A stretch of DNA of 64,000 bases from Candidatus Acetothermia bacterium (GTDB lineage Bacteria; Bipolaricaulota; Bipolaricaulia; RBG-16-55-9; JANLFV01), in the NCBI GenBank assembly GCA_024653345.1, contig JANLFV010000002.1, forward strand, positions 130,830 to 194,829, in the 5' to 3' direction. The position numbers were made by a program, and so were the translations under genes. Positions 1-64,000 of this stretch are shown one piece after another; position 1 is the first letter of the stretch, and every line of letters starts with the position of its first letter. The notes under the pieces are model-generated. The model was given only the letters and a program-made list of their open reading frames with translations. It did not search any database and was not told where the DNA came from.

Positions 1-1969
1 AGAGGGCGGGGGTGTCCAGGACCGGGCGGCCCTCCTCGACGGCGAAGGGCAGCTCCAGCTCGATCGGCCGCCCCTCGCGGGCCGCGGCCTCGAGCTTCAT
101 CGCCGGCTCGCCCTCGCAGGTCCGCTCGGAGCAGACCCCGAGGAGCACGCTCACCGCATCGAGGAACCGCCCGGCGCTGCTGGTCTGAAAGACATTCAAC
201 CCCGCCTCGAGCTGCCTCTTCACCAGCTCGAGCTCCCGCAGGCTGCGGAAATGCGGGAGGAGGTGGTCCCCCAGGGCCTGCTCGAGCTTCGCCCCCCTCA
301 AGCCGGCGGCAAAGAGGAAGCCCGCGGCCATCCGCGCGGGGAACCGGGTGGCGAGGTCTCCCCCGGGCATCGGGGCGCTCCTTAAGCCCCCGACGCGCCT
401 GAAGTCGGCCCGCTCGGCGATCAGGACCTCCCCGCCCCAGATCCGGCCGTCGGTCCCGTAGCCGACGCCATCGAGGGCCAGCCCGACCGCCCGCTCGAGG
501 CCGTGCTCGCCCAGGACCGCGGCGATGTGGGCATGGTGGTGCTGGACGCGGATGACCCTCTCGCCCAGCTCCTCGGCCAGCCTGGTAGTGAGGAACCGCG
601 GGTGGAGGTCGCAGGCCAGGACGCGCGGGAGCTTCGCCCCGGTGATCGCGAGGAGGTGCGCGATGGCCTCCCTCAGGAATTGGAAGGTCTCGAGGTCGTC
701 GACATGGCCGATGTGCTGGGAGAGGTAGCACTTCCGGTCGAGGTAGAGCGCGAAGGTGTTGTTCAGCTCCGCCCCGAGGGCCAGGATCGGCTCCTCGCCC
801 AGGTCCAGCTCGAGCGGGGTGGGGACCCAGCCTCGCGAGCGCCGGATGAACCGCCAGCCGAGGCTATGCCGGAGGACGGAGTCGTCGCACCTAGCGACGA
901 TCTCGCGGTCGTGGAGGAGGAAGTCGTCCGCGATCCCTTCCAGCCGCTCCTCGATCTCGCCGTTCTCGATGAGCATCGGCCTCCCGGGCATATTGGCCGA
1001 GGTCATCACCAGCGGGAAATCCAGATGCTCGAAGAGCAAGTAGTGGAGCCCGGTGTAGGGGAGCATGACCCCGACATTGTGGAGCCCGGGGGCGACCGAG
1101 GGGGCGAGCGGTGAGGCCGGCCGCTTGTTCAGCACCACGATCGGCCGGCGCGGCGAGCGGAGGAGCCGCCACTCCTCCGGCGAGGGCTCGGCGAGCTGCT
1201 GTAGCTGCCCCTCAGTGGCCATGAGGGCGAACGGCTGCTGGGGCCGGCCGAGCCGGGCGCGGAGCCTCAGGACCACCTCCTCGCTCGTGGCATCGCAGGC
1301 CAGGTGGGTTCCCCCCAGCCCCTTGATCGCCACGATCCTCCCGGCCTTGAGGGCCTCAGCTGCCTTCGCGATCGGGTCCCCCTCGGGTGAGCCGTTGAAG
1401 TAGAGCCTTGGGCCGCAGGAAGGGCAGGCGATCGTCTGGGCATGGTAGCGGCGGTCGAGCGAGTCGGTATACTCCTTCGCGCAGGCGGGGCACATCGGGA
1501 ACTCGGCGAACGAGGTCCGCTCGCGGTCGTAAGGGAGGCTCCGGATCGTGGTGAACCTCGGGCCGCAGTCGGTGCAGGAGGTGGCCCAATAGCCATGATA
1601 GCGGGAGCGATTCCGGATATCTTCTACACAGCCGTCGCAGATCGCTGTATCCGGCGGGATGGTCCCCGAACTTCCCTCGCCGGCCTGGGAGCGCTCGATC
1701 TTGAACGCGCTCAGCTTCCCATCTCGCGGGAGGTCGGCCACCCGCAGCGCCTCGATCTCGGCCAGCGGCGGCTTGCGGGCCTGGAGCTCCTCGAGGAATC
1801 GCGCGATCTGCTCCGGCGTGCCCTCGACGATAATCTCCACGCCGGCATCGCCGAGGTTCCTCACGCTCCCCACCAGCCCGTTCCGCACCGCCGTCCGGTA
1901 GACGAACGGCCTGAACCCCACCCCCTGGACGATCCCTTGGACCAGGATCTGCCGCCGGACGGGCGTCAC
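1..1969 (-). CDS. hypF: HypF carbamoyltransferase, C-terminus beyond window
   Basis: HypF makes the cyanide ligands of [NiFe] hydrogenase from carbamoyl phosphate and passes the carbamoyl group to HypE. About 656 codons are present, so roughly 100 C-terminal residues lie outside. Domains in order: acylphosphatase (about 1-90, VQGVGFRPF, with the R20/N38 pair), two C-x2-C zinc-finger halves (first pair at 111 and 114, later PMCPAC and ACPSCGP), a YrdC-like domain (about 200-380, with MTSANMPG), and a Kae1-like domain with HHHAHIAAVL and LALDGVGYGTDG. The start is a GTG that overlaps the hypA stop as GTGA, so translation is probably coupled. No long reading frame is complete here only because the stop is outside the window. 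The assignment is firm; hydrogenase structural genes are not in view. Confidence 0.95.
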   Translation of the reverse strand, partial: MTPVRRQILVQGIVQGVGFRPFVYRTAVRNGLVGSVRNLGDAGVEIIVEGTPEQIARFLEELQARKPPLAEIEALRVADLPRDGKLSAFKIERSQAGEGSSGTIPPDTAICDGCVEDIRNRSRYHGYWATSCTDCGPRFTTIRSLPYDRERTSFAEFPMCPACAKEYTDSLDRRYHAQTIACPSCGPRLYFNGSPEGDPIAKAAEALKAGRIVAIKGLGGTHLACDATSEEVVLRLRARLGRPQQPFALMATEGQLQQLAEPSPEEWRLLRSPRRPIVVLNKRPASPLAPSVAPGLHNVGVMLPYTGLHYLLFEHLDFPLVMTSANMPGRPMLIENGEIEERLEGIADDFLLHDREIVARCDDSVLRHSLGWRFIRRSRGWVPTPLELDLGEEPILALGAELNNTFALYLDRKCYLSQHIGHVDDLETFQFLREAIAHLLAITGAKLPRVLACDLHPRFLTTRLAEELGERVIRVQHHHAHIAAVLGEHGLERAVGLALDGVGYGTDGRIWGGEVLIAERADFRRVGGLRSAPMPGGDLATRFPARMAAGFLFAAGLRGAKLEQALGDHLLPHFRSLRELELVKRQLEAGLNVFQTSSAGRFLDAVSVLLGVCSERTCEGEPAMKLEAAAREGRPIELELPFAVEEGRPVLDTPAL

Positions 1970-2361
1970 TGCGGGGCCTCCTCCGGGGTTGCGAGGACTA
2001 GCTGGACCAGCTCGAGCTCGCGGCCGCTCTCAAGCTCGACCGGGCCGCGGCAGCGCGGGCAGGCCAGGATCGGCGTGAGGAAATGATATGCGGGATCGTC
2101 CGGGTAGGCCGCCGGGCCGCGGTAGCCGCAGGCGCGGCAGACCACCTCAGCCTTCACCTCCTCCAGCACCAGCTTCGAGCCCGCAAGCGGCGTCCCCTCG
2201 GCCAGGATCTCGTAGGCCTGCCGAAGGGCCTCATCTGAGAGGAGCCTGAGCTCGCCCTTGCGGAGATGGACCTCGAGAAGGTCTTCCCCCTGGAGGCCGC
2301 GCGCGGTCAGCTCGGCCAGGACCGCCCGGACCAATTCCTCAGCGACGGAGTATTCGTGCAT
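1966..2361 (-). CDS. hypA: Hydrogenase nickel chaperone HypA
   Basis: HypA delivers nickel to the large subunit of [NiFe] hydrogenase, together with HypB. The 131-residue protein has the expected length, begins with the invariant MHE nickel-binding N-terminus, and carries two CxxC zinc motifs (CRAC and CPRC). It lies directly upstream of hypF with a 4-base overlap and downstream of a Crp/Fnr-family gene. The 81-base gap before it holds an inverted repeat typical of Crp/Fnr sites, so it may be controlled by that regulator. hypB and hypCDE are not in this window. Confidence 0.95.
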   Translation of the reverse strand: MHEYSVAEELVRAVLAELTARGLQGEDLLEVHLRKGELRLLSDEALRQAYEILAEGTPLAGSKLVLEEVKAEVVCRACGYRGPAAYPDDPAYHFLTPILACPRCRGPVELESGRELELVQLVLATPEEAPQ

Positions 2362-2401
2362 CGCCCGTGACAGTCTAGGAGCCGCGGGTCGCGGGCCACC
2401 A

Positions 2402-2413
2402 TGACCTAAGTCA
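2402..2413. promoter_or_regulatory. Candidate Crp/Fnr-type operator upstream of hypA
   Basis: The sequence TGAC-N4-GTCA is a perfect inverted repeat; on the minus strand it reads TTGAC-TTAG-GTCAT, close to the TTGAT-N4-ATCAA pattern of Fnr-family sites. It lies 41 bases upstream of the hypA start and just downstream of a Crp/Fnr-family gene. Binding by that protein is inference. Confidence 0.4.
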
Positions 2414-2442
2414 ACGCCGCGACTGATCCGAGTCGAGAGCTC

Positions 2443-3165
2443 TCAGAAGCGGTCTTCCCGAGCGACCGCAGAGGTGGGCTCGGCCAGCCGCTCCAGCCCC
2501 TCCCGGTCCCGAATGTAGATCTTGTGCCCCTCGAGGTCGATGAGCCCCCGCTCGCGGAGGCGGGAGAGGGTCCGGATCGCGGTCTCCGTCGAGACCCCGG
2601 CCATCTCGGCCAGCTCGGCCCGCGATAGCTCCACTCCGAGGTAGACGCGACGGTCCTCCTCCACGCCGCAGACCTCGCCGACCTTCAGGAGGAGTCGGGC
2701 CAACCGCTCGGTGCTCCCCTCGTAGGAGATCTCCAGGAGCCTGGTCTGGAAGCTCTTCAACTCCCGGGCCAGGTTCTCGATCAGCGCGATCGCGACCCGG
2801 GGGTGGCGGAGGAGGAAGTCGAGGAACGCGCCGCGCTCGATGAAGTAGAGCTTGGTCGGCTCGAGCGTCTTGGCGAAGGCCGTGTAGACCTCCTGGTCGA
2901 ACATCGTCTTCTCGCCCAGCAATTCGCCCGGCCCGACCAGCTTGAGGATCTGCCGCTTCCCGCGGCTCGAGCGCTTCGCCAGCTTCACCCGCCCGCGGCA
3001 GATGATATACAGCCCGAAGGCCGGCTCGCCCTCCTGGAAGATCACCTCGTCCTTGTCATACTCGATCGGCCGGAGCAGACTGGCCAGCTCCCGCTGGCCC
3101 TCCTCGTTCAAGGCCGAGAAGATCGCCGGGCCATCCCCTTCACAGCCTTTCCCCCAGAAGATCAT
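2443..3165 (-). CDS. Crp/Fnr-family transcription regulator
   Basis: A regulator of 240 residues with an N-terminal cyclic-nucleotide-binding fold and a C-terminal Crp-type winged helix (ELSRAELAEMAGVSTETAIRTL). I chose the ATG at 3165 because an AGGAGG sits 11 bases upstream and the preceding gene stops 7 bases before it; an in-frame start 54 bases earlier lacks this. The phosphate-binding cassette (GEKTMFDQEVYTAFA) lacks the Arg-Ser pair that holds cAMP in Crp, and the Fnr four-cysteine pattern is absent, so the ligand is unlikely to be cAMP or a [4Fe-4S] cluster. It is followed by hypA-hypF, suggesting control of hydrogenase maturation. Confidence 0.85.
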   Translation of the reverse strand: MIFWGKGCEGDGPAIFSALNEEGQRELASLLRPIEYDKDEVIFQEGEPAFGLYIICRGRVKLAKRSSRGKRQILKLVGPGELLGEKTMFDQEVYTAFAKTLEPTKLYFIERGAFLDFLLRHPRVAIALIENLARELKSFQTRLLEISYEGSTERLARLLLKVGEVCGVEEDRRVYLGVELSRAELAEMAGVSTETAIRTLSRLRERGLIDLEGHKIYIRDREGLERLAEPTSAVAREDRF

Positions 3166-3172
3166 CCTCAGT

Positions 3173-3910
3173 TCACCCTCCTCCTTCTTGATTATAGCCC
3201 CCATCTGAACCGGCCTCAAGTCGGGCCCCCACCCTCTCCTTCCCCCAGCGCCAGAGGCTCCGTCGGGTTGGGCTTGGCCGCTCCGCCGCGGTTCCCCCCT
3301 CGGGGAAGATCACCCCGCTCGAGATCACCAGCTTCAGCCCCTCCTCCACGGTGATGTTCGGGTAGATCACCTCTTCCTTGGGGACGAGGAGGAACCAGCC
3401 CGAGAGAGGATTGGGGGAGGTGGGGGCGTAGACCGCCACGAACTCCTCGCCCAGGGCCTGCCCGAGCTTCCCCGGCTCCTCGCGGGTGACGAAGGCGAGG
3501 GTGTAGATCCCCTTCCGCGGATACTGGATGAGGACCACCTTCTTGAACGCCGGCACCTCGGGCCGGAGGAGAGCATCGGTCACCTGCTTGGCCATGGCGT
3601 AGGCCTTATTCACCAAGGGAACCCGCCTCAGAAGCTCCTCGAAGTAGCGGTGGAGGATATGGCCGACATAGTTCCGTGTGAGCAGCCCGAGGAACCAGAC
3701 GAGGACGATCGTGAGCAGGACGCCGATGAGCGAGATCCACCAGTGGCTTCCGAGCAGACCCGTGAGGAGCGGGCCGACCGTAGCATCGGCCAGGCGGACG
3801 AAGAGCCTATAGGTCAGCCAGAGGAGGTAGAAGGTGGCGAAGACGGGGAGGATCACGAGCAAGCCCCGGATGAAGTCACGGCGCACTCCGCGGAAGAACG
3901 GTCTCAACAT
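3173..3910 (-). CDS. DUF502 family membrane protein
   Basis: A protein of about 245 residues with two N-terminal transmembrane segments (GLLVILPVFATFYLLWL and ISLIGVLLTIVLVWFLGLLTRN) followed by a soluble beta-rich domain with the family signatures YPRKGIYTLAFVT and PTSPNPLSGWFLLVP. DUF502 proteins are widespread and of unknown role. The ATG at 3910 begins MLRPFFRG; an in-frame TTG 45 bases upstream is less likely. It is followed after 7 bases by the Crp/Fnr-family gene, whose Shine-Dalgarno lies inside the end of this gene, so the two are probably co-transcribed. Confidence 0.85.
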   Translation of the reverse strand: MLRPFFRGVRRDFIRGLLVILPVFATFYLLWLTYRLFVRLADATVGPLLTGLLGSHWWISLIGVLLTIVLVWFLGLLTRNYVGHILHRYFEELLRRVPLVNKAYAMAKQVTDALLRPEVPAFKKVVLIQYPRKGIYTLAFVTREEPGKLGQALGEEFVAVYAPTSPNPLSGWFLLVPKEEVIYPNITVEEGLKLVISSGVIFPEGGTAAERPSPTRRSLWRWGKERVGARLEAGSDGGYNQEGGG

Positions 3911-3981
3911 CGCCCCCTTCGCCCCGATGATAGCCTCCCTAGGGGCGCGATGCAACCTGCGGTGAGCAGCCGGGAAAGCGC

Positions 3982-4005
3982 GGCCCCCCGACTGCTCGGG
4001 GGGCC
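3982..4005 (-). terminator. Terminator hairpin after csp
   Basis: A perfect 10-bp stem (GGCCCCCCGA / TCGGGGGGCC) with a 4-base loop begins about 19 bases after the csp stop on the minus strand. The following T run is weak (GCTTTCC). Confidence 0.6.
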
Positions 4006-4023
4006 TGCAATCCCGGGTGAAGC

Positions 4024-4227
4024 TCAGTCCAAGGGGACGACATTCACGGCCCGCGGGCCCTTGGCGTCCTGCTGGATGTCGAACTGGACGGCCTGGCCCT
4101 CGCGGAGCGTCCGGAACCCCTGGCCCTTGATCCCCGTGAAGTGGACGAAGAGCTCATCGCCGTTGTCCTGGGTGATGAACCCGTAGCCCTTGGCGTTGTT
4201 GAACCACTTGACGGTGCCCTTGGCCAT
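4024..4227 (-). CDS. Cold-shock domain protein
   Basis: A 67-residue single cold-shock domain that binds single-stranded nucleic acid. RNP1 (KGYGFITQ) and RNP2 (LFVHFTGI) are intact. An AGGGAGGTC Shine-Dalgarno precedes the ATG. A strong promoter (4403-4431) implies an untranslated leader of about 170 bases, as seen in cold-responsive csp genes, and a hairpin terminator follows, so it is probably a single-gene unit. Which member of the Csp family it corresponds to cannot be told from sequence alone. Confidence 0.95.
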   Translation of the reverse strand: MAKGTVKWFNNAKGYGFITQDNGDELFVHFTGIKGQGFRTLREGQAVQFDIQQDAKGPRAVNVVPLD

Positions 4228-4402
4228 GCTGACCTCCCTGTCTGCGCAAATTTGACTGTTCTAATGCTCTCTGCTGCCCAGGGAGGCCCGCCAGGGGTCC
4301 TCTTGCGGCGGTAGTGCATCTAGATCCAGTCATAAAGCAGTCGCTGCTGTGGCTCAGTGGCTCAGAGAACGACCACTACTCAGTGCCTACGGCAGACGTC
4401 GT

Positions 4403-4431
4403 AGTATAACAGTTGAGGATTCCCTTGTCAA
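4403..4431 (-). promoter_or_regulatory. Sigma70-type promoter of csp
   Basis: On the minus strand TTGACA (4431-4426) and TATACT (4408-4403) are separated by 17 bases. The predicted start near 4396 leaves a leader of about 168 bases before the csp ATG. Confidence 0.75.
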
Positions 4432-4549
4432 GGGCCGCGATTCCGATCCCACAATCGCTTCGAGGCCTGCCGTCTCCGGCGCAGCGCTGATCTCAGGGAT
4501 AAGAGCGGTTGGAAACGAGCCAGGCCCAGGCCTGCCGACTCCTCAGGCC

Positions 4550-4578
4550 TTGACAGGACAGCGCCGGTGCGGTAGCAT
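4550..4578 (+). promoter_or_regulatory. Promoter of tRNA-Lys(CTT)
   Basis: TTGACA (4550-4555) and TAGCAT (4573-4578) with a 17-base spacer, ending 7 bases before the tRNA. The stretch 4432-4549 between this and the csp promoter shows nothing else. Confidence 0.65.
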
Positions 4579-4585
4579 CCCGTCG

Positions 4586-4658
4586 GGGCTGCTAGCTCAA
4601 CTGGCAGAGCATCCGGCTCTTAACCGGGGGGTTCGAGGTTCGAGTCCTCGGCAGCCCA
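4586..4658 (+). tRNA. tRNA-Lys (anticodon CTT)
   Basis: The cloverleaf folds with a 7-bp acceptor stem (GGGCTGC/GCAGCCC), a normal D arm, anticodon loop CTCTTAA (anticodon CTT, reads AAG) and T arm CGAGG-TTCGAGT-CCTCG. CCA is not encoded. The phosphatase gene begins 12 bases after the tRNA end. Confidence 0.95.
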
Positions 4659-4670
4659 CTAACTCTCAAA

Positions 4671-5450
4671 ATGCCTTCAGAGCTGGAGCTGTTGCAGGAG
4701 GCGGAGAGGCTATTCGCCGCGGAGCCGAAGCTCATCGAGCTCGCGGGCGAGCGGGCGGTCTTCGTCGGCGACACCCACGGCGACCTCGAGGCGAGCGAGA
4801 AGGTCATCTCCAGATACCTCAAGCCGGGGACGAAGCTCGTCTTCCTTGGGGACTATGTGGACCGCGGGCCGGAGTCAAGGGAGAACTTGCTCTACCTGCT
4901 CGAGCAGAAGCTGGCCCACCCGGCCGACCTCTTCCTCCTGATGGGGAACCACGAGGGCTGGAAGTTCGCCCAATTCACCCCGGCCGACTTCTGGCTCAGC
5001 CTGAGCGCGGAGGAGGAGCGGCTCTACGCTTCCGCGGTGGCTGCTCTGCCGCTGGTGGCCACGACCACCAACGGGGTGATCGCCCTCCACGGGGCGCTGC
5101 CGGATGTTCCGAGCCTCGAGGAGATCAACGGGATCGAGCCCGGAAGCGAGGCCTGGCGGGAGATCGCCTGGGGGGACTGGGCCGACCTTCCGGGGGATTC
5201 GCTCGGCTGGCTCTGGAGCAGGCCGCGGTTCGGGCGAGACCACTTCGAGCGGCTGATGAGGCGCTTCCGGAAGAGCCTGCTCATCCGCTCCCATCAGCCG
5301 GACGCGCCGGAGCAGCTGTTCGAGGGGAGATGCCTCACGATCTTCACATCCTCGGCCTACGGGAGCTTGCGCGAGGCCCGGGAGGTGGCGATCGTCCCGC
5401 TCGAGACGGAGGTCCATTCGGCGGGCGATATCCAACTCGCTCGGGTCTGA
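4671..5450 (+). CDS. PP2A-like serine/threonine phosphatase (metallophosphoesterase)
   Basis: A 259-residue calcineurin-type phosphoesterase. The PPP-family metal and phosphate motifs are present in order: GDTHGD, GDYVDRG, GNHEG, a His-Gly (ALHGALP) and RSHQPD. Such bacterial enzymes remove phosphate from serine, threonine or other phospho-substrates; the substrate here is unknown. No Shine-Dalgarno precedes the ATG, which lies only 12 bases after tRNA-Lys(CTT), so the message is probably released by tRNA 3' processing with a very short leader. A second tRNA-Lys follows 46 bases after the stop, with its own promoter. Confidence 0.85.
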   Translation: MPSELELLQEAERLFAAEPKLIELAGERAVFVGDTHGDLEASEKVISRYLKPGTKLVFLGDYVDRGPESRENLLYLLEQKLAHPADLFLLMGNHEGWKFAQFTPADFWLSLSAEEERLYASAVAALPLVATTTNGVIALHGALPDVPSLEEINGIEPGSEAWREIAWGDWADLPGDSLGWLWSRPRFGRDHFERLMRRFRKSLLIRSHQPDAPEQLFEGRCLTIFTSSAYGSLREAREVAIVPLETEVHSAGDIQLARV

Positions 5451-5459
5451 AGCCGGCCC

Positions 5460-5488
5460 TTGATCCGTGAGGATCGAGGCGCTATAAT
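5460..5488 (+). promoter_or_regulatory. Promoter of tRNA-Lys(TTT)
   Basis: TTGATC (5460-5465) and a perfect TATAAT (5483-5488) with a 17-base spacer lie just upstream of the tRNA, which begins 8 bases after the -10. Confidence 0.7.
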
Positions 5489-5496
5489 GCCGCTGC

Positions 5497-5568
5497 GGGC
5501 CGTTAGCTCAGTGGTAGAGCACCTGCCTTTTAAGCAGGGAGTCGCAGGTTCGATTCCTGCACGGCTCA
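5497..5568 (+). tRNA. tRNA-Lys (anticodon TTT)
   Basis: Acceptor GGGCCGT/ACGGCTC (one G-T pair), anticodon stem CCTGC/GCAGG around loop CTTTTAA (anticodon TTT, reads AAA and AAG), and T arm GCAGG-TTCGATT-CCTGC. CCA is not encoded. It is the second lysine isoacceptor within 1 kb. Confidence 0.95.
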
Positions 5569-5589
5569 GATCAGAAGAGCTTGTAGCTC

Positions 5590-5665
5590 GTCCCCATCGT
5601 CTAGTGGCCCAGGACGCCGGCCCTTCAAGCCGGCAACAGGGGTTCGAATCCCCTTGGGGACGCCA
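5590..5665 (+). tRNA. tRNA-Glu (anticodon TTC) with C33
   Basis: Acceptor GTCCCCA/TGGGGAC, D arm starting GTCTAG, T arm AGGGG-TTCGAAT-CCCCT, discriminator G and an encoded CCA all match bacterial tRNA-Glu. The anticodon stem CCGGC/GCCGG encloses CCTTCAA, so the base before the anticodon TTC is C instead of the nearly universal U33. It probably shares a transcript with the upstream tRNA-Lys, 21 bases away. Confidence 0.85.
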
Positions 5666-5674
5666 GACGGGATA

Positions 5675-5709
5675 GGCCTCCGGAGGGCCGACCAGGCCCT
5701 CCGGAGGCC
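5675..5709. terminator. Bidirectional terminator between tRNA-Glu and the subtilase gene
   Basis: A perfect 15-bp inverted repeat (GGCCTCCGGAGGGCC and its complement) with a 5-base loop GACCA lies between converging units, 9 bases after the tRNA and 6 bases before the subtilase stop. Confidence 0.75.
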
Positions 5710-5715
5710 CTTCAT

Positions 5716-8700
5716 CTATTGAACTACCTTGAAGCTGACCGCGGCGGTGACGACCTTTCCCGAGCGGGTGTAGGCCATCAGGACCGCTGTCTCGACTCCC
5801 GCCGGGCCGACGATCGTGGCGGTCAAGCTCCTCGCCGTCCCTGCCGGGGTCCAGCCTAGGGAGATCGGCTTCAAGACCCCCGTCGGCTCGAAGTCGTAGA
5901 TCACGACCGAGGCCTCCTCGCTCACGGAGTAGCTGAACTTGACCGTCTCGCCCGGCCGATAGCTCCCGCCGCTCCCGCGGTCGACGCTCAGCGCGGCACT
6001 GGCCCCAGGCTGGCCGATGGAGAAGGTGCAGGCCGTCGTGGTGATCGTCCCGGCGCTGGTCCGTGCGAACAGCACCAAGGTCTCGATCCCCGCCGGGCCG
6101 ACGACCTGGCCGGTGAAGCTCCCCGTCTGGCCGGCAGCGACGCTCCGTTCCAGCAGTTGCGTGAGCTGCCCCGCGGTGGTGAAGTCGAACAGCTTGACGG
6201 TCGCCGCCTCGCTCACAGAGTAGGAGACCGTGATCCGCTCCCCCGGCTGGTAGGTGCTCCCACAGCCGCGATCGACCGTGAGCGTGGCCGTGGGAAGGGT
6301 CGAAGGGGAGGGGGTCGCGGAGCGGACTTCGACGGTCTGGGCGGTCGAGCCGCTCAAGCCGCCGTTGTCCGTGACGGTCAAAGTGACGCGGTAAGAGCCG
6401 GCGGCGGAGAAGGTGTATGTGGCAGTCGCGCCCGTGGCATCGGCCCGCCCGTCCGCATTGAAGTCCCAGCTGTAGCTGGTGATCCTGCCGTCGGGATCGG
6501 ACGAGCCGGAGCCGTCGAAGCTCACCGGCTGCCCGGCGATGGGGCTACTCGGGCTGTAGGTGAAGCTGGCCACCGGGGCGCGATTGCTCGGCCCGGGCGT
6601 GGACTGGCCGGCCTGGAAGCTCGTCCAGGCCGTGGCCCAGCCGGAGCTTGTCCCGAGCCGGCGGGCCACCTCGGCCCGGAAGGCCTCGGGGTCGAGCAGG
6701 CCGGCATCCCGCAATCCGTTCAGCCCGAGGTCGATCGGCCCGGCGCTGGCGACCGCGTGGAGATACTCTCGCCCCGCGGGGCCGCTGACGGTCAGGACAT
6801 AGGCCCCATCGGGCAAGGTGTATCTCCCCTCGATGTAGTTGCTCCGCGAGCGGGAGTTGGGGAAGATCTGGGAGACCAGCCCGGTGCTGTCGACATTGTA
6901 GATGTAGACATAGGCTTTCGGGTGGACCTCGAACCCCATGGTCAGCCGGGCCCCGATCGCGTAGCTCGGGCTGTCAGTCCAGATGGTGATGGAGATCGTG
7001 GCAGGAGGCGAAGGCGGGGAGCTGGCGCTCACCCGGACCTGGGAGCTGTTGTTCGTCTCGTCCGACTCCGTCACCTGGCCCGCGGCGTCAGCGGTGAAGG
7101 TGTAGGTCTGGCTCGCCTGGGAGATCTGGCGGGTGAAGCTGACGGTGGCAGTCTGGCCGGCAACGAGGCCGGCGACGGTCTGGCTCTCCCTTCCTAGGCT
7201 ATCGCTGATCTCGACGGCGAAGCTTCCCGCGGCAGCGTTCCCCTGGTTCTTCACCTGGACGGTGAAGGCCAGTTGGCTTCCGATCGTCGGGCTCTGCGGG
7301 GTGTAGTTGACGCTGCTGATGACTAAGTCCGGCCTTTGCACGAGCTGGGGCGTGAGGTTGAGCCGGCCCGCGCCGTAGATCAGGGCCGAGCCCATGGCGA
7401 TCGCTTGCGACCGGAGCCGGGCTTCGAGCTGGCTGGCGCTGAGCGAAGGGGTTTCCGACAGGAGCAGCGCGGCCGCGCCGGCCACATGGGGTGCAGCTGC
7501 CGAGGTCCCCATGAACCTGCCCAGGGTTGAGGTTTGGACCTGGTCCGGGCCGCTGATGTCAGGCTTACTTCGCCCGTCCCCTGTGGGACCCTGGGAGCTA
7601 TAGGGCTCGGCCGGGCCGGTGGTCCAGCTCGCGTAGTGGATCGCGCCCACCGCGATCACGGAGGCCGAATCGGCCGGGGCGACGATGCTCCCCTGCGGGA
7701 CGGGATACTCAAGGTCGTGGTTCAGGCTGAAGAGGGCCAGCTCCCGCGCCGAGGTGACGCGGTAGGCCTTGACCTTGATCTTGTAGGTTCCCGCGGTTGT
7801 GGCGCGGTAGGTGAGCTGCTCGATCGGCTCCTCGGTCCCCGTCTGGAGCCGGTCGGAGAGGGCCACCTGCCGCCCGGAGCCATCGAAGAGGTAGAGGTCG
7901 TAGTCCTGGGCCGAGGCCGGCCAGTCGTTCCAGGTCAGATAGAGCTGGATCGTCTCCCCACTGCGGACCTGGATGTCCAGGTCCTCGTCGCTCCCGGAGA
8001 ACTCGTTCCAGCCGTTCGCGTTCCCGTCCCGGGAGTAGCCCTTCCAGTGCTTCTGGGCGTAGTTCCCGGCGGCGTTGACCCACACGATCCCGTGCGCTCT
8101 GGCATCGGCCGCGGTCTGTGCGACTGCCCCTTGGCCGTCGTAGAAGTTGGTGTTGAACCAGCCGATTGAGTGGTTGACGATCTGGATGCCATAGCGGATG
8201 CAGTCGTCCTTTGCCCGCTCCAGATCCACTTCGTCGGCGATCTTCATCAGGTAGAGCTCGGCCTCCGGGGCCATGTCGTAGACGATCTCCGCCACGGCCG
8301 TCCCGTGGTTCGTCCCCGACTCGAGCCCCGTCCCGGTATAGTCGAACTTCTGGAGGGTCGTGGGTAGCTCGCCCCGGGACTGGGCCGTGGACAGCCCGGC
8401 GAAGCCGAGGTCGATCACCGCGATCTTGACCCCTCGGCCCTTGAGGCCGCTGGATTGGTAGGCCGCTGCGCCGGTGAGTTGCACGCCCTCACTTGTGACC
8501 GCGAGTGCCTGGGGCACTGCCGGCGGGCGGGCATAGGCCACCCCCGTGAGCCGGAGGATCACATCGACCAGGGTCAGGACCGCCGGATTGAGGGGGAGCC
8601 GGAGCTTGACGAAGCTCTGCGAGCTGGCGACGACCAGCCCGGGCGCGGCCTGGCCCACGGCTGTCACGACCGTATGGGCCAGCGGGCCGCGGAACTGCGG

Positions 8701-8937
8701 GGCGAGCTCGAGCACGACCGTGATTGAGTTCCCCTGGGCCGGGACCCCGGCTCGCGAGGCCACATCCATTGCGGAGACACTCTGCCCGGCCGCGGCGGTC
8801 TGTAGGATCTGCTCGAGGAGGCTGTCGATCCTCGGGTTATGCTGGGCGGGCTTGCCCCCGCTGTCGGGAAGTGCTACACTTGCCATAGCGAGGAGGGTGA
8901 GGAGGACGAGCAGTCCGAGAGAGAGAATTCTGTTCAT
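5716..8937 (-). CDS. Secreted multidomain subtilisin-like protease (S8)
   Basis: A 1073-residue secreted protease with a signal peptide (about 1-24) and an N-terminal prodomain-like region (about 70-140). The S8 catalytic triad is complete: D176 (KIAVIDLG), H211 (TNHGTAVAE) and S479 (GTSAAAPH), with oxyanion Asn about 292. A PPC-like beta domain (about 315-400) is inserted between the oxyanion Asn and the Ser. Then follow a CARDB domain (about 533-640), a DUF4384 domain (about 650-735), a PKD domain (about 795-880) and two copies of a VDRG-starting beta module (about 888-1073) also found in the propeller protein at 14740-16554. It is the last gene of a sigma/anti-sigma-linked cluster. Substrates are unknown; the many beta modules suggest surface attachment. 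Confidence 0.93.
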   Translation of the reverse strand: MNRILSLGLLVLLTLLAMASVALPDSGGKPAQHNPRIDSLLEQILQTAAAGQSVSAMDVASRAGVPAQGNSITVVLELAPQFRGPLAHTVVTAVGQAAPGLVVASSQSFVKLRLPLNPAVLTLVDVILRLTGVAYARPPAVPQALAVTSEGVQLTGAAAYQSSGLKGRGVKIAVIDLGFAGLSTAQSRGELPTTLQKFDYTGTGLESGTNHGTAVAEIVYDMAPEAELYLMKIADEVDLERAKDDCIRYGIQIVNHSIGWFNTNFYDGQGAVAQTAADARAHGIVWVNAAGNYAQKHWKGYSRDGNANGWNEFSGSDEDLDIQVRSGETIQLYLTWNDWPASAQDYDLYLFDGSGRQVALSDRLQTGTEEPIEQLTYRATTAGTYKIKVKAYRVTSARELALFSLNHDLEYPVPQGSIVAPADSASVIAVGAIHYASWTTGPAEPYSSQGPTGDGRSKPDISGPDQVQTSTLGRFMGTSAAAPHVAGAAALLLSETPSLSASQLEARLRSQAIAMGSALIYGAGRLNLTPQLVQRPDLVISSVNYTPQSPTIGSQLAFTVQVKNQGNAAAGSFAVEISDSLGRESQTVAGLVAGQTATVSFTRQISQASQTYTFTADAAGQVTESDETNNSSQVRVSASSPPSPPATISITIWTDSPSYAIGARLTMGFEVHPKAYVYIYNVDSTGLVSQIFPNSRSRSNYIEGRYTLPDGAYVLTVSGPAGREYLHAVASAGPIDLGLNGLRDAGLLDPEAFRAEVARRLGTSSGWATAWTSFQAGQSTPGPSNRAPVASFTYSPSSPIAGQPVSFDGSGSSDPDGRITSYSWDFNADGRADATGATATYTFSAAGSYRVTLTVTDNGGLSGSTAQTVEVRSATPSPSTLPTATLTVDRGCGSTYQPGERITVSYSVSEAATVKLFDFTTAGQLTQLLERSVAAGQTGSFTGQVVGPAGIETLVLFARTSAGTITTTACTFSIGQPGASAALSVDRGSGGSYRPGETVKFSYSVSEEASVVIYDFEPTGVLKPISLGWTPAGTARSLTATIVGPAGVETAVLMAYTRSGKVVTAAVSFKVVQ

Positions 8938-8946
8938 TCTTGCCTC

Positions 8947-9741
8947 CTACCCTCCTCCTGCCTCGTGCGGCTCGTAGGGGAGCCGGACGAACCTCACCGC
9001 CGGGTCGGTGCTCAAGCGGACTAGCTCGCTCACCGGCACCTGGACCCTCATCAGTTCGCCCGCACGGGCCTCTTCCAGCAGATGATACCCCTGGGGCGTG
9101 ACCTCTGGGTTGACCAGCTCGACGATCACCTTGATCCGGAGCCCGAAGAGGCTGATGCCCCGCTCGCGGGCGAAGTCGTGCCAGTCAGCTGCGATGGCGA
9201 GCGCGTAGAGCACCGACTCGAGCCGCGCCCCCGCCGGCGGCTGGGGCTTCTCCGGCGGCGCTAACTCCACGAATTGGAGCGAGGGCGTCTGGACGATCCC
9301 GAGCTGCTGGAGCCAGCCCGCAGCCTCCTGCTCGATCACCGTCAGGTCCAGGTTCACCTTCGGCCTGACGATCACCTCGTAGGCGCCGCGCAGCTCGGGG
9401 GAGGGCCGGATGCCCAGCCGGTAGCAGTCCTCATCCAGCCGGACGAGGAAGAGCTCGCCGTCGAGATAGAGCTGAGGAAAGCCGAAGAAGCTCTCCTCAC
9501 CGGCTGGGGCGCAGAAGCTGCACAGCTCCGTCCCGTGGAGATACATCACTTCCAGCCCTTGCTGGAGCCTGATCCAGAAGCCGAGCCCCTGCGCCCGCGC
9601 GGCGATCGTGGAGATGTCGGGCTGCGGGAGGGAGATCGTCGCCTTGTAGAAGTTCCCCGTCCCCAGTGCTCCGCCCCACAGTCCTCCGGAGAGGAGGAAC
9701 CAGAGGCCGAGCAGCAGGGCTGAAGAGACTAGGATTCTCAT
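8947..9741 (-). CDS. Secreted protein with subtilase-prodomain-like C-terminus, unknown
   Basis: A 264-residue protein with a signal peptide (about 1-24) and no family I recognise. Residues about 170-260 end with a pattern (VQVPVSELVRL..., VRFVRLPYEPHEA) that resembles the end of N-terminal prodomains of bacterial subtilases, where a hydrophobic strand is followed by V-R-F-V-R-x-P. The N-terminal part has several Cys (CSFC, DEDC). It lies 9 bases upstream of the subtilase gene. A role as a partner, chaperone or inhibitor of that protease is inference. A 28-base palindrome separates it from the gene upstream. Confidence 0.6.
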   Translation of the reverse strand: MRILVSSALLLGLWFLLSGGLWGGALGTGNFYKATISLPQPDISTIAARAQGLGFWIRLQQGLEVMYLHGTELCSFCAPAGEESFFGFPQLYLDGELFLVRLDEDCYRLGIRPSPELRGAYEVIVRPKVNLDLTVIEQEAAGWLQQLGIVQTPSLQFVELAPPEKPQPPAGARLESVLYALAIAADWHDFARERGISLFGLRIKVIVELVNPEVTPQGYHLLEEARAGELMRVQVPVSELVRLSTDPAVRFVRLPYEPHEAGGG

Positions 9742-9763
9742 CTTTTCCTCCTTACTAGGCTCA

Positions 9764-9791
9764 GGGAGGGGGCCCGGCCGGGCCCCCTCCC
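9764..9791 (-). terminator. Palindromic hairpin inside the secreted-protein cluster
   Basis: A perfect 28-base palindrome (GGGAGGGGGCCCGG and its complement, no spacer) lies 10 bases after the stop of the DUF4384/PKD gene and 23 bases before the start of the next gene. It can act as a terminator or attenuator dividing the cluster. Confidence 0.6.
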
Positions 9792-9800
9792 GTCGTCAGA

Positions 9801-11141
9801 CTAGGGATTGAAGGTGTAGCAGACGATGAACCAGAACCCGGGCCGGTCCACCAGCACCCAGCAGATCTGGGCGCTCACCCAGGTGAGCGTCCCCGAGGGG
9901 AAGTAGAGGACGAACGGATTGGAAGGCGGGTGCCCCCCCGAGGGCCCGACATAGATGTTATCCGTCCGCTGGTCTAGGGTCCCGTCGCCGTCCCAGTCGA
10001 GGAGCATCTTGAACTTGATCTTGGTAGCGTTGCCCGAGACCTGGATCGAGTAGTCGACCTTGCCGGTGCTCACGCTCCCGCCGAGGGTGAGAGTGGACTG
10101 GGGTGTGGGCGTCGGGACGATCCCCAGTGGCGAGACGCCGCCGGAGATCTGGTGGCTGATGTTGATGAACCTCCCATCGGTTTCGAGTTCGATCCGGTAT
10201 TGATGCGCGGTCACCCAGGTGCTGCTCCCCTGGACGCTGATCCGGACGATGTTCCTGGGGTCGATGGCTACGTAGAACCCGGCAGCGGGCGCAGGCGGAG
10301 GCGGTGGCGGGGGCACATACCCCTGCACCGAGACAACATGGGTGACAGAGGCGCTAGCCCCCAGGTTGTCCACGACCGTGAGGGTGACGGGCCGGTTGCC
10401 GGGGAGCGAGAAGGCATAAGTCACGATCTTCCCCAGCGCGTCGACTATCCCGTTGCTATCGAAGTCCCAGCGGTAGCTCACGATCACGCCGTCCGGGTCG
10501 TAAGAGGTCGAGGCGTCGAAGACCACGCTCTGCCCGACCACGGGGTAGTAGGGGCTGAAGGTGAAGCTAGCCACGGGGCTCTGGTTCGCCGGTGGTGGTG
10601 GTGGAGGCGGCGGTGGCGTCACATATCCGACCTGGAAGCTCGTCCAGGCGGTGGCCGTCTCCCCGACGGGGATGATCCCCTGGATCTGGGCTCCGACCTG
10701 GCTCGGGTCAGTCCCCAACAGCGGGAAGGCCTCGCGGAACCCCTGAACATCGAGGCACAGCGGCTGAGTCGAGGCGATCGCCTGGACATACTCCGTCCCG
10801 TAAGGCGGCACCACCAGGAAGCGGTAGGTCGGCTTGTCCGGAAGGACATGCTCTCCCGCGCCGACGTAGTTGTTCTGCGAGTAGGCGTTCGGGAAGACCA
10901 GCCGGGCATAGCCCGCGGCGTCGATGTCGATGATGTAGACATAGGCCGCCTGGTTGACCGAGTAGTGGATGGTGATATACTCACCCGGCTGGTAGACCGC
11001 CTTATCCACCCAGATGTTCACCTGGAGCGCGCTCGGCGTGGGGACGATCCCCAGGGGGCTCGTCCCTTGCGAGGCGCCAGCTCCGCCAATGAAGGCGAGA
11101 AGCCCTCCCACCAGTAGCAGGTAGATCAAGGTCTTTTTCAT
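9801..11141 (-). CDS. Secreted DUF4384-PKD protein
   Basis: A 446-residue secreted protein. The start at 11141 (MKKTLIYLL) has AGGAGG 6 bases upstream and a signal peptide. Domains: DUF4384 (about 30-110, YQPGEYITIHYSVNQAAYVYI), a linker ending in the AWTSFQVG motif also present in the subtilase, a polyproline stretch, a PKD domain (about 185-270), another polyproline stretch, and a C-terminal beta domain with a DWDGDGTLD calcium-type loop. The nonapeptide SPLGIVPTP occurs twice, after the signal peptide and before the last domain. Its close likeness to the subtilase points to a shared surface role; no enzyme motif is visible. Confidence 0.85.
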   Translation of the reverse strand: MKKTLIYLLLVGGLLAFIGGAGASQGTSPLGIVPTPSALQVNIWVDKAVYQPGEYITIHYSVNQAAYVYIIDIDAAGYARLVFPNAYSQNNYVGAGEHVLPDKPTYRFLVVPPYGTEYVQAIASTQPLCLDVQGFREAFPLLGTDPSQVGAQIQGIIPVGETATAWTSFQVGYVTPPPPPPPPPANQSPVASFTFSPYYPVVGQSVVFDASTSYDPDGVIVSYRWDFDSNGIVDALGKIVTYAFSLPGNRPVTLTVVDNLGASASVTHVVSVQGYVPPPPPPPAPAAGFYVAIDPRNIVRISVQGSSTWVTAHQYRIELETDGRFINISHQISGGVSPLGIVPTPTPQSTLTLGGSVSTGKVDYSIQVSGNATKIKFKMLLDWDGDGTLDQRTDNIYVGPSGGHPPSNPFVLYFPSGTLTWVSAQICWVLVDRPGFWFIVCYTFNP

Positions 11142-11170
11142 TGTGCTTCCTCCTTCTGTTGAAATCGATC

Positions 11171-11887
11171 TCATCTCATCTCTCGCAGTCTCGCCGCGAT
11201 CTCTTGGGCGATCCTTCCCAACTCCTCCGGCCTAATGTTCGCTCCGACCCACTCCGTGAGCATCGGGGGAATGCTCCTATCCCGCTGCAGGCGGAGGAGC
11301 ACCTCCTGGTAGACGGCGAAGGAGTCGGTCGGATCCTTCCCGCTCCGGACATAGTCTTCCAGAGCGCCGGCAACGTCCGTGATCACTAAGCCAGTCAGCT
11401 CGACCGAGAGCGTGAGCGTGGCCGACCCTATCTGAAGCTCGATGCCGGCCCGGAAGCCCTTGCTCTCGAAGAGCGCCTTCACTCCCTCCAGGGTCAGCTT
11501 CCTCTCCTGGATCTCTGCCAGGATCTCGTCCATCGGCCGGCCCTTGGCCAAGCCCTCCTCGACCTTGCTCAGGAGCATCTCCACCGGCACGCTCTTGAGG
11601 AGCGCGTCGGCGATCGTCAGCAGCACCTGCTCCCGAAGTTCGATCGGGGCCCCGCTCGCGTTCACCCGCCTGAGGAAGGAGAGGGCCCGCTCGGGCGCGA
11701 GTGCCCCCTCCTCGAAGCCCTTATGGAAAGCCTGGAGCAGCACGGCCCTCGTCTGGGCCGAGACCTCGAGCGTGTAGTTGATATAGTCATAGACATCCTG
11801 GGCCGTCACCTGAGGCTGCTGCTCCGCGAGGAGGCCAACCGGGGCGAGGAGGGCCAGCAGCAGGACTGTCAATAGGATTCCGCGCAT
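11171..11887 (-). CDS. Secreted helical protein, unknown
   Basis: I do not recognise this 238-residue protein. The start at 11887 (MRGILLTVLL) has GAGGTG 6 bases upstream and gives a clear signal peptide ending near LLAEQQ. The rest is predicted mostly helical, rich in Leu, Glu and Ala, with a short strand-rich piece (GIELQIGSATLTLSVEL). It sits between the anti-sigma-like gene, 13 bases upstream, and the DUF4384/PKD gene, 29 bases downstream, so it is part of the sigma-factor operon. Confidence 0.6.
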   Translation of the reverse strand: MRGILLTVLLLALLAPVGLLAEQQPQVTAQDVYDYINYTLEVSAQTRAVLLQAFHKGFEEGALAPERALSFLRRVNASGAPIELREQVLLTIADALLKSVPVEMLLSKVEEGLAKGRPMDEILAEIQERKLTLEGVKALFESKGFRAGIELQIGSATLTLSVELTGLVITDVAGALEDYVRSGKDPTDSFAVYQEVLLRLQRDRSIPPMLTEWVGANIRPEELGRIAQEIAARLREMR

Positions 11888-11900
11888 CTTGTTCACCTCG

Positions 11901-12422
11901 CTAGACATAGATCACCGAGTTGAGCTGCTCGCCGTAGGTCTTGACATACTCGTCTGCCCGTGGGTCGGGGACCCACTTCTCACCGTTGATCTTGAAGGAG
12001 TATTCGTAGCGGCCCGGCTTGAGGTCGAGCCGGACGGTCCAGATCCCATCCTTCCCCCGCTTGAGCGGGGTGTCGGTCCAGCTGTTGAAGTCCCCGGCGA
12101 CGGTCACGCTCTGGGCCTCGGGGTAGGCCACGACGAACCAGACCCCCTTCCCGCCGCCGAGCGAGGGCCCGCCCAGCCCCATCCCGAGGAAGAGGCCGAT
12201 GATGAGGAAGACCGCGGCGGTGGTGGCCAGCGCCAGCGCCGGCCGCCGCGCCACCGGGATGAGGAAGGGTCGCCAGAGCTTACTCCAGCGGCCCCGGCGG
12301 AGGGCCCGTTCCGCCAGCTTCTCCAGGACCCGCTCCTCCAGCCCTTCCAGGTGGTGGAGCTGGCCCTCGACTCCCTGTCTCAGTCCTTCGCGAAGATAGT
12401 CATCAAACTTCGGCTCATTCAT
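11901..12422 (-). CDS. Membrane anti-sigma-like protein with CBM48/AMPK-type domain
   Basis: A 173-residue protein with a cytoplasmic helical N-terminus (about 1-60), one transmembrane helix (about 62-84, ALALATTAAVFLIIGLFLGM) and an external early-set domain of the glycogen-binding type (about 92-173), recognised by VTVAGDFNSWTDTPL and PGRYEYSFKINGEKW. It overlaps the sigma gene by 8 bases, the usual position of an anti-sigma factor, but has no clear zf-HC2 Cys/His site. I infer that it holds the sigma factor and senses an external, perhaps carbohydrate-like, signal. Confidence 0.75.
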   Translation of the reverse strand: MNEPKFDDYLREGLRQGVEGQLHHLEGLEERVLEKLAERALRRGRWSKLWRPFLIPVARRPALALATTAAVFLIIGLFLGMGLGGPSLGGGKGVWFVVAYPEAQSVTVAGDFNSWTDTPLKRGKDGIWTVRLDLKPGRYEYSFKINGEKWVPDPRADEYVKTYGEQLNSVIYV

Positions 12423-12975
12423 AGCCTTTCACCCCCTTCTTCTCCAGGATGCGCCGGAGCTCGGCCTTCCCCCGATGGAGGTGGGTCTTGACCGTCCCCT
12501 CAGGGAGGCCGAGGATCTGGCCAATCTCCTTATAATCCAGGTCGTTGTAGTAGCGCAGGACGAGTGCCGCGCGATACTTCGGGCTGACCTCGTTGAGGGC
12601 CTCCTTGATCAGGCGCCCGCGCTCCTCCTCAACCGCCGCGATCGCCGGATCGGCCCCGCCGGGGACCTGGGACTCATCCTCCAGCCTCGTGCTGAACCGG
12701 GCGCGTCGGAGGCGGTTCTTGCAGATGTTGCTGACGATGGTAAAGATCCAGGTGGAGAACCGGCGGGTCAGGTCATACCGCCGCAAGTTCTTGTAGGCCC
12801 GGATGAAGGCGTCCTGGGTAGCATCCTCGGCATCGGCCACGTTCCCCAGGACTCCCAGCGCGATCCCGAACACTGCCCGTTTGTAGCGCGTCACGATTTC
12901 ACCCCATGCTTCCAAGTCTCCAGCTAGAGAGAGTCTGAGCAACTCTAGCTCTTCCATCTGTCCTTTCGCGGGCAT
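12415..12975 (-). CDS. ECF-type RNA polymerase sigma factor
   Basis: A sigma70-family extracytoplasmic-function factor of about 186 residues. Region 2 (about 25-95) contains DAEDATQDAFIRAYKNL and the RFSTWIFTIVSNICKNRLRR core; region 4 (about 120-175) contains YYNDLDYKEIGQILGLPEGTVKTHLHRGK. The ATG at 12975 follows a GGGGGG by 5 bases; a GTG two codons earlier and an ATG six codons later are alternatives. It starts a minus-strand operon with the anti-sigma-like gene and secreted proteins. A TATGAT lies at 13013-13008 upstream. Confidence 0.93.
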   Translation of the reverse strand: MPAKGQMEELELLRLSLAGDLEAWGEIVTRYKRAVFGIALGVLGNVADAEDATQDAFIRAYKNLRRYDLTRRFSTWIFTIVSNICKNRLRRARFSTRLEDESQVPGGADPAIAAVEEERGRLIKEALNEVSPKYRAALVLRYYNDLDYKEIGQILGLPEGTVKTHLHRGKAELRRILEKKGVKGYE

Positions 12976-13040
12976 ATACACCCCCCATTCCTGCCGGTTT
13001 CACCACCATCATACCACCCCACGCTTCCGGCCGCAGCTGG

Positions 13041-13069
13041 TTGCCGCAGGGCCGAGCCTAGCGTATAGT
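13041..13069 (+). promoter_or_regulatory. Promoter of lspA-tmk
   Basis: TTGCCG (13041-13046) and TATAGT (13064-13069) with a 17-base spacer, about 27 bases upstream of the lspA ATG. Confidence 0.6.
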
Positions 13070-13095
13070 GGTCGGAAGAGGAGCAGAGGAGAAGC

Positions 13096-13545
13096 ATGGC
13101 GCGAATGACATACCTATTCTGGCTCTTGGGCGTGCTGGCCGTGGACCAGCTCAGCAAGCTCTTGGCCGCCTCGCAGCTTGCGTTCCACCGCCCGGTCCCG
13201 GCGATCGACCATGTCCTCTTCTTCACCCTGACGAAGAACCCCGGCGGGGCCTTCGGGATCCTCCGCGGCCATGGCCTGCTGGTGGTGATCGTGACTGCAG
13301 CGATCAGCCTCGGCCTCCTCGGAGCCCTCCTCTTCACCAGGCTGCGCGATGGCTCTCTGAGGCTGGGCCTGGCGATCATCGCCGGGGGAGCGCTGGGGAA
13401 CCTCCTCGACCGCCTCCGCCTCGGCTATGTCATCGACTTCCTCGACTTCCGCGTCTGGCCGGTCTTCAACCTCGCGGATGTGGCGATCTTCGTCGGGGTT
13501 GGGTTGATCCTCTTCCGTCTTCTCCGGGGGGCCGCGCCATGCTGA
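13096..13545 (+). CDS. lspA: Signal peptidase II (lipoprotein)
   Basis: LspA cleaves prolipoproteins after lipidation at the membrane. The 149-residue protein has the four expected transmembrane segments and the family motifs TKNPGGAFG and GNLLDRLRLGYVIDF...FNLAD, with catalytic aspartates D114 and D128. GAGGAGAAGC precedes the ATG. The last codons overlap the tmk start by 7 bases, so translation is coupled. Confidence 0.95.
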   Translation: MARMTYLFWLLGVLAVDQLSKLLAASQLAFHRPVPAIDHVLFFTLTKNPGGAFGILRGHGLLVVIVTAAISLGLLGALLFTRLRDGSLRLGLAIIAGGALGNLLDRLRLGYVIDFLDFRVWPVFNLADVAIFVGVGLILFRLLRGAAPC

Positions 13546-14153
13546 TCGCGATCGAGGGGCTCGATGGGAGCGGGAAGACGACCCAGGCCCGGCTCCTGGT
13601 CGAACATCTCAGGCAAGAGGGCAAGGATGTGTTGCTCGTGGAGGAGCCGGGGGCGACCCCGGTCGGAAGGGAGATCCGGCGCCTGTTGCTCGAGCACGGG
13701 GGAGAGATCGAGCCGCTCGCGGAGCTTCTCCTCTACGAGGCTTCGCGGGCCCAGCTTGTCCGCCGGGTGGTCCGCCCGGCCCTGGCGGCGGGGAAGATCG
13801 TGATCGCCGACCGCTTTGCGCTCTCGTCAGTGGCCTATCAGGGCTACGGGCGCGGGCTGCCGCTGGAGCTGGTCCTCCAACTGAACGCGATCGCCACCGG
13901 CGGGCTCGAGCCGGAGCTGACAATCCTTCTGGACATCCCCCCGGAGGAGGGGCTCCGGCGGAAGGCCCGACCCGCGGGCCGGGCGCTCGACCGGCTGGAG
14001 GGGGCCGGGCTGGAATTCCTCCGCCGGGCCCACGAGGGCTACTTGAAGGCCGTTCCACCGCCGCCAACTGGACAAGTCTTGGATGCTCGGGCCAGCTCAG
14101 AAGAGTTGCACCGGCAGGTCGTGGCACTCGTCGCTGCCAGCTTGCGGGCATAG
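13539..14153 (+). CDS. tmk: Thymidylate kinase
   Basis: Tmk phosphorylates dTMP to dTDP. The 204-residue protein has the P-loop EGLDGSGKTT (about 6-15), the family DR motif (DRFALSSVAYQG, about 89) and a lid segment RKARPAGRALDRLE. The ATG overlaps the lspA stop. The P-loop-side acidic residue and the arginine-rich lid pattern are typical of the family. Confidence 0.95.
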   Translation: MLIAIEGLDGSGKTTQARLLVEHLRQEGKDVLLVEEPGATPVGREIRRLLLEHGGEIEPLAELLLYEASRAQLVRRVVRPALAAGKIVIADRFALSSVAYQGYGRGLPLELVLQLNAIATGGLEPELTILLDIPPEEGLRRKARPAGRALDRLEGAGLEFLRRAHEGYLKAVPPPPTGQVLDARASSEELHRQVVALVAASLRA

Positions 14154-14213
14154 GCTAAGCAGACTCGCAAAGCTGGCGGGCACCGCATCCGCTGAACCGT
14201 TCTAGGTCGTAGC

Positions 14214-14726
14214 TCAGGCTCTTGAGCGCGTGCTTCGCAGCCTTCCTTTCAGATAGGGGATCAGGCCCCCGGCCTCGAGGATCTCTAGGACGAATGGCGG
14301 GAGCGGCTGGGCCTGGAAGCTCTCCCCGCTCGCCAGGTTCTTGATGGTCCCGCTGGCGAGGTCGACCTCCAGCTCCTGCCCCTCCTCGATCCCCTTCGAG
14401 ATGCCGGGGCAGACTGAGATCGGCAGCCCTAAGTTGATCGCGTTTCTATAGTAAATCCGGGCGAAGGACTCCGCGATCACCGCCCCCAGGCCGAGGGCTT
14501 TCAGGCAGGTCGCGGCCTGCTCCCGCGAGGAGCCGCAGCCGAAGTATCGCCCGGCCACGAGGACGTCCCCGGGCTTGACGGCCTTGGCGAACTCCGGCCG
14601 GACCCCTTCGAAGGCGTGGAGGGCCATCTCCTTGGGGTCGGTGAGCGGGAGATACTTCCCCGGATAGATCACATCGGTGTTGACAGCGTCCCCGAACTTC
14701 CAGGCCCGCCCGCGGATCCGATCCAT
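14214..14726 (-). CDS. 3-isopropylmalate dehydratase small subunit (LeuD family)
   Basis: The small (swivel) subunit of an isopropylmalate or related hydro-lyase, 170 residues. Family motifs are VNTDVIYPGKYL, AGRYFGCGSSREQA and ESFARIYYRNAINLGLP. GGAGAG precedes the ATG. The substrate-selecting loop after GKYL reads PLTDP, so leucine pathway, homoaconitase-type or another substrate cannot be separated here. The large subunit is not adjacent. It lies 13 bases downstream of the secreted propeller gene, an odd partner. Confidence 0.88.
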   Translation of the reverse strand: MDRIRGRAWKFGDAVNTDVIYPGKYLPLTDPKEMALHAFEGVRPEFAKAVKPGDVLVAGRYFGCGSSREQAATCLKALGLGAVIAESFARIYYRNAINLGLPISVCPGISKGIEEGQELEVDLASGTIKNLASGESFQAQPLPPFVLEILEAGGLIPYLKGRLRSTRSRA

Positions 14727-14739
14727 AGGGCTCTCCAGT

Positions 14740-16554
14740 CTAGGGCAAGACGTTCGTGCTGCAAGCGGAAGTGAGCACCTGGCTCCCCGTCGCGACCTGC
14801 ATCACGAGGGTATTCCGCCCGATCGCCCCGGTGAACGGCGCGCTGACGGTGATCCGCAGGCCAGGGGTGATCAGCGGCGGGAAGACCGGGATCTGGACGA
14901 GCTGGCCGTCGCGGCTCACATTGAAGAGCCGCACCTGGCCGGAGACGCCGCTCTGGAGGGTGACCGTGGCCGTCTCGCCGAGATGGTATGTGCCGTCACA
15001 GCCGCGATCGACGGTGACGGAGACGAGCGAGGGGCTCACTCCGCCAATCCCGAAGGAGCACCCGCTGGAGACGACAACGCCGGAGGCAGTCGTCGCCTGG
15101 ATCACAACCGTCTCCACGCCCGCGCCACCTGAGATCGTCAGCGGCCCGGTGAAGCTGCTCAGACGGTAGAGCGTCCCCCCAGCAATCGGAGAGCCGATGT
15201 TGATCGTCACGATCCTTCCAGTCTGATCGAAGTCCCGGATCTTGACAGTAGAGGCCTCACTAACCCTGAAGAGGACGTCGATCGGGTCACCGGGGTTGTA
15301 GTTGCTCCCGCAGCCGCGATCCACGCTGACCTCGACCAGAGGGAGCCCAACCGGCGGCGGGCCGAGGACCGGGCCGACCGTCAGTCGCCCCAGATAATTC
15401 GCGCGCTCCGTCGTGAACCAGAGGCTCCCTGCCCCATCGAAGGCGATGTCCAAAGGATGGGCACCGCTCGCCAATTGATACTCTGTGATCGTATTGGTCG
15501 AGGGATCGAGCATCCCGATCCGATCGCCCTCCCGCTCGGAGAACCAGATCGAGCCGTCGGGCGCCAACGCCAGGGCGAACGGCTGGCTCGCACTGGTCAA
15601 GGGCCACTCGCTGAGCATCCCGGTCGTCGGGTCGAGCCGGCCGATCTTGTCCTGCCAGCTCTCAGTGAACCAGATGTGGCCGGCGGAGTCGATGGCCAGC
15701 CCGAGGGAAGCGCTCCCGCTCGGCAGGCTGTGGGGGATGAAGGCATTAGTGTCGGGATCAAACTGGATGATGCTGTTAGTCTCAGTCGAGAGCCAGAGGT
15801 CACCATTAGGGCCGCGGGCGATCATTGCCGGATGGCCCGGGCCGAGCGCGAGCGGCCACTCGGTGAACGGGCCCGAGGTCACTCCGGGGTCTACCATCAA
15901 CGGCGGCGGTAGGGGCGGGCTTCCCCAGGTCGCGGTTGTCGCGGGCGTCACCACCCTCGCAGTCGGCGTTAAGTATTGGGTCGCTGGGGCAACCATCCGC
16001 TCGGTCGGTGTGCTCATGATGATCACATCGAAGAGGAGGCCGCCGAGCGTGAGCCGGGCGAGCTTGTTCCCCATCCTCTCGCTGAACCAGATATGCGAGG
16101 GAACGAGTGTCATCCCGATGAAGCCGAGGGCGACCCCGTTCGGCCAGCTATCGTCGGTCGGGACGGTGGCGTAGGAATAGCCGTTAACGCTAGGGATCAG
16201 CCTCGAGACCCTATTCCCCAGGCCCTCGGTGAAGTAGAGCGAGGCGCTCCCCGTTGAGATGTCAAGAGCCAGATAGTTAGGCCCATCCCCTGCAGCCCAC
16301 TCGGTGATCACGTTGCTCCCAGGGTCGAGCCTGCCGATCTTATCGCCCACAAACTCGGCGAAGTAGACCTGACCGTTCGTCGGATCGATTGCCACCCCCA
16401 TGGGCAGGCTGTCCGGTGTGGGGATGCCCCACGCGGTGAGCGTCGCCGGCCCGCCGTTCGCCTGTAGCTCGAGTTGCATCACCCCGCCTGAAAGGAGCAG
16501 GGCGAGCGCTAACGCCGTGAGGACGCCGAATCTGAGCCCTCTGGAACCGTTCAT
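14740..16554 (-). CDS. Secreted streptogramin-lyase-like beta-propeller with VDRG modules
   Basis: A 604-residue secreted protein; the ATG at 16554 has AAGGGAG upstream and a signal peptide. Residues about 40-400 are a Vgb-like propeller with repeats of the form G-x-I-W-F-(T/S)-E-x2-x-(D/N)-K-I-G-R-L-D-P. A proline- and threonine-rich insert (about 185-230) interrupts it. Two VDRG beta modules (about 410-604, VDRGCGSNYNPGD and VDRGCDGTYHLGE) match those at the end of the subtilase. Streptogramin lyases need specific active-site His residues that I cannot place, so antibiotic lysis is unlikely; a surface-binding role is more plausible. Confidence 0.85.
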   Translation of the reverse strand: MNGSRGLRFGVLTALALALLLSGGVMQLELQANGGPATLTAWGIPTPDSLPMGVAIDPTNGQVYFAEFVGDKIGRLDPGSNVITEWAAGDGPNYLALDISTGSASLYFTEGLGNRVSRLIPSVNGYSYATVPTDDSWPNGVALGFIGMTLVPSHIWFSERMGNKLARLTLGGLLFDVIIMSTPTERMVAPATQYLTPTARVVTPATTATWGSPPLPPPLMVDPGVTSGPFTEWPLALGPGHPAMIARGPNGDLWLSTETNSIIQFDPDTNAFIPHSLPSGSASLGLAIDSAGHIWFTESWQDKIGRLDPTTGMLSEWPLTSASQPFALALAPDGSIWFSEREGDRIGMLDPSTNTITEYQLASGAHPLDIAFDGAGSLWFTTERANYLGRLTVGPVLGPPPVGLPLVEVSVDRGCGSNYNPGDPIDVLFRVSEASTVKIRDFDQTGRIVTINIGSPIAGGTLYRLSSFTGPLTISGGAGVETVVIQATTASGVVVSSGCSFGIGGVSPSLVSVTVDRGCDGTYHLGETATVTLQSGVSGQVRLFNVSRDGQLVQIPVFPPLITPGLRITVSAPFTGAIGRNTLVMQVATGSQVLTSACSTNVLP

Positions 16555-16618
16555 TCTTTCTCCCTTCTTGCTCCAGTTCTTTGCCACTCTACATCAGGAC
16601 CGGCACCGAGTCAACTCT

Positions 16619-18031
16619 CTAGCGAAGGATGAGAGGCCCCGTGAACGCCAAGGCCAGGCCCTGCTCATCGGCCGCGGCGACGACCTCGCCGCTCGCTCGG
16701 CCTTCGGGGGCGATGACCAAGCCGACCCTGGCCGCAGCGGCCAGATCGACCAGCTCACGCGAAGGAAGCGCCGTGGCGGAAGCGAGGACACTCCCTCTCG
16801 CTCGCTCCGCAGCCTTGAAGATCGCCAACTCGGCCGCGTCTAGGAGGCTGGGCTGCCCCGCCCCGAGCCCGACCACGCACTCCTCGCTCACCAGCAGGAC
16901 CGCCTCCCTTCTCAGCCAGGGGAGCGCCTTCGAGGCGAAGAGCCCGTCAGCCCGCTCCCGCGCGGTCGGGACTCGGCGGCTCGCGACCTTGAGCTCGGCC
17001 GTCCTCGGCTGCCCTGCCTCCCGGGCTCGGGCCAGGAGCCCGAAGATCGTCTGTCTCAGCTCCAGCCGTGGCGTCCCTTCGAGAATCTCCTCGCCCCCTT
17101 CCAGAACATGGAATCCCTTCCGCTTCTTCAAGATCTCCAGCGCCCCTCGCTCATAGGCTGGCGCGAGGACGCCGTCCACAGAGTGCCTCGCCAGGAGGTT
17201 TGCCCCTTCCACGGTGACAGGCCGGTTCAGCCCGGCTAGGGCCCACTCAGCCGCCCGCTCGTCTGCAGCATAGGCCCGAGCGAAGGCCTCCTCGATCGCC
17301 TCAGCCGAGGCTAGCCCGCGCGGCTCGCCGTGCTTCACGATCACCGCGGTCGGGCGGTCGAAAGAATGCGGGATTCGTAGCGCGATGTCTACCTCAATCA
17401 TCAGCTCATCGGAGAGCGGGGGACCGTGAAGCTGGCGGGGGAGCTTCGCTTCGGCATGCTCGCTGTAGAGCGCCGCAACCAGGGGAGCGTTGGCCTCGCG
17501 GAAGCCCAGCACTCTGGGGTAAGCCAGATTCAGTTGGACCGGGAGCGGCTCGCTCGCGAGGTGCTTGGCGATGGCGGCGGCATGGTAGACCACGGAGTTG
17601 AAGGCTCGCTCCGCAAGGCGATCCGCGGTCTCAGGGCTCAAGGCCCCCCTCGCACGGAGCTCCTCCAGTATGGCACTGTAGTCTCTGGGGTCCGCCAGAG
17701 TCGCTGCCGAGCGGCGGTCGCTCGCCCCGGCTATGAGCAGCGTGAGGGTGTCCAGATCCTCCGGCCTGAGCAATGGCTCGTGCAGGGAAGCTCGTTCACC
17801 ACTCAGGGCAGCTAGGTTCACCACCGCGAGCTGGACTTCGCCCCGGCGAACCGCCGAGATGGCCGCGGACAGGCTGGCGACAACCTCAACCGGCAATCCC
17901 GCGCCGCGGAGGACTAACCCCGTCTCCCCGGTCGCGATCAGCTCGACTCCTAACTGATCCAGGCCTTGGGCTAGCTCGACCAGGCCGGCCTTGTCTGCCA
18001 CACTGAAGAAGGCTCGCTTCACCACGATCAA
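16619..18031 (-). CDS. PurH-like protein lacking catalytic motifs
   Basis: A 470-residue protein that aligns along its length with bifunctional PurH (AICAR transformylase/IMP cyclohydrolase): N-terminal KRAFFSVADKAGLVELAQ, middle VIVKHGEPRGLA, and end GLGAGQPSLLDAAELAIFKAAE, AADEQGLALAFTG. Key motifs are lost. The stretch with KTLHPxxHGG of the cyclohydrolase is deleted (about 40 residues), RYGENPHQ is replaced by REANAPLV, KHxNPCG by KHGEPRG, KSNAIV by RREAVL, and SDAFFPF by SATALPS. The reading frame is intact. The TTG at 18031 has GGGAGG 8 bases upstream. It is probably a pseudoenzyme or has a new role; whether it still makes IMP is doubtful. Confidence 0.8.
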   Translation of the reverse strand: MIVVKRAFFSVADKAGLVELAQGLDQLGVELIATGETGLVLRGAGLPVEVVASLSAAISAVRRGEVQLAVVNLAALSGERASLHEPLLRPEDLDTLTLLIAGASDRRSAATLADPRDYSAILEELRARGALSPETADRLAERAFNSVVYHAAAIAKHLASEPLPVQLNLAYPRVLGFREANAPLVAALYSEHAEAKLPRQLHGPPLSDELMIEVDIALRIPHSFDRPTAVIVKHGEPRGLASAEAIEEAFARAYAADERAAEWALAGLNRPVTVEGANLLARHSVDGVLAPAYERGALEILKKRKGFHVLEGGEEILEGTPRLELRQTIFGLLARAREAGQPRTAELKVASRRVPTARERADGLFASKALPWLRREAVLLVSEECVVGLGAGQPSLLDAAELAIFKAAERARGSVLASATALPSRELVDLAAAARVGLVIAPEGRASGEVVAAADEQGLALAFTGPLILR

Positions 18032-18051
18032 TCGCCGCACCTCCCGGCGGG

Positions 18052-18081
18052 AGCATAGCTTGAGAGCCGTTCCTAGCGCAA
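18052..18081 (-). promoter_or_regulatory. Promoter of the PurH-like gene
   Basis: On the minus strand TTGCGC (18081-18076) and TATGCT (18057-18052) with an 18-base spacer lie just upstream of the TTG start. Confidence 0.45.
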
Positions 18082-18087
18082 GCGGAG

Positions 18088-18116
18088 TTGACAAGAGCCG
18101 CGCTCGTCCCTATGCT
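18088..18116 (+). promoter_or_regulatory. Promoter of the CPBP gene, probably leaderless
   Basis: TTGACA (18088-18093) and TATGCT (18111-18116) with a 17-base spacer end only 5 bases before the GTG start, so the transcript should begin at or next to the start codon. Confidence 0.65.
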
Positions 18117-18121
18117 AAAGC

Positions 18122-19039
18122 GTGCGCAGCATCTTCTTCAATCCCCGGCGACTCCGGCCCGGCTGGCGGCTCCTGCTCTTCATTGCCCTTCTGTTCGTCC
18201 TCATGGAGGTCTTCACACTGCCCGTGTCGCTCCTCTGGCCTGAGCTCGCTGAGCCCGCGCTCTCCGCAACCGACACCCGCGCGCTGCTGCTGGACGGCTA
18301 CTTCCTCCTCCCGCTGCTTCTCGCCTCCTGGCTGATGGCCCGCTACATTGACCGCCGACCGTTCGCCTCGCTCGGCTTGAACCCGAGGAAGCCCTGGGCT
18401 AAGGAGTTCCTCACTGGCGCTGGCCTGGGGCTGGCCATGGGCGCAGCCTACCTTGGGGCCTCTGCGCTCCTCGGTGGCGTGAGCCTCCGTCTCGGAAGCA
18501 CAAGCACAAGGGAGCTAGCACTTCTGATCCTCGGATTTCTCTTGGCCGCCGGTTTTGAGGAGACCCTCTTCCACGGCTATGGGTTCCAGACGCTGATCGA
18601 GGGGTTGGGGGCCTACCCCGCCCTCTTCCTCATCTCGGTCTTCTTCAGCCTTGCCCACCGTTCGAACCCCGGGATCAGCCTGGTCGGGCTGATCAACATC
18701 GGGCTTGCCGGGCTATTGTTGGCTCTAGGCTATCTGCGGACCCGGGCCTTGGGGCTGCCGATCGGGATCCACTTCGCTTGGAACCTCTTCCAGATCGTCT
18801 TCTCCCTGCCGGTGAGTGGACTGGCCTTCGCGAGCGGCCCTCTTAGGGCGGAGCTGCGCGGGGACCCGCTCCTCACGGGAGGAGGGTTCGGCCCGGAGGG
18901 AGGGTTGATCGCCACGGCCGTCTTCGCCGGCGCTGTCGCCTTCTTAGCGCTTTCCAGACAGATCAGGCCCAGCCCGCTGAGCGAGGCGCTGTGGAAGGAG
19001 CACCTCCACCCCCCGTCCTCCAGAGGGTTAGAGCTTTGA
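18122..19039 (+). CDS. CPBP (CAAX-type) intramembrane protease
   Basis: A 305-residue membrane protein with about eight hydrophobic segments. The CPBP/Abi motifs are present: EETLFHG (about 142, in place of the common EExxxR), FFSLAH (about 177) and HFAWNLF (about 217). Family members cleave membrane proteins or modify prenylated peptides; the target here is unknown. The GTG start has no Shine-Dalgarno and sits at the predicted transcription start. It diverges from the PurH-like gene. Confidence 0.85.
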   Translation: MRSIFFNPRRLRPGWRLLLFIALLFVLMEVFTLPVSLLWPELAEPALSATDTRALLLDGYFLLPLLLASWLMARYIDRRPFASLGLNPRKPWAKEFLTGAGLGLAMGAAYLGASALLGGVSLRLGSTSTRELALLILGFLLAAGFEETLFHGYGFQTLIEGLGAYPALFLISVFFSLAHRSNPGISLVGLINIGLAGLLLALGYLRTRALGLPIGIHFAWNLFQIVFSLPVSGLAFASGPLRAELRGDPLLTGGGFGPEGGLIATAVFAGAVAFLALSRQIRPSPLSEALWKEHLHPPSSRGLEL

Positions 19040-19040
19040 C

Positions 19041-19069
19041 TTGACCCCGCTAGGGCGATGTGGTAGAGT
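19041..19069 (+). promoter_or_regulatory. Promoter of the btuFCD-type operon
   Basis: TTGACC (19041-19046) and TAGAGT (19064-19069) with a 17-base spacer. The predicted start near 19076 is immediately before a hairpin. Confidence 0.55.
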
Positions 19070-19078
19070 CTCCACGGT

Positions 19079-19104
19079 CCTGTGGGATAGCTTATCCCAC
19101 CAGG
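19079..19104 (+). promoter_or_regulatory. 5'-leader hairpin or operator of btuF
   Basis: An 8-bp perfect stem GTGGGATA/TATCCCAC with a 3-base loop, extended by CCT/AGG, lies at the predicted 5' end of the transcript and just ahead of the GGAGGTGAG Shine-Dalgarno. It could be a repressor operator or an RNA element. It does not look like a cobalamin riboswitch. Confidence 0.4.
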
Positions 19105-19119
19105 GCCGGAGGTGAGGTC

Positions 19120-19998
19120 ATGATGATTCGGTCTGCAAAGCTCTCTCTAGCCTTCGGCCTCGTCGGGCTCCTGGCCCTGGCCAGCTCCTTCCCGGTGACG
19201 GTGGTCGACGACCGCGGGCTGGAGATCGTCATCCCCGCCCGGCCGGAGAGGATCGTGGCGATCGGGGCGCTCTACATCGAGGTCCTCCTGGACATTGGCG
19301 CAGGGGCCCGGCTCGTCTGCGTGGCCGACTCACCCGATAACCCCGCGGAGGTGGCCTCCTTGGCCCGGGTCGGGCCGGCCTTCTCCCCGAGCGTGGAGGC
19401 GATCCTCGCCTGCGAGCCGGACCTGGTCCTGGGGGCCTGGGGCGCGGTCCGGGAGAGGCTCGAGGAGCTGAAAGTGACGGTCCTCACGACCGGGCTCATC
19501 GCCGGCTTGCCCGACATCTTCGGCACGGTCCGGACGGCCGGGAAGGCCGTGGGCAACCTCGAAGAGGCCGAGGCCCTGATCGGGAGGATCGCCGAGGAGG
19601 TCGTCCTCATCGAGGGCCGGGTCCTGGGGCGATGGCCGGTCCGCGCGGCTTTCCTCTACATGGCCGAGCCGGATACGCCGCCCTATGTGGCCGGCTCAGG
19701 TTCGATCGAGAACGAGCTGCTGCTGCGCGCCGGCGGGGCCAATGTCTTCGGGGATATCGGCGGCTTCCCCCAGGTGAGCCTGGAGGAGCTCCTCGCCCGC
19801 GATCCGGAGGTCATCTTCACCGATCCCGCGCAGGTCGAGAACATCTACCGGAGCCGGCTCCTCTCGGGGCTCGCGGCCGTCCGGGAGAGGAGGGTCCACG
19901 GGATCAAGGCCTCGGAGGTCACCTCGACCCGGGTGGCCCGAGCGCTCCGGGCGATCGCCCAGTTCCTCCATCCGGAGGCCTTCGGTGAAGGGGAATAA
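19120..19998 (+). CDS. Periplasmic corrinoid/iron-chelate-binding protein (BtuF/FecB family)
   Basis: A 292-residue substrate-binding protein of the class III ABC type, with a signal peptide after the ATG at 19120 (GGAGGTGAG upstream). Family features are PERIVAIGALYIEVLLDIGAG, EAILACEPDLVLG and RDPEVIFTDPAQ. It heads an importer operon that ends in a corrinoid adenosyltransferase, so cobalamin or cobinamide is the most likely ligand, with heme or a siderophore as alternatives. The end overlaps the permease gene by 14 bases. Confidence 0.85.
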   Translation: MMIRSAKLSLAFGLVGLLALASSFPVTVVDDRGLEIVIPARPERIVAIGALYIEVLLDIGAGARLVCVADSPDNPAEVASLARVGPAFSPSVEAILACEPDLVLGAWGAVRERLEELKVTVLTTGLIAGLPDIFGTVRTAGKAVGNLEEAEALIGRIAEEVVLIEGRVLGRWPVRAAFLYMAEPDTPPYVAGSGSIENELLLRAGGANVFGDIGGFPQVSLEELLARDPEVIFTDPAQVENIYRSRLLSGLAAVRERRVHGIKASEVTSTRVARALRAIAQFLHPEAFGEGE

Positions 19999-20992
19999 GC
20001 GCAAGGCCCTGGCCTTCTCGATCCTGGCTGGCCTGGCCCTCGCTAGCCTCATCGGCGCGGCGACCGTCGGGCCGGTGACCATCCCTTTGGGGAAGAGCCT
20101 GGCCCTGATCTTCCGCCCCGACGGGAGCCTCGAGAGCGCGATCGTCCGGGAGATTCGGCTCCCCAGGGCCCTCCTGGGCTTCGCCATCGGCCTGGCCTTA
20201 GCCCTGGCCGGGGCGGCCCTCCAGGGCCTCTTCCGGAACCCGCTGGCCGACCCTTACATCCTCGGGATCGCCGGGGGTGCCACCACCGGCGCGGCGGTCG
20301 TGATCGCCCTCGGCTGGAGCGGACCGCTCACCCTCCCGCTGGGGGCCTTCCTCGGGGGGCTCCTGGCCGCCTCGCTCGTCTACCGCCTGGCTAAGACGCG
20401 GGCTGGAAGGACCTCGCCCTTCAGCCTGATCCTCGCGGGCGTGGCCTTAGGCGCGGCCTTCGCCTCGGTCACGAGCTTCATCATCTTCTTCACTGCCGGG
20501 GACCGCCGACTGAGCGAGATCCTCTTCTGGGGGATGGGGAGCTTGGGAAGGGCGAATTGGCCCTACCTCTGGGCGATGCTCCCCGTGGCCGCCCTCGGCT
20601 GGCTCGCGCTCCAGGTCCGGGCCCGCGAGCTGAACGCCCTGGCCCTGGGCGAGGAGGGGGCCCAGCACCTCGGGCTCGAGCCGGAGCGCTTCAAGAAGGC
20701 CCTCCTGGCCTTGACGACCCTCCTCACCTCGACCGCGGTCGCCTTCGCCGGGACGATCGGGTTCGTCGGCCTGATCACACCCCACATCATCCGGCTCATC
20801 CTCGGGCCGGACCACCGCTTCCTCTTGCCCGCCTCGGCCCTGGCCGGGGGGATCTTCCTCGTCTGGGCCGATGCGGCCGCGAGGACCGTCCTCCGCCCGG
20901 CGGAGCTGCCGCTCGGGGTGATCACCGCCCTCGTCGGGGCCCCATTCTTCCTCTACCTCCTCCGGACCCGGCCGGGAGGTGAGATGCGATGA
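19985..20992 (+). CDS. ABC transporter permease, BtuC/FecCD family
   Basis: A 335-residue membrane permease with about ten transmembrane segments and the FecCD signatures REIRLPRALLGFAIG, ALQGLFRNPLADPYILGI and FVGLITPHIIRL. It overlaps the binding-protein gene upstream and the ATPase gene downstream by 4 bases. It forms the channel of the probable cobalamin importer in the inner membrane. Confidence 0.92.
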   Translation: MKGNKRKALAFSILAGLALASLIGAATVGPVTIPLGKSLALIFRPDGSLESAIVREIRLPRALLGFAIGLALALAGAALQGLFRNPLADPYILGIAGGATTGAAVVIALGWSGPLTLPLGAFLGGLLAASLVYRLAKTRAGRTSPFSLILAGVALGAAFASVTSFIIFFTAGDRRLSEILFWGMGSLGRANWPYLWAMLPVAALGWLALQVRARELNALALGEEGAQHLGLEPERFKKALLALTTLLTSTAVAFAGTIGFVGLITPHIIRLILGPDHRFLLPASALAGGIFLVWADAAARTVLRPAELPLGVITALVGAPFFLYLLRTRPGGEMR

Positions 20993-21828
20993 GGATCTCG
21001 CTCCAGAACCTCAGCTTCGCCTACGACAGCCGCCCGGTCCTGGAGGGAATCACCCTCGAGCTGGGCGAGGGCGAGATCCTCGCGCTCGTCGGCCCCAATG
21101 GCTCGGGGAAGTCGACGCTGCTGCGCAACCTCGCCGGGATCTTGAGGCCGACGGCGGGCTCAGTCTATCTGGATTTCAAAGAGTTGCAGAAGTTCACCCC
21201 GCGGGAGTTAGCCCGCCTCTTCGGGGCGGTCGAGCAGGAGCGGCATGTGGGGTTCGACTTCACCGTGAGGGAGCTGGTCGAGCTCGGAAGGCTCCCCTAT
21301 CTCGGGCGGCTCGAGCGCCTCGGGCCCGAAGACCGAGCAGCGGTCTGGCGGGCCATGGCCCTGACCCACATCGAGGAGTTCGCGGACCGGCCGATCTCGA
21401 CCCTCTCCGGCGGCGAGCGGCAGCGGGTCTTCCTCGCCATCGCCTTGGCCCAGGAGCCGAAGGCCCTCCTCCTGGACGAGCCGACGGCCCACCTCGACAT
21501 CAACTACCAGCTCGAGATCATGGAGATCATCCGCGAGCGGGCCCGCGCGGGCCTGACGGTGATCATGGCCCTCCACGACCTGAACCTCGCGGCCCAATAT
21601 GCCGACCGGATGGCCCTCTTGCACCGCGGGCGGGTTTTGGCCCTCGGCCGGCCGGAGGAGGTCCTCACCCCCGAGAGGATCAAGGAGGCCTTCGGGGTCG
21701 AGGTGGCGATCACAAGGAGCTATCCGACCGGCGCGGTCCAGGTCCAGCTCCTCCCGCCGGCTCGGGCCGGCCAGGGGCTCGCAAGATTAGGCCCAGATGA
21801 AGGGAGAGACGAAGATGGCGGAGGATGA
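20989..21828 (+). CDS. ABC transporter ATPase, BtuD/FecE family
   Basis: A 279-residue ATPase. Walker A GPNGSGKST (about 37), signature LSGGERQRV (about 139), Walker B LLLDEPTAHLD and the switch His (ALHDLNLAAQ) are all present. It overlaps both neighbours and powers the importer. The C-terminal 40 residues are poorly conserved and overlap the next gene by 14 bases. Confidence 0.92.
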   Translation: MRISLQNLSFAYDSRPVLEGITLELGEGEILALVGPNGSGKSTLLRNLAGILRPTAGSVYLDFKELQKFTPRELARLFGAVEQERHVGFDFTVRELVELGRLPYLGRLERLGPEDRAAVWRAMALTHIEEFADRPISTLSGGERQRVFLAIALAQEPKALLLDEPTAHLDINYQLEIMEIIRERARAGLTVIMALHDLNLAAQYADRMALLHRGRVLALGRPEEVLTPERIKEAFGVEVAITRSYPTGAVQVQLLPPARAGQGLARLGPDEGRDEDGGG

Positions 21829-22360
21829 GCTCGGGCTGATCAGCCTCTACTGGGGCGATGGGAAGGGGAAGACGACCGCGGCCCTGGGACTGGCCTTGCG
21901 GGCCCTCGGCCACGGCTTCCGGGTCCACCTGATCCAGTTCTTCAAGGGCGGGAGCAAGTCCGGCTTTCAGGAATATGGCGAGCTGAGCGCCCTCCGCCGG
22001 TTCGAGCGGTTCTCCTATGAGCAGTTCGGGGTCTCCGACTGGATCATCGGCCGGCCGACTCCCGAGCAAAAGGAGGTAGGTCAGAGGGCGCTCGTGGCCT
22101 CGCGGGAGGCGATCTCCTCGGCCGAGTATGACCTAGTGATCCTGGACGAGATCCTCTACGCCGTCTCATTCGGGGTCCTCTCGGTCGAGGACATCCTGCG
22201 GCTCTTGGAGGAGAAGGCCCCCAAGACCGAGGTCGTCCTGACCGGGAGCCACAAGCGGCTTCCAGAGCTCGAGGCCGTGGCTGACCTCGTCACCGAGGTC
22301 AAGAAGATCAAGCACCCCTACGACCGCGGGATCGGGGCGAGGAAGGGGATCGAGTATTAG
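21815..22360 (+). CDS. Corrinoid adenosyltransferase (CobA/CobO/BtuR type)
   Basis: This enzyme transfers adenosyl from ATP to the cobalt of cob(I)alamin or cobyrinate diamide. The protein has 181 residues from the ATG at 21815, with AAGGGAG 8 bases upstream; an ATG six codons earlier is less well placed. The P-loop is GDGKGKTT, followed by the family pattern HLIQFFKGG, VILDEILYAVSFG and the terminal HPYDRGIGARKGIEY. Its place after btuFCD-type genes supports import followed by adenosylation. Confidence 0.93.
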   Translation: MAEDELGLISLYWGDGKGKTTAALGLALRALGHGFRVHLIQFFKGGSKSGFQEYGELSALRRFERFSYEQFGVSDWIIGRPTPEQKEVGQRALVASREAISSAEYDLVILDEILYAVSFGVLSVEDILRLLEEKAPKTEVVLTGSHKRLPELEAVADLVTEVKKIKHPYDRGIGARKGIEY

Positions 22361-22364
22361 CGAC

Positions 22365-22393
22365 TTGACTGGAGAACCATCCCGTATTATTCT
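22365..22393 (+). promoter_or_regulatory. Promoter of hicBA, possibly leaderless
   Basis: TTGACT (22365-22370) and TATTCT (22388-22393) are 17 bases apart. The first in-frame GTG lies 5 bases after the -10. Confidence 0.5.
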
Positions 22394-22398
22394 GAACA

Positions 22399-22617
22399 GT
22401 GGTGGAGCAGATGCGATTGACTATTGAGTCCGAGCAAGAAGAGGATGGGCGCTGGCTGGCGGAAGTGCTCGAATTGCCTGGTGTTCTCGCTTACGGTCAG
22501 ACTCCTGAAGAAGCAATCGCCAGAGTTCAAGCTCTGGCCTTGCGCGTCCTAGCCGATCACTTGGAACATGGTGAGGCTATGCCCGATCTGACAACTATCT
22601 CCTTTGCCTCAGCCTAA
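22399..22617 (+). CDS. hicB: HicB-like antitoxin
   Basis: A 72-residue partial-RNase-H-fold protein of the short HicB type: LTIESEQEEDGRWLAEVLELPGV, YGQTPEEAIARVQALALRVLADHL. Short HicB proteins neutralise HicA toxin. Start choices are GTG at 22399 (next to the predicted transcript start) or ATG at 22411 preceded by GGTGGAG. The stop touches the hicA ATG. Confidence 0.85.
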   Translation: MVEQMRLTIESEQEEDGRWLAEVLELPGVLAYGQTPEEAIARVQALALRVLADHLEHGEAMPDLTTISFASA

Positions 22618-22830
22618 ATGGGTCGATGGCGCTCAACGAAGGCAAGGCAGGTGCTTACAGCGTTACTTCGCATCGGTTGGAGCATCAAGCGCCGGACAGG
22701 CTCACATTTGGTGTTATCCCGCCCAGGTTGGCCTGATGTCGTGTTTGCCTTCCAAGAGAATGAGGAGATCGGGCCCAGGATGCTGGCCCGAATCGGAAAG
22801 GTGACCGGGCTGAGGCCGGAGGATCTCTAG
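22618..22830 (+). CDS. hicA: HicA-like mRNA interferase toxin
   Basis: A 70-residue double-stranded-RNA-binding-fold toxin: KARQVLTALLRIGWSIKRRTGSHLVL with the catalytic His in GSH, then IGPRMLARIGKVTGLRPEDL at the end. It starts directly after the hicB stop, giving the antitoxin-first order. Together they form a small toxin-antitoxin module placed between the corrinoid genes and an IS element. Confidence 0.85.
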   Translation: MGRWRSTKARQVLTALLRIGWSIKRRTGSHLVLSRPGWPDVVFAFQENEEIGPRMLARIGKVTGLRPEDL

Positions 22831-22858
22831 ACCCTACTTATCATTTGCAAGCTCCTTT

Positions 22859-22866
22859 CGCCGTTT
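22859..22866 (+). repeat. Target-site duplication, left copy
   Basis: CGCCGTTT, identical to 24011-24018 on the other side of the IS element. Confidence 0.9.
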
Positions 22867-22929
22867 GGTAGTCCTCCTGCTGGGTGCAGATGGGGTGGAG
22901 GGGAGCTAAGATGTCCAGGGTGATCACTC

Positions 22930-24005
22930 ATGCGGACAATCAAGAAGCAGCCTTGTCCCCATCCCGACTGCCCGGACTATGGCTCCTCCACGCAGGTCAT
23001 CAAGGCCGGCAAGGACAAGCGGGGGCGACAACGCTTCCTCTGCAAGCGGTGCGGCCGCTACTTCTCCCCCACCAAGGGGACTCCCTTCTACCGCTTGAGA
23101 AAGCCGAAGAAGGACTTCCTGGAGGCGCTAGCCATGCTCGCCGAGCGGAACAGCCTCGCTGCGGTCGCCCGGATCAAGGGGGTCAAGGAGGAGACGGTTG
23201 CCCGCTCGCTGGAGAAGGCCGGACAGCACGCCCAGGAGGTGGAGGAGGCCCTGCTGCGGGGCTTCCATCTCTCCAGAGTCCAGCTGGACGAGCTGTGGAC
23301 CTATGTGGGGGACAAGGGTGGAAAGGGGGGTATCCCGAGACTCAAGAGACAGGAGGGTTCTGGAAGGCCACGGCCTTCGATCCAGAGAGCAAGCTCAGGG
23401 TAGCCCGTGCCGTGGGCAAGCGGGATCAAGGGCTTCGGGTAGCGCGGCGAGCCGGCAGTGGGGAGCCACCGGTGCTCTTAAGCGATCAACTGCCGGGCTA
23501 CGAGGAGGCGATCGTGGAGGTCTTCGGGGAGGTCCCGCCCTACCGTGGGCGAGGGCGGCCACCGACGAAGAAGCGGGTTACACCCCAGCTGCGCTATGGC
23601 CAAGTGGTCAAGCGGCGAGAGCGGGGGCGGGTGGTGACGATTAGTGAGCGGCTCGTCTTCGGCGAGGGGGAGCAGGCGCGGCAGGCCTTCGGAGGGCGGG
23701 TGAGCACCTCCGGGGTGGAGCGGACGCAACTGACGAGCCGGCAGAGCAATGGGCGGCTGGTGCGCAGGACGCTCTCCTTCTCCAAGAGCCGGGAGATGCT
23801 GGAATGGGCCTGTGCCTGGGAGGATCTGGTCTACAACTTCGCCAAGCCAGTGAAGACGCTACGGATCCCTCTTGTTCAGGGACAGCAGAAGTGGCGGGAG
23901 CGGACGCCGGCGATGGCCGCGGGGTTGGCAGATCATGTCTGGACGATCAGGGAGTTGGTGCTCTTCAGAGCACCAACTCGAGCCTACCAGCACCGAAGGG
24001 GGTGA
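22930..24005 (+). CDS. IS1-family transposase in two frames (probable -1 frameshift)
   Basis: The first frame (22930 to about 23325) encodes a zinc-finger N-terminus (CPHPDC, CKRCGRYF), a helix-turn-helix region and the first catalytic Asp in QLDELWTYVGDKGGKG. The second frame continues with YPETQETGGFWKATAFDPESK, the second Asp in LLSDQLPGYEEAI and the Glu in GVERTQLTSRQSNGRL followed by SFSKS, ending at 24005. A_AAG_GGG (23322-23328) at the junction would let the ribosome shift -1 into the second frame. About 359 residues result. A one-base insertion in the G run that kills the gene is the alternative. All DDE residues are present. Confidence 0.85.
23952..23979 (+). terminator. Hairpin at the 3' end of the IS transposase
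   Basis: A perfect 12-bp stem (GAGTTGGTGCTC and its complement) with a TTCA loop lies inside the last codons of the transposase. It may limit read-through into rsmA or affect translation of the element. Confidence 0.45.
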
Positions 24006-24010
24006 CTACC

Positions 24011-24018
24011 CGCCGTTT
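24011..24018 (+). repeat. Target-site duplication, right copy
   Basis: CGCCGTTT directly after the right IS end, one base before the ATG of rsmA. Confidence 0.9.
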
Positions 24019-24019
24019 G

Positions 24020-24937
24020 ATGGAACAGAAAGTGAGCCTGACCGCGCCGAGTGTGATCGCCGGGCTGCTTCGGGAGCACGGGCTGAGGCTGAGGAAGAGC
24101 CTGGGCCAGCACTTCCTCTGCGATGGGAATATCCTGAACAAGATCATCGCCGCGGCCGAGCTCTCGCCTGCTGACCTCGTTATCGAGCCTGGGGCGGGAT
24201 TCGGGACCCTGACCTTGGCCCTCGCGGCCCGGGCCGGGAGGGTCATCGCCGTCGAGCTCGACCCCAAGCTGGTCCAGATCCTCCAGGCGAACCTGGCCGA
24301 AAGCGGCTCGACCAATGTCGAGGTCCTCCAGCGGGACTTCCTCGGGCTCGACCTGGCCGGGCTGATCGCCTCATGGCAGGCCAGCTCCGGACCGGCTCGG
24401 GCGAAGGCTAAGGTCGTGGGGAACCTCCCTTACCAGATCACCTCGCCGATCCTCGAGATGCTGATGGCCCATTGGCGCCAGCTTGCCCTAGCGGTCTTGA
24501 TGGTCCAGCATGAATTGGCCGAGCGGCTCGCCGCCCCGCCAAGACCGAGGGCTTCGGCCCTGGGGGTCCAACTCCAGGCGGTCGCTGATGTCGAGCTCTT
24601 GGCTAAGGTCCCCCGGACCGCCTTCTTCCCCCCGCCGGAGGTCGACTCCGCGTTGATCAGGCTAGTATTCCTGGAGAGGCCGCGGATCGAGGCTGAGGAG
24701 GGGCTCTTCTCGAGGGTAGTCCGCGCGGCCTTCAACCTCCGGAGGAAGACGATCAAGCAGGCCCTGATCCGCTCGCCGTTCCTTCGGCTTTCCGAGGGGG
24801 CCGCGGTCGCAGCCTTGCAGGAAGCGGGGCTCGAGCCGCGGCGGCGCGGGGAGAGCCTCTCGCTCGAGGAGTTCGACCGGCTGGCCCAGGCTATAGCCCG
24901 CTCCGGAGCCGCTGTTGGAAGAAGCCGAGGCTTGTGA
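24020..24937 (+). CDS. rsmA: 16S rRNA adenine dimethyltransferase RsmA (KsgA)
   Basis: RsmA dimethylates two adjacent adenines near the 3' end of 16S rRNA using SAM. The 305-residue protein has GQHFLCDGNIL, the SAM motif VIEPGAGFGTLT, the acidic AVELDPKL, and the catalytic NLPYQITSPIL. The ATG at 24020 lies one base after the target duplication of the IS, so the original leader and any promoter are now separated from the gene by 1.1 kb. No good Shine-Dalgarno is visible right before it. The 3' end overlaps the converging gene by 47 bases. Confidence 0.94.
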   Translation: MEQKVSLTAPSVIAGLLREHGLRLRKSLGQHFLCDGNILNKIIAAAELSPADLVIEPGAGFGTLTLALAARAGRVIAVELDPKLVQILQANLAESGSTNVEVLQRDFLGLDLAGLIASWQASSGPARAKAKVVGNLPYQITSPILEMLMAHWRQLALAVLMVQHELAERLAAPPRPRASALGVQLQAVADVELLAKVPRTAFFPPPEVDSALIRLVFLERPRIEAEEGLFSRVVRAAFNLRRKTIKQALIRSPFLRLSEGAAVAALQEAGLEPRRRGESLSLEEFDRLAQAIARSGAAVGRSRGL

Positions 24938-25424
24938 AGGCTACTATGTATGTGCCCACAGCCAGGTCGGCTGCGAGCGGGGAGAGCCTAAGGGCCACGA
25001 GGCTCCCCAACCGCCCGGGCAGACTAGAATCCCACTGTGGTGCGAGGCCCAGTTCCAGGACTCTCGCCAGGGCGTGACTCAATCGGGCCAGGAGCGATCG
25101 GGCCAGCCGGGCGGGAAGCCTTGCCCGAAGCTTCTCTTCCCGTGCCAGCATCGCGAGTTCCTCCGCCCGGAGCCTGGCCGCCCGCTCGCAGCACAGGTTG
25201 CAGGTCAGGAGGTGAAGCGAGACCTCGGAGAGGCCCCAATCCCCGTTTAGGTCAGCATTCCGCAGCTTGGGAAAGAAGGCCTCGCTGAAGCGCCACTCAT
25301 CCCCCAGCCGCCCCGCAAGGTAGGCCTGCAGGACACGGTCCGAGGGATGATGCCCGTAGGCGACGGGCTCGGGCTTGCTGAACAGCTCGGCGAAGAATTC
25401 TCGGTCTTCCTCAAGCATCGGCAT
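24891..25424 (-). CDS. Protein with zf-HC2-like CxxC motif, unknown
   Basis: A 177-residue protein from the ATG at 25424 (GGGGG upstream). The central VSLHLLTCNLCCERAARL has the H-x3-C-x2-C spacing of anti-sigma zinc fingers, and a hydrophobic stretch near the C-terminus (AADLAVGTYIVAFTSLGFF) may be membrane-inserted. It overlaps the end of the upstream 142-residue gene, so the two are probably co-translated. No sigma gene is adjacent. A link to an unlinked sigma factor is possible but unproven. Confidence 0.6.
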   Translation of the reverse strand: MPMLEEDREFFAELFSKPEPVAYGHHPSDRVLQAYLAGRLGDEWRFSEAFFPKLRNADLNGDWGLSEVSLHLLTCNLCCERAARLRAEELAMLAREEKLRARLPARLARSLLARLSHALARVLELGLAPQWDSSLPGRLGSLVALRLSPLAADLAVGTYIVAFTSLGFFQQRLRSGL

Positions 25425-25839
25425 AGGCAACCCCCATCTGCTCATAGATCTCCTTAATCCGGCGCTTCTCGCGGGTCGAGTTGACCTCCTTGCCCACCAG
25501 CTTCTTGATGTAGCGCCACTCGAGGTGGGTGCCATGGAGCATCTCGAAAGTGAGGTTGCTCAAGGTGATCTCGCCCCGCTCGATCTTGGCGATCAGCCAG
25601 CGCTTCTTCTCCCGGTTCAGCTCGCCGGAGCAGTTGCTGCAGAGATAGACGAGCAACCCGCGCACGGACTGCCTGTCCCCCGTCCGCTTGGCCTTGGCGA
25701 ACGCCAGCCACTTCCGCGCCCGCTGCTCCTCCCCGTCCAGCATCAGGAGCGGGGCCACACGGTCGGGGTGCTCCTCGTTGCAACGGATGATATGCTCACC
25801 GTAAGCGAGCCTTGCCAGCTCGATCATGCTCTCGTTCAT
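25411..25839 (-). CDS. Unknown 142-residue protein with CxxC
   Basis: I do not recognise this gene. The protein is soluble and mostly helical, with one CxxC (YLCSNCSGEL) around residue 67 and a basic C-terminal part (STREKRRIKEIYEQ). The 3' end overlaps the zf-HC2-like gene by 14 bases, which supports a real two-gene unit. The ATG is preceded by GGCTGAAGGGC. It diverges from the tRNA-Leu/rpiA unit. Confidence 0.55.
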   Translation of the reverse strand: MNESMIELARLAYGEHIIRCNEEHPDRVAPLLMLDGEEQRARKWLAFAKAKRTGDRQSVRGLLVYLCSNCSGELNREKKRWLIAKIERGEITLSNLTFEMLHGTHLEWRYIKKLVGKEVNSTREKRRIKEIYEQMGVAYADA

Positions 25840-25927
25840 GCCCTTCAGCCTTCCTTGTCAATCTTATCAGATGATCCCCAGATCTTGACACCTCCATTCT
25901 AAGGCAGGCCCGGCGTCGGCGCAACGG

Positions 25928-25955
25928 TTGACACTGGTGGGACGGGAGGTATAAT
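25928..25955 (+). promoter_or_regulatory. Consensus promoter of tRNA-Leu
   Basis: A perfect TTGACA (25928-25933) and a perfect TATAAT (25950-25955) with a 16-base spacer, ending 8 bases before the tRNA. Confidence 0.85.
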
Positions 25956-25963
25956 TGGACTGG

Positions 25964-26051
25964 GCCAAGGTGGCGGAACTGGCAGACGCGCGGGACTCAA
26001 AATCCCGTGGCCCCAAAGGCCGTGTGGGTTCGATTCCCTCCCTTGGCACCA
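25964..26051 (+). tRNA. tRNA-Leu (anticodon CAA)
   Basis: An 88-base class II tRNA with acceptor GCCAAGG/CCTTGGC, anticodon stem CGGGA/TCCCG around CTCAAAA (anticodon CAA, reads UUG), a long variable arm, a T arm, and an encoded CCA. rpiA begins 34 bases later, probably on the same primary transcript. Confidence 0.95.
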
Positions 26052-26085
26052 CGAGCTTCGCCCCTTTGCCTAATCAAACCGGGAA

Positions 26086-26799
26086 TTGATCGACCTATCG
26101 CAGCTAAAGCGCCTCGCTGGAGAGAGGGCCGTCGACTACGTCCAGAGCGGAATGGCCGTCGGCCTCGGGAGCGGCTCGACGGTCTTCTATGCGATCCAGA
26201 GGCTGGCCGAGCGGGTCCGGGCCGGCCTGGAAGTTCGCTGTATCCCCACCTCCCTCGTGACCGAGCGGCTGGCCAGGAGCCTCGGGCTCAGGCTCCTCGA
26301 CTTCTCCGAGGTCGCCGAGCTGGATTTGGTGATCGACGGGGCCGACGAGGTCGATCCCAACTGCAACCTGGTCAAGGGCGGCGGGGGAGCCTTGCTGCGG
26401 GAGAAGGTCGTCGCAGCGGCCGCAAGGAGGGTGGTCATCCTCGTGGATGAGACGAAGCTGGTCGGCCGTCTGGGGGCCTTCCCCTTGCCCGTGGAGGTCC
26501 TCCCCTTCGGTTGGCAGGTGACGCTCCGTAGGCTGGAGAGGCTAGGCTGCAGGGCGACCCTGCGCGAGCGAGGCGGAGAGCCTTTCCTCACCGACAACGG
26601 GAATTTCATCATTGACTGTCATTTTGGGGAGATCTCCGCTCCTGCTGAGCTGGAGCGGGAGATCGACCTGATCCCCGGGGTGGTCGAGTCCGGTCTCTTC
26701 CTCAACTTGGCCGATCTTGTGCTCGTGGGAAGGCGTGAGGGAATCGTCGAGGAGATCACCTGCCGAGCGAGGCCGTCCCCCCAACGCCTTCCAGCATAG
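26086..26799 (+). CDS. rpiA: Ribose-5-phosphate isomerase A
   Basis: RpiA interconverts ribose-5-phosphate and ribulose-5-phosphate in the pentose phosphate pathway. The 237-residue protein has VGLGSGSTVF, DLVIDGADEVD, LVKGGGGALLREKVV and the end pattern VESGLFLNLADLVLVG. The TTG start is chosen because it gives the normal N-terminal length before GSGST; no strong Shine-Dalgarno is visible. It follows tRNA-Leu closely with no clear promoter between them. Confidence 0.93.
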   Translation: MIDLSQLKRLAGERAVDYVQSGMAVGLGSGSTVFYAIQRLAERVRAGLEVRCIPTSLVTERLARSLGLRLLDFSEVAELDLVIDGADEVDPNCNLVKGGGGALLREKVVAAAARRVVILVDETKLVGRLGAFPLPVEVLPFGWQVTLRRLERLGCRATLRERGGEPFLTDNGNFIIDCHFGEISAPAELEREIDLIPGVVESGLFLNLADLVLVGRREGIVEEITCRARPSPQRLPA

Positions 26800-26831
26800 T
26801 AGCGATGCCCTGGGGCACGGAAACACCGAGA

Positions 26832-26860
26832 TTGACAGCAAGCCGGAATTCCTGTAGTAT
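26832..26860 (+). promoter_or_regulatory. Promoter of the structured leader and bS22-like gene
   Basis: TTGACA (26832-26837) and TAGTAT (26855-26860) with a 17-base spacer. The predicted start near 26867 lies 200 bases before the small gene. Confidence 0.7.
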
Positions 26861-26869
26861 TCTGAATTT

Positions 26870-27045
26870 TGAAGGGAGGCCAGGATCTGCCGGACGGGAT
26901 CGGGGAGCGACCGCTGCCAGAGATCCGTCAGCTGCGGCCCTTCTCCCTCGGTGGCAGGGCCCTGGTGAGGGTCGGTGAGGGGCTCATCCCTTCGGAACCT
27001 GGCAGGAGTGACACTCCCCGGGCTCAGGGGCTGGCCTCGAAATCT
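26870..27045 (+). ncRNA. Candidate structured RNA or leader, rod-like fold
   Basis: Three nested helices can form: GAGGCCAG (26876-26883) with CTGGCCTC (27031-27038), CGGGGAG (26901-26907) with CTCCCCG (27014-27020), and CTGCCAG (26914-26920) with CTGGCAG (26999-27005). Between the first and second helix is a large asymmetric internal loop (17 and 10 bases). The length and rod shape recall 6S RNA, and the position recalls ribosomal-protein leaders; I cannot tell these apart. It lacks the SRP RNA GGAA-loop motif and RNase P RNA core motifs. Confidence 0.4.
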
Positions 27046-27065
27046 TGAAAAAGAGAGGTGGTGCA

Positions 27066-27155
27066 ATGCCGTGCGGTAAGAAGCGGAAGAGGAAGCAGAT
27101 GGCGAAGCACAAGCTCAGGAAGCGAATGGCCAAGATGAGGCACAAGAAGAAGTGA
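27066..27155 (+). CDS. 29-residue basic peptide, bS22/COX24 (AURKAIP1) type
   Basis: A 29-residue protein with about 17 Lys, Arg or His. The pattern K-R-K-x-K-M-x-K-H-K-x-R-K-R-x-x-K-x-R-H-K-K-K matches the COX24/AURKAIP1 domain of mitochondrial mS38 and the short bacterial bS22 ribosomal protein, which bind the small subunit near the decoding site. GAGGTG precedes the ATG by 5 bases. It is normally missed because of its length. Its own promoter and a structured 200-base leader suggest regulated, high expression. Confidence 0.8.
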   Translation: MPCGKKRKRKQMAKHKLRKRMAKMRHKKK

Positions 27156-27204
27156 GCGAGAGAAGCTCACGCGGTGGAAGCACCCAAGGCCAGGGTCGGC
27201 GGTT

Positions 27205-28437
27205 CTATGACCTAAGGTCCATCTTTGGAGAGCTCTTCTCACGCCGGGAGCTGTGAAGGAGATCGCGAAGCATCATCGCTTGAGGAACGAGCGCGACTGC
27301 CTTCCGCCAGAGCTTAGGGGATTGGAGGACGCGACGGGCGAGGATGCTCGGGGAGTCGATGTCGCCGTATTCGTTGATCAGGGTCAGAATCTCTGGGTCA
27401 TCGAGGAAGGCGACGATCTCGTTGAGGCTCGCGTCCGAGAGGCTGGCGAGGAGGCGGTGGGCCAGCATCCCGAAGGCCAACTCCTTCCCCAGCAGCTTTC
27501 GCCAGCGCTCCTCGTATGCGGCGAGGGCGGCGGCTTCTGCATCCCCTCGCCTCGCGCAATCGGCAGCCACCTCCCCGGCGATCTTGGCGCAGACGATCCC
27601 CGTATAGAGCCCCCCGCCGGAGGTCGGCTTCGCCTGCCCAGCGGCGTCGCCGACCAGCAGCACTCCGTCAGCGACGGTCCGCGGTGGAGGGCCGATGGGG
27701 ATGAGGCCGGCCGTAAGCCCTTGCGGCTTAGTGATCCCCAGCTTCCGGAGGAGATCGTCGAGATGCCGATGGGCATTCCTCCCCGGATCAGTCCCCAGTC
27801 CGATCCGGGCCCAGCCCGGCCTCTCGGGGACGGCCCAGGCGAAGAAGCGGGGGGCCAGCGCGCTCCCGAGGAAGACGGAGACCGCGTCCTCCCGCTCTGG
27901 CTCGTAGGGCGCGACCGTCTGGAAGCCGACGAGAAGCTCTTGCGGCTCGGGTAGCCCCTTCCACTGAGCTATCCTGCTTCGCGGCCCGTCAGCCCCGATG
28001 ATCACTTTCGCCCTTACCACCGATTCGCGGCCGTTGTGGTTCAGCCGGAGCCCGGCGCCCTCCAGCCCCACAGCAGTGGTCTCCGTCCGGACGTCCACCC
28101 CTGCGAGTCGGGCCCGCTCGAGGAGGAGTAGGTCGAATCTCTGCCGGTCGATCACCACGGCTCTCGTCCGCCCCCCGCCGAGCTGCAGCCGCCGCCCGTT
28201 CGGGGCATAGACAGAGGCCCCGGTGATCTCTCTCAAGACCACATCAGCGTCGGAATCGATTCCCGCCTCCTCCAGGGTCCGGAGGCTCACCAGGCCGGTG
28301 CATTGGACCGGCTTGTGCTCCGGAATGGCCTTCTCCACGAGGAGGACCGTGGCACCGTGTCTTGCCGCGGTGGCTGCTGCCACGGCCCCCGCCGGCCCGC
28401 CGCCAACGACCGCCACATCGTAATGCTCATTCCCCAT
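27205..28437 (-). CDS. Geranylgeranyl reductase family flavoprotein
   Basis: A 410-residue FAD-dependent oxidoreductase. The N-terminal dinucleotide-binding motif is VVGGGPAGAVAA, the middle has GADGPRSR, and GDAAGQAKPTSGGGLYTG is the family flavin-binding signature. Members reduce isoprenoid double bonds in chlorophyll, archaeal lipids or quinones; the substrate in this bacterium is unknown. The C-terminal 100 residues carry helical stretches. It lies between two minus-strand operons and appears to be a single-gene unit. Confidence 0.9.
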   Translation of the reverse strand: MGNEHYDVAVVGGGPAGAVAAATAARHGATVLLVEKAIPEHKPVQCTGLVSLRTLEEAGIDSDADVVLREITGASVYAPNGRRLQLGGGRTRAVVIDRQRFDLLLLERARLAGVDVRTETTAVGLEGAGLRLNHNGRESVVRAKVIIGADGPRSRIAQWKGLPEPQELLVGFQTVAPYEPEREDAVSVFLGSALAPRFFAWAVPERPGWARIGLGTDPGRNAHRHLDDLLRKLGITKPQGLTAGLIPIGPPPRTVADGVLLVGDAAGQAKPTSGGGLYTGIVCAKIAGEVAADCARRGDAEAAALAAYEERWRKLLGKELAFGMLAHRLLASLSDASLNEIVAFLDDPEILTLINEYGDIDSPSILARRVLQSPKLWRKAVALVPQAMMLRDLLHSSRREKSSPKMDLRS

Positions 28438-28645
28438 CGGGACGGATCACTCGGTTCCGGACTCACCAGCTCTCCGCCCCGAATTCTATCAGAAAAGAGC
28501 CTTGCCCTCCCGATCCGCGGCCGGCTCTAACTCCTGCATCACCGGCCTCGCGCCCGGTCGCTGCCCGACCGGCGGCGGCCGAGCGGGAAGTCGGAGAGGG
28601 AGTTGCTCCTCAGGCGGACTGCTGACAGCAGGCGGGAGGCTATGA
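28438..28645. other. Intergenic region with a small hairpin
   Basis: About 208 bases between minus-strand genes. A 7-bp hairpin (CCGGTCG/CGACCGG, 28554-28572) could end the upstream peptide-transport operon; there is no T run. No small gene or further promoter is convincing. Confidence 0.35.
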
Positions 28646-30061
28646 TTACGTCTGTAGGTCCTCCTTGAGCCTTCGAGCCAAGGCCCGGCTGAGGGCCTCG
28701 CCCAACTCCAGGCTCGTCCCAGGGTGGAGGCCGAAGGCCGTCGTATGCCGCGCGATCAGCCGGAGGAGCTCCACCTCTCCCAGATCCATTGAGATCAGCA
28801 CCCTCGAGAGTGCCTCACCTGCGCCGGCCCTCAGCTCGGGGCTCGGGCCGTTCGCCGTCAGCTCGAAGAGCTGATCGAAGGTCAGGCCGGCTTCGAGAAA
28901 CCGTTCCCCCAGGGCCGCGCCCGCAGCCTTGCGGAGCTCGGGAGTGGCACCCGAGCTCGCCCACTCCTGGAGCAGCTCGAGCGGGACATCGGGGGCCCTC
29001 TCCACAGCCATCTCGATCACTTGGAGGTCTCGCCTTATCGCCCCGATTGTCCTGCTCAGGCCGGCAAGGTCCACGCCGATGAGCGCTGCCATCCTCTCCG
29101 CGTTTCTGGCAACACTCTCCAAGCGCTGAGCCGCGGTGAACTCCCCCGCCACCTCGGAGGTTAGGATGACCATCGCCCGCTCCGCCTCCAGCAGTTCCTG
29201 GAATGCAGAGACGGCCCGGAGCGCCTCCTCATTCCTGCGCCCCTGGGCCTGATCCCAAACGTCGTCAAGCAGCCCTTCTAGCCTCTGGAGCACATCCTGG
29301 GCCCTCGCCCGCCGGGCGAGGAAGACCACTCTCAGCGCTTCCGCGGCCGCAGCCCGAAACTCCGGGGTGAGGGAGCCATCGGTGGCCACGGCCATGAGGT
29401 CGGCTAAGGGGTCTTGTAGCCGGTTGAGGAAGCCATAGAACTTGTATATCCCCGCGAGGAAGTCGCTCGCTGCGGCCCGGACCTCCTCGAGGCTGCCGTC
29501 GAGCTCGACGCCGCTAACCCTTACGCGCTCACCGCGGAGGACCGCCTCGACTGCCGCCTGGGCCGCAGGGGCCACCAGCTCAGCTCGGAGGAGGAGGAAG
29601 ACGGCCTCGGCCCGAGCGAGCCTCAGCTCGCGGCTCGCCCCCGTGGGGACTGAGGAGGCGAGCATCTCCAAGCTCAGCTCACCCCGTCCGACGGCGGCCA
29701 CGATAGCTTGAACGAGGGCCGGACCTGCCGCTGCCCGCAACTCCGGGGTCGGGCCGGAGGCCAGCCTCTCCAGCTCGCCGAGGCTCCGCCCAGCGGCCAA
29801 CAGGCGCTGCTTGAGCGCGGTCCCCGCGGCCGCGCGCAGCTCGGGAGAAGGGCCTTCCACAGCCATCTCCTCCAGATCGGAATCGGAGAAGGGCGAGTCC
29901 ACCAGCAACTCCCCCAGGGCCAGCCCGGCGGCCGCCCGGACCTCGGGCAGCGCATCCGTCCCGGCCAGGAGGACCAACTCCTCAAGCGATCTCGCCCAGC
30001 CGGCCTGGGTGAAGGCCACAGAGAGGGCAAGCACTACCAGCAACGAAAGTCTCCATCTCAT
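28646..30061 (-). CDS. Secreted alpha-solenoid repeat protein, unknown
   Basis: A 471-residue protein with a signal peptide (about 1-23). Eight copies of a helix-forming motif close to P-E-L-R-A-A-A-G-x-A-L recur, most in a spacing of about 35-40 residues in the first 130 and last 120 residues, with a central helical region (about 210-330). This looks like HEAT-type repeats but I do not know this family. It is the last gene of the peptide-transporter operon, 14 bases after the permease. It could bind peptides or other proteins in the periplasm; that is inference. Confidence 0.75.
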   Translation of the reverse strand: MRWRLSLLVVLALSVAFTQAGWARSLEELVLLAGTDALPEVRAAAGLALGELLVDSPFSDSDLEEMAVEGPSPELRAAAGTALKQRLLAAGRSLGELERLASGPTPELRAAAGPALVQAIVAAVGRGELSLEMLASSVPTGASRELRLARAEAVFLLLRAELVAPAAQAAVEAVLRGERVRVSGVELDGSLEEVRAAASDFLAGIYKFYGFLNRLQDPLADLMAVATDGSLTPEFRAAAAEALRVVFLARRARAQDVLQRLEGLLDDVWDQAQGRRNEEALRAVSAFQELLEAERAMVILTSEVAGEFTAAQRLESVARNAERMAALIGVDLAGLSRTIGAIRRDLQVIEMAVERAPDVPLELLQEWASSGATPELRKAAGAALGERFLEAGLTFDQLFELTANGPSPELRAGAGEALSRVLISMDLGEVELLRLIARHTTAFGLHPGTSLELGEALSRALARRLKEDLQT

Positions 30062-30075
30062 CTAGAACCTCCTTT

Positions 30076-31161
30076 CTAGCGCTCTATCAGGGTCAGATGG
30101 GGATCGACTGCGTCTCGCAGCGCGTCCCCGAGGAAGTTGAAAGCCAGCACGACCAGCACGATGCAGCCCGCGGGGAGGAGAAGCCAGGGATGGAACTGGA
30201 GCTGGAAGACCGATTGGGCCTCCTGGAGGAGCATTCCCCAACTGATGAGCGGCTCCTGGATCCCGAAGTTGAAGAAGCTGAGGATGCTCTCGAGGATGAT
30301 GAGCGCGGGAGCGGTGAGCGTGGCCGCGACGATCAGGTAGCTGAAGGTGTTCGGCAGGATGTGGCGGAAGATGATCCGCCCGCTCCCCGAGCCATTGGCC
30401 CGCGCGGCGAGGATGAACTCCTCCTCGCGATACCTCAGGAACTGGCCGCGGATCACCCTGGCGAGCGGGGCCCAGCCGACGAGCGCCAGGACAACCGCGA
30501 TCCCCCAGAATCGGGTGGTGGCGGGGAGCTCGGGCGGGAGAGCCGCCGAGAGGGCCAGCAGGAGGGCCAGCCGGGGGATGGACATCACCACCTCGACCGA
30601 CCTCTGGAGGAGGGTGTCGACCGCCCCGCCGTAGTAGCCGGAGAAGCCCCCGATCAGGACCCCCACGACGAGACAGACGAGGACCACCAGTAGCCCTAGG
30701 CCGAGCGAGATCTGCCCCCCAGCTAGGACCCGAGCAAGGAGGTCGCGGCCGAGCTTGTCCGTGCCTAGCAAAAAGAGCTGGCCCGGGGAGTCTCCCTCAG
30801 TCCCAGTCCCGAAGAGGTGGATATCCGTCTTGAACAGCCCCAGGAGGCGATACTCCTCCCCCCGCACGAAGAGATAGACCGGGTATTTCTCGCTCTTATC
30901 CTCGACATAGACCCAGTCCAGCGCGAAGGGATCTCTCACCCGCTCGAGGCCATAGACGAAGGGGCGGAGATGGAAGCCCTCCTCATCCCGGAAGTGGAGC
31001 CGTCCCAGCATTGGCGGGACATAGGGGAACTGGCGGTGCTGGGTCTGAGGGTCGTAGGGGCTGAAGAAGCCGGCAAAGGCCACGACCAGCGCTAGCATCA
31101 GGAGGACGAGCCCCCCGAGTAGTCCCAGTCGCTGCCGCCGGAACCTGGCGAAGAAGCTCAT
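30076..31161 (-). CDS. Peptide ABC transporter permease, DppC/OppC type
   Basis: A 361-residue inner-membrane permease. An N-terminal transmembrane segment (about 14-33) is followed by a long external loop of about 100 residues, then five more segments with GTDKLGRDLLARVLAG and the EAA-loop motif EEFILAARANGSGSGRIIFRHILPN. It overlaps the partner permease by 4 bases. The extended loop is longer than in typical OppC. Confidence 0.92.
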   Translation of the reverse strand: MSFFARFRRQRLGLLGGLVLLMLALVVAFAGFFSPYDPQTQHRQFPYVPPMLGRLHFRDEEGFHLRPFVYGLERVRDPFALDWVYVEDKSEKYPVYLFVRGEEYRLLGLFKTDIHLFGTGTEGDSPGQLFLLGTDKLGRDLLARVLAGGQISLGLGLLVVLVCLVVGVLIGGFSGYYGGAVDTLLQRSVEVVMSIPRLALLLALSAALPPELPATTRFWGIAVVLALVGWAPLARVIRGQFLRYREEEFILAARANGSGSGRIIFRHILPNTFSYLIVAATLTAPALIILESILSFFNFGIQEPLISWGMLLQEAQSVFQLQFHPWLLLPAGCIVLVVLAFNFLGDALRDAVDPHLTLIER

Positions 31162-32150
31162 TTCTCCAGCCTAATCCGCGGGTCCACCCACAGGAGGAGG
31201 AGGTCGGCGAGCAGGCTCCCGACCATCAGCACCGCGCTGAAGAAGAGGAGCCCGGACATGGCCACATACTGGTCCTCTTGGGCCAGGGCCTGCCAATAGG
31301 CTCCCTCGACGATCGGCAACTGAAGGACCACTGCCGCGACGAGCGTCCCCTCGAACATCTGGGGGAGCCAGAAGCCGAGCATGCTCACCAGCGGGGTGAG
31401 CGCATTCCGCACGGCGTGCTTGTAGACCACAAGCCTCTCGCGCAGCCCCTTGGCCCGTGCCGCCTGGATGTAGGGCTCGTCCAGGACATCGAGGAGCTGG
31501 CCGCGCATGTAGCGGCTGAGCGAGGCGATGTTCCCCGCCCCAATCACCAGGACCGCCGGCCAGAGGTGCCAGAGCAGGTCCTTCACCTTGGCCCAGCTCC
31601 AGGCGGCCTCGGCCTGCGCGGGATCGAAGAGCCCGCCCACCCCCAGCCCATAGCGCGGCCCCACCTGGAAGATCACTACCAGGGCCCAGAGGAGGACAAG
31701 GGCCAGGACGAAGCTGGGGATGGAGAGGCCGATGAACCCGAGCAGGTTGGCGAGCCGATCGCCGAGGGAGTTCCGGTGGGTCGCAGAGTAGATCCCGAGC
31801 GGCAGGGCGAGGAGCCAGGTGCAGAGCATAGTCACCCCGGTGACGACGAAGGTCCACAGCAGCCTCCCGCTGGAGAACAGGGCCTGGAGGGCCGGCTGGC
31901 GCGTGGCGAAGGAGTAGCCGAAATCGAGACGGGTCAGGATGCCCGTGATCCACCGCCAATATTGGACATGGAGGGGGGCATCGAGGCCGTAGCGCTCGCG
32001 CATCTCCTGGAGCACCTCTCGGGGATAGCTCAGCTCATACTTGGTGAGGAAGTCGCCCGGGTTGAGCTTGATCACCCCGAACGCGACCACGGAGATAAAG
32101 AAGAGCGCCGGGACCATGTAAAGGACCCGGCGCAAGACATAGCCCCACAT
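31158..32150 (-). CDS. Peptide ABC transporter permease, DppB/OppB type
   Basis: A permease of about 330 residues with six transmembrane segments. It begins MWGYVLRRVLYMVPALFF, then has FGYSFATRQPALQAL and an EAA loop EPYIQAARAKGLRERLVVYKHAVRNA. The ATG at 32150 is preferred; a TTG at 32159 overlapping the upstream stop is an alternative. It pairs with the downstream permease. Confidence 0.92.
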   Translation of the reverse strand: MWGYVLRRVLYMVPALFFISVVAFGVIKLNPGDFLTKYELSYPREVLQEMRERYGLDAPLHVQYWRWITGILTRLDFGYSFATRQPALQALFSSGRLLWTFVVTGVTMLCTWLLALPLGIYSATHRNSLGDRLANLLGFIGLSIPSFVLALVLLWALVVIFQVGPRYGLGVGGLFDPAQAEAAWSWAKVKDLLWHLWPAVLVIGAGNIASLSRYMRGQLLDVLDEPYIQAARAKGLRERLVVYKHAVRNALTPLVSMLGFWLPQMFEGTLVAAVVLQLPIVEGAYWQALAQEDQYVAMSGLLFFSAVLMVGSLLADLLLLWVDPRIRLEK

Positions 32151-32155
32151 CGTCG

Positions 32156-33889
32156 TCAATCGCGGCGGAAGAGGAGCTCGCTTCCCACCAGCGTCGCGCT
32201 GAGGGTCGTCCCGCTGAAGTTCCCTACCCGGTCTTCCCGGTAGGCCTCCAGCCCCTGGGCATTGTAGAGGAAGATCAGGGGCTGGTTCTCAGCGACGATC
32301 GTCTGGAACTGAGCGAGGAGCTCGAACCGCCGGTTCAGATCCGCAGTAGTCGCCTGCTCTTCCAGGAGGCGATCGACCTCCTTCTGCCAGTCAGGCACGT
32401 CCCAGCCGAGGCCGTCGGAGAACTTCCAGAAGTGGAGTTCCCCTTGGGAGGAGTAGATGTCGCGGAGGAGGTTGGGGTCGCCGCCACCGCCGAGGGAGAT
32501 CCGCGCCACCTGATAATCGGGCGGGAAGCTCCCGATCAGCCGATCCACGAGCGTGTTGAAGTTCACCGGGGTGACGGTCACCTTCAGCCCGAGCTTTGTT
32601 AAGTCGTCGCTGAAGATCAGCGCGTCACTCGTGAGCACCGACGAGCCCTGGACGGTGAGGATGTTGAACTGGACCGGCGCACCGGGCCTGGGGAAGCCGG
32701 CGGGGAACTCGCGGACCCCGTCGCCGTCGGTGTCCCTCAGGCCGATCTGATCCAGCAGGCTCCGCGCCTGCGCCAGATTGAAGGGGTAGCTGGGAAAGCC
32801 CGACTGGTCCCCGATCCAGTAGGTGGAGTCGATCCCGGGGCCGTAGCGCGGCTCGCCGAGGCCGTTGAGGTTTGTGGAGATCATCGACTCCCGATCGGCG
32901 GCGTAGGCCATGGCCTGCCGGAAGCGCAGATCGCGGAAGAGTTGCTGGAGGTTGGCGTCCGCCACATCCTGGTTGAAGGCGAAGACATTGATGTCGACCG
33001 TCCCTGCGGGGCTCACCAGGACGCGAAAGCCGCTGCTCGCGTGGGCCTGGATCAAGGGGAGGTCCTCGGCCCGCGGGGGATAGATCTCCGTCTGCCCGTT
33101 GATGAACCTGAGCAGCCGGACATTGTCGTCGGAGACGACCGGAATGATGATCCGGTCAAGGTAGGGGAGCTGGGTCCCGTTCGGGTCGACCTTCCAGTAG
33201 AAGGGGTTCCGCTCGAGGACCACCTGGTGGCCGGGGGTGTAGCTCCTGAGCTTGAACGGTCCGAGGCCAGCGATCTTCTCCGGCGCCGTGTCGACCCCCC
33301 AGGCGCGGTTGAACTCCCCGGAGGCTACGGCATCGGCCAGAAGGTGCTTCGGCAGGATCGGGACGGAGGCCAGGAGGCTCAACAGCCCGGGGACGGCGAC
33401 GGGCGTGGTGATCCGGACTCGGCTCGCATCGAGCGCCTCGACGGTGGGGAAGGCCCCGGCGACGCGCCAAGAGGCCTTGTTGCTCTGGACAGCGGGGTTG
33501 AAGAGGACATCGTTGAAGGTGAAGACCACATCCTCTGCCGTCACCGCCACGCCGTCGGAGAACCTGATTCCCTCTCGCAGGACGAGCGTGATCGACCGCT
33601 CATCGGCCGAGATCTCGTAGGACTCCGCGACAGCCGGGCTTCCGTCGGCCTCGACTAGCGGGGCGTTGAGGAGCGCGGTGACCGCGTTCGAGCTGTTCTC
33701 CTGCTCGACGATCGGGTTGAAGGTCTTCGGGTTATCGATGTTGTCGATCGTCACGGACCCGCCCCGCCGGCCGAGCCCATCGGGCAGGCTCTCCAAGGGC
33801 AGGACGAGGAAGTTGGTCGTCTGCTGCGCGGGGAGGCTCACTCCTACCAGCGCGAGTGACAGGATCAAGAGAAGCGTTAGCTTGCGCAT
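32156..33889 (-). CDS. Peptide-binding protein, SBP_bac_5 family
   Basis: A 577-residue extracellular solute-binding protein (DppA/OppA type) with a signal peptide (about 1-21). Family features are TFNPIVEQENSSNAVTALL, LREGIRFSDGVAVTAEDVVFTFN and FRQAMAYAADRE. It delivers peptides or similar solutes to the two permeases downstream. No OppD or OppF ATPase is in the cluster, so ATPases must be supplied from elsewhere. Confidence 0.92.
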   Translation of the reverse strand: MRKLTLLLILSLALVGVSLPAQQTTNFLVLPLESLPDGLGRRGGSVTIDNIDNPKTFNPIVEQENSSNAVTALLNAPLVEADGSPAVAESYEISADERSITLVLREGIRFSDGVAVTAEDVVFTFNDVLFNPAVQSNKASWRVAGAFPTVEALDASRVRITTPVAVPGLLSLLASVPILPKHLLADAVASGEFNRAWGVDTAPEKIAGLGPFKLRSYTPGHQVVLERNPFYWKVDPNGTQLPYLDRIIIPVVSDDNVRLLRFINGQTEIYPPRAEDLPLIQAHASSGFRVLVSPAGTVDINVFAFNQDVADANLQQLFRDLRFRQAMAYAADRESMISTNLNGLGEPRYGPGIDSTYWIGDQSGFPSYPFNLAQARSLLDQIGLRDTDGDGVREFPAGFPRPGAPVQFNILTVQGSSVLTSDALIFSDDLTKLGLKVTVTPVNFNTLVDRLIGSFPPDYQVARISLGGGGDPNLLRDIYSSQGELHFWKFSDGLGWDVPDWQKEVDRLLEEQATTADLNRRFELLAQFQTIVAENQPLIFLYNAQGLEAYREDRVGNFSGTTLSATLVGSELLFRRD

Positions 33890-33904
33890 CTTTCCCCTCC
33901 CTTC

Positions 33905-34843
33905 CTAGCGGCCTGGGCCGGGCTGGAAGCGCGGTCGCCCGCCCCCACCGAGTGGCCCAGCGGGGGCCTTGAACGAGATCCCGCCCAGCTCCTCCTTGGC
34001 TAGCCTGACTGCCGAGCCGGTGGCCAAGGTTGCCCGGACCTTCCCATCCCCGTCAGGGGTCACGATCCCCGAGACTCGATCGCCGATCCGGAGGACGACC
34101 ACATCGGGGTCATCGAAGGTGATCTGGGCCAGGTCAGCTACGGCGAGGGGGTGGCTCCCGAAGATCGTCGAGACCAGGGTGAAGGTCTGGTTCTCGATGG
34201 TTCCGCTCAGGACTTCCCCGTCCGGGAAGACGAGGAGGTCGAACTTCTGGAGCCCTTGGATGATCGCTTGGAAGAGGGCGCTCCCTTGCAGCCCGCTGAA
34301 GAGCGGGAAGAGGCTGCTCTGGGCCTGCCGGACCTGGGCCTCGCTCGGCGGGTTCGCCCCCGGCTGCTCGGGCGGGGCAGGCATCTCCGGCCGCTCGACC
34401 TTGAAGATGATCCCCCGGAGTTGGTCGACCGAGAGGGCCGCGCTCTCGCTCGTGGGGAGCACCAAAGTGATGGAGCTGGCTTGCAGGGCCCCTTGGACCT
34501 GGCTCCCGTCCTTGAGGTAGACCTGGGCGACGGGGTTCGCCTCCTGAGTCGTTCCCGCTGCCGGCCAGGCGATCAGGAGGATCTGGTCCCGCGCTAGCGT
34601 CCGGCTACCGATGGTGAATTGCTGCTCCTGGACTGCCCCGCTCGCCAGGCCCCCGTTCTGGAGGAGGATCAAGTCCCCGGCCTCCAGGGCATGGAAGAGC
34701 TCGAAGAACGCCATCCGCGGTCCGCCGACGAAGAGCTGCACGGACACCGTGCTCTCGGCCTCGGTCTGGCCGAACGAGGCCGTCCCTCCCAGCCCGGCGG
34801 ATACTGCCAACACCGCGAGAAGTAGCATGATCTTTTGGAACAT
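33905..34843 (-). CDS. Secreted protein with four beta-hairpin repeats, unknown
   Basis: A 312-residue secreted protein. The ATG at 34843 has AAAGGAG 10 bases upstream; an ATG three codons earlier is too close to it. Four repeats of about 40 residues share the pattern (L/V)-x-(D/N)-G-x3-x-G-x-(I/V)...F-T-L...(L/V)-x3-x-(L/I)-x-x-I-x-F, beginning near residues 55, 105, 200 and 245. A proline-rich linker (about 155-175) splits the pairs, and a Gly/Pro-rich tail ends the protein. It is the first gene of the peptide-importer operon. I do not know the family. Confidence 0.7.
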   Translation of the reverse strand: MFQKIMLLLAVLAVSAGLGGTASFGQTEAESTVSVQLFVGGPRMAFFELFHALEAGDLILLQNGGLASGAVQEQQFTIGSRTLARDQILLIAWPAAGTTQEANPVAQVYLKDGSQVQGALQASSITLVLPTSESAALSVDQLRGIIFKVERPEMPAPPEQPGANPPSEAQVRQAQSSLFPLFSGLQGSALFQAIIQGLQKFDLLVFPDGEVLSGTIENQTFTLVSTIFGSHPLAVADLAQITFDDPDVVVLRIGDRVSGIVTPDGDGKVRATLATGSAVRLAKEELGGISFKAPAGPLGGGGRPRFQPGPGR

Positions 34844-35100
34844 GTTCGTCATTCTCCTTTCCTACTCAGCTTCCGCACTTCGTGACCTTGCTCTTCGACC
34901 GCCGCGCGGCTGGAACCTAACGATCGCCGCTGAGCAGTCCCTGACCGACTCCCGTTTCTATACATCTTCTCTCAGCTCCTTTCTCTGGGGACTCCTCTTC
35001 CCCGGCGCTCTTCAGAGGGCAGCATACCGGTTGAATGTGAACATCCTGTGCAAGCGAGGTGGAGGCTTGACGAATTAGGGTCATCGTAGTTCTACCAGGC

Positions 35101-35502
35101 TCAGAACTCGAGCGATAGCTCGGCCTCGAAGGAGAAGCGCTTCGGCACACTCCGGTGGCCCTGGCGGTCGACTAGTGTCACCTCCAGCGTGACCCGCTGG
35201 GGGAGGATCGTGAAGACGTAGAACTGGAAGCTCCCTTCCTTCTGGCCCCGGACCTCCGGGTCGAAGCTGAACGACTCGAAGGCTTGCGCTTCAATCACCT
35301 TGAACTCAGCCAAGACGATGTCGCCCTCTCTGTCGCGGAACTTCACCGTCCCCAGAACCTCGCTGCCGTCGGCATCGATCTTCTCAGGGAACTCGATCGC
35401 GACTATCTCCGGCCTCGTCGGGGTCGTGGTGGAAACCAGAGTTACGACGAGTATGGCCCCGACCAAGAGCCCGAGCAAGATCAGACCGGTTGAGAGATTC
35501 AT
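35101..35502 (-). CDS. Membrane-anchored beta-domain protein, unknown
   Basis: A 133-residue protein with one N-terminal transmembrane anchor (about 6-25, GLILLGLLVGAILVVTLVS) and an external domain of beta strands (IVAIEFPEKIDADGSEVLGTVKFRDREGD and later strands). It reads like a small immunoglobulin-type fold, but I do not recognise the family. The start overlaps the stop of the small basic gene upstream as ATGA. Confidence 0.55.
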   Translation of the reverse strand: MNLSTGLILLGLLVGAILVVTLVSTTTPTRPEIVAIEFPEKIDADGSEVLGTVKFRDREGDIVLAEFKVIEAQAFESFSFDPEVRGQKEGSFQFYVFTILPQRVTLEVTLVDRQGHRSVPKRFSFEAELSLEF

Positions 35503-35696
35503 CTCTTCCTCCCCGCCCTCTCTGCCTCGCCCCGATCACGAGGGAGTTGCTCGCCTCTCCAGGTCTGATAGACAGGCACGACCCTCGGGCTCGGGGGTAG
35601 AACCCGGGCGAGGATCGTCTGACTCCAGGCCGTCAGGGCGCGCGCAGCTCTCCGCTTCAACTCCAGCCTCATCTTGTTCACTTTCCTGGTGGCCAT
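35499..35696 (-). CDS. Small basic protein, unknown
   Basis: A 65-residue protein with pI well above 10, of unknown role. GGAGGTG precedes the ATG at 35696, and the stop overlaps the next gene by 4 bases (ATGA), which are good reasons to accept it. The N-terminal half (KVNKMRLELKRRAARALTAWSQTIL) could form an amphipathic helix. Confidence 0.5.
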   Translation of the reverse strand: MATRKVNKMRLELKRRAARALTAWSQTILARVLPPSPRVVPVYQTWRGEQLPRDRGEAERAGRKR

Positions 35697-35719
35697 CGGT
35701 TTCACCTCCGTCGATTCCT

Positions 35720-35759
35720 GTTCGAGAGGAGGGCTAAGGGGCCAGCCCTCCTCTCGAAC
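35720..35759 (-). terminator. Terminator hairpin after the DUF2680 gene
   Basis: A perfect 16-bp stem (GTTCGAGAGGAGGGCT and its complement) with an 8-base loop lies between the DUF2680 gene and the next minus-strand unit. No long T run follows. Confidence 0.55.
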
Positions 35760-35837
35760 TTCAGCCAGCTCTGACCAGACCTTGCTCGGTCTGCAACTGG
35801 CCGCTCCTAGGGTGAGGGGACGGTGGTGGAGCGATCA

Positions 35838-36281
35838 TCACCATCCGGCCCGCGGGCCGCGCCCGCGGAAGCCCCGCGGTCCCCAGCCGAGCCACTGGTG
35901 TCCTCCGATCTGCTGCTTCATCCAGGCGGCCTGCTCCTGGGTGATCTTGCCCTGCCCCAGGGCCTCATCGATCATCCCGAGCAGCGCCTGGCTCGCGGAG
36001 ATCCGCTGCTTTAGCCGCTCGGCCTGCTCTTGGGTGATGAAGCCTTGGGCAACGGCCTCGTCGATCATCTGGAGGCGGGCTTGAGTGATCGCCTCCAGGA
36101 GCTTTGCCTCGCTCACCCCGAGGTTGGCTGCCACTCGGCTGAGGAAGGTCCCAGATGGTAGGGTGGTAGTCGTTCCCTGCTCGCCCGATCCCTGCCCCTG
36201 GGCCAGGGCCCAGCCCACGACGGCTGCGGCGATGAGGATCCCCACAAGACCGCCGGCCAGTAAGCCTTTCCTCTTGCTCAT
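35838..36281 (-). CDS. DUF2680-like secreted protein
   Basis: A 147-residue protein with a signal peptide or anchor (about 8-27) and two or three copies of the DUF2680 helix pattern: VSEAKLLEAITQARLQMIDEAVAQGFITQEQAERLKQ and GMIDEALGQGKITQEQAAWMKQ. The C-terminus is rich in Gly, Arg and Trp. AAAGGAG lies upstream. The function of the family is unknown. A hairpin at 36308-36326 sits near the predicted 5' end of the message. Confidence 0.75.
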   Translation of the reverse strand: MSKRKGLLAGGLVGILIAAAVVGWALAQGQGSGEQGTTTTLPSGTFLSRVAANLGVSEAKLLEAITQARLQMIDEAVAQGFITQEQAERLKQRISASQALLGMIDEALGQGKITQEQAAWMKQQIGGHQWLGWGPRGFRGRGPRAGW

Positions 36282-36307
36282 CTTCTCTCAACTCCTTTCT
36301 CGCGCTC

Positions 36308-36326
36308 ATCCGGCGACCCGCCGGAT
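36308..36326. other. Hairpin upstream of the DUF2680 gene
   Basis: ATCCGGCG/CGCCGGAT with a 3-base loop. On the minus strand it falls just after a TATACT (36342-36337), so it may sit at the 5' end of the DUF2680 message; it could also end the upstream UbiB unit. Confidence 0.4.
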
Positions 36327-36420
36327 TTCGAGGACAGTATAAGAAACGGATGTGGAGATCTGATGGAGAAGATGTCGAAAGCCTATGAAAAGGGGCGGCG
36401 CGGTGCAGGCAAGAGCCCTC

Positions 36421-38112
36421 CTAGAGCCTTCCGGAGCGGAGGATCGCAAGGACCAGCCAGAGGCCAAGGAGCCCAGCGAGGCCGAAGCCGAGGAAGCCAA
36501 ACAGCGGGAGGCCCCAGAGCTTCGGACCGACATCAAGCTGCATCACCAACGAGGAGCCGACGATGAGGGCCGCGACGATCAGGGCGAAGGCCAGCCGGTT
36601 GCTGGCGCGATCGATCTCCCGGATCAGGCGGTCAAGCCCCAGATGCTCGAACTGGACCTTGAGCTTCCCGCGCCGGAGCCTTCCCAATATCGAGCGCATC
36701 TCCCCAGGCAGCTCCTGGAACAACCGCTGGGTCTCCTCTAGGGCCGCCGCCCAGTCGCGGAGTTGGCGCTGCATGACCTTGCGACGGAAGGCGAGTCGCT
36801 CCAGATAGGGCTGAGCGACCGCGAGCATCTCGAACCCCGGTTCCAGGAGCCTTCCCACCCCATCAGCGAGCACCAGGGCCTTCCCCATCATCGCCAGGCT
36901 CGGAGGGAGTCGAAGATGATGCTCCCGGACGAGGGCCATCAGCTCATCGAGAAGCCGACCCAGGTCGAGCCCAGCCAGCGGTATCCTAGAATAGCGGTCG
37001 AGCAAGTCCGCTAGGTCAGATTGGAAAGCCAAGAGGCCGACCTGCTCGTGCCCATCGCCATCGAGGCCCCCGAGCTCTCGCAGCGTCCGGACGAGCCCAT
37101 CGAGGTCTCCGCGGGCGACCGCGAGGATGAGCTGACCCACCCGCTCGCGGAGCTGGGGGTCGAGCCGCCCGACCATCCCGAAGTCGAGCGGGGCGATGAC
37201 ATTCCCCTCGAGGACCAGGATGTTCCCCGGGTGGGGATCGGCGTGGAAGAGGCCGTGCTCGAAGATCTGCTTCAGGATGGCATTGGCCCCGTTGAGGGCC
37301 ACCTGGTGCCGATCGAGCCCGGCCCGCTCTAGCCCCTCCAGGTCGGTGATCTTGACCCCCCCGATCCTCTCCATCGTCAGGACCTCGGGGGCGGTATACT
37401 CCCAGAAGACCCTGGGGATGTAGACCGTCGGGTCATCGGAGAAATTCCGGCGGAAGAGCTCGATGTTCCGCCCCTCGCGGACGAAGTCCAGCTCCCGCCT
37501 CAGGGTCTTGGCGAACTCCCGGACCAGGCCCGGAGGGTCGAACGGCTCGCTCTCGGGAACGTGGCGGGCGAGGAACTGGGCCAAGTCCTCTAGAATGATT
37601 AGGTCGGCGCGGATCGTCTCGCGGATCCCCGGCCGCTGGACCTTGACCGCCACCTCGGTCCCGTCCTTGAGGACCGCGCGGTGGACCTGGGCGAGCGAGG
37701 CCGCGGCGAGCGGCTCCTCCGCGAACTCGCGGAAGGCCTCTTCCAAGGGGCGGCCGAGCTGCTCTTGGACCTTCCTCTCGATTTGGATGAACGGGACCGG
37801 CGCGGCCTCGTCCTGAAGCTTGGCTAGTTCGGCAGTGTATTCCGATGGGAGGAGGTCGGGCCGGAGGCTGAGGAGCTGCCCGAGCTTGATGAAGGCCGGG
37901 CCGAGCTCCTCAAAGGCCAGCCTCAGCCGCTCAGGCCTCGAGAGGTCCTCTAGCTCCCGGACTGCCCTCAGCCGCGGGAGCCGCCCGAGCAGGGGGTGGC
38001 AGACCCGGAGCCTCCCCAGCAGGTCGCCGAAGCCGTATTTGATGAGGACCGCCAGGATCTGGCGGTAGCGTCGGAGGCCGGAGTAGGCCCGCGGGAGCCG
38101 GGTGAGGCGCAT
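36421..38112 (-). CDS. ABC1/AarF/UbiB kinase-like protein
   Basis: A 563-residue atypical kinase of the UbiB/ADCK family with the KxGQ motif (AFIKLGQLLSLRPDLLP, about 75), the Ala-rich loop AAASLAQVHRAVLKDG, a catalytic-loop pattern HADPHPGN and LDFGMVGRL. Two transmembrane segments (about 510-560) anchor the C-terminus. Relatives support quinone or isoprenoid lipid metabolism. It overlaps the phasin-like gene upstream by 3 bases. Confidence 0.92.
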   Translation of the reverse strand: MRLTRLPRAYSGLRRYRQILAVLIKYGFGDLLGRLRVCHPLLGRLPRLRAVRELEDLSRPERLRLAFEELGPAFIKLGQLLSLRPDLLPSEYTAELAKLQDEAAPVPFIQIERKVQEQLGRPLEEAFREFAEEPLAAASLAQVHRAVLKDGTEVAVKVQRPGIRETIRADLIILEDLAQFLARHVPESEPFDPPGLVREFAKTLRRELDFVREGRNIELFRRNFSDDPTVYIPRVFWEYTAPEVLTMERIGGVKITDLEGLERAGLDRHQVALNGANAILKQIFEHGLFHADPHPGNILVLEGNVIAPLDFGMVGRLDPQLRERVGQLILAVARGDLDGLVRTLRELGGLDGDGHEQVGLLAFQSDLADLLDRYSRIPLAGLDLGRLLDELMALVREHHLRLPPSLAMMGKALVLADGVGRLLEPGFEMLAVAQPYLERLAFRRKVMQRQLRDWAAALEETQRLFQELPGEMRSILGRLRRGKLKVQFEHLGLDRLIREIDRASNRLAFALIVAALIVGSSLVMQLDVGPKLWGLPLFGFLGFGLAGLLGLWLVLAILRSGRL

Positions 38113-38393
38113 TACTTGAGCTTCTTCTCCAGGGCCGCGAGCCGCTCCTCAATCCGCGCGAGGTCGGCCTTGGTCGGGAGCCCGAGCTCGCCCACCACGC
38201 GCGCGATAGTCGCCCGGAGCCGCTCCTCGGCCCTCTTCCCGGCCGCGAGGAGCTCATCGATCGCCACCTCTCGCTCCTTCTGGACCTGCTCGCCCCGCTT
38301 GATCAGCTCATCGACGAGGCTCGTGACCCTCTCCCGGGTCAGGTCGAGGGCCCCCAGCCCGAGGAGCAGCCCTTCCCTCAGTAGCGCCATCAT
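38112..38393 (-). CDS. Phasin-like coiled-coil protein
   Basis: A 93-residue helical protein beginning MMALLREGLLLGLGALDLTRERV and continuing as a charged coiled coil (AIDELLAAGKRAEERLRATIARVV ... DLARIEERLAALEKKLK). AAGGAGGTG precedes the ATG. It resembles the PhaF/PhaI phasin type found upstream of AarF genes in many bacteria, where it may assist membrane or lipid association. The TAATG overlap links it to the UbiB gene. Confidence 0.75.
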   Translation of the reverse strand: MMALLREGLLLGLGALDLTRERVTSLVDELIKRGEQVQKEREVAIDELLAAGKRAEERLRATIARVVGELGLPTKADLARIEERLAALEKKLK

Positions 38394-38534
38394 CGGTCTC
38401 ACCTCCTTCGCTATTATGCTCGGCGGCCATGTCCATGACCAGGGCCGCCACATTATGACCAAGCCCATGGCCCCGTGGAGCTGAGCTGCGGGCCTCGCCG
38501 CCTGGCAGCAAGGCCGTCCTCAAGGGGTAAAGGC

Positions 38535-38565
38535 CCACCCGGCCGGGAGGGGACCGGCCGGGTGG
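38535..38565 (-). terminator. Terminator of the tetR-RND-lolA operon
   Basis: A perfect 12-bp stem (CCACCCGGCCGG and its complement) with a 7-base loop lies about 34 bases after the LolA-like stop, followed by GCCTTTACC on the minus strand. Confidence 0.7.
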
Positions 38566-38598
38566 AGAGAGTAGGGCCAAGGAGGAGGCTCAGAGCGG

Positions 38599-39441
38599 CT
38601 AGAACCCCCAGAGGGAGGGCTCGAAGTTGGGCAGATTCTGCGGCTCGAAGAGCTCATCAGGCAATGCCTCTGTCGGCCGCCGCCGCTCGAGGAAGCTGAT
38701 CGTGGTCGAGTTGTTGTTTAGAAGATCCTTAGAGATCATCACATCGGCGACGGTCTTCCCCTCGAACTCCCCGAGCTTGAGGACCTCCATCGTCCGCTCG
38801 AGGTTCCCCGCGTCGCTATACTCCTCGGCCTTGAGTGAGATCCAACTGGCCTTGTCCACCCACATCTTCCCCGTGGGGTAGTCGACCTCGGCCTCCGGCT
38901 TGGCGGTGAGTTTGAGAAGATAGCAGTCACGGGCTTGGCCGTCAATCGCCACCGGCTCCTCGCCGATGAGCTCGGCCGTGTAATCGTCGGCCATTTTCCG
39001 CTCCCCGACCTGGCGGTAGGAGAAGGTGCTCCCGGCGAAGGAGCCGCTCCGCTCCTCCTCACTCACCAGTTCCTTGACCATGCCCAGAGCGGGGAGGTAG
39101 AGCCAGAGCTGGGCACTCTGCCCCTCAGGCTTGATGCTGAGAAAGATCGTCCCGTGCACATCGTCCGGCTCCTTGAAGTAGACGAGCGACTTCTCCGGCT
39201 GGCCCTCGGCCTTCTTGCTCAGCCCGCCGAAGATGTTGTAAGCCGTGGTCCCGTCGGAGTAGCTATTATCGAAGCGGATCAGCGAGATGAGGTCCCCGCC
39301 CATGACGATGTCCTGCTGCTCATCGACCTTCTTGAGGATCGCCTCCCCCGTCAATTGGCCGGAGGAGTAGAAAGCCGTCCCGATCAGCCAGGCTCCCAAG
39401 AGGAGCGCTAGTCCCGCGATTAGGCTAAGTCTTCCCTTCAT
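38599..39441 (-). CDS. LolA-like outer-membrane lipoprotein-sorting protein
   Basis: A 280-residue secreted protein (start ATG 39441, AAAAGGAGG upstream; signal peptide about 1-24). It matches the LolA-like proteins encoded next to RND/MMPL exporters: SLVYFKEPDDVHGTIFLSI, QLWLYLPALGMVKELVSEEERSGSFAGSTFSY and DYPTGKMWVDKASW. These are thought to shuttle lipids or lipoproteins across the periplasm. It overlaps the exporter gene by 17 bases. Confidence 0.88.
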   Translation of the reverse strand: MKGRLSLIAGLALLLGAWLIGTAFYSSGQLTGEAILKKVDEQQDIVMGGDLISLIRFDNSYSDGTTAYNIFGGLSKKAEGQPEKSLVYFKEPDDVHGTIFLSIKPEGQSAQLWLYLPALGMVKELVSEEERSGSFAGSTFSYRQVGERKMADDYTAELIGEEPVAIDGQARDCYLLKLTAKPEAEVDYPTGKMWVDKASWISLKAEEYSDAGNLERTMEVLKLGEFEGKTVADVMISKDLLNNNSTTISFLERRRPTEALPDELFEPQNLPNFEPSLWGF

Positions 39442-41848
39442 CTTGAGCCTCCTTTTCACAGTCGGTTTGGATTAAGCTAGGATCAAGGCCCGGATTGGGG
39501 TTTAGCACAGCTCTTCTTGTGGGCCTCACCTCCTTCCTGCCCCAGGCCCAAGCCCAGGCCCTCTCCCTCAGGAACCCGGGCTCCCAGGTGACGAGGATCG
39601 CCGGGATGACGGTGAAGGCCGAGGCGGCGCTGATGACCATGGTCAGGGCGATCAAGAACCCGAAGTTGGCCGTCCCCTTAAAGGTGGAGAACAAAAGGAC
39701 GGCGAAGCCCAAGGCCAAGGCCAGGGCGTTGTAGGCGATCCCCCGCCCGGCGGTCTGGATCGTCCTCTCCAGGGCCCCCTTCGGCTCGAGGCCCTCACGA
39801 TACTCCCGTCGGAAGCGGCTCAGGAAGTGGATGGCGTAGTCGATCCCGATCCCGATGGCGATCGAGCTGACCATCAGGGTCGCCATGTCGAGCGGGGTGT
39901 TGGAGAAGCCCATGAGCCCGAAGTTGATCATGATCGTCAGGACCAACGGGATGAGGCTGATCAAGCTGGCGACGAGCGAGCCCATGAGCAAGGCCACGAT
40001 CAGCCCCGAGGCCAGGATCGAGGTCACCAGGCTGGTGATCTGGCTGGTGATGATCTTGGAGAAGAGGCTCGCCCCGACCCTGGTCGAGCCGACCATCTCC
40101 GCGCGGATGTCCCTGAAGTGCTCGTCGAGGTAGCGCTGGACTTCGCGGGCCAGCTCCACCCGCTCGGTGCTCCCGACGGAGCTGTAGAGCCCGATGGCTT
40201 CCCCGGCGGAGAAGTCGCCCAGAGCCATATTCCCCAGCTTCCCGCCCTGGAAGGTGAAGAGCAACAGGAGCTGAGCCACGAGCTTCCGGTCGTCGGGGAT
40301 GGCGTAATAGCTGGGGTCGTCGGCGTGGAACTTCTGGTTCATCTCCCGGACCAGGTCGGCCAGCGAGGACGTCTTATTGATCCTGACGCCCGGCTTCGTC
40401 TCGAGCCACTCCTCGAAGGCCACGATCCGCTTCAATAGCTCCGGGTCCTTCAGGCCGTCGCGCCTGCCGGTGTCGAACTCCACGATCACCTGCTCGATCC
40501 CCGAGAAGTGCTCGTCCATCACATTGAGGGCCTGGACGATCGGGTGGTCCTGGCCGAGGAACTCCTGCTGGGAGGTCTCGACCCGGACGAGCGCGGTCCC
40601 GACGGCGAAGGCAATCAAGACGGCCAGGGAGGCGATGAGGACGGCCCTCCGGTGGCGGGCCACGAGCCGCCCGATCAGCCCGAGCCAGCCGCTCAGGCTC
40701 AGTCTGCTCGCGCCCGTGCGCGTCCGGGGCTTCCTCGCCCGGCGGGGGACCGGGAGGAGAGCGAGCATTGCCGGAAGGAGGGCGAGCGAGAGGGCCATCG
40801 CCACCAGGACCCCGAAGGCGGTGAAGAGCCCGAACTGCCGCTGGGGGATCAAGAAGGAGTTCATCAGCGAGAGGAAGCCCGCGACGGTGGTGAGCCCGGC
40901 CATCGCGACCGGGGAGGCCATCAGCAGGGCCGTATCGATGACCGCCTCCCGCTTGGCCTTCCCCGCGGCGAGCTCCTCATAGTATTTGTTCAGGACATGG
41001 ATGGCGTAGGCGATCCCGATCGCCATCAGGATCACCGGCATGATGAAGGACATGATCGTGAAGGGGACCTTCAGGGCGGCCATCGCCCCCACGGCCCAGA
41101 CGGTGCTCAAGGAGACGACGAGCAAGGGCAAGAGGACCCCGCGGAGGCTGAAGAAGCTCAGGTAGAGGACGGCGACGATCATGAGGATCACGATCGGGAG
41201 CATCATCCTTAGGTCCCGGCCCATCGACTCCGAGAGGACCAGGCTCATGTAGGGGAGCCCGGCGATGTAGATCCTCTCCGGGCCATCCTTGTAGCGCTCG
41301 ACGATCTCCACCACCCGCTTGGCCACGGCCGTCTGGTCCGCGTCCTTCTTCAGCTTGAGCGCGAGCACCCCGGCCTTCCCGTCGCTGGAGACGATGTAGT
41401 CCCGAAGCAGCCGGCTCCCCAGGGCTCTCTGCCTATACTCTTCCATCGCCTCGGGGGTCTTTGGGACCTCCTTCCCCGGGGCGGCGGGGCCCACGACCAG
41501 GGCCGCCTCGGTCCCGGTGATCACCTGGGCGTTGAGGGGGTCGGTCACCTCATCGACGCCGATGATCTGCTCGAACTCCTCCCGCATGGCCTTGATCTTC
41601 TCCAGGGTCGAGACCTTGAAGATCGTGTCCTCGGCTACGACGGCGACCATGAGGGAGGTCTGGGAGCCGTAGCGGTCCTCTGCCCGGTCCATCGCCCGGA
41701 CCGCGGGGTCGTCCCGGGAAATATACTCCTTGAAATCAGTGAGGGTGGTGATCCCGGGGATCGCGGCCGCGAAGCCAAGGGTAATGGCCAGGACGATCAG
41801 GACCACCGTCCGGGGATGGTCGACGATCCACTCGACGATCTTGCGCAT
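39425..41848 (-). CDS. RND-superfamily (MMPL type) lipid exporter
   Basis: An 807-residue inner-membrane protein with twelve predicted transmembrane segments in two similar halves, each with a large external loop and an SSD-like block of five segments (about 205-365 and 610-770, e.g. SIAIGIGIDYAIHFLSRFRREY). The N-terminal helix KIVEWIVDHPRTVVLIV is typical. With the LolA-like partner it probably moves a lipid such as hopanoid or glycolipid. It overlaps the gene upstream by 1 base (TGATG). Confidence 0.93.
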   Translation of the reverse strand: MRKIVEWIVDHPRTVVLIVLAITLGFAAAIPGITTLTDFKEYISRDDPAVRAMDRAEDRYGSQTSLMVAVVAEDTIFKVSTLEKIKAMREEFEQIIGVDEVTDPLNAQVITGTEAALVVGPAAPGKEVPKTPEAMEEYRQRALGSRLLRDYIVSSDGKAGVLALKLKKDADQTAVAKRVVEIVERYKDGPERIYIAGLPYMSLVLSESMGRDLRMMLPIVILMIVAVLYLSFFSLRGVLLPLLVVSLSTVWAVGAMAALKVPFTIMSFIMPVILMAIGIAYAIHVLNKYYEELAAGKAKREAVIDTALLMASPVAMAGLTTVAGFLSLMNSFLIPQRQFGLFTAFGVLVAMALSLALLPAMLALLPVPRRARKPRTRTGASRLSLSGWLGLIGRLVARHRRAVLIASLAVLIAFAVGTALVRVETSQQEFLGQDHPIVQALNVMDEHFSGIEQVIVEFDTGRRDGLKDPELLKRIVAFEEWLETKPGVRINKTSSLADLVREMNQKFHADDPSYYAIPDDRKLVAQLLLLFTFQGGKLGNMALGDFSAGEAIGLYSSVGSTERVELAREVQRYLDEHFRDIRAEMVGSTRVGASLFSKIITSQITSLVTSILASGLIVALLMGSLVASLISLIPLVLTIMINFGLMGFSNTPLDMATLMVSSIAIGIGIDYAIHFLSRFRREYREGLEPKGALERTIQTAGRGIAYNALALALGFAVLLFSTFKGTANFGFLIALTMVISAASAFTVIPAILVTWEPGFLRERAWAWAWGRKEVRPTRRAVLNPNPGLDPSLIQTDCEKEAQDEGKT

Positions 41849-42345
41849 CAGAGCCAGCCCTCCCTGATGAAGATGGTCGCGAAGATCCCGGGCAAAGCGT
41901 CGTCAGTCACATCGACGGCCCTCAGCCTCCCTTGCGCGCCACTGTTCACGATCCCTTTGATGAGCGCCACCGCTTGGCGCAGCTCGAGGGAGATCTCGGG
42001 GAATGGCCTCGTGGCTATCCAGACTTGGTTCACCGTGCCGTCCTCGACCCCTCGGGGGACGATGACAATGATGTCGTATCGCCTATCGGGCCGCTGACCC
42101 CGGAGCGGGTCGTCGAAGCTCGAGGCCACACTGACGCTTCTGGCCGCAAGGTCGAAGAGCCCGGTCCGCCTCACGGCCCGGGCAAAGAGCTCGACCGCCA
42201 TCGAAGCGGCGAAGCTCCTCGTCTCATCGACCACAAGGAGCTTGAACTGTTCCGGCTGCTCCTCCCGCCCACCGGCTCTCGGCCCTCCCAGGGCAACGAG
42301 GGCCAAGAGGAAGACGCTCAAGAGCACCAATGCTCTTCTAGCCAT
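41848..42345 (-). CDS. Secreted protein in RND operon, unknown
   Basis: A 165-residue secreted protein; AAGGAGG lies upstream of the ATG at 42345. After the signal peptide comes an alpha/beta segment with FKLLVVDETRSFAASMAVELFARAVRR and YDIIVIVPRGVEDG. I do not recognise the family. It is two bases downstream of the TetR-family regulator and one base into the exporter, so it is firmly part of this operon and may be a periplasmic accessory. Confidence 0.65.
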   Translation of the reverse strand: MARRALVLLSVFLLALVALGGPRAGGREEQPEQFKLLVVDETRSFAASMAVELFARAVRRTGLFDLAARSVSVASSFDDPLRGQRPDRRYDIIVIVPRGVEDGTVNQVWIATRPFPEISLELRQAVALIKGIVNSGAQGRLRAVDVTDDALPGIFATIFIREGWL

Positions 42346-42347
42346 CT

Positions 42348-42938
42348 CTATCCTCCTTCCAGGGTGATCCCTCTCCAAATGAACTTTGCCAGCTCCTCGG
42401 GGGCCTCGCGGAAGAGCTGTTGAGACTCCTCAGGGCTGCAGATCATGCTGCAATGGGTGACCGACTCCACCGCGCCGAAGAGAGCGTGCGCAATGATACG
42501 GGGGTTGCATTCCCTGAGCAAGCCGTTCTCGATCCCCTCGCGGAGCAGTTCCTCGACGTAGGCGACGATCTCGCGGTAGAGCTCGAGCGGCTCCGCGCCG
42601 GGGTGCTCGAGGAGCTTGAACCGCTCCCGCTGGAGGACGCGTATCAACTCCTGGCGCTCCTCGAGCCTGGCGAAGTGCTCTTTCAGGATTTGGCGGATCT
42701 GCTCCACGACGGGCAGGCCGCTCCGCCGCAGGTGCTGGTAGAACTCCTTCAGTCTGGTGAACTCGGCCTCGAAGATGTCGATCAGGATGGCCTCCTTGTT
42801 CGCGAAGTAGTTGTAGATCGTGCCTACGGCCACGCCAGCCCGCTCGGCGATCTCGTCGGCTCGGGCCTCGGAGAAGCCCTTCTCCGCGAAGACGCTGATC
42901 GCCGCGTCCCTGATCCGCTCGCGCTTATCTTCCTTCAT
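42348..42938 (-). CDS. TetR-family repressor
   Basis: A 196-residue regulator. The N-terminal helix-turn-helix is RIRDAAISVFAEKGFSEARADEIAERAGVAVGTIYNYFANKEA. The ATG at 42938 is favoured because the promoter places the transcript start near 42958, inside the palindromic operator; an upstream ATG at 42959 lies in that operator. It is the first gene of the operon with the RND exporter and LolA-like protein and probably represses itself. Confidence 0.9.
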   Translation of the reverse strand: MKEDKRERIRDAAISVFAEKGFSEARADEIAERAGVAVGTIYNYFANKEAILIDIFEAEFTRLKEFYQHLRRSGLPVVEQIRQILKEHFARLEERQELIRVLQRERFKLLEHPGAEPLELYREIVAYVEELLREGIENGLLRECNPRIIAHALFGAVESVTHCSMICSPEESQQLFREAPEELAKFIWRGITLEGG

Positions 42939-42945
42939 CGCCCAC

Positions 42946-42961
42946 GAATGAACGCTCATTC
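42946..42961. promoter_or_regulatory. TetR-type palindromic operator
   Basis: GAATGA-ACGC-TCATTC, 6-bp half-sites with a 4-base centre, lies 3 bases downstream of the -10 and across the predicted transcript start. This is a typical autoregulation site for the adjacent repressor. Confidence 0.75.
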
Positions 42962-42964
42962 AAG

Positions 42965-42993
42965 ATTATACCGAGGGCTCGCCCGCGCTGCAA
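42965..42993 (-). promoter_or_regulatory. Promoter of the tetR-RND operon
   Basis: On the minus strand TTGCAG (42993-42988) and a perfect TATAAT (42970-42965) with a 17-base spacer. Confidence 0.7.
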
Positions 42994-43194
42994 TCCCCGG
43001 GGGAGGACGCTCGGAAAAGGCCGATCGCGGCTGGCCACTGCACGCGGACCTCGCGGAGATCCACCAGCCGAGCGGGTCGCTGTCGTCGTTTGGAGAGTTG
43101 GAACTTCGGCCCCAATCAGTGCGGCCCGGCGCACCCAAGCTTTGCGGGCTAGCTTGCCGAAGGCCGCGCGATGTCCCCCGAGTTTTCCTTTCAG

Positions 43195-43200
43195 TATAAT
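43195..43200 (+). promoter_or_regulatory. -10 element upstream of the cyclase-TPR gene
   Basis: A perfect TATAAT lies 41 bases upstream of the TTG start; the -35 region is weak, so an activator may be needed. The rest of 43000-43194 shows nothing convincing. Confidence 0.45.
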
Positions 43201-43241
43201 CCAGTGACGAGCCGAGCTCAGGAAGCGGGAGGGAGGGACCT

Positions 43242-45533
43242 TTGCCTGAAGAGAAGCGGCGACTAGCGAGCTTCATGCTCACCGATATGGCGGGCTACAC
43301 CGCCTTGGCCCAGCGGGACGAGCGCCTGGCTCTGGAGCTGCTCGAGGAGCAGGCTCGCCTCCTGCGGCCCGTCTTCAACAAGCACGGCGGGCATGAGGTC
43401 AAGGCCACCGGCGACGGCTTCCTCGTCGAGTTCTCCAGCGCCCTGCAGGCGACCCGCTGTGCCATCGAGATCCAGAAGGCCCTCGCGGAGAGGAATGCCG
43501 TCGTAGCCCCCGCCCGAAGGATCGCGATCCGCATCGGACTCCATGTCGGGGATGCCGTCTACCGCGAGAGCGATGTCTTCGGGGACGCCGTCAACATCAC
43601 CTCGCGAATCGAGCCGCTGGCCGAGCCGGGCGGGATCTGTCTCTCCCAACAGGTCTACGATCAGGTGTGGAATAAGCTCGAGATGCCCCTGGTGAGCCTG
43701 GGAAAGCAGGTGTTGAAGAACGTGCAGCTGCCAATGGAGGTTTACCGCGTCGTCTTCCCCTGGGAGGGAGAGTCTCCAGGGGCAGCCGCGCGGGTGGAGA
43801 AGACGAGGATCGCCGTGATCCCCCTGGTGAACATCAGCCCGGACCCGCTGGACGAGTATTTCACCGACGGGATGACCGAGGAGCTGATCTACCGGCTCTC
43901 GAAGATTCGGGAGTTGAAGGTCATCGCCCAGACCTCAGTGATGCGCTACAAGGGCGCGGAGAAGACGGTGTCCGAGATCGGCAGGGAATTGAGAGTGGGG
44001 ACGGTGCTGGAGGGGGCGGTCCGCAAGGCAGACAACAAGCTCAGGATCACCGTGCAACTGGTCGATGTGCAGAGCGAGGAGTACCTCTGGTCGGAGCTCT
44101 ACGAGCGGACGCTCGAGGACGTCTTCGCGATCCAGGACGACATAGCGCAAAGGGTAGCTGAAGCGCTCCAGGTGCAACTGCTGGGCGAGCATAGGAAGCA
44201 GCTTGCAAGGCGCAGGGCCCCGAACGTCGGCGCTTACACCCTATACTTGACAGGCCGGCAGCTCTGGGGCATGCGCCTTGAGGAGCCACTGAGGATGGCG
44301 CTGGAGCAGTTCCAGCAGGCGATCGAGCTCGACCCCGGCTATGCGCTCGCTTACACTGGCCTCGCTGACTGCTACAGCGTCATGGTCAACTGGGGCTTCG
44401 TTCCTGGCCGAGAGGGCTATCCGAAGGCCAAAGAGGCTGTCCTCAAGGCGCTGGAGCTAGACGACAACCTCGCCGAGGCCCACGCCTCGTTGGCGCTGAT
44501 CCAGTGGGAATACGAGCGCAAGCTCGCCGAAGCCGAGGCGGAGTTCAAGCAGGCGCTCGAGCTGAACCCCAACTACGCTCCAGCTCATCACTGGTATGCG
44601 CTCCTACTGCATCGGGCCGGGCGGAACGAAGAAGCCCTCGCGGAGCTTGAGAAGGCCCTGGACCTGGACCCCCTCTCTCCGATCATCAACTCCTGGTTCG
44701 GGAGCGTGCTCCAATCGGTGGGCCGGCTCGAGGAGGCGAAGGAGCAATATCGGCGGACGCTCGAGCTTGCCCCGGGCTTCGTCCACGCCCATCTGGGCTT
44801 GGGGGAGCTGAAGTGGCTCTCCTGGGACTGGAAGGGCGCGGAGAAGGAGATCAAGCGGGCTATTCAGCTCGCCCCGGACAGCCCCTTGGGCCACATCGGG
44901 TATGCCTACCACCTGATGGCCCTGGGCCGAACTGCAGACAGCCTGGCTGAAATGGAGAAGGCGATCGCGCTCAATCCACGCTCGGTCCCCACGCTTCTCG
45001 CGGCCGGGACGGTCCTCTACCACGCCAGGAGGTATGAGGAGGCGCTCGCCCGCTTGGACCAGGCGTTGGAGGAAGATCCCCAGGCTGCGAAGGCCCATCT
45101 ATTCCGCGGCCTGGCCTACGCCAGGATCTCCCGAGGGAAGGAGGCGGTCGCGGAATTGGACAAGGCTGAGGAGTTGGCCGGCGGCTCAGATCAGCAGCTC
45201 TCCCTCTGGGCATGTGCGGGGCGGGGGATCGCCTTCGCCCAGATGGGGAGAAGAAGCGAGGCCGAGGCGGCGCTCGCTGAGCTCATGAGTAGACCGAGGC
45301 AGATCGATCGCGCCTCGCTCATCGGGCTGCTCCACTTCCGCCTCGGCCAGAGCGACGAGGGCTTCACCTGGGCGGAGAGGGCCTGGGAGGAGCACGACCC
45401 CGGCCTGCTCTGGCTGAGGATCGACCCGCTTCTGGACGAGCTGCGGGCTGATCAGAGATACCTTGCCCTGATGGACAGGATGGGCTTGCCACCTGACGAG
45501 CCAAGGCCGGCCGCTGACACTCTGGCGGTCTAG
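43242..45533 (+). CDS. Class III nucleotide cyclase fused to TolB-like and TPR domains
   Basis: A 763-residue cytoplasmic protein. Residues about 7-170 are a class III cyclase domain with metal-binding D15 (TDMAGYT) and D58 (KATGDGFLVEF) and the transition-state pair in GDAVNITSRIEP. Residues about 185-310 form the TolB-like domain (VIPLVNISPDPLDEYFTDGMTEELI) and about 340-740 hold many TPR repeats (ALEKALDLDP, ALARLDQALEEDP). It is expected to make cAMP or cGMP in response to partners bound by the TPRs. The TTG start follows GGGAGGG. The next gene, converging on it, encodes a cyclic-nucleotide-binding protein. Confidence 0.9.
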   Translation: MPEEKRRLASFMLTDMAGYTALAQRDERLALELLEEQARLLRPVFNKHGGHEVKATGDGFLVEFSSALQATRCAIEIQKALAERNAVVAPARRIAIRIGLHVGDAVYRESDVFGDAVNITSRIEPLAEPGGICLSQQVYDQVWNKLEMPLVSLGKQVLKNVQLPMEVYRVVFPWEGESPGAAARVEKTRIAVIPLVNISPDPLDEYFTDGMTEELIYRLSKIRELKVIAQTSVMRYKGAEKTVSEIGRELRVGTVLEGAVRKADNKLRITVQLVDVQSEEYLWSELYERTLEDVFAIQDDIAQRVAEALQVQLLGEHRKQLARRRAPNVGAYTLYLTGRQLWGMRLEEPLRMALEQFQQAIELDPGYALAYTGLADCYSVMVNWGFVPGREGYPKAKEAVLKALELDDNLAEAHASLALIQWEYERKLAEAEAEFKQALELNPNYAPAHHWYALLLHRAGRNEEALAELEKALDLDPLSPIINSWFGSVLQSVGRLEEAKEQYRRTLELAPGFVHAHLGLGELKWLSWDWKGAEKEIKRAIQLAPDSPLGHIGYAYHLMALGRTADSLAEMEKAIALNPRSVPTLLAAGTVLYHARRYEEALARLDQALEEDPQAAKAHLFRGLAYARISRGKEAVAELDKAEELAGGSDQQLSLWACAGRGIAFAQMGRRSEAEAALAELMSRPRQIDRASLIGLLHFRLGQSDEGFTWAERAWEEHDPGLLWLRIDPLLDELRADQRYLALMDRMGLPPDEPRPAADTLAV

Positions 45534-45548
45534 CGACCCTGAAGAGGC

Positions 45549-45578
45549 GCGCAGCCAAGCGAGCCGGCTTGGCTGCGC
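45549..45578. terminator. Bidirectional terminator between cyclase and CNB genes
   Basis: A perfect 11-bp stem (GCGCAGCCAAG and its complement) with an 8-base loop lies between the converging genes. Confidence 0.65.
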
Positions 45579-45619
45579 TCAGGTAGCAGCCCCTGAATCA
45601 CTACACCGCAGCAGGCAAG

Positions 45620-46042
45620 CTACTCGGAGAGGGCCATCTCTGTCTGGCGCAGGCGACGTGTCAGCTCGGTGATGACCTTCATGGCGATCTCGGGGTAGCT
45701 CTTCACCAAGGCCCTGAAATCCCAGTTGGTGAGCACGAGGCAGGTGGTCTTGACCGTGGGGATGACATCCGCGGAGCGAGGTGCTCCGTCTAGCACGGAC
45801 ATCTCCCCGAAGAACTGCCCGGAGCCGAGCGTCGAGAGGGTTCGGCCCCCCCTCTTCACCTCAACCTGGCCGTCGAGGACCAAGTAGAAGCCGATGTTGC
45901 TCTGCTCCCCCTCCCGGACGATCGGCTTGCCCGGCTCAAAGCTCCGCTCCTTGGCGGTCTTCAAGAGCGGCTCCAGCTCCTTCGCGGCAAAACCGGAGAA
46001 CAGTGGAACCTCCTTCAGGAATTGAACAAGCTCCTTGGCCAT
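45620..46042 (-). CDS. Single-domain cyclic-nucleotide-binding protein
   Basis: A 140-residue protein consisting only of a cNMP-binding domain. The phosphate-binding cassette FGEMSVLDGAPRSADV has the Arg-Ser pair needed for cAMP or cGMP, unlike the Crp-type regulator at 2443-3165. No DNA-binding or enzyme domain is present. The ATG at 46042 has AAGGAGATGAG upstream; longer in-frame starts lack support. Its converging position next to the cyclase suggests an effector or sink for that messenger. Confidence 0.85.
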   Translation of the reverse strand: MAKELVQFLKEVPLFSGFAAKELEPLLKTAKERSFEPGKPIVREGEQSNIGFYLVLDGQVEVKRGGRTLSTLGSGQFFGEMSVLDGAPRSADVIPTVKTTCLVLTNWDFRALVKSYPEIAMKVITELTRRLRQTEMALSE

Positions 46043-46104
46043 TTCCTCATCTCCTTCCTGGTCTGGTGCGGCTGAGGGCAATGCCCTCCTCGTTGGAGCC
46101 CTGT

Positions 46105-46133
46105 ATGATATCATGGTGGCCAAGTTCGGTCAA
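46105..46133 (-). promoter_or_regulatory. Promoter of the CNB gene
   Basis: On the minus strand TTGACC (46133-46128) and TATCAT (46110-46105) with a 17-base spacer. The remaining bases to 46335 hold nothing else I can support. Confidence 0.6.
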
Positions 46134-46335
46134 ACAACTGAGTTGCTCCGCTGAGACTGTCAGTAGAATGCGGAAGGAGCAGCGGACCCCGGGACCTGAT
46201 GCCAATTGCCAGGGAGCGCGACCGGCCGGTCGACTGGCCAGCAGCGCAGGCGGTCCCTCAGTTCATGAAGCAGGAGAAGGAAGGGCCCTTCCCCTTACCC
46301 CCTTGTCCGGGACAGGCACGCGCTCGCTTTTCTTC

Positions 46336-46719
46336 TCAATCCTCAGGGGTGAAGTCTAGCTCCTCGACCATCCTCTTCGGGAAGATGGGGAGCCTCTCTT
46401 CTTCGTCCCCCTTGAGCCTGCGGATCTCCTTGAAGATCAGCTCGACGTATTCCCAGGCCATCAAGCCATACTTGACCGCGAGCTTGCTGTCCTTCAGCAC
46501 AAACCTGGCCGACCCGCCAGGGGCAAGGCGGTAGCCGGCTAGAGCCTCGGTCTCCTTGATCACCCGGACGAGGCGTCTCTCCCTGTCAAAATGGCGGCCG
46601 CATTCGCAAACGAATGTGTCGCTCTCCCGGACGGACATGGCGTTCAGGATGGCGGTGGGGAAATCGATGAAGAGCGCATTGCCCTCTTCGTGGATCTGCT
46701 TGATGCACCTCACGGGCAT
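46336..46719 (-). CDS. Unknown 127-residue protein with CxC
   Basis: I do not recognise this gene. The protein is soluble, starts MPVRCIKQIHEEGNALFIDFP and has FVCECGRHFDRERR around residue 37, which might bind a metal, and a helical C-terminal half ending in acidic residues. GGGAGGTGGGGAG precedes the ATG at 46719. It has its own promoter and no operon partner. Confidence 0.6.
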   Translation of the reverse strand: MPVRCIKQIHEEGNALFIDFPTAILNAMSVRESDTFVCECGRHFDRERRLVRVIKETEALAGYRLAPGGSARFVLKDSKLAVKYGLMAWEYVELIFKEIRRLKGDEEERLPIFPKRMVEELDFTPED

Positions 46720-46757
46720 TCTCCCCACCTCCCGGCGTTGTCGAGCGATTCAGACGA

Positions 46758-46787
46758 GGTATACCCCACTGGGCCGACCTCGGTCAA
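46758..46787 (-). promoter_or_regulatory. Promoter of the 127-residue unknown gene
   Basis: On the minus strand TTGACC (46787-46782) and TATACC (46763-46758) with an 18-base spacer. Confidence 0.5.
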
Positions 46788-46915
46788 GGCCCAAGGCGCC
46801 GTCGCGCATAGTAGCCAACTCATTTCACAAGCTAACACAGCCTGCCCCTGAAATCAATAGTTGCACTCGCTCGCAGCGAAGCGTAGGGCCGCGCTCGGCA
46901 GCCGCGGAGAGCCAT

Positions 46916-46945
46916 TTGACTTCTGCACGAGATCTCTCTGATACT
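46916..46945 (+). promoter_or_regulatory. Promoter of the 134-residue unknown gene
   Basis: TTGACT (46916-46921) followed after 17-18 bases by TGATACT, about 27 bases before the ATG. Positions 46790-46915 hold no other feature. Confidence 0.5.
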
Positions 46946-46971
46946 GAATCGGGTGCAAGAGGTGCGATAGA

Positions 46972-47376
46972 ATGGGGGACAGAGCCGTGAAGCGTGCTAA
47001 GTGGTTGCTGGCCGTGGCTCCTGTAGTGGCGTTGCTCCTAGTCCTCGTGCTCCAGAGCGGGTCCAAAGGCGGCAGCTCGCCGGCGGACATCCTGGCGGTC
47101 GATGGCCACGTAACCTACCTGCGGATCCACGATGTGGGGACGGGCTATGGGCCATCGAACGACTTCCTCGATGTTGAAGTTGTGGTAGCGCTGGACAGCA
47201 CTCCGAACCAGAGGTTCGGCTTTCAGCTCAGGCCGGATGCGAACCAGCTGGTGCATCAAGGGATGCTGGATCTGCTCCAGCAGGCGTTCCAATATAACTA
47301 CATGGTCAGGCTGGAGTTCTACCAGGAGCCGGGGAGAAGCAACTCTGTGCTGTTCAGAGTGATGACTTGGAAGTAG
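46972..47376 (+). CDS. Membrane-anchored unknown protein
   Basis: A 134-residue protein with an N-terminal anchor (about 9-28, AKWLLAVAPVVALLLVLVLQ) and a beta-rich external part (ILAVDGHVTYLRIHDVGTGYGPSNDFLDVEVVVALDS). GAGGTG lies 7 bases before the ATG. No family is recognised. It is transcribed ahead of valS but has a 180-base gap and its own promoter. Confidence 0.6.
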   Translation: MGDRAVKRAKWLLAVAPVVALLLVLVLQSGSKGGSSPADILAVDGHVTYLRIHDVGTGYGPSNDFLDVEVVVALDSTPNQRFGFQLRPDANQLVHQGMLDLLQQAFQYNYMVRLEFYQEPGRSNSVLFRVMTWK

Positions 47377-47506
47377 GCCGCTCCCCAGCGTTGCGCTGAA
47401 TCTAGTCTGAAGAAGGCAAGCTGCACCTCTTGCACCTGAGGCTGATGTTGAAGCGCTTGCAACCTTAGTTAGAAGGCCCCATAGCAGTATCCTCCGCGCT
47501 CTCTGC

Positions 47507-47535
47507 TTGCTCGCCCGCGCCCTGTCTGCTAAGAT
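47507..47535 (+). promoter_or_regulatory. Promoter of the valS operon
   Basis: TTGCTC (47507-47512) and TAAGAT (47530-47535) with a 17-base spacer. The leader to the valS ATG is about 16 bases, too short for a T-box. Confidence 0.5.
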
Positions 47536-47557
47536 TTCGGCTGGAGAGAGAACGGAT

Positions 47558-50203
47558 ATGGCTGACAGATGTGAGATCCCCAAGGCCTATGAGCCGGCCC
47601 AGGCGGAGGGGAAGTGGTATCGCTTCTGGGAGGAGCGGGGCTACTTCCGCGGGAAGATCGACCCAAATAAGAAGCCGTTCGCGATCGTCATCCCCCCGCC
47701 GAACATCACCGGGCGGCTCCACATCGGCCATGCCCTCAACAACACCCTCCAGGACATCGTGATCCGCTACAAGCGGATGGACGGCTACGCCGCGTGCTGG
47801 TTCCCGGGGATCGACCACGCCGGGATCGCCACTCAGAATGTGGTTGAGCGCGAGCTGGCCAAAGAGGGCAAGACCCGCCACGCCCTCGGGAGGGAGGCCT
47901 TCATCAAGCGGGTCTGGGACTGGAAGGCGAAATACGGGAACGAGATCGTCGAGCAGCTCAAGGTCCTCGGGGCCTCGTGCGACTGGGACCGGCTGAGGTT
48001 CACGCTCGATGAGGGGCTTTCCAAGGCGGTCCGGGAGGTCTTCGTCCGGCTCTACGAGGAGGGCTTCATCTATCGGGGCGAGCGGATCATCAACTGGTGC
48101 CCCCGCTGTGCCACGGCCCTCTCCGATATCGAGGTTGTGCACCAGGAACATCAGGATAAGCTATACTACATCAAGTATCCCCTGGCCGATGGGGGCTCGA
48201 TCACCGTGGCGACCACCCGCCCCGAGACGATGCTCGGCGATACGGCCGTGGCCGTCCACCCCGACGATGAGCGATACAAGAAGCTCGTGGGGAAGCAAGC
48301 GATCCTGCCGCTGTTGAAGCGGAAGATCCCGGTGATCGCCGACGAGGCCGTCGCTCCGGGGTTCGGGACCGGCGCGGTGAAGGTCACCCCGGCCCACGAT
48401 CAGACGGACTTCGAGATCGGCGAGCGGCACAAGCTCGAGCGGATCAACATCCTCAACGAGGACGCCACCCTCAACGAGAACGCCGGCCCCTACGCCGGCC
48501 TCGAGCGGTATGCGGCCCGGGAGCGGGTCCTAGAGGATCTGAAGAGAGAAGGGCTCCTCGAGCGAGTCGAGGACTACACCCACGCGGTCGGCCACTGCCA
48601 GCGGTGCGACACCGTGATCGAGCCGCTCGTCTCCACCCAGTGGTTCGTGGAGATGGAGGAGCTGGCCAAGCCAGCGATCGAGGCCGTCCGCTCAGGGAGG
48701 ATCAGGCTGATCCCCAGCCACTGGGAGAAGGTCTACTTCGACTGGCTCGAGAACATACGGGACTGGTGCATCTCCCGGCAGCTCTGGTGGGGCCATCGGA
48801 TCCCCGCGTGGTATTGCCGCGACTGCAATGAGGTGACGGTGAGCCGCGAGACCCCTAGGGAGTGCGTGGCCTGCGGCTCAAAGGACCTCTACCAGGACGA
48901 GGATGTGCTCGACACCTGGTTCTCAAGTGCGCTCTGGCCCTTCTCGGTGATGGGCTGGCCGGAGGAGACGCCTGAGCTGAGATACTTCTACCCCACAGCC
49001 CTCCTCAGCACGGCCCCCGAGATCCTCTTCTTCTGGGTGGCCCGGATGGTGATGATGGGGCTCCACTTCATCGGCGAGATCCCCTTCCGCGAGGTCCTCC
49101 TCCACCCGACGGTCAAGGACGAGCGCGGTCGGCGGATGAGCAAGTCCCTCGGCACCGGGATCGACCCGCTCGAGCTGAAGGAGCAATACGGGATGGACGC
49201 GCTGCGGTTCACCCTCGCGGCCTCGATGAGCAAGGGCCAGGACATGCGGCTCTCCCCACGGGACCTCGAGGGCTACCGCAAGTTCCTGAACAAGATCTGG
49301 AACGCCTCGCGGCTGGCGTTGCTCAACCTCGAGGACTTCCAGCCGGCCGAGCTAGTGGCGGAGGAGCTTGAGCTGGAGGACCGCTGGATCCTCTCCCGGC
49401 TCGCGCGCCAGATCGGCGAGCTGAGGCGGAACTTGGAGAGCTACGATTTCAACTTCGCGGCGGAGGGGCTCTACAACTTCGTCTGGCACGACTTTTGCGA
49501 CTGGTATCTCGAGATGATCAAGCCCCGGCTCTACGGCGAAGAGAGGGAGAGGAAGCGCACGGCCCAGGAGGTGCTCTACCGCGCGCTCGTCGCGATCCTG
49601 AAGATGCTCCATCCCTTCATCCCCTACATCACCGAGGAGATCTGGCAACTCCTGCCAGCGAAGGAGGCCGACTCGGTGATGATCGCGCCCTTCCCCCAGG
49701 TCGAGCGAGCCTGGATCGACCCGGAGGTCGAGCGGAAGATGGCGACCCTCCAGGAGCTCATCTCGGCCATCCGGACGATCCGCTCGGAGATGAATGTTCC
49801 CCCGCAGGCCCCCGCTAGGGCGCTTATCCGAGCTGAGGACCAGGGGATAAGGGAACTGGTCGAGGCCAACCGGGTCTTCTTCCGCGAGCTGGCCGGAGTC
49901 CACGAGTTCGCAGTCGGGCACGACATCGAGCGCCCGGAGCATGCCCCGCGGATCATCCTCGAGGGGGCGGAGGTCTTCGTGCCCCTCGAGGGGCTGATCG
50001 ACCTGGGGCAGGAGCGGGCCCGGCTCGCGCGGGAGCTAGCGGAGGTCCAACGGACCCTCTCGGAGAGCCTGCGGAAGCTCGAGGACGAGAGATTCCTCCA
50101 GCGAGCCCCCCAGGAGATCGTGGAGAAGGAGCAGGCCAAGGCCCGGGAGCTGCGGGAGCGGGCGGAGCGGCTCACGAGGAACCTCCAAGTCCTGGGGGCC
50201 TGA
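47558..50203 (+). CDS. valS: Valyl-tRNA synthetase
   Basis: ValRS charges tRNA-Val. The 881-residue protein has the HIGH motif in PPPNITGRLHIGHAL (about 47-61), the KMSKS motif as GRRMSKSLG (about 525), an editing domain between them, and a C-terminal coiled coil (LAREVQRTLSESLRKLEDE-like region). The ATG at 47558 gives the normal N-terminus MADRCEIPKAYEP; a longer frame to 47507 includes the promoter. It leads an operon with folC, uppS and cdsA, with a 5-base gap to folC. Confidence 0.96.
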   Translation: MADRCEIPKAYEPAQAEGKWYRFWEERGYFRGKIDPNKKPFAIVIPPPNITGRLHIGHALNNTLQDIVIRYKRMDGYAACWFPGIDHAGIATQNVVERELAKEGKTRHALGREAFIKRVWDWKAKYGNEIVEQLKVLGASCDWDRLRFTLDEGLSKAVREVFVRLYEEGFIYRGERIINWCPRCATALSDIEVVHQEHQDKLYYIKYPLADGGSITVATTRPETMLGDTAVAVHPDDERYKKLVGKQAILPLLKRKIPVIADEAVAPGFGTGAVKVTPAHDQTDFEIGERHKLERINILNEDATLNENAGPYAGLERYAARERVLEDLKREGLLERVEDYTHAVGHCQRCDTVIEPLVSTQWFVEMEELAKPAIEAVRSGRIRLIPSHWEKVYFDWLENIRDWCISRQLWWGHRIPAWYCRDCNEVTVSRETPRECVACGSKDLYQDEDVLDTWFSSALWPFSVMGWPEETPELRYFYPTALLSTAPEILFFWVARMVMMGLHFIGEIPFREVLLHPTVKDERGRRMSKSLGTGIDPLELKEQYGMDALRFTLAASMSKGQDMRLSPRDLEGYRKFLNKIWNASRLALLNLEDFQPAELVAEELELEDRWILSRLARQIGELRRNLESYDFNFAAEGLYNFVWHDFCDWYLEMIKPRLYGEERERKRTAQEVLYRALVAILKMLHPFIPYITEEIWQLLPAKEADSVMIAPFPQVERAWIDPEVERKMATLQELISAIRTIRSEMNVPPQAPARALIRAEDQGIRELVEANRVFFRELAGVHEFAVGHDIERPEHAPRIILEGAEVFVPLEGLIDLGQERARLARELAEVQRTLSESLRKLEDERFLQRAPQEIVEKEQAKARELRERAERLTRNLQVLGA

Positions 50204-50208
50204 CGAGC

Positions 50209-51474
50209 ATGGGCTATCCCGCCGCGCTCGCCTACCTCGATAGGCTCCCCTCCCGCGAGGTCAAGCCTGGCCTGGAGCGGATCACCTCGCTCCTGGAGGG
50301 CCTGGGGGAGCCCCACCGCAAGCTTCGGGCAATCCATGTCGGGGGAACCAACGGCAAGGGCTCAGTGGTCGCGATGCTGGCCTCGGTCCTTCAGGAGGCG
50401 GGCTATCGCGTCGGGGCCTACACCTCCCCCCACCTGCTCGACTGGCGCGAGCGGGTCCGGATCGACGGGGAGTGGATCCCCGAGCAGGACTTCGCCCGGC
50501 TCATCGACCGGCTGATCCCGCTAGTCGAAGGGATGGAAGACAGGCCGACGGTCTTCGAGGTCCTCACGGCCCTGGCCTTCCAATACTTCCACGACCGTGA
50601 CGTGGACCTCGCAGTAGTCGAGGTTGGCCTCGGCGGACGGTTCGACGCCACCAATGTGATCGAGCCGCTTGTGGCCGTGATCACCAATGTCCGGCGCGAC
50701 CACCTCGACCTCCTCGGCCCGGACATGGACCATCTGGCCTGGGAGAAGGCGGGGATCGTCAAGCCGGGCGTGCCCCTGGTCACCGGGGAGCAGAGCCCGG
50801 AGATCTTGGCGATCATCGCCCAGGAGTCCGCCAACCGTGGCGCAGAGCTGCGCCGGGCGATGCGACAGGCAGAGCAGGTGGAGTTCACCTGGGAGGGGCA
50901 GGAGCTCCATGCAGATGGCTGGGGAAGGCTCAAGCTCGGGCTGCTCGGCCCTTACCAGCTGGAGAACCTCGTCGTGACCCTGGAGGCGCTCGAGGCGCTC
51001 CGACCATCGCTCAAGCTCACGCGCCGGGCCGTCAGAGACGGCCTCGCCAAGGCCCGCTGGCCGGGGAGGTTCCAGCTGCTCGGCCAGCGGCCCTATATAA
51101 TCGTGGACGGGGCGCACAACCCTGACGGCGTGCGGGCGTTGCTCACGGGGCTCAAGCTCTACCACGACCGCTACCTCCCCCGCGGCCGGAGAGTCCTCCT
51201 CTTCGGGGCGATGCGGGACAAGGAAGTCGCGGCGATGGGCGAACTCCTCTTCCCCTGGTTTGAGGAGTTGATCTTCACCAAGCCCGACTACTACCGCGCG
51301 ATCGAGCCGAGGTCCCTGCAGGAGCTGGCAGCGGAGCTCGGGCAGCCGGCTCAGGTGGTCGTTCCGGCGAGCGAAGCGCTCCGGCAGGCCCGGGCTCGGC
51401 TCAGCCCGTCTGACCTGCTATGCGTCACCGGCTCGCTATACTTGGTGGGAGAGATCTTGAGGGAGGGTGGTTAG
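50209..51474 (+). CDS. folC: Folylpolyglutamate synthase / dihydrofolate synthase
   Basis: FolC adds glutamate to folates and may also make dihydrofolate. The 421-residue protein has the P-loop VGGTNGKGSVVAM (about 44-56), EVGLGGRFDATN and VDGAHNPDGVRAL. It begins 5 bases after valS and ends 1 base before uppS. Whether it performs both reactions is not resolved by sequence. Confidence 0.94.
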   Translation: MGYPAALAYLDRLPSREVKPGLERITSLLEGLGEPHRKLRAIHVGGTNGKGSVVAMLASVLQEAGYRVGAYTSPHLLDWRERVRIDGEWIPEQDFARLIDRLIPLVEGMEDRPTVFEVLTALAFQYFHDRDVDLAVVEVGLGGRFDATNVIEPLVAVITNVRRDHLDLLGPDMDHLAWEKAGIVKPGVPLVTGEQSPEILAIIAQESANRGAELRRAMRQAEQVEFTWEGQELHADGWGRLKLGLLGPYQLENLVVTLEALEALRPSLKLTRRAVRDGLAKARWPGRFQLLGQRPYIIVDGAHNPDGVRALLTGLKLYHDRYLPRGRRVLLFGAMRDKEVAAMGELLFPWFEELIFTKPDYYRAIEPRSLQELAAELGQPAQVVVPASEALRQARARLSPSDLLCVTGSLYLVGEILREGG

Positions 51475-51475
51475 G

Positions 51476-52234
51476 ATGGGGACGACCGACCCGGCGCTCG
51501 CCGCGCGGATCGCTCGGGCCAAAGCTCGCGGCCTCCCGCAGCACCTCGCGATCATCATGGACGGCAATGGGCGCTGGGCCCGACGGCGCGGAGAGGAGCG
51601 GCGTGCGGGCCACCGGGCCGGGCTCGAGACGGCAAGGAAGATCGTGGAGTTCGTGGGACGCGAGCTCGGGATCAAATACCTGACGCTCTTCGTCTTCTCC
51701 AAGGAGAACTGGCGCCGGCCCAAGGAAGAGGTGGACTTCCTCATGGGGCTCCTTGCGGACTTCCTGAGGCAGAATCTGGATGAGCTGCTGAAAGGGGGCG
51801 TCAGGCTTCAGGTCCTCGGGGACCTCGACGGCCTTCCCGAGCGAGTCCGGGCTGAGCTAGAGCGGGCAGTGGACCTCTCGCGAGCGAACGACAAGCTCTA
51901 CCTCAGTCTGGCGATCAACTATGGTGGGCGGCAGGAGATCCTCCGGGCCGTGCGGCTCCTCCTGCGCGACCTTTGGGCCCGAGGCCAGCCCGGGGAGATC
52001 GACGAGCCCCTCTTCCGGCGCTATCTCTACACCGCCGAGCTTCCGGACCCGGACCTGCTGATCCGGACGAGCGGAGAGGAGCGGATCAGCAACTTCCTCC
52101 TCTGGCAGTCGGCCTACGCCGAGTTCTGGGTCACGGAGACCCTCTGGCCCGACTTCTCCGTAGAGGAGCTTCTTCAGGCGGTCGAGGACTTCCAGTCGCG
52201 GCAGCGGAAGTTCGGCGGCGTGGTGGAGGGCTGA
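51476..52234 (+). CDS. uppS: Isoprenyl transferase (undecaprenyl diphosphate synthase type)
   Basis: A cis-prenyltransferase that extends farnesyl diphosphate with isopentenyl units to make the C55 carrier for wall synthesis. The 252-residue protein has LAIIMDGNGRWARRRGEERRAGH (active-site Asp), FVFSKENWRRP and RTSGEERISNFLLWQSAYAEF. The ATG at 51476 follows the folC stop by one base. Confidence 0.95.
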   Translation: MGTTDPALAARIARAKARGLPQHLAIIMDGNGRWARRRGEERRAGHRAGLETARKIVEFVGRELGIKYLTLFVFSKENWRRPKEEVDFLMGLLADFLRQNLDELLKGGVRLQVLGDLDGLPERVRAELERAVDLSRANDKLYLSLAINYGGRQEILRAVRLLLRDLWARGQPGEIDEPLFRRYLYTAELPDPDLLIRTSGEERISNFLLWQSAYAEFWVTETLWPDFSVEELLQAVEDFQSRQRKFGGVVEG

Positions 52235-52245
52235 ACGGCAGCGGC

Positions 52246-53064
52246 TTGAGCGAACTGACCAAGCGCATCCTGACCTCGGTCGTCCTGATCCCCTCGGTGA
52301 CGGCCCTCTTCTTCTATGCTAAGCTCCTGAAGGTCGACTGGGCTGTGGGGCTCTTCTTGACGCTGGTGGCCTTCCTCGCCGGCATCGAGTATCTCGGCCT
52401 GGTAGAGCGGATGGGCCTACCGCTCGAGCGCTACTCCTACCTCGGGCTGATGGCCTTCCTCGAGTTCGTCTATGTCTTCTTCCGCGGGATCCATCTCTTC
52501 CTGGCCGTCAGCGCCGTCTTCCTCCTCCCGATCCTCTGGTATCTCCCCCAGCCGCGGGGCGTGAAGCGGGCCGCCGCGGCGGTCTTCGGGCTGGCCTATA
52601 TCCCCTGGCTCCTGCACTTCTTCTACTTGATCTATCGGGTCCCGCCCTACGGCGGCTGGCTCTACGCGATGCTCCTCCTCGTCATGGGCTGGAGCTATGA
52701 CATCGGGGCCTTCTTCATCGGCTCGCGGTTCGGGCGGCACAAGCTCGCCCCGCGCACGAGCCCGAGCAAGACGGTCGAGGGCGTGATCGGCGGCTTCCTC
52801 TTCACGCTGGTCGGGGCGAACCTCACGCCGATCTGGGTCAACTGGCCGACCTGGATCCCGCACATCGTGGCCCTCTCCGTCCTCATTTCCGCAGCGATGC
52901 AGCTCGGCGACCTCTTCGAATCGAAGCTCAAGCGAATGGCCGGGGTGAAGGACTCGGGGGGAATCCTTCCCGGCCACGGCGGGATCCTCGATCGGATCGA
53001 CGGGCACCTCTTCGCCATCCCCGTCTTCTACCTCTATTTCCACTATGTCCTGCGGTTCATCTAG
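52246..53064 (+). CDS. cdsA: Phosphatidate cytidylyltransferase
   Basis: CdsA makes CDP-diacylglycerol from phosphatidate and CTP in the inner membrane. The 272-residue protein has about seven transmembrane segments and the family signature SPSKTVEGVIGGF (about 176-188) and KDSGGILPGHGGILDRIDG (about 237-255). The TTG at 52246 is chosen because no ATG lies before the first segment; GGAGGG lies 15 bases upstream. It ends the valS operon and overlaps the converging pit gene by 4 bases. Confidence 0.93.
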   Translation: MSELTKRILTSVVLIPSVTALFFYAKLLKVDWAVGLFLTLVAFLAGIEYLGLVERMGLPLERYSYLGLMAFLEFVYVFFRGIHLFLAVSAVFLLPILWYLPQPRGVKRAAAAVFGLAYIPWLLHFFYLIYRVPPYGGWLYAMLLLVMGWSYDIGAFFIGSRFGRHKLAPRTSPSKTVEGVIGGFLFTLVGANLTPIWVNWPTWIPHIVALSVLISAAMQLGDLFESKLKRMAGVKDSGGILPGHGGILDRIDGHLFAIPVFYLYFHYVLRFI

Positions 53065-54008
53065 GCGATTAGCTTCCAGAGCCCGTAGGCGAGCAGTCCC
53101 GCGACGGCCGGCGTCCCCACCCAGCCAATGGCGATCGCCACGAGCATCTCGTAGCTCACGGTCCGCACTCCCTTGACCAGCCCGATCCCGGCTAGAGCCC
53201 CCACGACCGCCTGGGAGATCGAGATCGGGATCCCAGCGAAGGCGAAGCCGTGGCCGACGAGGGCGATCGCGGTCTGGGTCGCGAATGCGCTCAAGGGGTC
53301 GAGCGGGACGACCCCGCGGGCCACCGTCTCCGTCACGCGCTGGCCGTAGGTGAGCGCCCCGCTCCCGAGGGCCAGCCCGCCGAGGAGCGTGATCCAGCCC
53401 GAGCGGAGGCCGAGGTTCGCCAGCGGGCCGATGGCATTCCCGATGTTGTTCGCTCCCAGGGAGAACGCGGCATACGCAGCCGAGGCGAGGATCAGCCAGT
53501 TGAGCAAGTCGCTCAGGACCCCGCTCCTCCGGATCGAGCGGAGGAGGAGGGCAACTAGATGGTAGAGGATGAACGAGAGGACTAGGGCCAGGGCGGGCGA
53601 GATGGCCCAGACCCCCACGATCCCGCTGATCACGGAGAGGTTCACCGGCGCCCCTGCGGCCAGGCCGATCCCGATTAGCGCCCCCACGATCGCCTGGGAG
53701 GTCGAGACCGGCAAGCGGAAGACGGTCGCGAGCGTGACGCAGAGCCCGGCCGAGCCCATTGCTACTAGGAGGGCTTGCCAGGGGAGCTCGGCCGCGACGA
53801 TCCCCTTCCCCACGGTCTCGACGACCTTGGCACTCCCTAAGAGCGCGCCGAGGATTGCAAAGGCCGCCACGAGCCCCATCGCCCGGCGGTAGGAGAGGAG
53901 CCGCGACCCGACGGCCGCACCGGCGCAGTTCGCGCTGTCGTTCGCCCCGATGTTCCAGCCGAGGTAAGAGCCGGCGAGGAGCAGCAGAGCCACTGCCAGT
54001 CCCGGCAT
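53061..54008 (-). CDS. Inorganic phosphate transporter, PiT family
   Basis: A 315-residue permease with about nine to ten transmembrane segments and the two PiT signatures: NIGANDSANCAGAAVG (about 19-34) and SLGANNIGNAIGPL (about 183-196). These import phosphate with protons or sodium. The DUF47/PhoU-like gene directly upstream is the usual partner of Pit in bacteria and archaea. Confidence 0.93.
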   Translation of the reverse strand: MPGLAVALLLLAGSYLGWNIGANDSANCAGAAVGSRLLSYRRAMGLVAAFAILGALLGSAKVVETVGKGIVAAELPWQALLVAMGSAGLCVTLATVFRLPVSTSQAIVGALIGIGLAAGAPVNLSVISGIVGVWAISPALALVLSFILYHLVALLLRSIRRSGVLSDLLNWLILASAAYAAFSLGANNIGNAIGPLANLGLRSGWITLLGGLALGSGALTYGQRVTETVARGVVPLDPLSAFATQTAIALVGHGFAFAGIPISISQAVVGALAGIGLVKGVRTVSYEMLVAIAIGWVGTPAVAGLLAYGLWKLIA

Positions 54009-54024
54009 CGCCCGGCTCCAGCAC

Positions 54025-54699
54025 TCAGCTACGAGCGGACATGATCCTGATCCGCCCGCCGGCGTTCTCCATGTGGTCGAAGATGTCCCCGAGCTTCAAC
54101 AGAACCTGGATCAGGTGATACTTGGCGAAGGCGTCCAGCTCCTGCTGCTTATAGATCAGCTTGATCAGCTCCGCCTCGAGCAGGTCCACATGGTGCTCGA
54201 GGAGGTTGACTTCGCCGAGCAGGTCGAGGACTCGGTTGACCGCCTCCCGGCGGAAGCCCCGCTCTAGTAGCTCTCTCAAGCCCAGGGCCATGCGGCGGTA
54301 GATCTCAATCCCCTCGTGCATCAGCTGGGGAAACTCCCGCCACTTAGCGGCCAGCTCCGGGGGAAGCTTGAGCTCCATCAGCGGGAGAAGCGCGGCCGCG
54401 TCCTGGGCCACGTCAGCGATCTCGTCCTCCTGCCAGATGAACTCCAAGAGGTCCGTGCGGTTGACGGGCAGGAAGGAGTCGCTCCGCGGGAGGGTGGCGC
54501 GCACCTCGCTCTTGAGGATGTCCGCCTCGTGCTCGAGCCTCGAGATCCGCACGCTCCGCTCCCCCACTGGCTTCTGATCCAGGTAATCCTGGACCTCCTG
54601 GGCCAGCTCGTTGACCGTCTCGCAGACCTTCTCCGCGTGCTTCACGAGCGGGTCAAGGGCCGGGTATTGATAGACCAAGTGGCGAAAGATCCTGTTCAT
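54025..54699 (-). CDS. PhoU-like (DUF47/TIGR00153) protein
   Basis: A 224-residue all-helical protein of the DUF47 family. It matches the form NYLVYQYPALDPLVKHAEKV, ISRLEHEADILKSEVRATLP and QEDEIADVAQDAA. Such proteins sit next to Pit transporters and probably regulate them. It lies 16 bases upstream of pit and 4 bases downstream of sufS. Confidence 0.9.
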   Translation of the reverse strand: MNRIFRHLVYQYPALDPLVKHAEKVCETVNELAQEVQDYLDQKPVGERSVRISRLEHEADILKSEVRATLPRSDSFLPVNRTDLLEFIWQEDEIADVAQDAAALLPLMELKLPPELAAKWREFPQLMHEGIEIYRRMALGLRELLERGFRREAVNRVLDLLGEVNLLEHHVDLLEAELIKLIYKQQELDAFAKYHLIQVLLKLGDIFDHMENAGGRIRIMSARS

Positions 54700-54703
54700 C
54701 TCT

Positions 54704-55954
54704 CTAGCTCCGCACGCGGAAGGCCGCCTTGGCCTCTTCCACCCCCGCGGCGAGCCGCTCGACCTCCTCTTCGGTGTTGTAGATGTAGAAGCTGGCCCGG
54801 GCGGCGAACTCCATCCCCAGGCGGGCCATCAGCGGCTGGGCGCAGTGGTGGCCGCTCCGGATCGCGATCCCCTCGCTATCGAGGACCATCGCCAGATCAT
54901 GGGGGTGGACCCCCTCGAGGTTGAAGGAGATGATCCCTAGCCTCGGGGCCTCGTCCGGCGCGGGGCCGTAGAGCCTGATCCCCTCGACCTTCGCGAGCCT
55001 CTCCCAGGCGAACTCCAAGAGCCGCCGCTCGTGGTCGTAGACCGCCTCCATCCCCAACCCTTCAAGATAATCGACCGCGGCGGCTAGCCCGATCCCCCCG
55101 GCGATGTTGGCCGTCCCGGCCTCGAACTTCCAGGGGAGCCTGTTCCAGGTCGCGCCCTCGAGGGTCACGGTCTCGATCATGTCCCCGCCGTAGAGGAAGG
55201 GCTCCATCTCCTCGAGGAGCTCCCGCTTGGCATAGAGGAAGCCGGTCCCGGTCGGGCCGAGCATCTTGTGCCCGCTCGCGGCCAAGAAGTCGCAGTCCAG
55301 CCCCCTCACATCCACGGGTATATGCGGGACCGCCTGGGCTCCATCGACCAAGACCAGCGCCCCGATCCGGTGGGCCGCCGCGATGATCTCCTCCACAGGG
55401 TTGATCGTCCCCAGGACATTCGAGGCGTAGATGCAGCCCACGAGCCTGGTCCGGCTCGAGAGGAGGCGAGTGAGCTCCTCGAGCCTGAGCCTCCCCCGGT
55501 CGTCCACATCGATGAACTTGAGCGAGATCCCCTTGAGCCGGCGGAGGGCCAGCCAGGGGACGAGGTTCGAGTGGTGCTCCATCACCGTGAGGAGGACCTC
55601 ATCCCCCTCGCGCAGCTCCCAAAGCCCCCAGGCGTAGGCCACGAGGTTGAGCGCCTCGGTGGCGTTCCTCGTAAAGATGATCTCCTCCGGGCTGGCCCCG
55701 ATGAACTCCGCGACTCTCTGGTGGGCCGCCTCGTAAGCAAGAGTCGCCTCGTGGCTTAGGGTGTGGACCGCCCGGTGGACATTGGCGTTCCGCTGCTCAT
55801 AGAACTCCCGCATGGCCTCCAGGACCTGCCGGGGCTTCTGGGTCGTCGCGGCATTGTCCAGGTAAGCCAGCGGCCTACCCCCGATCCGCCGGGCGAGGAT
55901 GGGGAAGTCCTTGCGGAGCGCATCTGGATCAAAGCCTCTCATGATCTCGGTCAT
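54704..55954 (-). CDS. sufS: Cysteine desulfurase SufS
   Basis: SufS removes sulfur from cysteine for iron-sulfur cluster assembly and uses PLP. The 416-residue protein has the PLP Lys in FLAASGHKMLGPTG (about 231), DNAATTQKP near the start and the catalytic Cys in RSGHHCAQPL (about 370). CAAGGAG precedes the ATG. SufU or SufBCD are not nearby; here it heads a unit with the phosphate genes. Confidence 0.95.
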   Translation of the reverse strand: MTEIMRGFDPDALRKDFPILARRIGGRPLAYLDNAATTQKPRQVLEAMREFYEQRNANVHRAVHTLSHEATLAYEAAHQRVAEFIGASPEEIIFTRNATEALNLVAYAWGLWELREGDEVLLTVMEHHSNLVPWLALRRLKGISLKFIDVDDRGRLRLEELTRLLSSRTRLVGCIYASNVLGTINPVEEIIAAAHRIGALVLVDGAQAVPHIPVDVRGLDCDFLAASGHKMLGPTGTGFLYAKRELLEEMEPFLYGGDMIETVTLEGATWNRLPWKFEAGTANIAGGIGLAAAVDYLEGLGMEAVYDHERRLLEFAWERLAKVEGIRLYGPAPDEAPRLGIISFNLEGVHPHDLAMVLDSEGIAIRSGHHCAQPLMARLGMEFAARASFYIYNTEEEVERLAAGVEEAKAAFRVRS

Positions 55955-56007
55955 CGCTGACTCCTTGGAGGATACATCAAGCGACAGGCCCCGGCAAGGT
56001 GGCGAAT

Positions 56008-57159
56008 TGCCTCATTAGAACTCTTACCGGGAGAGGCATCGTTGCCTCGTAGACTGGTTTACCCAAAGGAGGCAAGGATGACTCGGGTTGGTCGAGATGG
56101 CCTGCGGCCAAGATACTCGCGGGCTGGTCGGGAAGAGGCGCGCCCACGAAGACCAGGATCTTGGACGAGTTGAGGCGCGCCTCTTCGTGACCATCGCTGG
56201 CGTAGGCCGGGCTACCACCGCAAGGCCGCCATCCGGCTGCTACGGAAAGGGCCGAAGCCCTGGGGCTGCGATCGACGTGGGCGGCCCAGAGTCTACACCA
56301 ACGAGGTCAAGGGCGCCCTCCTCCAGGTCTGGGAGGCCAATGGGCGGATCTGCGTAGGTCGCGCCTCCAAGCGGCTCGCACCCTTTCCGGCTGAGCCCAG
56401 CGACCATCGACCGGCTGGCGCGGACCCACCGCTACCGCAGGCCGCGGTCCCGGCCAAGCTCTGGCAAGCCATCCCCATCCGCACCGAAGCCTCCGGGGAT
56501 GGAGCCCGCCCGGGCTTCTTGGAGATGGACCTGGTGGCCCACTGCGGGGAGAGTGTCGCCGGGGAGTTCCTTCACACCGTGAATGCGGTCGATCCGGCTA
56601 CCGGCTGGCGCGAGCCGCTGGCCCTTCCCAACCGGAGCCAACAGGCGGTAAGGGAAGCGCTGGAGAGGATGCGAGCGCGGCTCCCCTTCCCCCTCTTGAG
56701 GATCGACTCGGACAACGACTCCATGGGCCTCCTCCGCTACTGTCAGGAGGAGGGGCTACTCTTCACCCGCTCCAGGCCCTACAGGCTGATCCCTGTCCAT
56801 GTGGAGCAGAAGAGCTGGGTGGCGGTCCGCCAGCTCATCGGTTACGGCCGATATGAGTCGGCTCGTCCGCTGGCACTGTTGGAGGCCATCTACAGCGACT
56901 GGCGGCGGTTTGTGAACCTCTTCCAGCCGGTGCGGAAGCGCCTGAGGAAAGAACGGCTGGGGAGCAAGGTGCGCAAGCGGTATGATCAGGCCAAGACCCC
57001 CTTACCAGCGGGTGCTGGCTTCACCTGAGGTGCCGGAGAAGCGGAAGGAGCGACTCCGGCAGGAGTATCAGGAGCTGAACCCGGTGATGCTGCAGCGACG
57101 GATCGAGGAGAACCTAGAGGCATTGTGGAGGCTCCATGGGTAACACCAATTCTGAGGCA
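56008..57159 (+). pseudogene. Decayed transposon with integrase-core transposase remnants
   Basis: A 1152-base element bounded by imperfect inverted repeats starting TGCCTCA (56008-56014 and 57153-57159 as TGAGGCA). Inside are fragments of one transposase in different frames: GYHRKAAIRLLRKGPKPW with RGRPRVYTNEVKGALLQVWEANGRICVG (about 56200-56360), PSSGKPSPSAPKPPGMEPA-like remnants, then the integrase-core part with LEMDLVAHCGESVAGEFLHTV, NRSQQAVREALERM, DSDNDSMGLLRYC and TRSRPYRLIPVHVEQKSW (56519-57028), and a C-terminal piece to 57142. The DDE region lacks the residues normally between DN and LLRYC and those before HVEQK. No target duplication is clear. It is dead. Confidence 0.8.
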
Positions 57160-57226
57160 TCACGAAGCCGCAGATGCTGATGGGCCAAGCGACGGTCATA
57201 AGAGAATCCTCGAGATCATCCCCAGA

Positions 57227-57751
57227 TCATAGTTCGCGCAGCCCCTGGACGTAGCGTTGGGCCAGCTCGACATAGGTGGCCTTGAAGTGGGTCCACTGCT
57301 CCCTGTATTCCCCGCTGATCCGCTTCCCCAAGACCTGAGCCGGGACCCCGACGGCGATGTGCTCTGCTGGAATCTCCTGGGAGTTCTTGACCACCGCCCC
57401 TTCCCCGACCACGGCCCATTCCCCCACGACGGCCCAGTCGCTCACCACCGCCCCCATCCCGATGATCGCATAATCCTTAATGGTAGCAGTGTGGATGATC
57501 GCGCCGTGGCCGATCGTGACATGGCTCCCGATCCGGCAGGCCTCGCCCGGGCGGGCGTGCAAGACGCAGTTGTCCTCGATGGCCGTCTCATCGCCGACGA
57601 TGATCTCGCCGTAGTCTCCTCGGATTCGCGCCCCCGGCCCGATCCAGCACCGCTCGCCGATCACCACCTGCCCGATCACCTCCGCTGAGGGGTGGAGATA
57701 GGTCCCCTTCCCGATCCGGGGGATCCGATCCTCAAACTGATAGATCGGCAT
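57227..57751 (-). CDS. Gamma-class carbonic anhydrase-like protein
   Basis: A 174-residue left-handed beta-helix (hexapeptide repeat) protein of the CamH/YrdA type. Metal-binding His residues are in NCVLHARPG and the IGHGAIIH pair. ARIRGDYGEIIVGDETAIEDNC is typical of the family. It may interconvert carbon dioxide and bicarbonate, but many such proteins have other substrates. It diverges from the MATE gene. Confidence 0.9.
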   Translation of the reverse strand: MPIYQFEDRIPRIGKGTYLHPSAEVIGQVVIGERCWIGPGARIRGDYGEIIVGDETAIEDNCVLHARPGEACRIGSHVTIGHGAIIHTATIKDYAIIGMGAVVSDWAVVGEWAVVGEGAVVKNSQEIPAEHIAVGVPAQVLGKRISGEYREQWTHFKATYVELAQRYVQGLREL

Positions 57752-57776
57752 GGCAGACTCGCCTCCTCTGGTGACT

Positions 57777-57806
57777 TAGATACCTGGCTGGCGCGGAGAT
57801 TGTCAA
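57777..57806 (-). promoter_or_regulatory. Promoter of the gamma carbonic anhydrase gene
   Basis: On the minus strand TTGACA (57806-57801) and TATCTA (57782-57777) with an 18-base spacer. Confidence 0.55.
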
Positions 57807-57872
57807 TTCCATTACCCCACCGGGCCGGCTAGTGAACCACGTGTGCCTTGGGGGCGACGGACTCCGGTGAGG

Positions 57873-57901
57873 TTGCCCTTCGCGGCAGCGGGTGGTAGAC
57901 T
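57873..57901 (+). promoter_or_regulatory. Promoter of the MATE gene
   Basis: TTGCCC (57873-57878) and TAGACT (57896-57901) with a 17-base spacer, about 75 bases upstream of the MATE ATG. Confidence 0.5.
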
Positions 57902-57975
57902 GTGGGCCTACCCCTTCCCATTAGGCGATGCTCTGCCCCGGATGGCGCGGGCGGAGCGAGAGGAGTTGAATCGGG

Positions 57976-59415
57976 ATGGCGCGAGTCTCACGCGAGGAGA
58001 TCCTGAACGGGCCGATCATCCTGACCATGGTCCGCCTCGGCTGGCCGGGGATGGTCACGGGCGTCCTCCAGACGCTCTACAACCTGGCCGATGCCTTCTG
58101 GATCGGCCACCTCCCCCCAGCGGAGAGCGGCCCCTCGGTCGCGGCGATCCAGATCTCCTGGCCGGTCGTCTGGCTCATGATCTCCTTCATCGGCGGGTTC
58201 GGCGGGGCGGCGGGGAGCGCCCTCATCTCGCAATATACCGGCGCGAAGCGCTCGGAGGAGGCCAACCTCGCCTGCAGCCAGATCTTCTCCCTCGCCTTCG
58301 CCTCCGGCCTGGTCGTGGGAGTCGGCGGCTTCTTCTTCTCGCCCCACATCCTGCCGCTATTGGTCGGCGCGGGCGAGGTCTCCCAGGTCGCGACGCTCTA
58401 CATCCGGGTGATCTTCCTCGGGCTGCCCTTCATGTTCGCGCCGTTCCTCTTTTACTTCTCCCTCGCGGCCTACGGGGATACGGTCACCCCGATGCTCGTG
58501 AACGGCGCGGGGGTCCTCTTGAACATCGGGCTCGACCCGCTCCTGATCTTCGGGCTCGGCCCATTCCCAAAGCTGGGGGTCTTCGGTGCGGCCCTGGCGA
58601 CGGTGATCGCGGAGGGGCTCGTCTCGATCGCGGCTCTGACGATCCTCTTCCGCGGGCGAAGGGGCGTGAAGATCAGCTTGCCACAGCTCCGGCCGAGGTG
58701 GGCCTGGATAAGGAAGATCCTGGGGATCGGCCTCCCCGCGGCCGTGGGCCAGTCGGGGACCGCGCTGGGGTTCGTCCTGATGATGGCGATCATCGGGCGG
58801 GTCCCCAACCCGACGGTCGCGCTCGCCGCCTACGGGATCGGGGACCGGATCCTCGGGCTCCTCTTCATCGCCCTCGACGGCCTGGGAGTGGGCCTGACGA
58901 CGATCCTCGGCCAGAGCCTCGGCGCGGACCTGCCGAAGCGGGCCAGCGAGGCGGCGAAGAAGGGGACGACGGTGATGTTCCTCCTGCTCGTAGCCGAGGC
59001 GGTGGTCATCTGGCTCGCCCGGCGGCCGCTGATCGCCTTCTTCATCCCCGGGAGAGGGGACATCATCGCCGAGGGGGAGAGGTTCCTCGCGCTCTTTGCC
59101 CCGGGGATGCCCTTCTTCGGGCTCTTCGCGGCGGTGAACGCGATCTTCCGCGGCTCGGGCCACAATGTCCCGACGATGATCATGGAGCTCGCCCGGCTCT
59201 GGGCCCTCCGGCTCCCCTTGAGCTACATCTTCGCCTTCCCGGTGGGGCTCGGCTCGACCGGGGTCTGGGTCGGGATGGCGATCAGCAACTTCGCCTCGGC
59301 CCTGCTCGCGGTCGCCATGCTCTCGACCGGGATCTGGAAGAAGAAGGTCATCGAGGAGAAGGCCCCGGCTCCGCTGGCCCACGAGGCCGAGCCGCTCGAG
59401 CAGTTGATCGAGTAA
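57976..59415 (+). CDS. MATE-family multidrug/toxin exporter
   Basis: A 479-residue exporter with twelve predicted transmembrane segments. The start ([34 protein letters not shown]) and [14 protein letters not shown] match the NorM-like MATE family, which uses sodium or proton gradients. GAGGAG lies upstream of the ATG. The exported compound is unknown. Confidence 0.93.
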
Positions 59416-59485
59416 GGCTCGACCGAGATCAGGCGCGAGGCTGGTCCGGCAGGCAGGGCTCTTCACTGCTCGCGGGCAGCTCGGG

Positions 59486-59491
59486 TATGAT
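59486..59491 (+). promoter_or_regulatory. -10 element of nikR, leaderless arrangement
   Basis: TATGAT lies 7 bases before the ATG at 59499; TTCACT at 59462-59467 is 18 bases upstream. A transcript would begin at or next to the start codon. Confidence 0.5.
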
Positions 59492-59498
59492 TGAGAAC

Positions 59499-59915
59499 AT
59501 GGGAGAGCTGGTGCGGTTCGGGGTCTCGATGGACGAGGAGCTCCTCGCCCGGTTCGATGAGCTGATCGCCGAGCTGGGCTACGCCAACCGCTCCGAGGCC
59601 CTCCGCGACCTGGTCCGGGACCGGCTGGTCCAGCGAGAGTGGGAGGCGGGCGAGGAGGTCGTGGGTGTGGTGATCCTCCTCTATGACCACCACAAGCGGG
59701 AGCTGGCCGACCGGCTGACCGACCTCCAGCATGAGCACCACGAGCTGATCCTCTCCACAATGCACATCCACCTCGACGAGGCCAACTGCCTGGAGGTCCT
59801 GGCCGTCCGCGGCCCGGGGAACGAGGTCCAGCGGCTGGCCGACCGGCTGATCGGCCTCAAGGGGGTCAAGCACGGGAAGCTCGCGGCCACCTCGACCGGC
59901 CAGCGGCTCCGCTAG
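59499..59915 (+). CDS. nikR: Nickel-responsive regulator NikR
   Basis: NikR represses nickel uptake genes when nickel binds. The 138-residue protein has the ribbon-helix-helix N-terminus [38 protein letters not shown] and the ACT-like C-terminal domain with the nickel ligands H-x10-H-x-H-x5-C in [18 protein letters not shown]. An ATG four codons upstream (59487) overlaps the -10. It stands directly upstream of a metal ABC importer whose promoter contains a matching inverted repeat. Confidence 0.93.
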
Positions 59916-59956
59916 CCAGGCTCCAGTCGCCCTTCTCTGCCCAACTTTTCGCCCTC

Positions 59957-59985
59957 TTGACGCCTTGTGGCACCTTCCGTAAAAT
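59957..59985 (+). promoter_or_regulatory. Promoter of the metal ABC importer operon
   Basis: TTGACG (59957-59962) and TAAAAT (59980-59985) with a 17-base spacer, 28 bases upstream of the first gene. Confidence 0.65.
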
Positions 59986-59992
59986 GGTGCTA
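59968..59992. promoter_or_regulatory. Candidate NikR operator
   Basis: The inverted repeat TGGCACC-N11-GGTGCTA (6 of 7 matched) covers the spacer and -10 of the importer promoter. Its half-site spacing of 11 bases equals that of the Helicobacter pylori NikR site (TATTATT-N11-AATAATA). Binding by the adjacent NikR is inference. Confidence 0.5.
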
Positions 59993-60013
59993 TCAAGCAC
60001 GGAGGAGGTTGAG

Positions 60014-60862
60014 ATGGCTTTCAATATCAGGCTTAGGATCTGGCTCCTCGTCGCCTTGGCACTGCTAGTCTCGGGCGGGCTGCTCGGCCTGGGGCAGGGT
60101 CAGGAGAAGCCCTTGGTGATCGCCACGACCGCGGTCCTGGCCGACTTCGCCCAGGCGGTCGGGGCCGAGCTGATCGAGGTCTACACCATCACGCCCTCGG
60201 GGATCTGCCCGGCCCACTACGACTTGAGGCCGAGCGACCTCCGGGCGGTGGCCTCGGCCTCCCTGGTCCTCTATCACGGGATCGAGCCCTGGCTGGAGGA
60301 TCTGATCGCGCGGTCTGGGAACACCGAGGTGAGACGGGTCCAGGTCCAAGGCGAGTGGAACATCCCAGCCAGCGCGCTCGAGCTGGTCGGGAGGATTGCG
60401 GAGGCATTGGGCGAGGTCGATCCGGCTCACGCTGAGCTATTCCAGTCCAGCGCCGAAAGCTACCAGGCCGAGATCGCTGCTCTGGCTGGCCACCTCGAGA
60501 GTGAGGCCAGCGAGCTAGGAGTGAGCGAAGCCAAAGTGATCGCGATGGCCTGGCAGAGCAGCTTCGTCACTTGGCTCGGGTTCAACATCGTCGCCACCTA
60601 CGGCCCGCCCGAGATGCTCTCCCTGCGAGAGGCCCAACAGTTGGTCGCCACAGGCCGGGAGGAGCGCGCGGCCCTGGTGATTGACAACCTCCAGAGCGGG
60701 ATCGACTTCGGGTCCAGGCTGGCCTTCGAGGTCGGGGCGGTCCATGTTGTGCTCACGAACTTCCCCGGCGCTATCCCCCATACCGCGACATATCTCGAGA
60801 TGGTCCGCTACAACGCCGACCAGCTCTTCGAGGGCTGGAAGACATATCGCGGAGGTGGATGA
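60014..60862 (+). CDS. Metal-binding protein of ABC importer (ZnuA-like)
   Basis: A 282-residue periplasmic binding protein of the class IX metal type with a signal peptide (about 1-31). GGAGGAGG lies upstream of the ATG. The family metal region is visible as CPAHYDLRPSDLRAVASASLVLYHGIEPW. The usual ZnuA His-rich loop is absent. NikR control points to nickel as the ligand, with zinc or manganese as alternatives. The stop is one base before the fmdE-like gene. Confidence 0.85.
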   Translation: MAFNIRLRIWLLVALALLVSGGLLGLGQGQEKPLVIATTAVLADFAQAVGAELIEVYTITPSGICPAHYDLRPSDLRAVASASLVLYHGIEPWLEDLIARSGNTEVRRVQVQGEWNIPASALELVGRIAEALGEVDPAHAELFQSSAESYQAEIAALAGHLESEASELGVSEAKVIAMAWQSSFVTWLGFNIVATYGPPEMLSLREAQQLVATGREERAALVIDNLQSGIDFGSRLAFEVGAVHVVLTNFPGAIPHTATYLEMVRYNADQLFEGWKTYRGGG

Positions 60863-60863
60863 G

Positions 60864-61301
60864 ATGGAGATGCGGGCGATCGACCCTCGTGCCATCTCGC
60901 TCGAGGAGCTGGTCGAGCGGGGGGCCGAGTTCCACGGCCATCTGGGGCCTTTCCTCGTCTGCGGGCTGAGGATGGGCCTACTGGCCCTCCGTGAGCTCGG
61001 CTCATCCGGCCATTCCGACCTGAGAGCCACGGTCGAGACCGGGACGATCCCGCCGCTCTCCTGCCTCATCGACGGGATCCAGGTCGCGACCGGCTGCACC
61101 CTGGGGAAGGGGAATATCCAGGCGACGGCCCACGGCCGGCCGCGCGCGGTCTTCATCAAGGCTAGGGGCCTGAAGTGTCACCTCAAGGTCGAGCTCCAGC
61201 CGGAGCTGGCCGAGCGGTTCCGCAGTGGCGATGCCGAGGCCCTGGCAAGGGAAGTCATGGGCATGACCGAGGAGGCCCTTTTCCGATGGGAACTCCGGTG
61301 A
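60864..61301 (+). CDS. FmdE-like protein (formylmethanofuran dehydrogenase subunit E family)
   Basis: A 145-residue protein of the FmdE family with FHGHLGPFLVCGLRMGLLALREL and CLIDGIQVATGCTLGKGNI, which hold conserved His and Cys residues. The family was named after a subunit of formylmethanofuran dehydrogenase, but single-domain copies are common next to metal transporters and may bind metal. No formylmethanofuran genes are here. It lies inside the importer operon between the binding protein and the ATPase, with which it overlaps by 16 bases. Confidence 0.85.
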   Translation: MEMRAIDPRAISLEELVERGAEFHGHLGPFLVCGLRMGLLALRELGSSGHSDLRATVETGTIPPLSCLIDGIQVATGCTLGKGNIQATAHGRPRAVFIKARGLKCHLKVELQPELAERFRSGDAEALAREVMGMTEEALFRWELR

Positions 61302-62017
61302 TCGAGCTCCGCGGGGTGACCACGATCTACGAGGGGGAGCGGATCCCCGCGATCCACGAGATCGACCTAGTGGTCGAGCGTGGGGAGTTCCTGGCCCTGA
61401 TCGGCCCCAACGGCGTGGGGAAGACCACTCTATTGGAGACGATCAACGGCCTCTTGGACCATAAGGCCGGCGCGGTCCGGCTCTTCGGGCTCGATGTCCG
61501 ACGCGAGGGCCATCGCCTGAGACGGCGGATTGGCTACATCCCCCAGGCGGTCTCCTTCCCCGAGCTCACGCCCTTCCTCGTGCGAGATGTGGTCCTGATG
61601 GCCCGGTTCGGGCGGATCGGGCTGATCCATCGCCCCCGAGCCGCAGACTACCGCGCGGTCGAGCGAGCCCTCGAGCTGGTCGGGAGCGCAGCCTTGGCCC
61701 GCCGCCCGATCGGAAAGCTCTCCGGGGGTCAGCAGCAGAAGGTGATGCTCGCCCGCGCGATGGCCAAGGAGCCGGAGCTGCTCTTGCTCGATGAGCCTTT
61801 CAGCAACCTCGACTTCGTCGCCCGAGAGGAGATCGCCTCCACCATCGTCCGCCTCCATGAGGAGCTGGGCTTGACGACCCTGATCGTCCTCCACGACCTG
61901 AAGGGCCTCCCGCCCTGTTGCCAGCGGGTGGTCCTGATGCGGGCGGGGCGGATCTTCCGCGACGGCTGCCCGGATGAAGTCCTGGACCCGCTGATCCTCG
62001 CCGCGGCCTATCAGTGA
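61286..62017 (+). CDS. Metal ABC transporter ATPase (ZnuC/MntB-like)
   Basis: A 243-residue ATPase. Walker A is GPNGVGKTT (about 38), the signature LSGGQQQKVM (about 141) and Walker B LLLDEPFSNLD; the switch His is LHDLKGL. The ATG at 61286 begins MGTPVIELRGV; longer frames are not supported. It overlaps the permease by 1 base. Confidence 0.92.
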   Translation: MGTPVIELRGVTTIYEGERIPAIHEIDLVVERGEFLALIGPNGVGKTTLLETINGLLDHKAGAVRLFGLDVRREGHRLRRRIGYIPQAVSFPELTPFLVRDVVLMARFGRIGLIHRPRAADYRAVERALELVGSAALARRPIGKLSGGQQQKVMLARAMAKEPELLLLDEPFSNLDFVAREEIASTIVRLHEELGLTTLIVLHDLKGLPPCCQRVVLMRAGRIFRDGCPDEVLDPLILAAAYQ

Positions 62018-62820
62018 TGCTCCTCGGGATCTTCTCCAGCACGCTCGTTGGGGCGATCCTCGCCGGTTGGTCGTGTGGCCTCGTTGGGGCCTTTGTGGTG
62101 AGGCTGAACCTCTCTTCGCTGGGGTTCACTATGTCCCATGCGGCCTTTGCCGGGGCGGCCCTCGGCCTGCTGCTTGACTGGGACCCGCTCCTCTTGGCCA
62201 GCCTATTCTCCCTGGCCGTCGCCGGGGCCCTCGGCCCAGCAGCGGAGCGGGCCAAGCTCGAGCCGAATGTGATTATCGGGATCACCTTCCCGCTGACGAT
62301 GGCCCTCGGGCTGATCTTCCTGCGGTTCGCCCCGGGGACGGCGCTGAGCTCCACCGCGCTCGGGCTCCTCTGGGGCTCGGTCCTCGGGGTGACGGAGATG
62401 GAGTTGCTCGAACTGGCGTTCCTCTCAGGGGCGATGGTGGTGCTGATCGCCCTCTTCTTCAAGGAGTTCCTCGCGATCCTGCTCGACATGAAGCTCGCCA
62501 GGGAGGCCGGGCTCAACCCCCGCCCGTTCTATTATGCCATCCTCTTCTTGACGGGAATGACCGTGGCCCTCTCGCTCAAGCTGATCGGGGGACTGCTCGT
62601 CTTCGCCCTGATGATCAACCCCGCCGCGACGGCCTTCCAGTTCCTCCATGACATGAAGAAGATCATCCTCTTCTCCCCGCTCATCGGGGCCGGGGCCGCG
62701 GCCCTCGGGCTCCTCGGCTCATTCGCATTTGACCTCCCGGTCGGGAGCGCGATCGCCCTCGTCTCGACCGCCGGGTTCGGCCTGGCCGTGGCCCTCTCCC
62801 CGAAGAGGCGGCGCGGGTGA
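62017..62820 (+). CDS. Metal ABC transporter permease (ZnuB-like)
   Basis: A 267-residue permease of the ABC-3 family with about eight transmembrane segments. NLSSLGFTMSHAAFAGAALG is the family signature and MALGLIFLRFAPGTALSS follows. The ATG at 62017 overlaps the ATPase stop as TGATG. It forms the membrane path of the NikR-linked importer. 80 bases to the next gene hold nothing clear. Confidence 0.92.
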   Translation: MLLGIFSSTLVGAILAGWSCGLVGAFVVRLNLSSLGFTMSHAAFAGAALGLLLDWDPLLLASLFSLAVAGALGPAAERAKLEPNVIIGITFPLTMALGLIFLRFAPGTALSSTALGLLWGSVLGVTEMELLELAFLSGAMVVLIALFFKEFLAILLDMKLAREAGLNPRPFYYAILFLTGMTVALSLKLIGGLLVFALMINPAATAFQFLHDMKKIILFSPLIGAGAAALGLLGSFAFDLPVGSAIALVSTAGFGLAVALSPKRRRG

Positions 62821-62899
62821 GCGGGCCGGCGAAACATGCAAGCACGCTCAGGGCGAGAATTCCCACGTCATCTCGCGCGGCGATATTCTGGGGCGGCTG

Positions 62900-63289
62900 C
62901 TAGGTTTTCTCCTTCGCAGGCCACTTCAAGATCTTCAACCCCACCTTCGCCAGCCCCTTCTGGACCATCCCCAGCTCCAGCGCCGCGCCGTAGGAGAGGT
63001 CGATGATCCGCCCCTCGATGAACGGCCCACGGTCGTTGATCCTCACCACGACGCTCCTCCCGGTCTCGAGGTCCACGACCCTCACGATCGTCCCGAAGGG
63101 AAGGGTCTTGTGGGCCGCGCTGATCCCATACATGTCGTAGACCTCCCCGTTGGCCGTCCGCTTCCCGTGAAAGCCCGGCCCATACCAGGAGGCGATCCCC
63201 ACCTCGTAGTAGCTGTTGGCCGCGATTGTGGCCGCTAGACCGAGGACCAGGACGAAGGTCGCCGCAGCGAAGATCAGTATCTCGCGCAT
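62900..63289 (-). CDS. RlpA-like double-psi beta-barrel protein
   Basis: A 129-residue secreted protein with a signal peptide (about 1-23). The double-psi beta-barrel core GIASWYGPGFHGKRTANGEVYD, HKTLPFGTIVRVVD and RINDRGPFIEGRIIDLSYGAALELG matches rare lipoprotein A, a septal peptidoglycan lytic transglycosylase. It lacks the SPOR domain and a lipobox Cys, so it is the short form. Confidence 0.88.
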   Translation of the reverse strand: MREILIFAAATFVLVLGLAATIAANSYYEVGIASWYGPGFHGKRTANGEVYDMYGISAAHKTLPFGTIVRVVDLETGRSVVVRINDRGPFIEGRIIDLSYGAALELGMVQKGLAKVGLKILKWPAKEKT

Positions 63290-63777
63290 CTCTTGCTATA
63301 TCCCCTCCTTTGCCCACGGCCGCCGCTTTTCAGCACACGGGAGTCGAAGTGATCGTAGAGGATGTGCAGGACATTCGGGAGGTATAGGCCGATACCGATC
63401 ATCGCCAGGATCTCGCTGCTGATCCTCAGGTGGAAGTCCGCCCGGACCCCGAGGTAGTTCAGGGCCTGCAGGACTAGAAACCCGACGAGGAACAGGTAGC
63501 CGACCCTGGTGAGCGGGCCGAGCAGCAGGTTATGGCTGAGGCCGCGATGCTTGAAGACCTTCGTGTAGGGGACCCAGATGAAGCCGAGCGCTCCCCACCG
63601 CCGGCGGGCGTCGTTGCTCCGCAGGTCGAGGTCGGGGGAGAGCCAGAGGCTGGAGAAGAGGTAGGCTGCGCTGAAGCAGAGGAGCGGCCTCCAGTCGAGC
63701 CCCATGAAGTAGAGCCCCGCCAGGAAGAGGGGCAAGAGGAGGATCTCCAGCCGCAGATGGCGTCCGCCCGAGGGCAT
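63274..63777 (-). CDS. DUF2227-like membrane metal-binding protein
   Basis: A 167-residue membrane protein related to DUF2227/YdjM-type putative metal-binding proteins. Motifs are LSPDLDLRSNDARRRWG, IWVPYTKVFKHRGLSHNLLLGPLTR and DHFDS near the C-terminus; together they supply Asp and His residues for a metal site. Three to four transmembrane segments are predicted. It overlaps the rlpA-like gene by 16 bases. Confidence 0.75.
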   Translation of the reverse strand: MPSGGRHLRLEILLLPLFLAGLYFMGLDWRPLLCFSAAYLFSSLWLSPDLDLRSNDARRRWGALGFIWVPYTKVFKHRGLSHNLLLGPLTRVGYLFLVGFLVLQALNYLGVRADFHLRISSEILAMIGIGLYLPNVLHILYDHFDSRVLKSGGRGQRRGYSKRCARY

Positions 63778-63864
63778 AGCATCACCTCGCTCACGATCAT
63801 GCCGCGCTGAGCTTCATCAACGAAGGACAGCCGTCCCGCGGCCAGGCTCCCCTCGGCCCCTTCC

Positions 63865-63894
63865 TTGACAGGCCCCACTGCCCGTCGATACAAT
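63865..63894 (+). promoter_or_regulatory. Promoter of groES
   Basis: TTGACA (63865-63870) and TACAAT (63889-63894) with an 18-base spacer, just before the CIRCE element. Confidence 0.65.
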
Positions 63895-63903
63895 AGTGGC
63901 GGT

Positions 63904-63930
63904 CTAGCAATCAACCCAACAGAGTGCTAA
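63904..63930 (+). promoter_or_regulatory. CIRCE element (HrcA operator) of groES
   Basis: The right arm GAGTGCTAA (63922-63930) is perfect; the left arm CTAGCAATC (63904-63912) matches 7 of 9 of TTAGCACTC, with the standard 9-base spacer. It lies between the promoter and the Shine-Dalgarno AGGAGG, as usual for HrcA control of chaperonin genes. Confidence 0.8.
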
Positions 63931-63944
63931 ACAGGAGGTCACTG

Positions 63945-64000
63945 ATGGCGAAGAAGGCCAAACTGAAGCCGTTAGGGAATCGGGTTCTCGTGAAGAGGCT
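63945..64000 (+). CDS. groES: Co-chaperonin GroES, N-terminal part
   Basis: The first 18 codons read MAKKAKLKPLGNRVLVKR, the N-terminus of GroES, the lid of the GroEL chaperonin. AGGAGG precedes the ATG and a CIRCE element lies upstream. The gene continues beyond the window, with groEL expected next. Confidence 0.92.
   Translation, partial: MAKKAKLKPLGNRVLVKR

Follow-up and report, generated by a model that had tools for sequence, protein, structure and literature searches.

A PurH-like protein of a Candidatus Acetothermia bacterium as a probable pseudoenzyme retained after loss of the purine pathway

The gene at 16619-18031 on the reverse strand of the window, by which we mean the whole 64,000-nucleotide stretch of Candidatus Acetothermia DNA analysed here, probably encodes a PurH-derived pseudoenzyme of a lost pathway, retained in a non-catalytic binding or scaffold role. 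Enzymes are expected to disappear together with their pathway; here the enzyme of the final step appears to have outlived the rest, with its active sites lost and selection on it persisting. PurH would thus have had, or have gained, a second role, which can now be searched for without interfering enzyme activity.

The frame runs for 470 codons without a stop from a TTG at 18029-18031, and its GC content by codon position is of the coding type across the entire gene, the N-terminal part included; a chance open frame was ruled out by homology and codon bias. An antisense frame (16629-17156, forward strand) was also rejected as a gene, since its divergence mirrors that of its complement and the antisense reading carries no coding signal. 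The protein matches Pfam MGS (E=1.4e-7) followed by Pfam AICARFT_IMPCHas (E=3.9e-49), which is the usual order of PurH, and its best match in the PDB is Mycobacterium tuberculosis PurH (E=2e-42), the top PDB matches being almost all PurH. Its bit score is 240.6 with NCBIfam NF002049, below the equivalog cutoff of 402, and 234.7 with TIGR00355, less than half of the cutoff of 528. The protein is acidic (pI 5.8), and a basic, RNA-binding-like composition was not seen. A preliminary description of this DNA, made from its letters, had proposed an end-to-end PurH relative, which the Pfam and PDB matches bear out, and an open frame of 470 codons with a good Shine-Dalgarno sequence, which is present as GGGAGGTG before the TTG. 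The good promoter that it also named is weaker, as a promoter scan of the window scored nothing ahead of the gene on its own strand, and the candidate in Table 1 was picked out by eye only. The propeller gene that follows may be transcribed on its own, as suggested by a promoter-like site kept in the sister species described below. Elsewhere in the window (22884-24005), inspection by eye showed frames that overlap and whose translations resemble zinc-ribbon and transposase sequence, possibly a fragmented IS1-type element, beside an rsmA-like gene.

Table 1. Features of the PurH-like gene and its surroundings (positions count from the first nucleotide of the window)
Feature	Position	Strand	Basis or remark
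Putative PurH-like pseudoenzyme gene	16619..18031	-	470 aa, TTG start, stop codon within; GC by codon position 0.76/0.49/0.80, as in neighbour genes
MGS-like (former IMP cyclohydrolase) domain, N-terminal	17795..17986	-	Residues 16-79; Pfam E=1.4e-7; missing in sister gene
Approximate point of in-frame deletion of about 31 residues (GRVKTLHP segment)	17858..17872	-	Alignment with canonical PurH
AICAR transformylase-like domain	16817..17707	-	Residues 109-405; Pfam E=3.9e-49; kept in sister (L020)
KHGEPRG, former KHxxPCG motif	17315..17335	-	Lys233-His234 present in both sister species
Shine-Dalgarno sequence GGGAGGTG	18038..18045	-	From sequence; 6 nt upstream of TTG start
Possible promoter TTGCGC-18-TATGCT	18052..18081	-	By eye; like TTGCCA-18-TATGCT of sister
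Promoter-like site of next gene (Vgb_lyase-like propeller protein)	16586..16614	-	Conserved in sister

For the comparison of motifs, the protein was aligned with canonical PurH from other families of the same order, and the residues of the PurH/ATIC motifs that we take to be catalytic are those presumed so for the family at large. In the cyclohydrolase part, about 31 residues with the active-site segment GRVKTLHP are deleted in frame, and the DIGGxxLxRAAAKN stretch reads DLDTLTLLIAGASDR, in which the DIGG...KN motif is not recognisable. In the transformylase part, RYGENPHQ is replaced by REANAPLV, KHxxPCG by KHGEPRG, KSNAIV by RREAVL, SDAxxPF by SATALPS and SAFGG by RAAEW, so that none of these motifs is intact and a Lys-His pair remains with scattered other residues; the usual C-terminal end of PurH (FRH or FKH) is missing. 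Both ancestral activities would accordingly seem to be lost. The preliminary description had listed the KTLHP deletion, the replacements other than RAAEW and the lost C-terminal end, all of which the alignment confirms. Its statement that nearly all catalytic motifs are lost holds for the losses but is slightly strong in its "nearly all", given that the protein retains the Lys-His pair, the GxGxGQ loop and 71 of the 121 columns that are invariant among close canonical relatives. The loop, Asp257 and Lys233-His234 are present in both species of the genus.

The other species is Candidatus Acetothermia bacterium RSWS19 (phylum Ca. Bipolaricaulota; JAPWVC010000004.1; 73% complete), which shares with the window the gene order PurH-like protein, Vgb-lyase-like propeller protein, LeuD. 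Its PurH-like protein aligns only from about residue 160 on, with 50% identity to the window protein; the gene lacks the entire N-terminal domain, and the order of MGS followed by AICARFT is not found there. It is preceded by a promoter-like TTGCCA-18-TATGCT (scored by the scan), AGGAGGTGA and an in-frame TTG that opens an intact frame of 314 aa, and the frame farther upstream has no coding codon bias. The leaders of the two genes are alike by eye, from which we infer that the N-terminal domain may have been lost in place. Truncation by a transposon, suspected from an ORF at L020:934-1245 (reverse strand), was rejected, as this ORF has no Pfam match, no coding bias is found upstream and the gene has its own Shine-Dalgarno sequence and TTG. 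A short octopine dehydrogenase-like frame, seemingly deleted internally, lies upstream of the sister gene (L024:5454-5852, reverse strand), so that rearrangement of the locus on this flank is probable. A scan of the genome contigs for further family members gave the sister only, and when 100 genomes of the phylum were searched, the divergent clade comprised just these two proteins.

The window protein is the sole PF01808 (AICARFT) protein of its genome (1.71 Mb, 31 contigs, marker-gene completeness 92%), and the second, canonical purH for which the preliminary description had proposed a search is not found in that genome. PurC, PurD, PurE and PurP were likewise searched for in this 92% complete genome without success, and the two proteins with an AIRS domain, judged from their sequences and not by profile, look like HypE and ThiL, which leaves no PurM or PurL. 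HisA and HisF were looked for in the same genome and were not found; there is therefore no AICAR derived from histidine synthesis and, with the pur genes gone, neither known source of AICAR remains. An archaeal PurP standing in for PurH was ruled out, PurP being absent. PurA was found, as would fit an organism that relies on purine salvage. In the sister genome (73% complete), the search covered PurC, PurD, PurP and HisA/HisF and found none of them, and there are just two AIRS-domain proteins. It is likely that the pathway genes, which could sit in unassembled parts, have truly been lost in the genus, because several are missing in both members and a completeness score of 90-93% is normal for this order. 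In families f3 and f4 of the same order, which have canonical purH, the pathway is mostly present; purH and purC are both missing in much of the class. A search of the literature found nothing relevant about pseudoenzymes derived from purH or about purine auxotrophy in the phylum. With purC, purD, purE, purL and purM missing, the suggestion that the protein regulates purine synthesis is not supported.

Other arrangements were seen in related genomes. In one genome of the same order (G005), a canonical purH ends a run read as hisG-hisD-hisC-hisH-hisA/hisB fusion-hisF-hisIE (L034:2828-10674), no purC, purD or purL was found in the genome, and this purH may turn the AICAR released by histidine synthesis back into IMP. 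A second (G002; L057, contig C50) has PurC, PurD and PurL/PurM-type proteins, no AICARFT protein and no PurP; its purH may be missing from the assembly, or the pathway may have an unknown end. In some genomes of the same class, from families f8 and f9 (L059 and L060 in G032 and G033; also G029 and G045), archaeal-type PurP, often as two adjacent genes, was found with no PurH.

In a tree, the window protein and its sister branch together with 100% support, and the long stem leading to the pair measures 0.82 substitutions per site. The 121 columns invariant in the canonical relatives compared include 52 kept in both species, 16 with the same new residue in both, and 24 with a different new residue or a gap. 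Because of the 16 identical replacements, among them SAFGG to RAAEW, KSN to xxE and GK to GP, PurH activity was probably lost before the two species split. The dN/dS (NG86) is 0.44 for the C-terminal domain; the propeller gene has 0.28 and LeuD 0.15. In a codon model that used corrected frequencies, omega=1 was rejected (2dlnL=101 overall, 23-51 per third), the value of omega itself being imprecise with synonymous sites near saturation. Simulated neutral decay produced approximately 1.6 to 3.5 stops per lineage, with P <= 0.04 for zero stops in both; neither species has a stop, the frame is continuous and the gaps are whole codons only. These tests apply to one species pair and to the C-terminal domain, the N-terminal 160 or so residues having no close comparator. 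A pseudoenzyme is expected to have replaced catalytic residues in a kept fold and to have been under purifying selection after the loss; the former is found here, with the fold taken from alignment-guided models, and the latter is found for the C-terminal domain of this one pair. The preliminary description had judged this to be no ordinary dead gene, had named a pseudoenzyme among the possibilities and had proposed dN/dS among relatives as a check; the open, stop-free C-terminal domain of the sister, under purifying selection after the catalytic changes, supports a pseudoenzyme over an ordinary dead gene.

The comparison of predicted structures with PurH had also been proposed. The AlphaFold2 models of the window protein (pLDDT 78, pTM 0.60) and of the sister (pLDDT 80, pTM 0.78) both match the PurH fold, the sister with a TM of about 0.77 by query length, which is support and not proof, since the alignments behind the models contained canonical PurH and the fold may be inherited from them. 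Methylglyoxal synthase and the allosteric domain of CPSase are further matches of the window protein's model, in which the part remaining after the deletion seems to be a compact MGS domain.

The gene pair could also be a slowly dying relic, two copies at different stages of decay that are still open since G+C-rich DNA gives few stops. The purine pathway is gone, the N-terminal domain is partly deleted in one species and entirely lost in the other, dN/dS is above that of the neighbour genes, and positions lost differently (24) outnumber those lost identically (16). We nevertheless consider such decay unlikely, because neutral evolution is rejected, the gaps are whole-codon with the codon-position bias intact, the start and Shine-Dalgarno sequence of the sister sit directly before the shortened gene, and catalytic changes that predate the split mean that most of the time since has passed without PurH activity. 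It is quite improbable, too, that the transformylase-like domain has become an enzyme for another reaction on an unknown ligand, by means of the Lys-His pair and the Glu that has replaced the Asn. Lys233-His234, the GxGxGQ loop and Asp257 in both species would fit such an enzyme, as would the Asn-to-Glu and FGG-to-AEW changes, which are common to both and thus were fixed in the ancestor, and ForH is a precedent for recruitment of PurH relatives elsewhere. However, a new site that works would be expected to be more strongly conserved than the sequence around it, and the former active-site motif blocks are identical between the sisters at about 19 of 40 positions (approximately 48%, counted by hand), compared with 50% overall, which favours a non-catalytic role. 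Moreover, the two species differ from each other at the RYGENPHQ and SDAxxPF positions, and no pathway neighbours hint at a substrate. The new enzyme on an AICAR-like ligand envisaged in the preliminary description is weakened in the same way, as well as by the absence of AICAR sources, HisF included, and keeps some standing because the Lys-His pair is retained and the Asn-to-Glu change occurs in both species. That the protein is a divergent but working PurH, finally, is very hard to credit: it is the sole PurH of the genome and has kept the Lys-His pair, but no PurC, PurD, PurE, PurL/M or HisF would supply it with AICAR, the cyclohydrolase segment is deleted and in the sister the whole domain is gone, and its score is under half of the TIGR00355 equivalog cutoff.

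Some observations also weigh against the retained pseudoenzyme. With two known species, conservation rests on a single pair; a dN/dS above that of the neighbour genes could also reflect weak constraint; the N-terminal domain proved dispensable in the sister; and with genomes 92% and 73% complete the absence of genes is no proof. Under the retained-pseudoenzyme explanation, the ancestor of the genus would have had a canonical PurH and then lost de novo purine synthesis, and PurH would have been retained while both of its active sites changed. Before the species split, the transformylase site would have lost the SAFGG motif, the Asn of KSNAIV and other invariant residues; one species would then have lost the cyclohydrolase segment and the other the whole N-terminal domain. 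The part still under selection would be the folded, probably dimeric, transformylase-like domain, and it would work without catalysis as a putative scaffold that binds a protein or RNA partner or a small ligand. A more specific version, for which the chances appear low, is that the two proteins represent a family of the transformylase fold, born from PurH after the loss of purine synthesis, whose new role involves no catalysis; such a protein might, for instance, bind ribosomes or other proteins and sense purine nucleotides in an organism auxotrophic for purines.

Among known systems, bifunctional PurH/ATIC (AICAR transformylase-IMP cyclohydrolase) resembles the window protein in end-to-end homology, domain order and predicted folds. 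The window protein differs from it in that the cyclohydrolase segment is gone and the transformylase motifs are replaced, the genome has no detected purine pathway or AICAR source, and the sister has no N-terminal domain. The MGS domain of carbamoyl phosphate synthetase and methylglyoxal synthase are compact, and the N-terminal domain of the window protein resembles them after its deletion, a likeness drawn from sequence and model, but here the MGS-like domain is fused to a transformylase-like domain. ForH (PDB 6nko), which presumably acts in the formycin pathway, is a stand-alone relative of the N-terminal domain of PurH recruited outside purine synthesis, whereas the C-terminal domain is the part kept by both species here. 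The PurH of Methanosarcina acetivorans, together with aEF2, joins two 50S subunits while its active sites are empty (PMC12605026, PDB 9ou7); in this ribosome dimerisation factor of a methanogen the PurH fold is used without catalysis, and the window protein matches it in sequence and fold. The M. acetivorans protein is, however, a biosynthetic archaeal PurH that dimerises via its N-terminal domain (PMC12605026), a domain that is degenerate in the window protein and absent in the sister. We therefore use the ribosome-dimer PurH as an analogy and a lead, making no claim of ribosome binding; as such, the window gene fits the recent report of a methanogen PurH built into a ribosome dimer with its active sites empty (PMC12605026).
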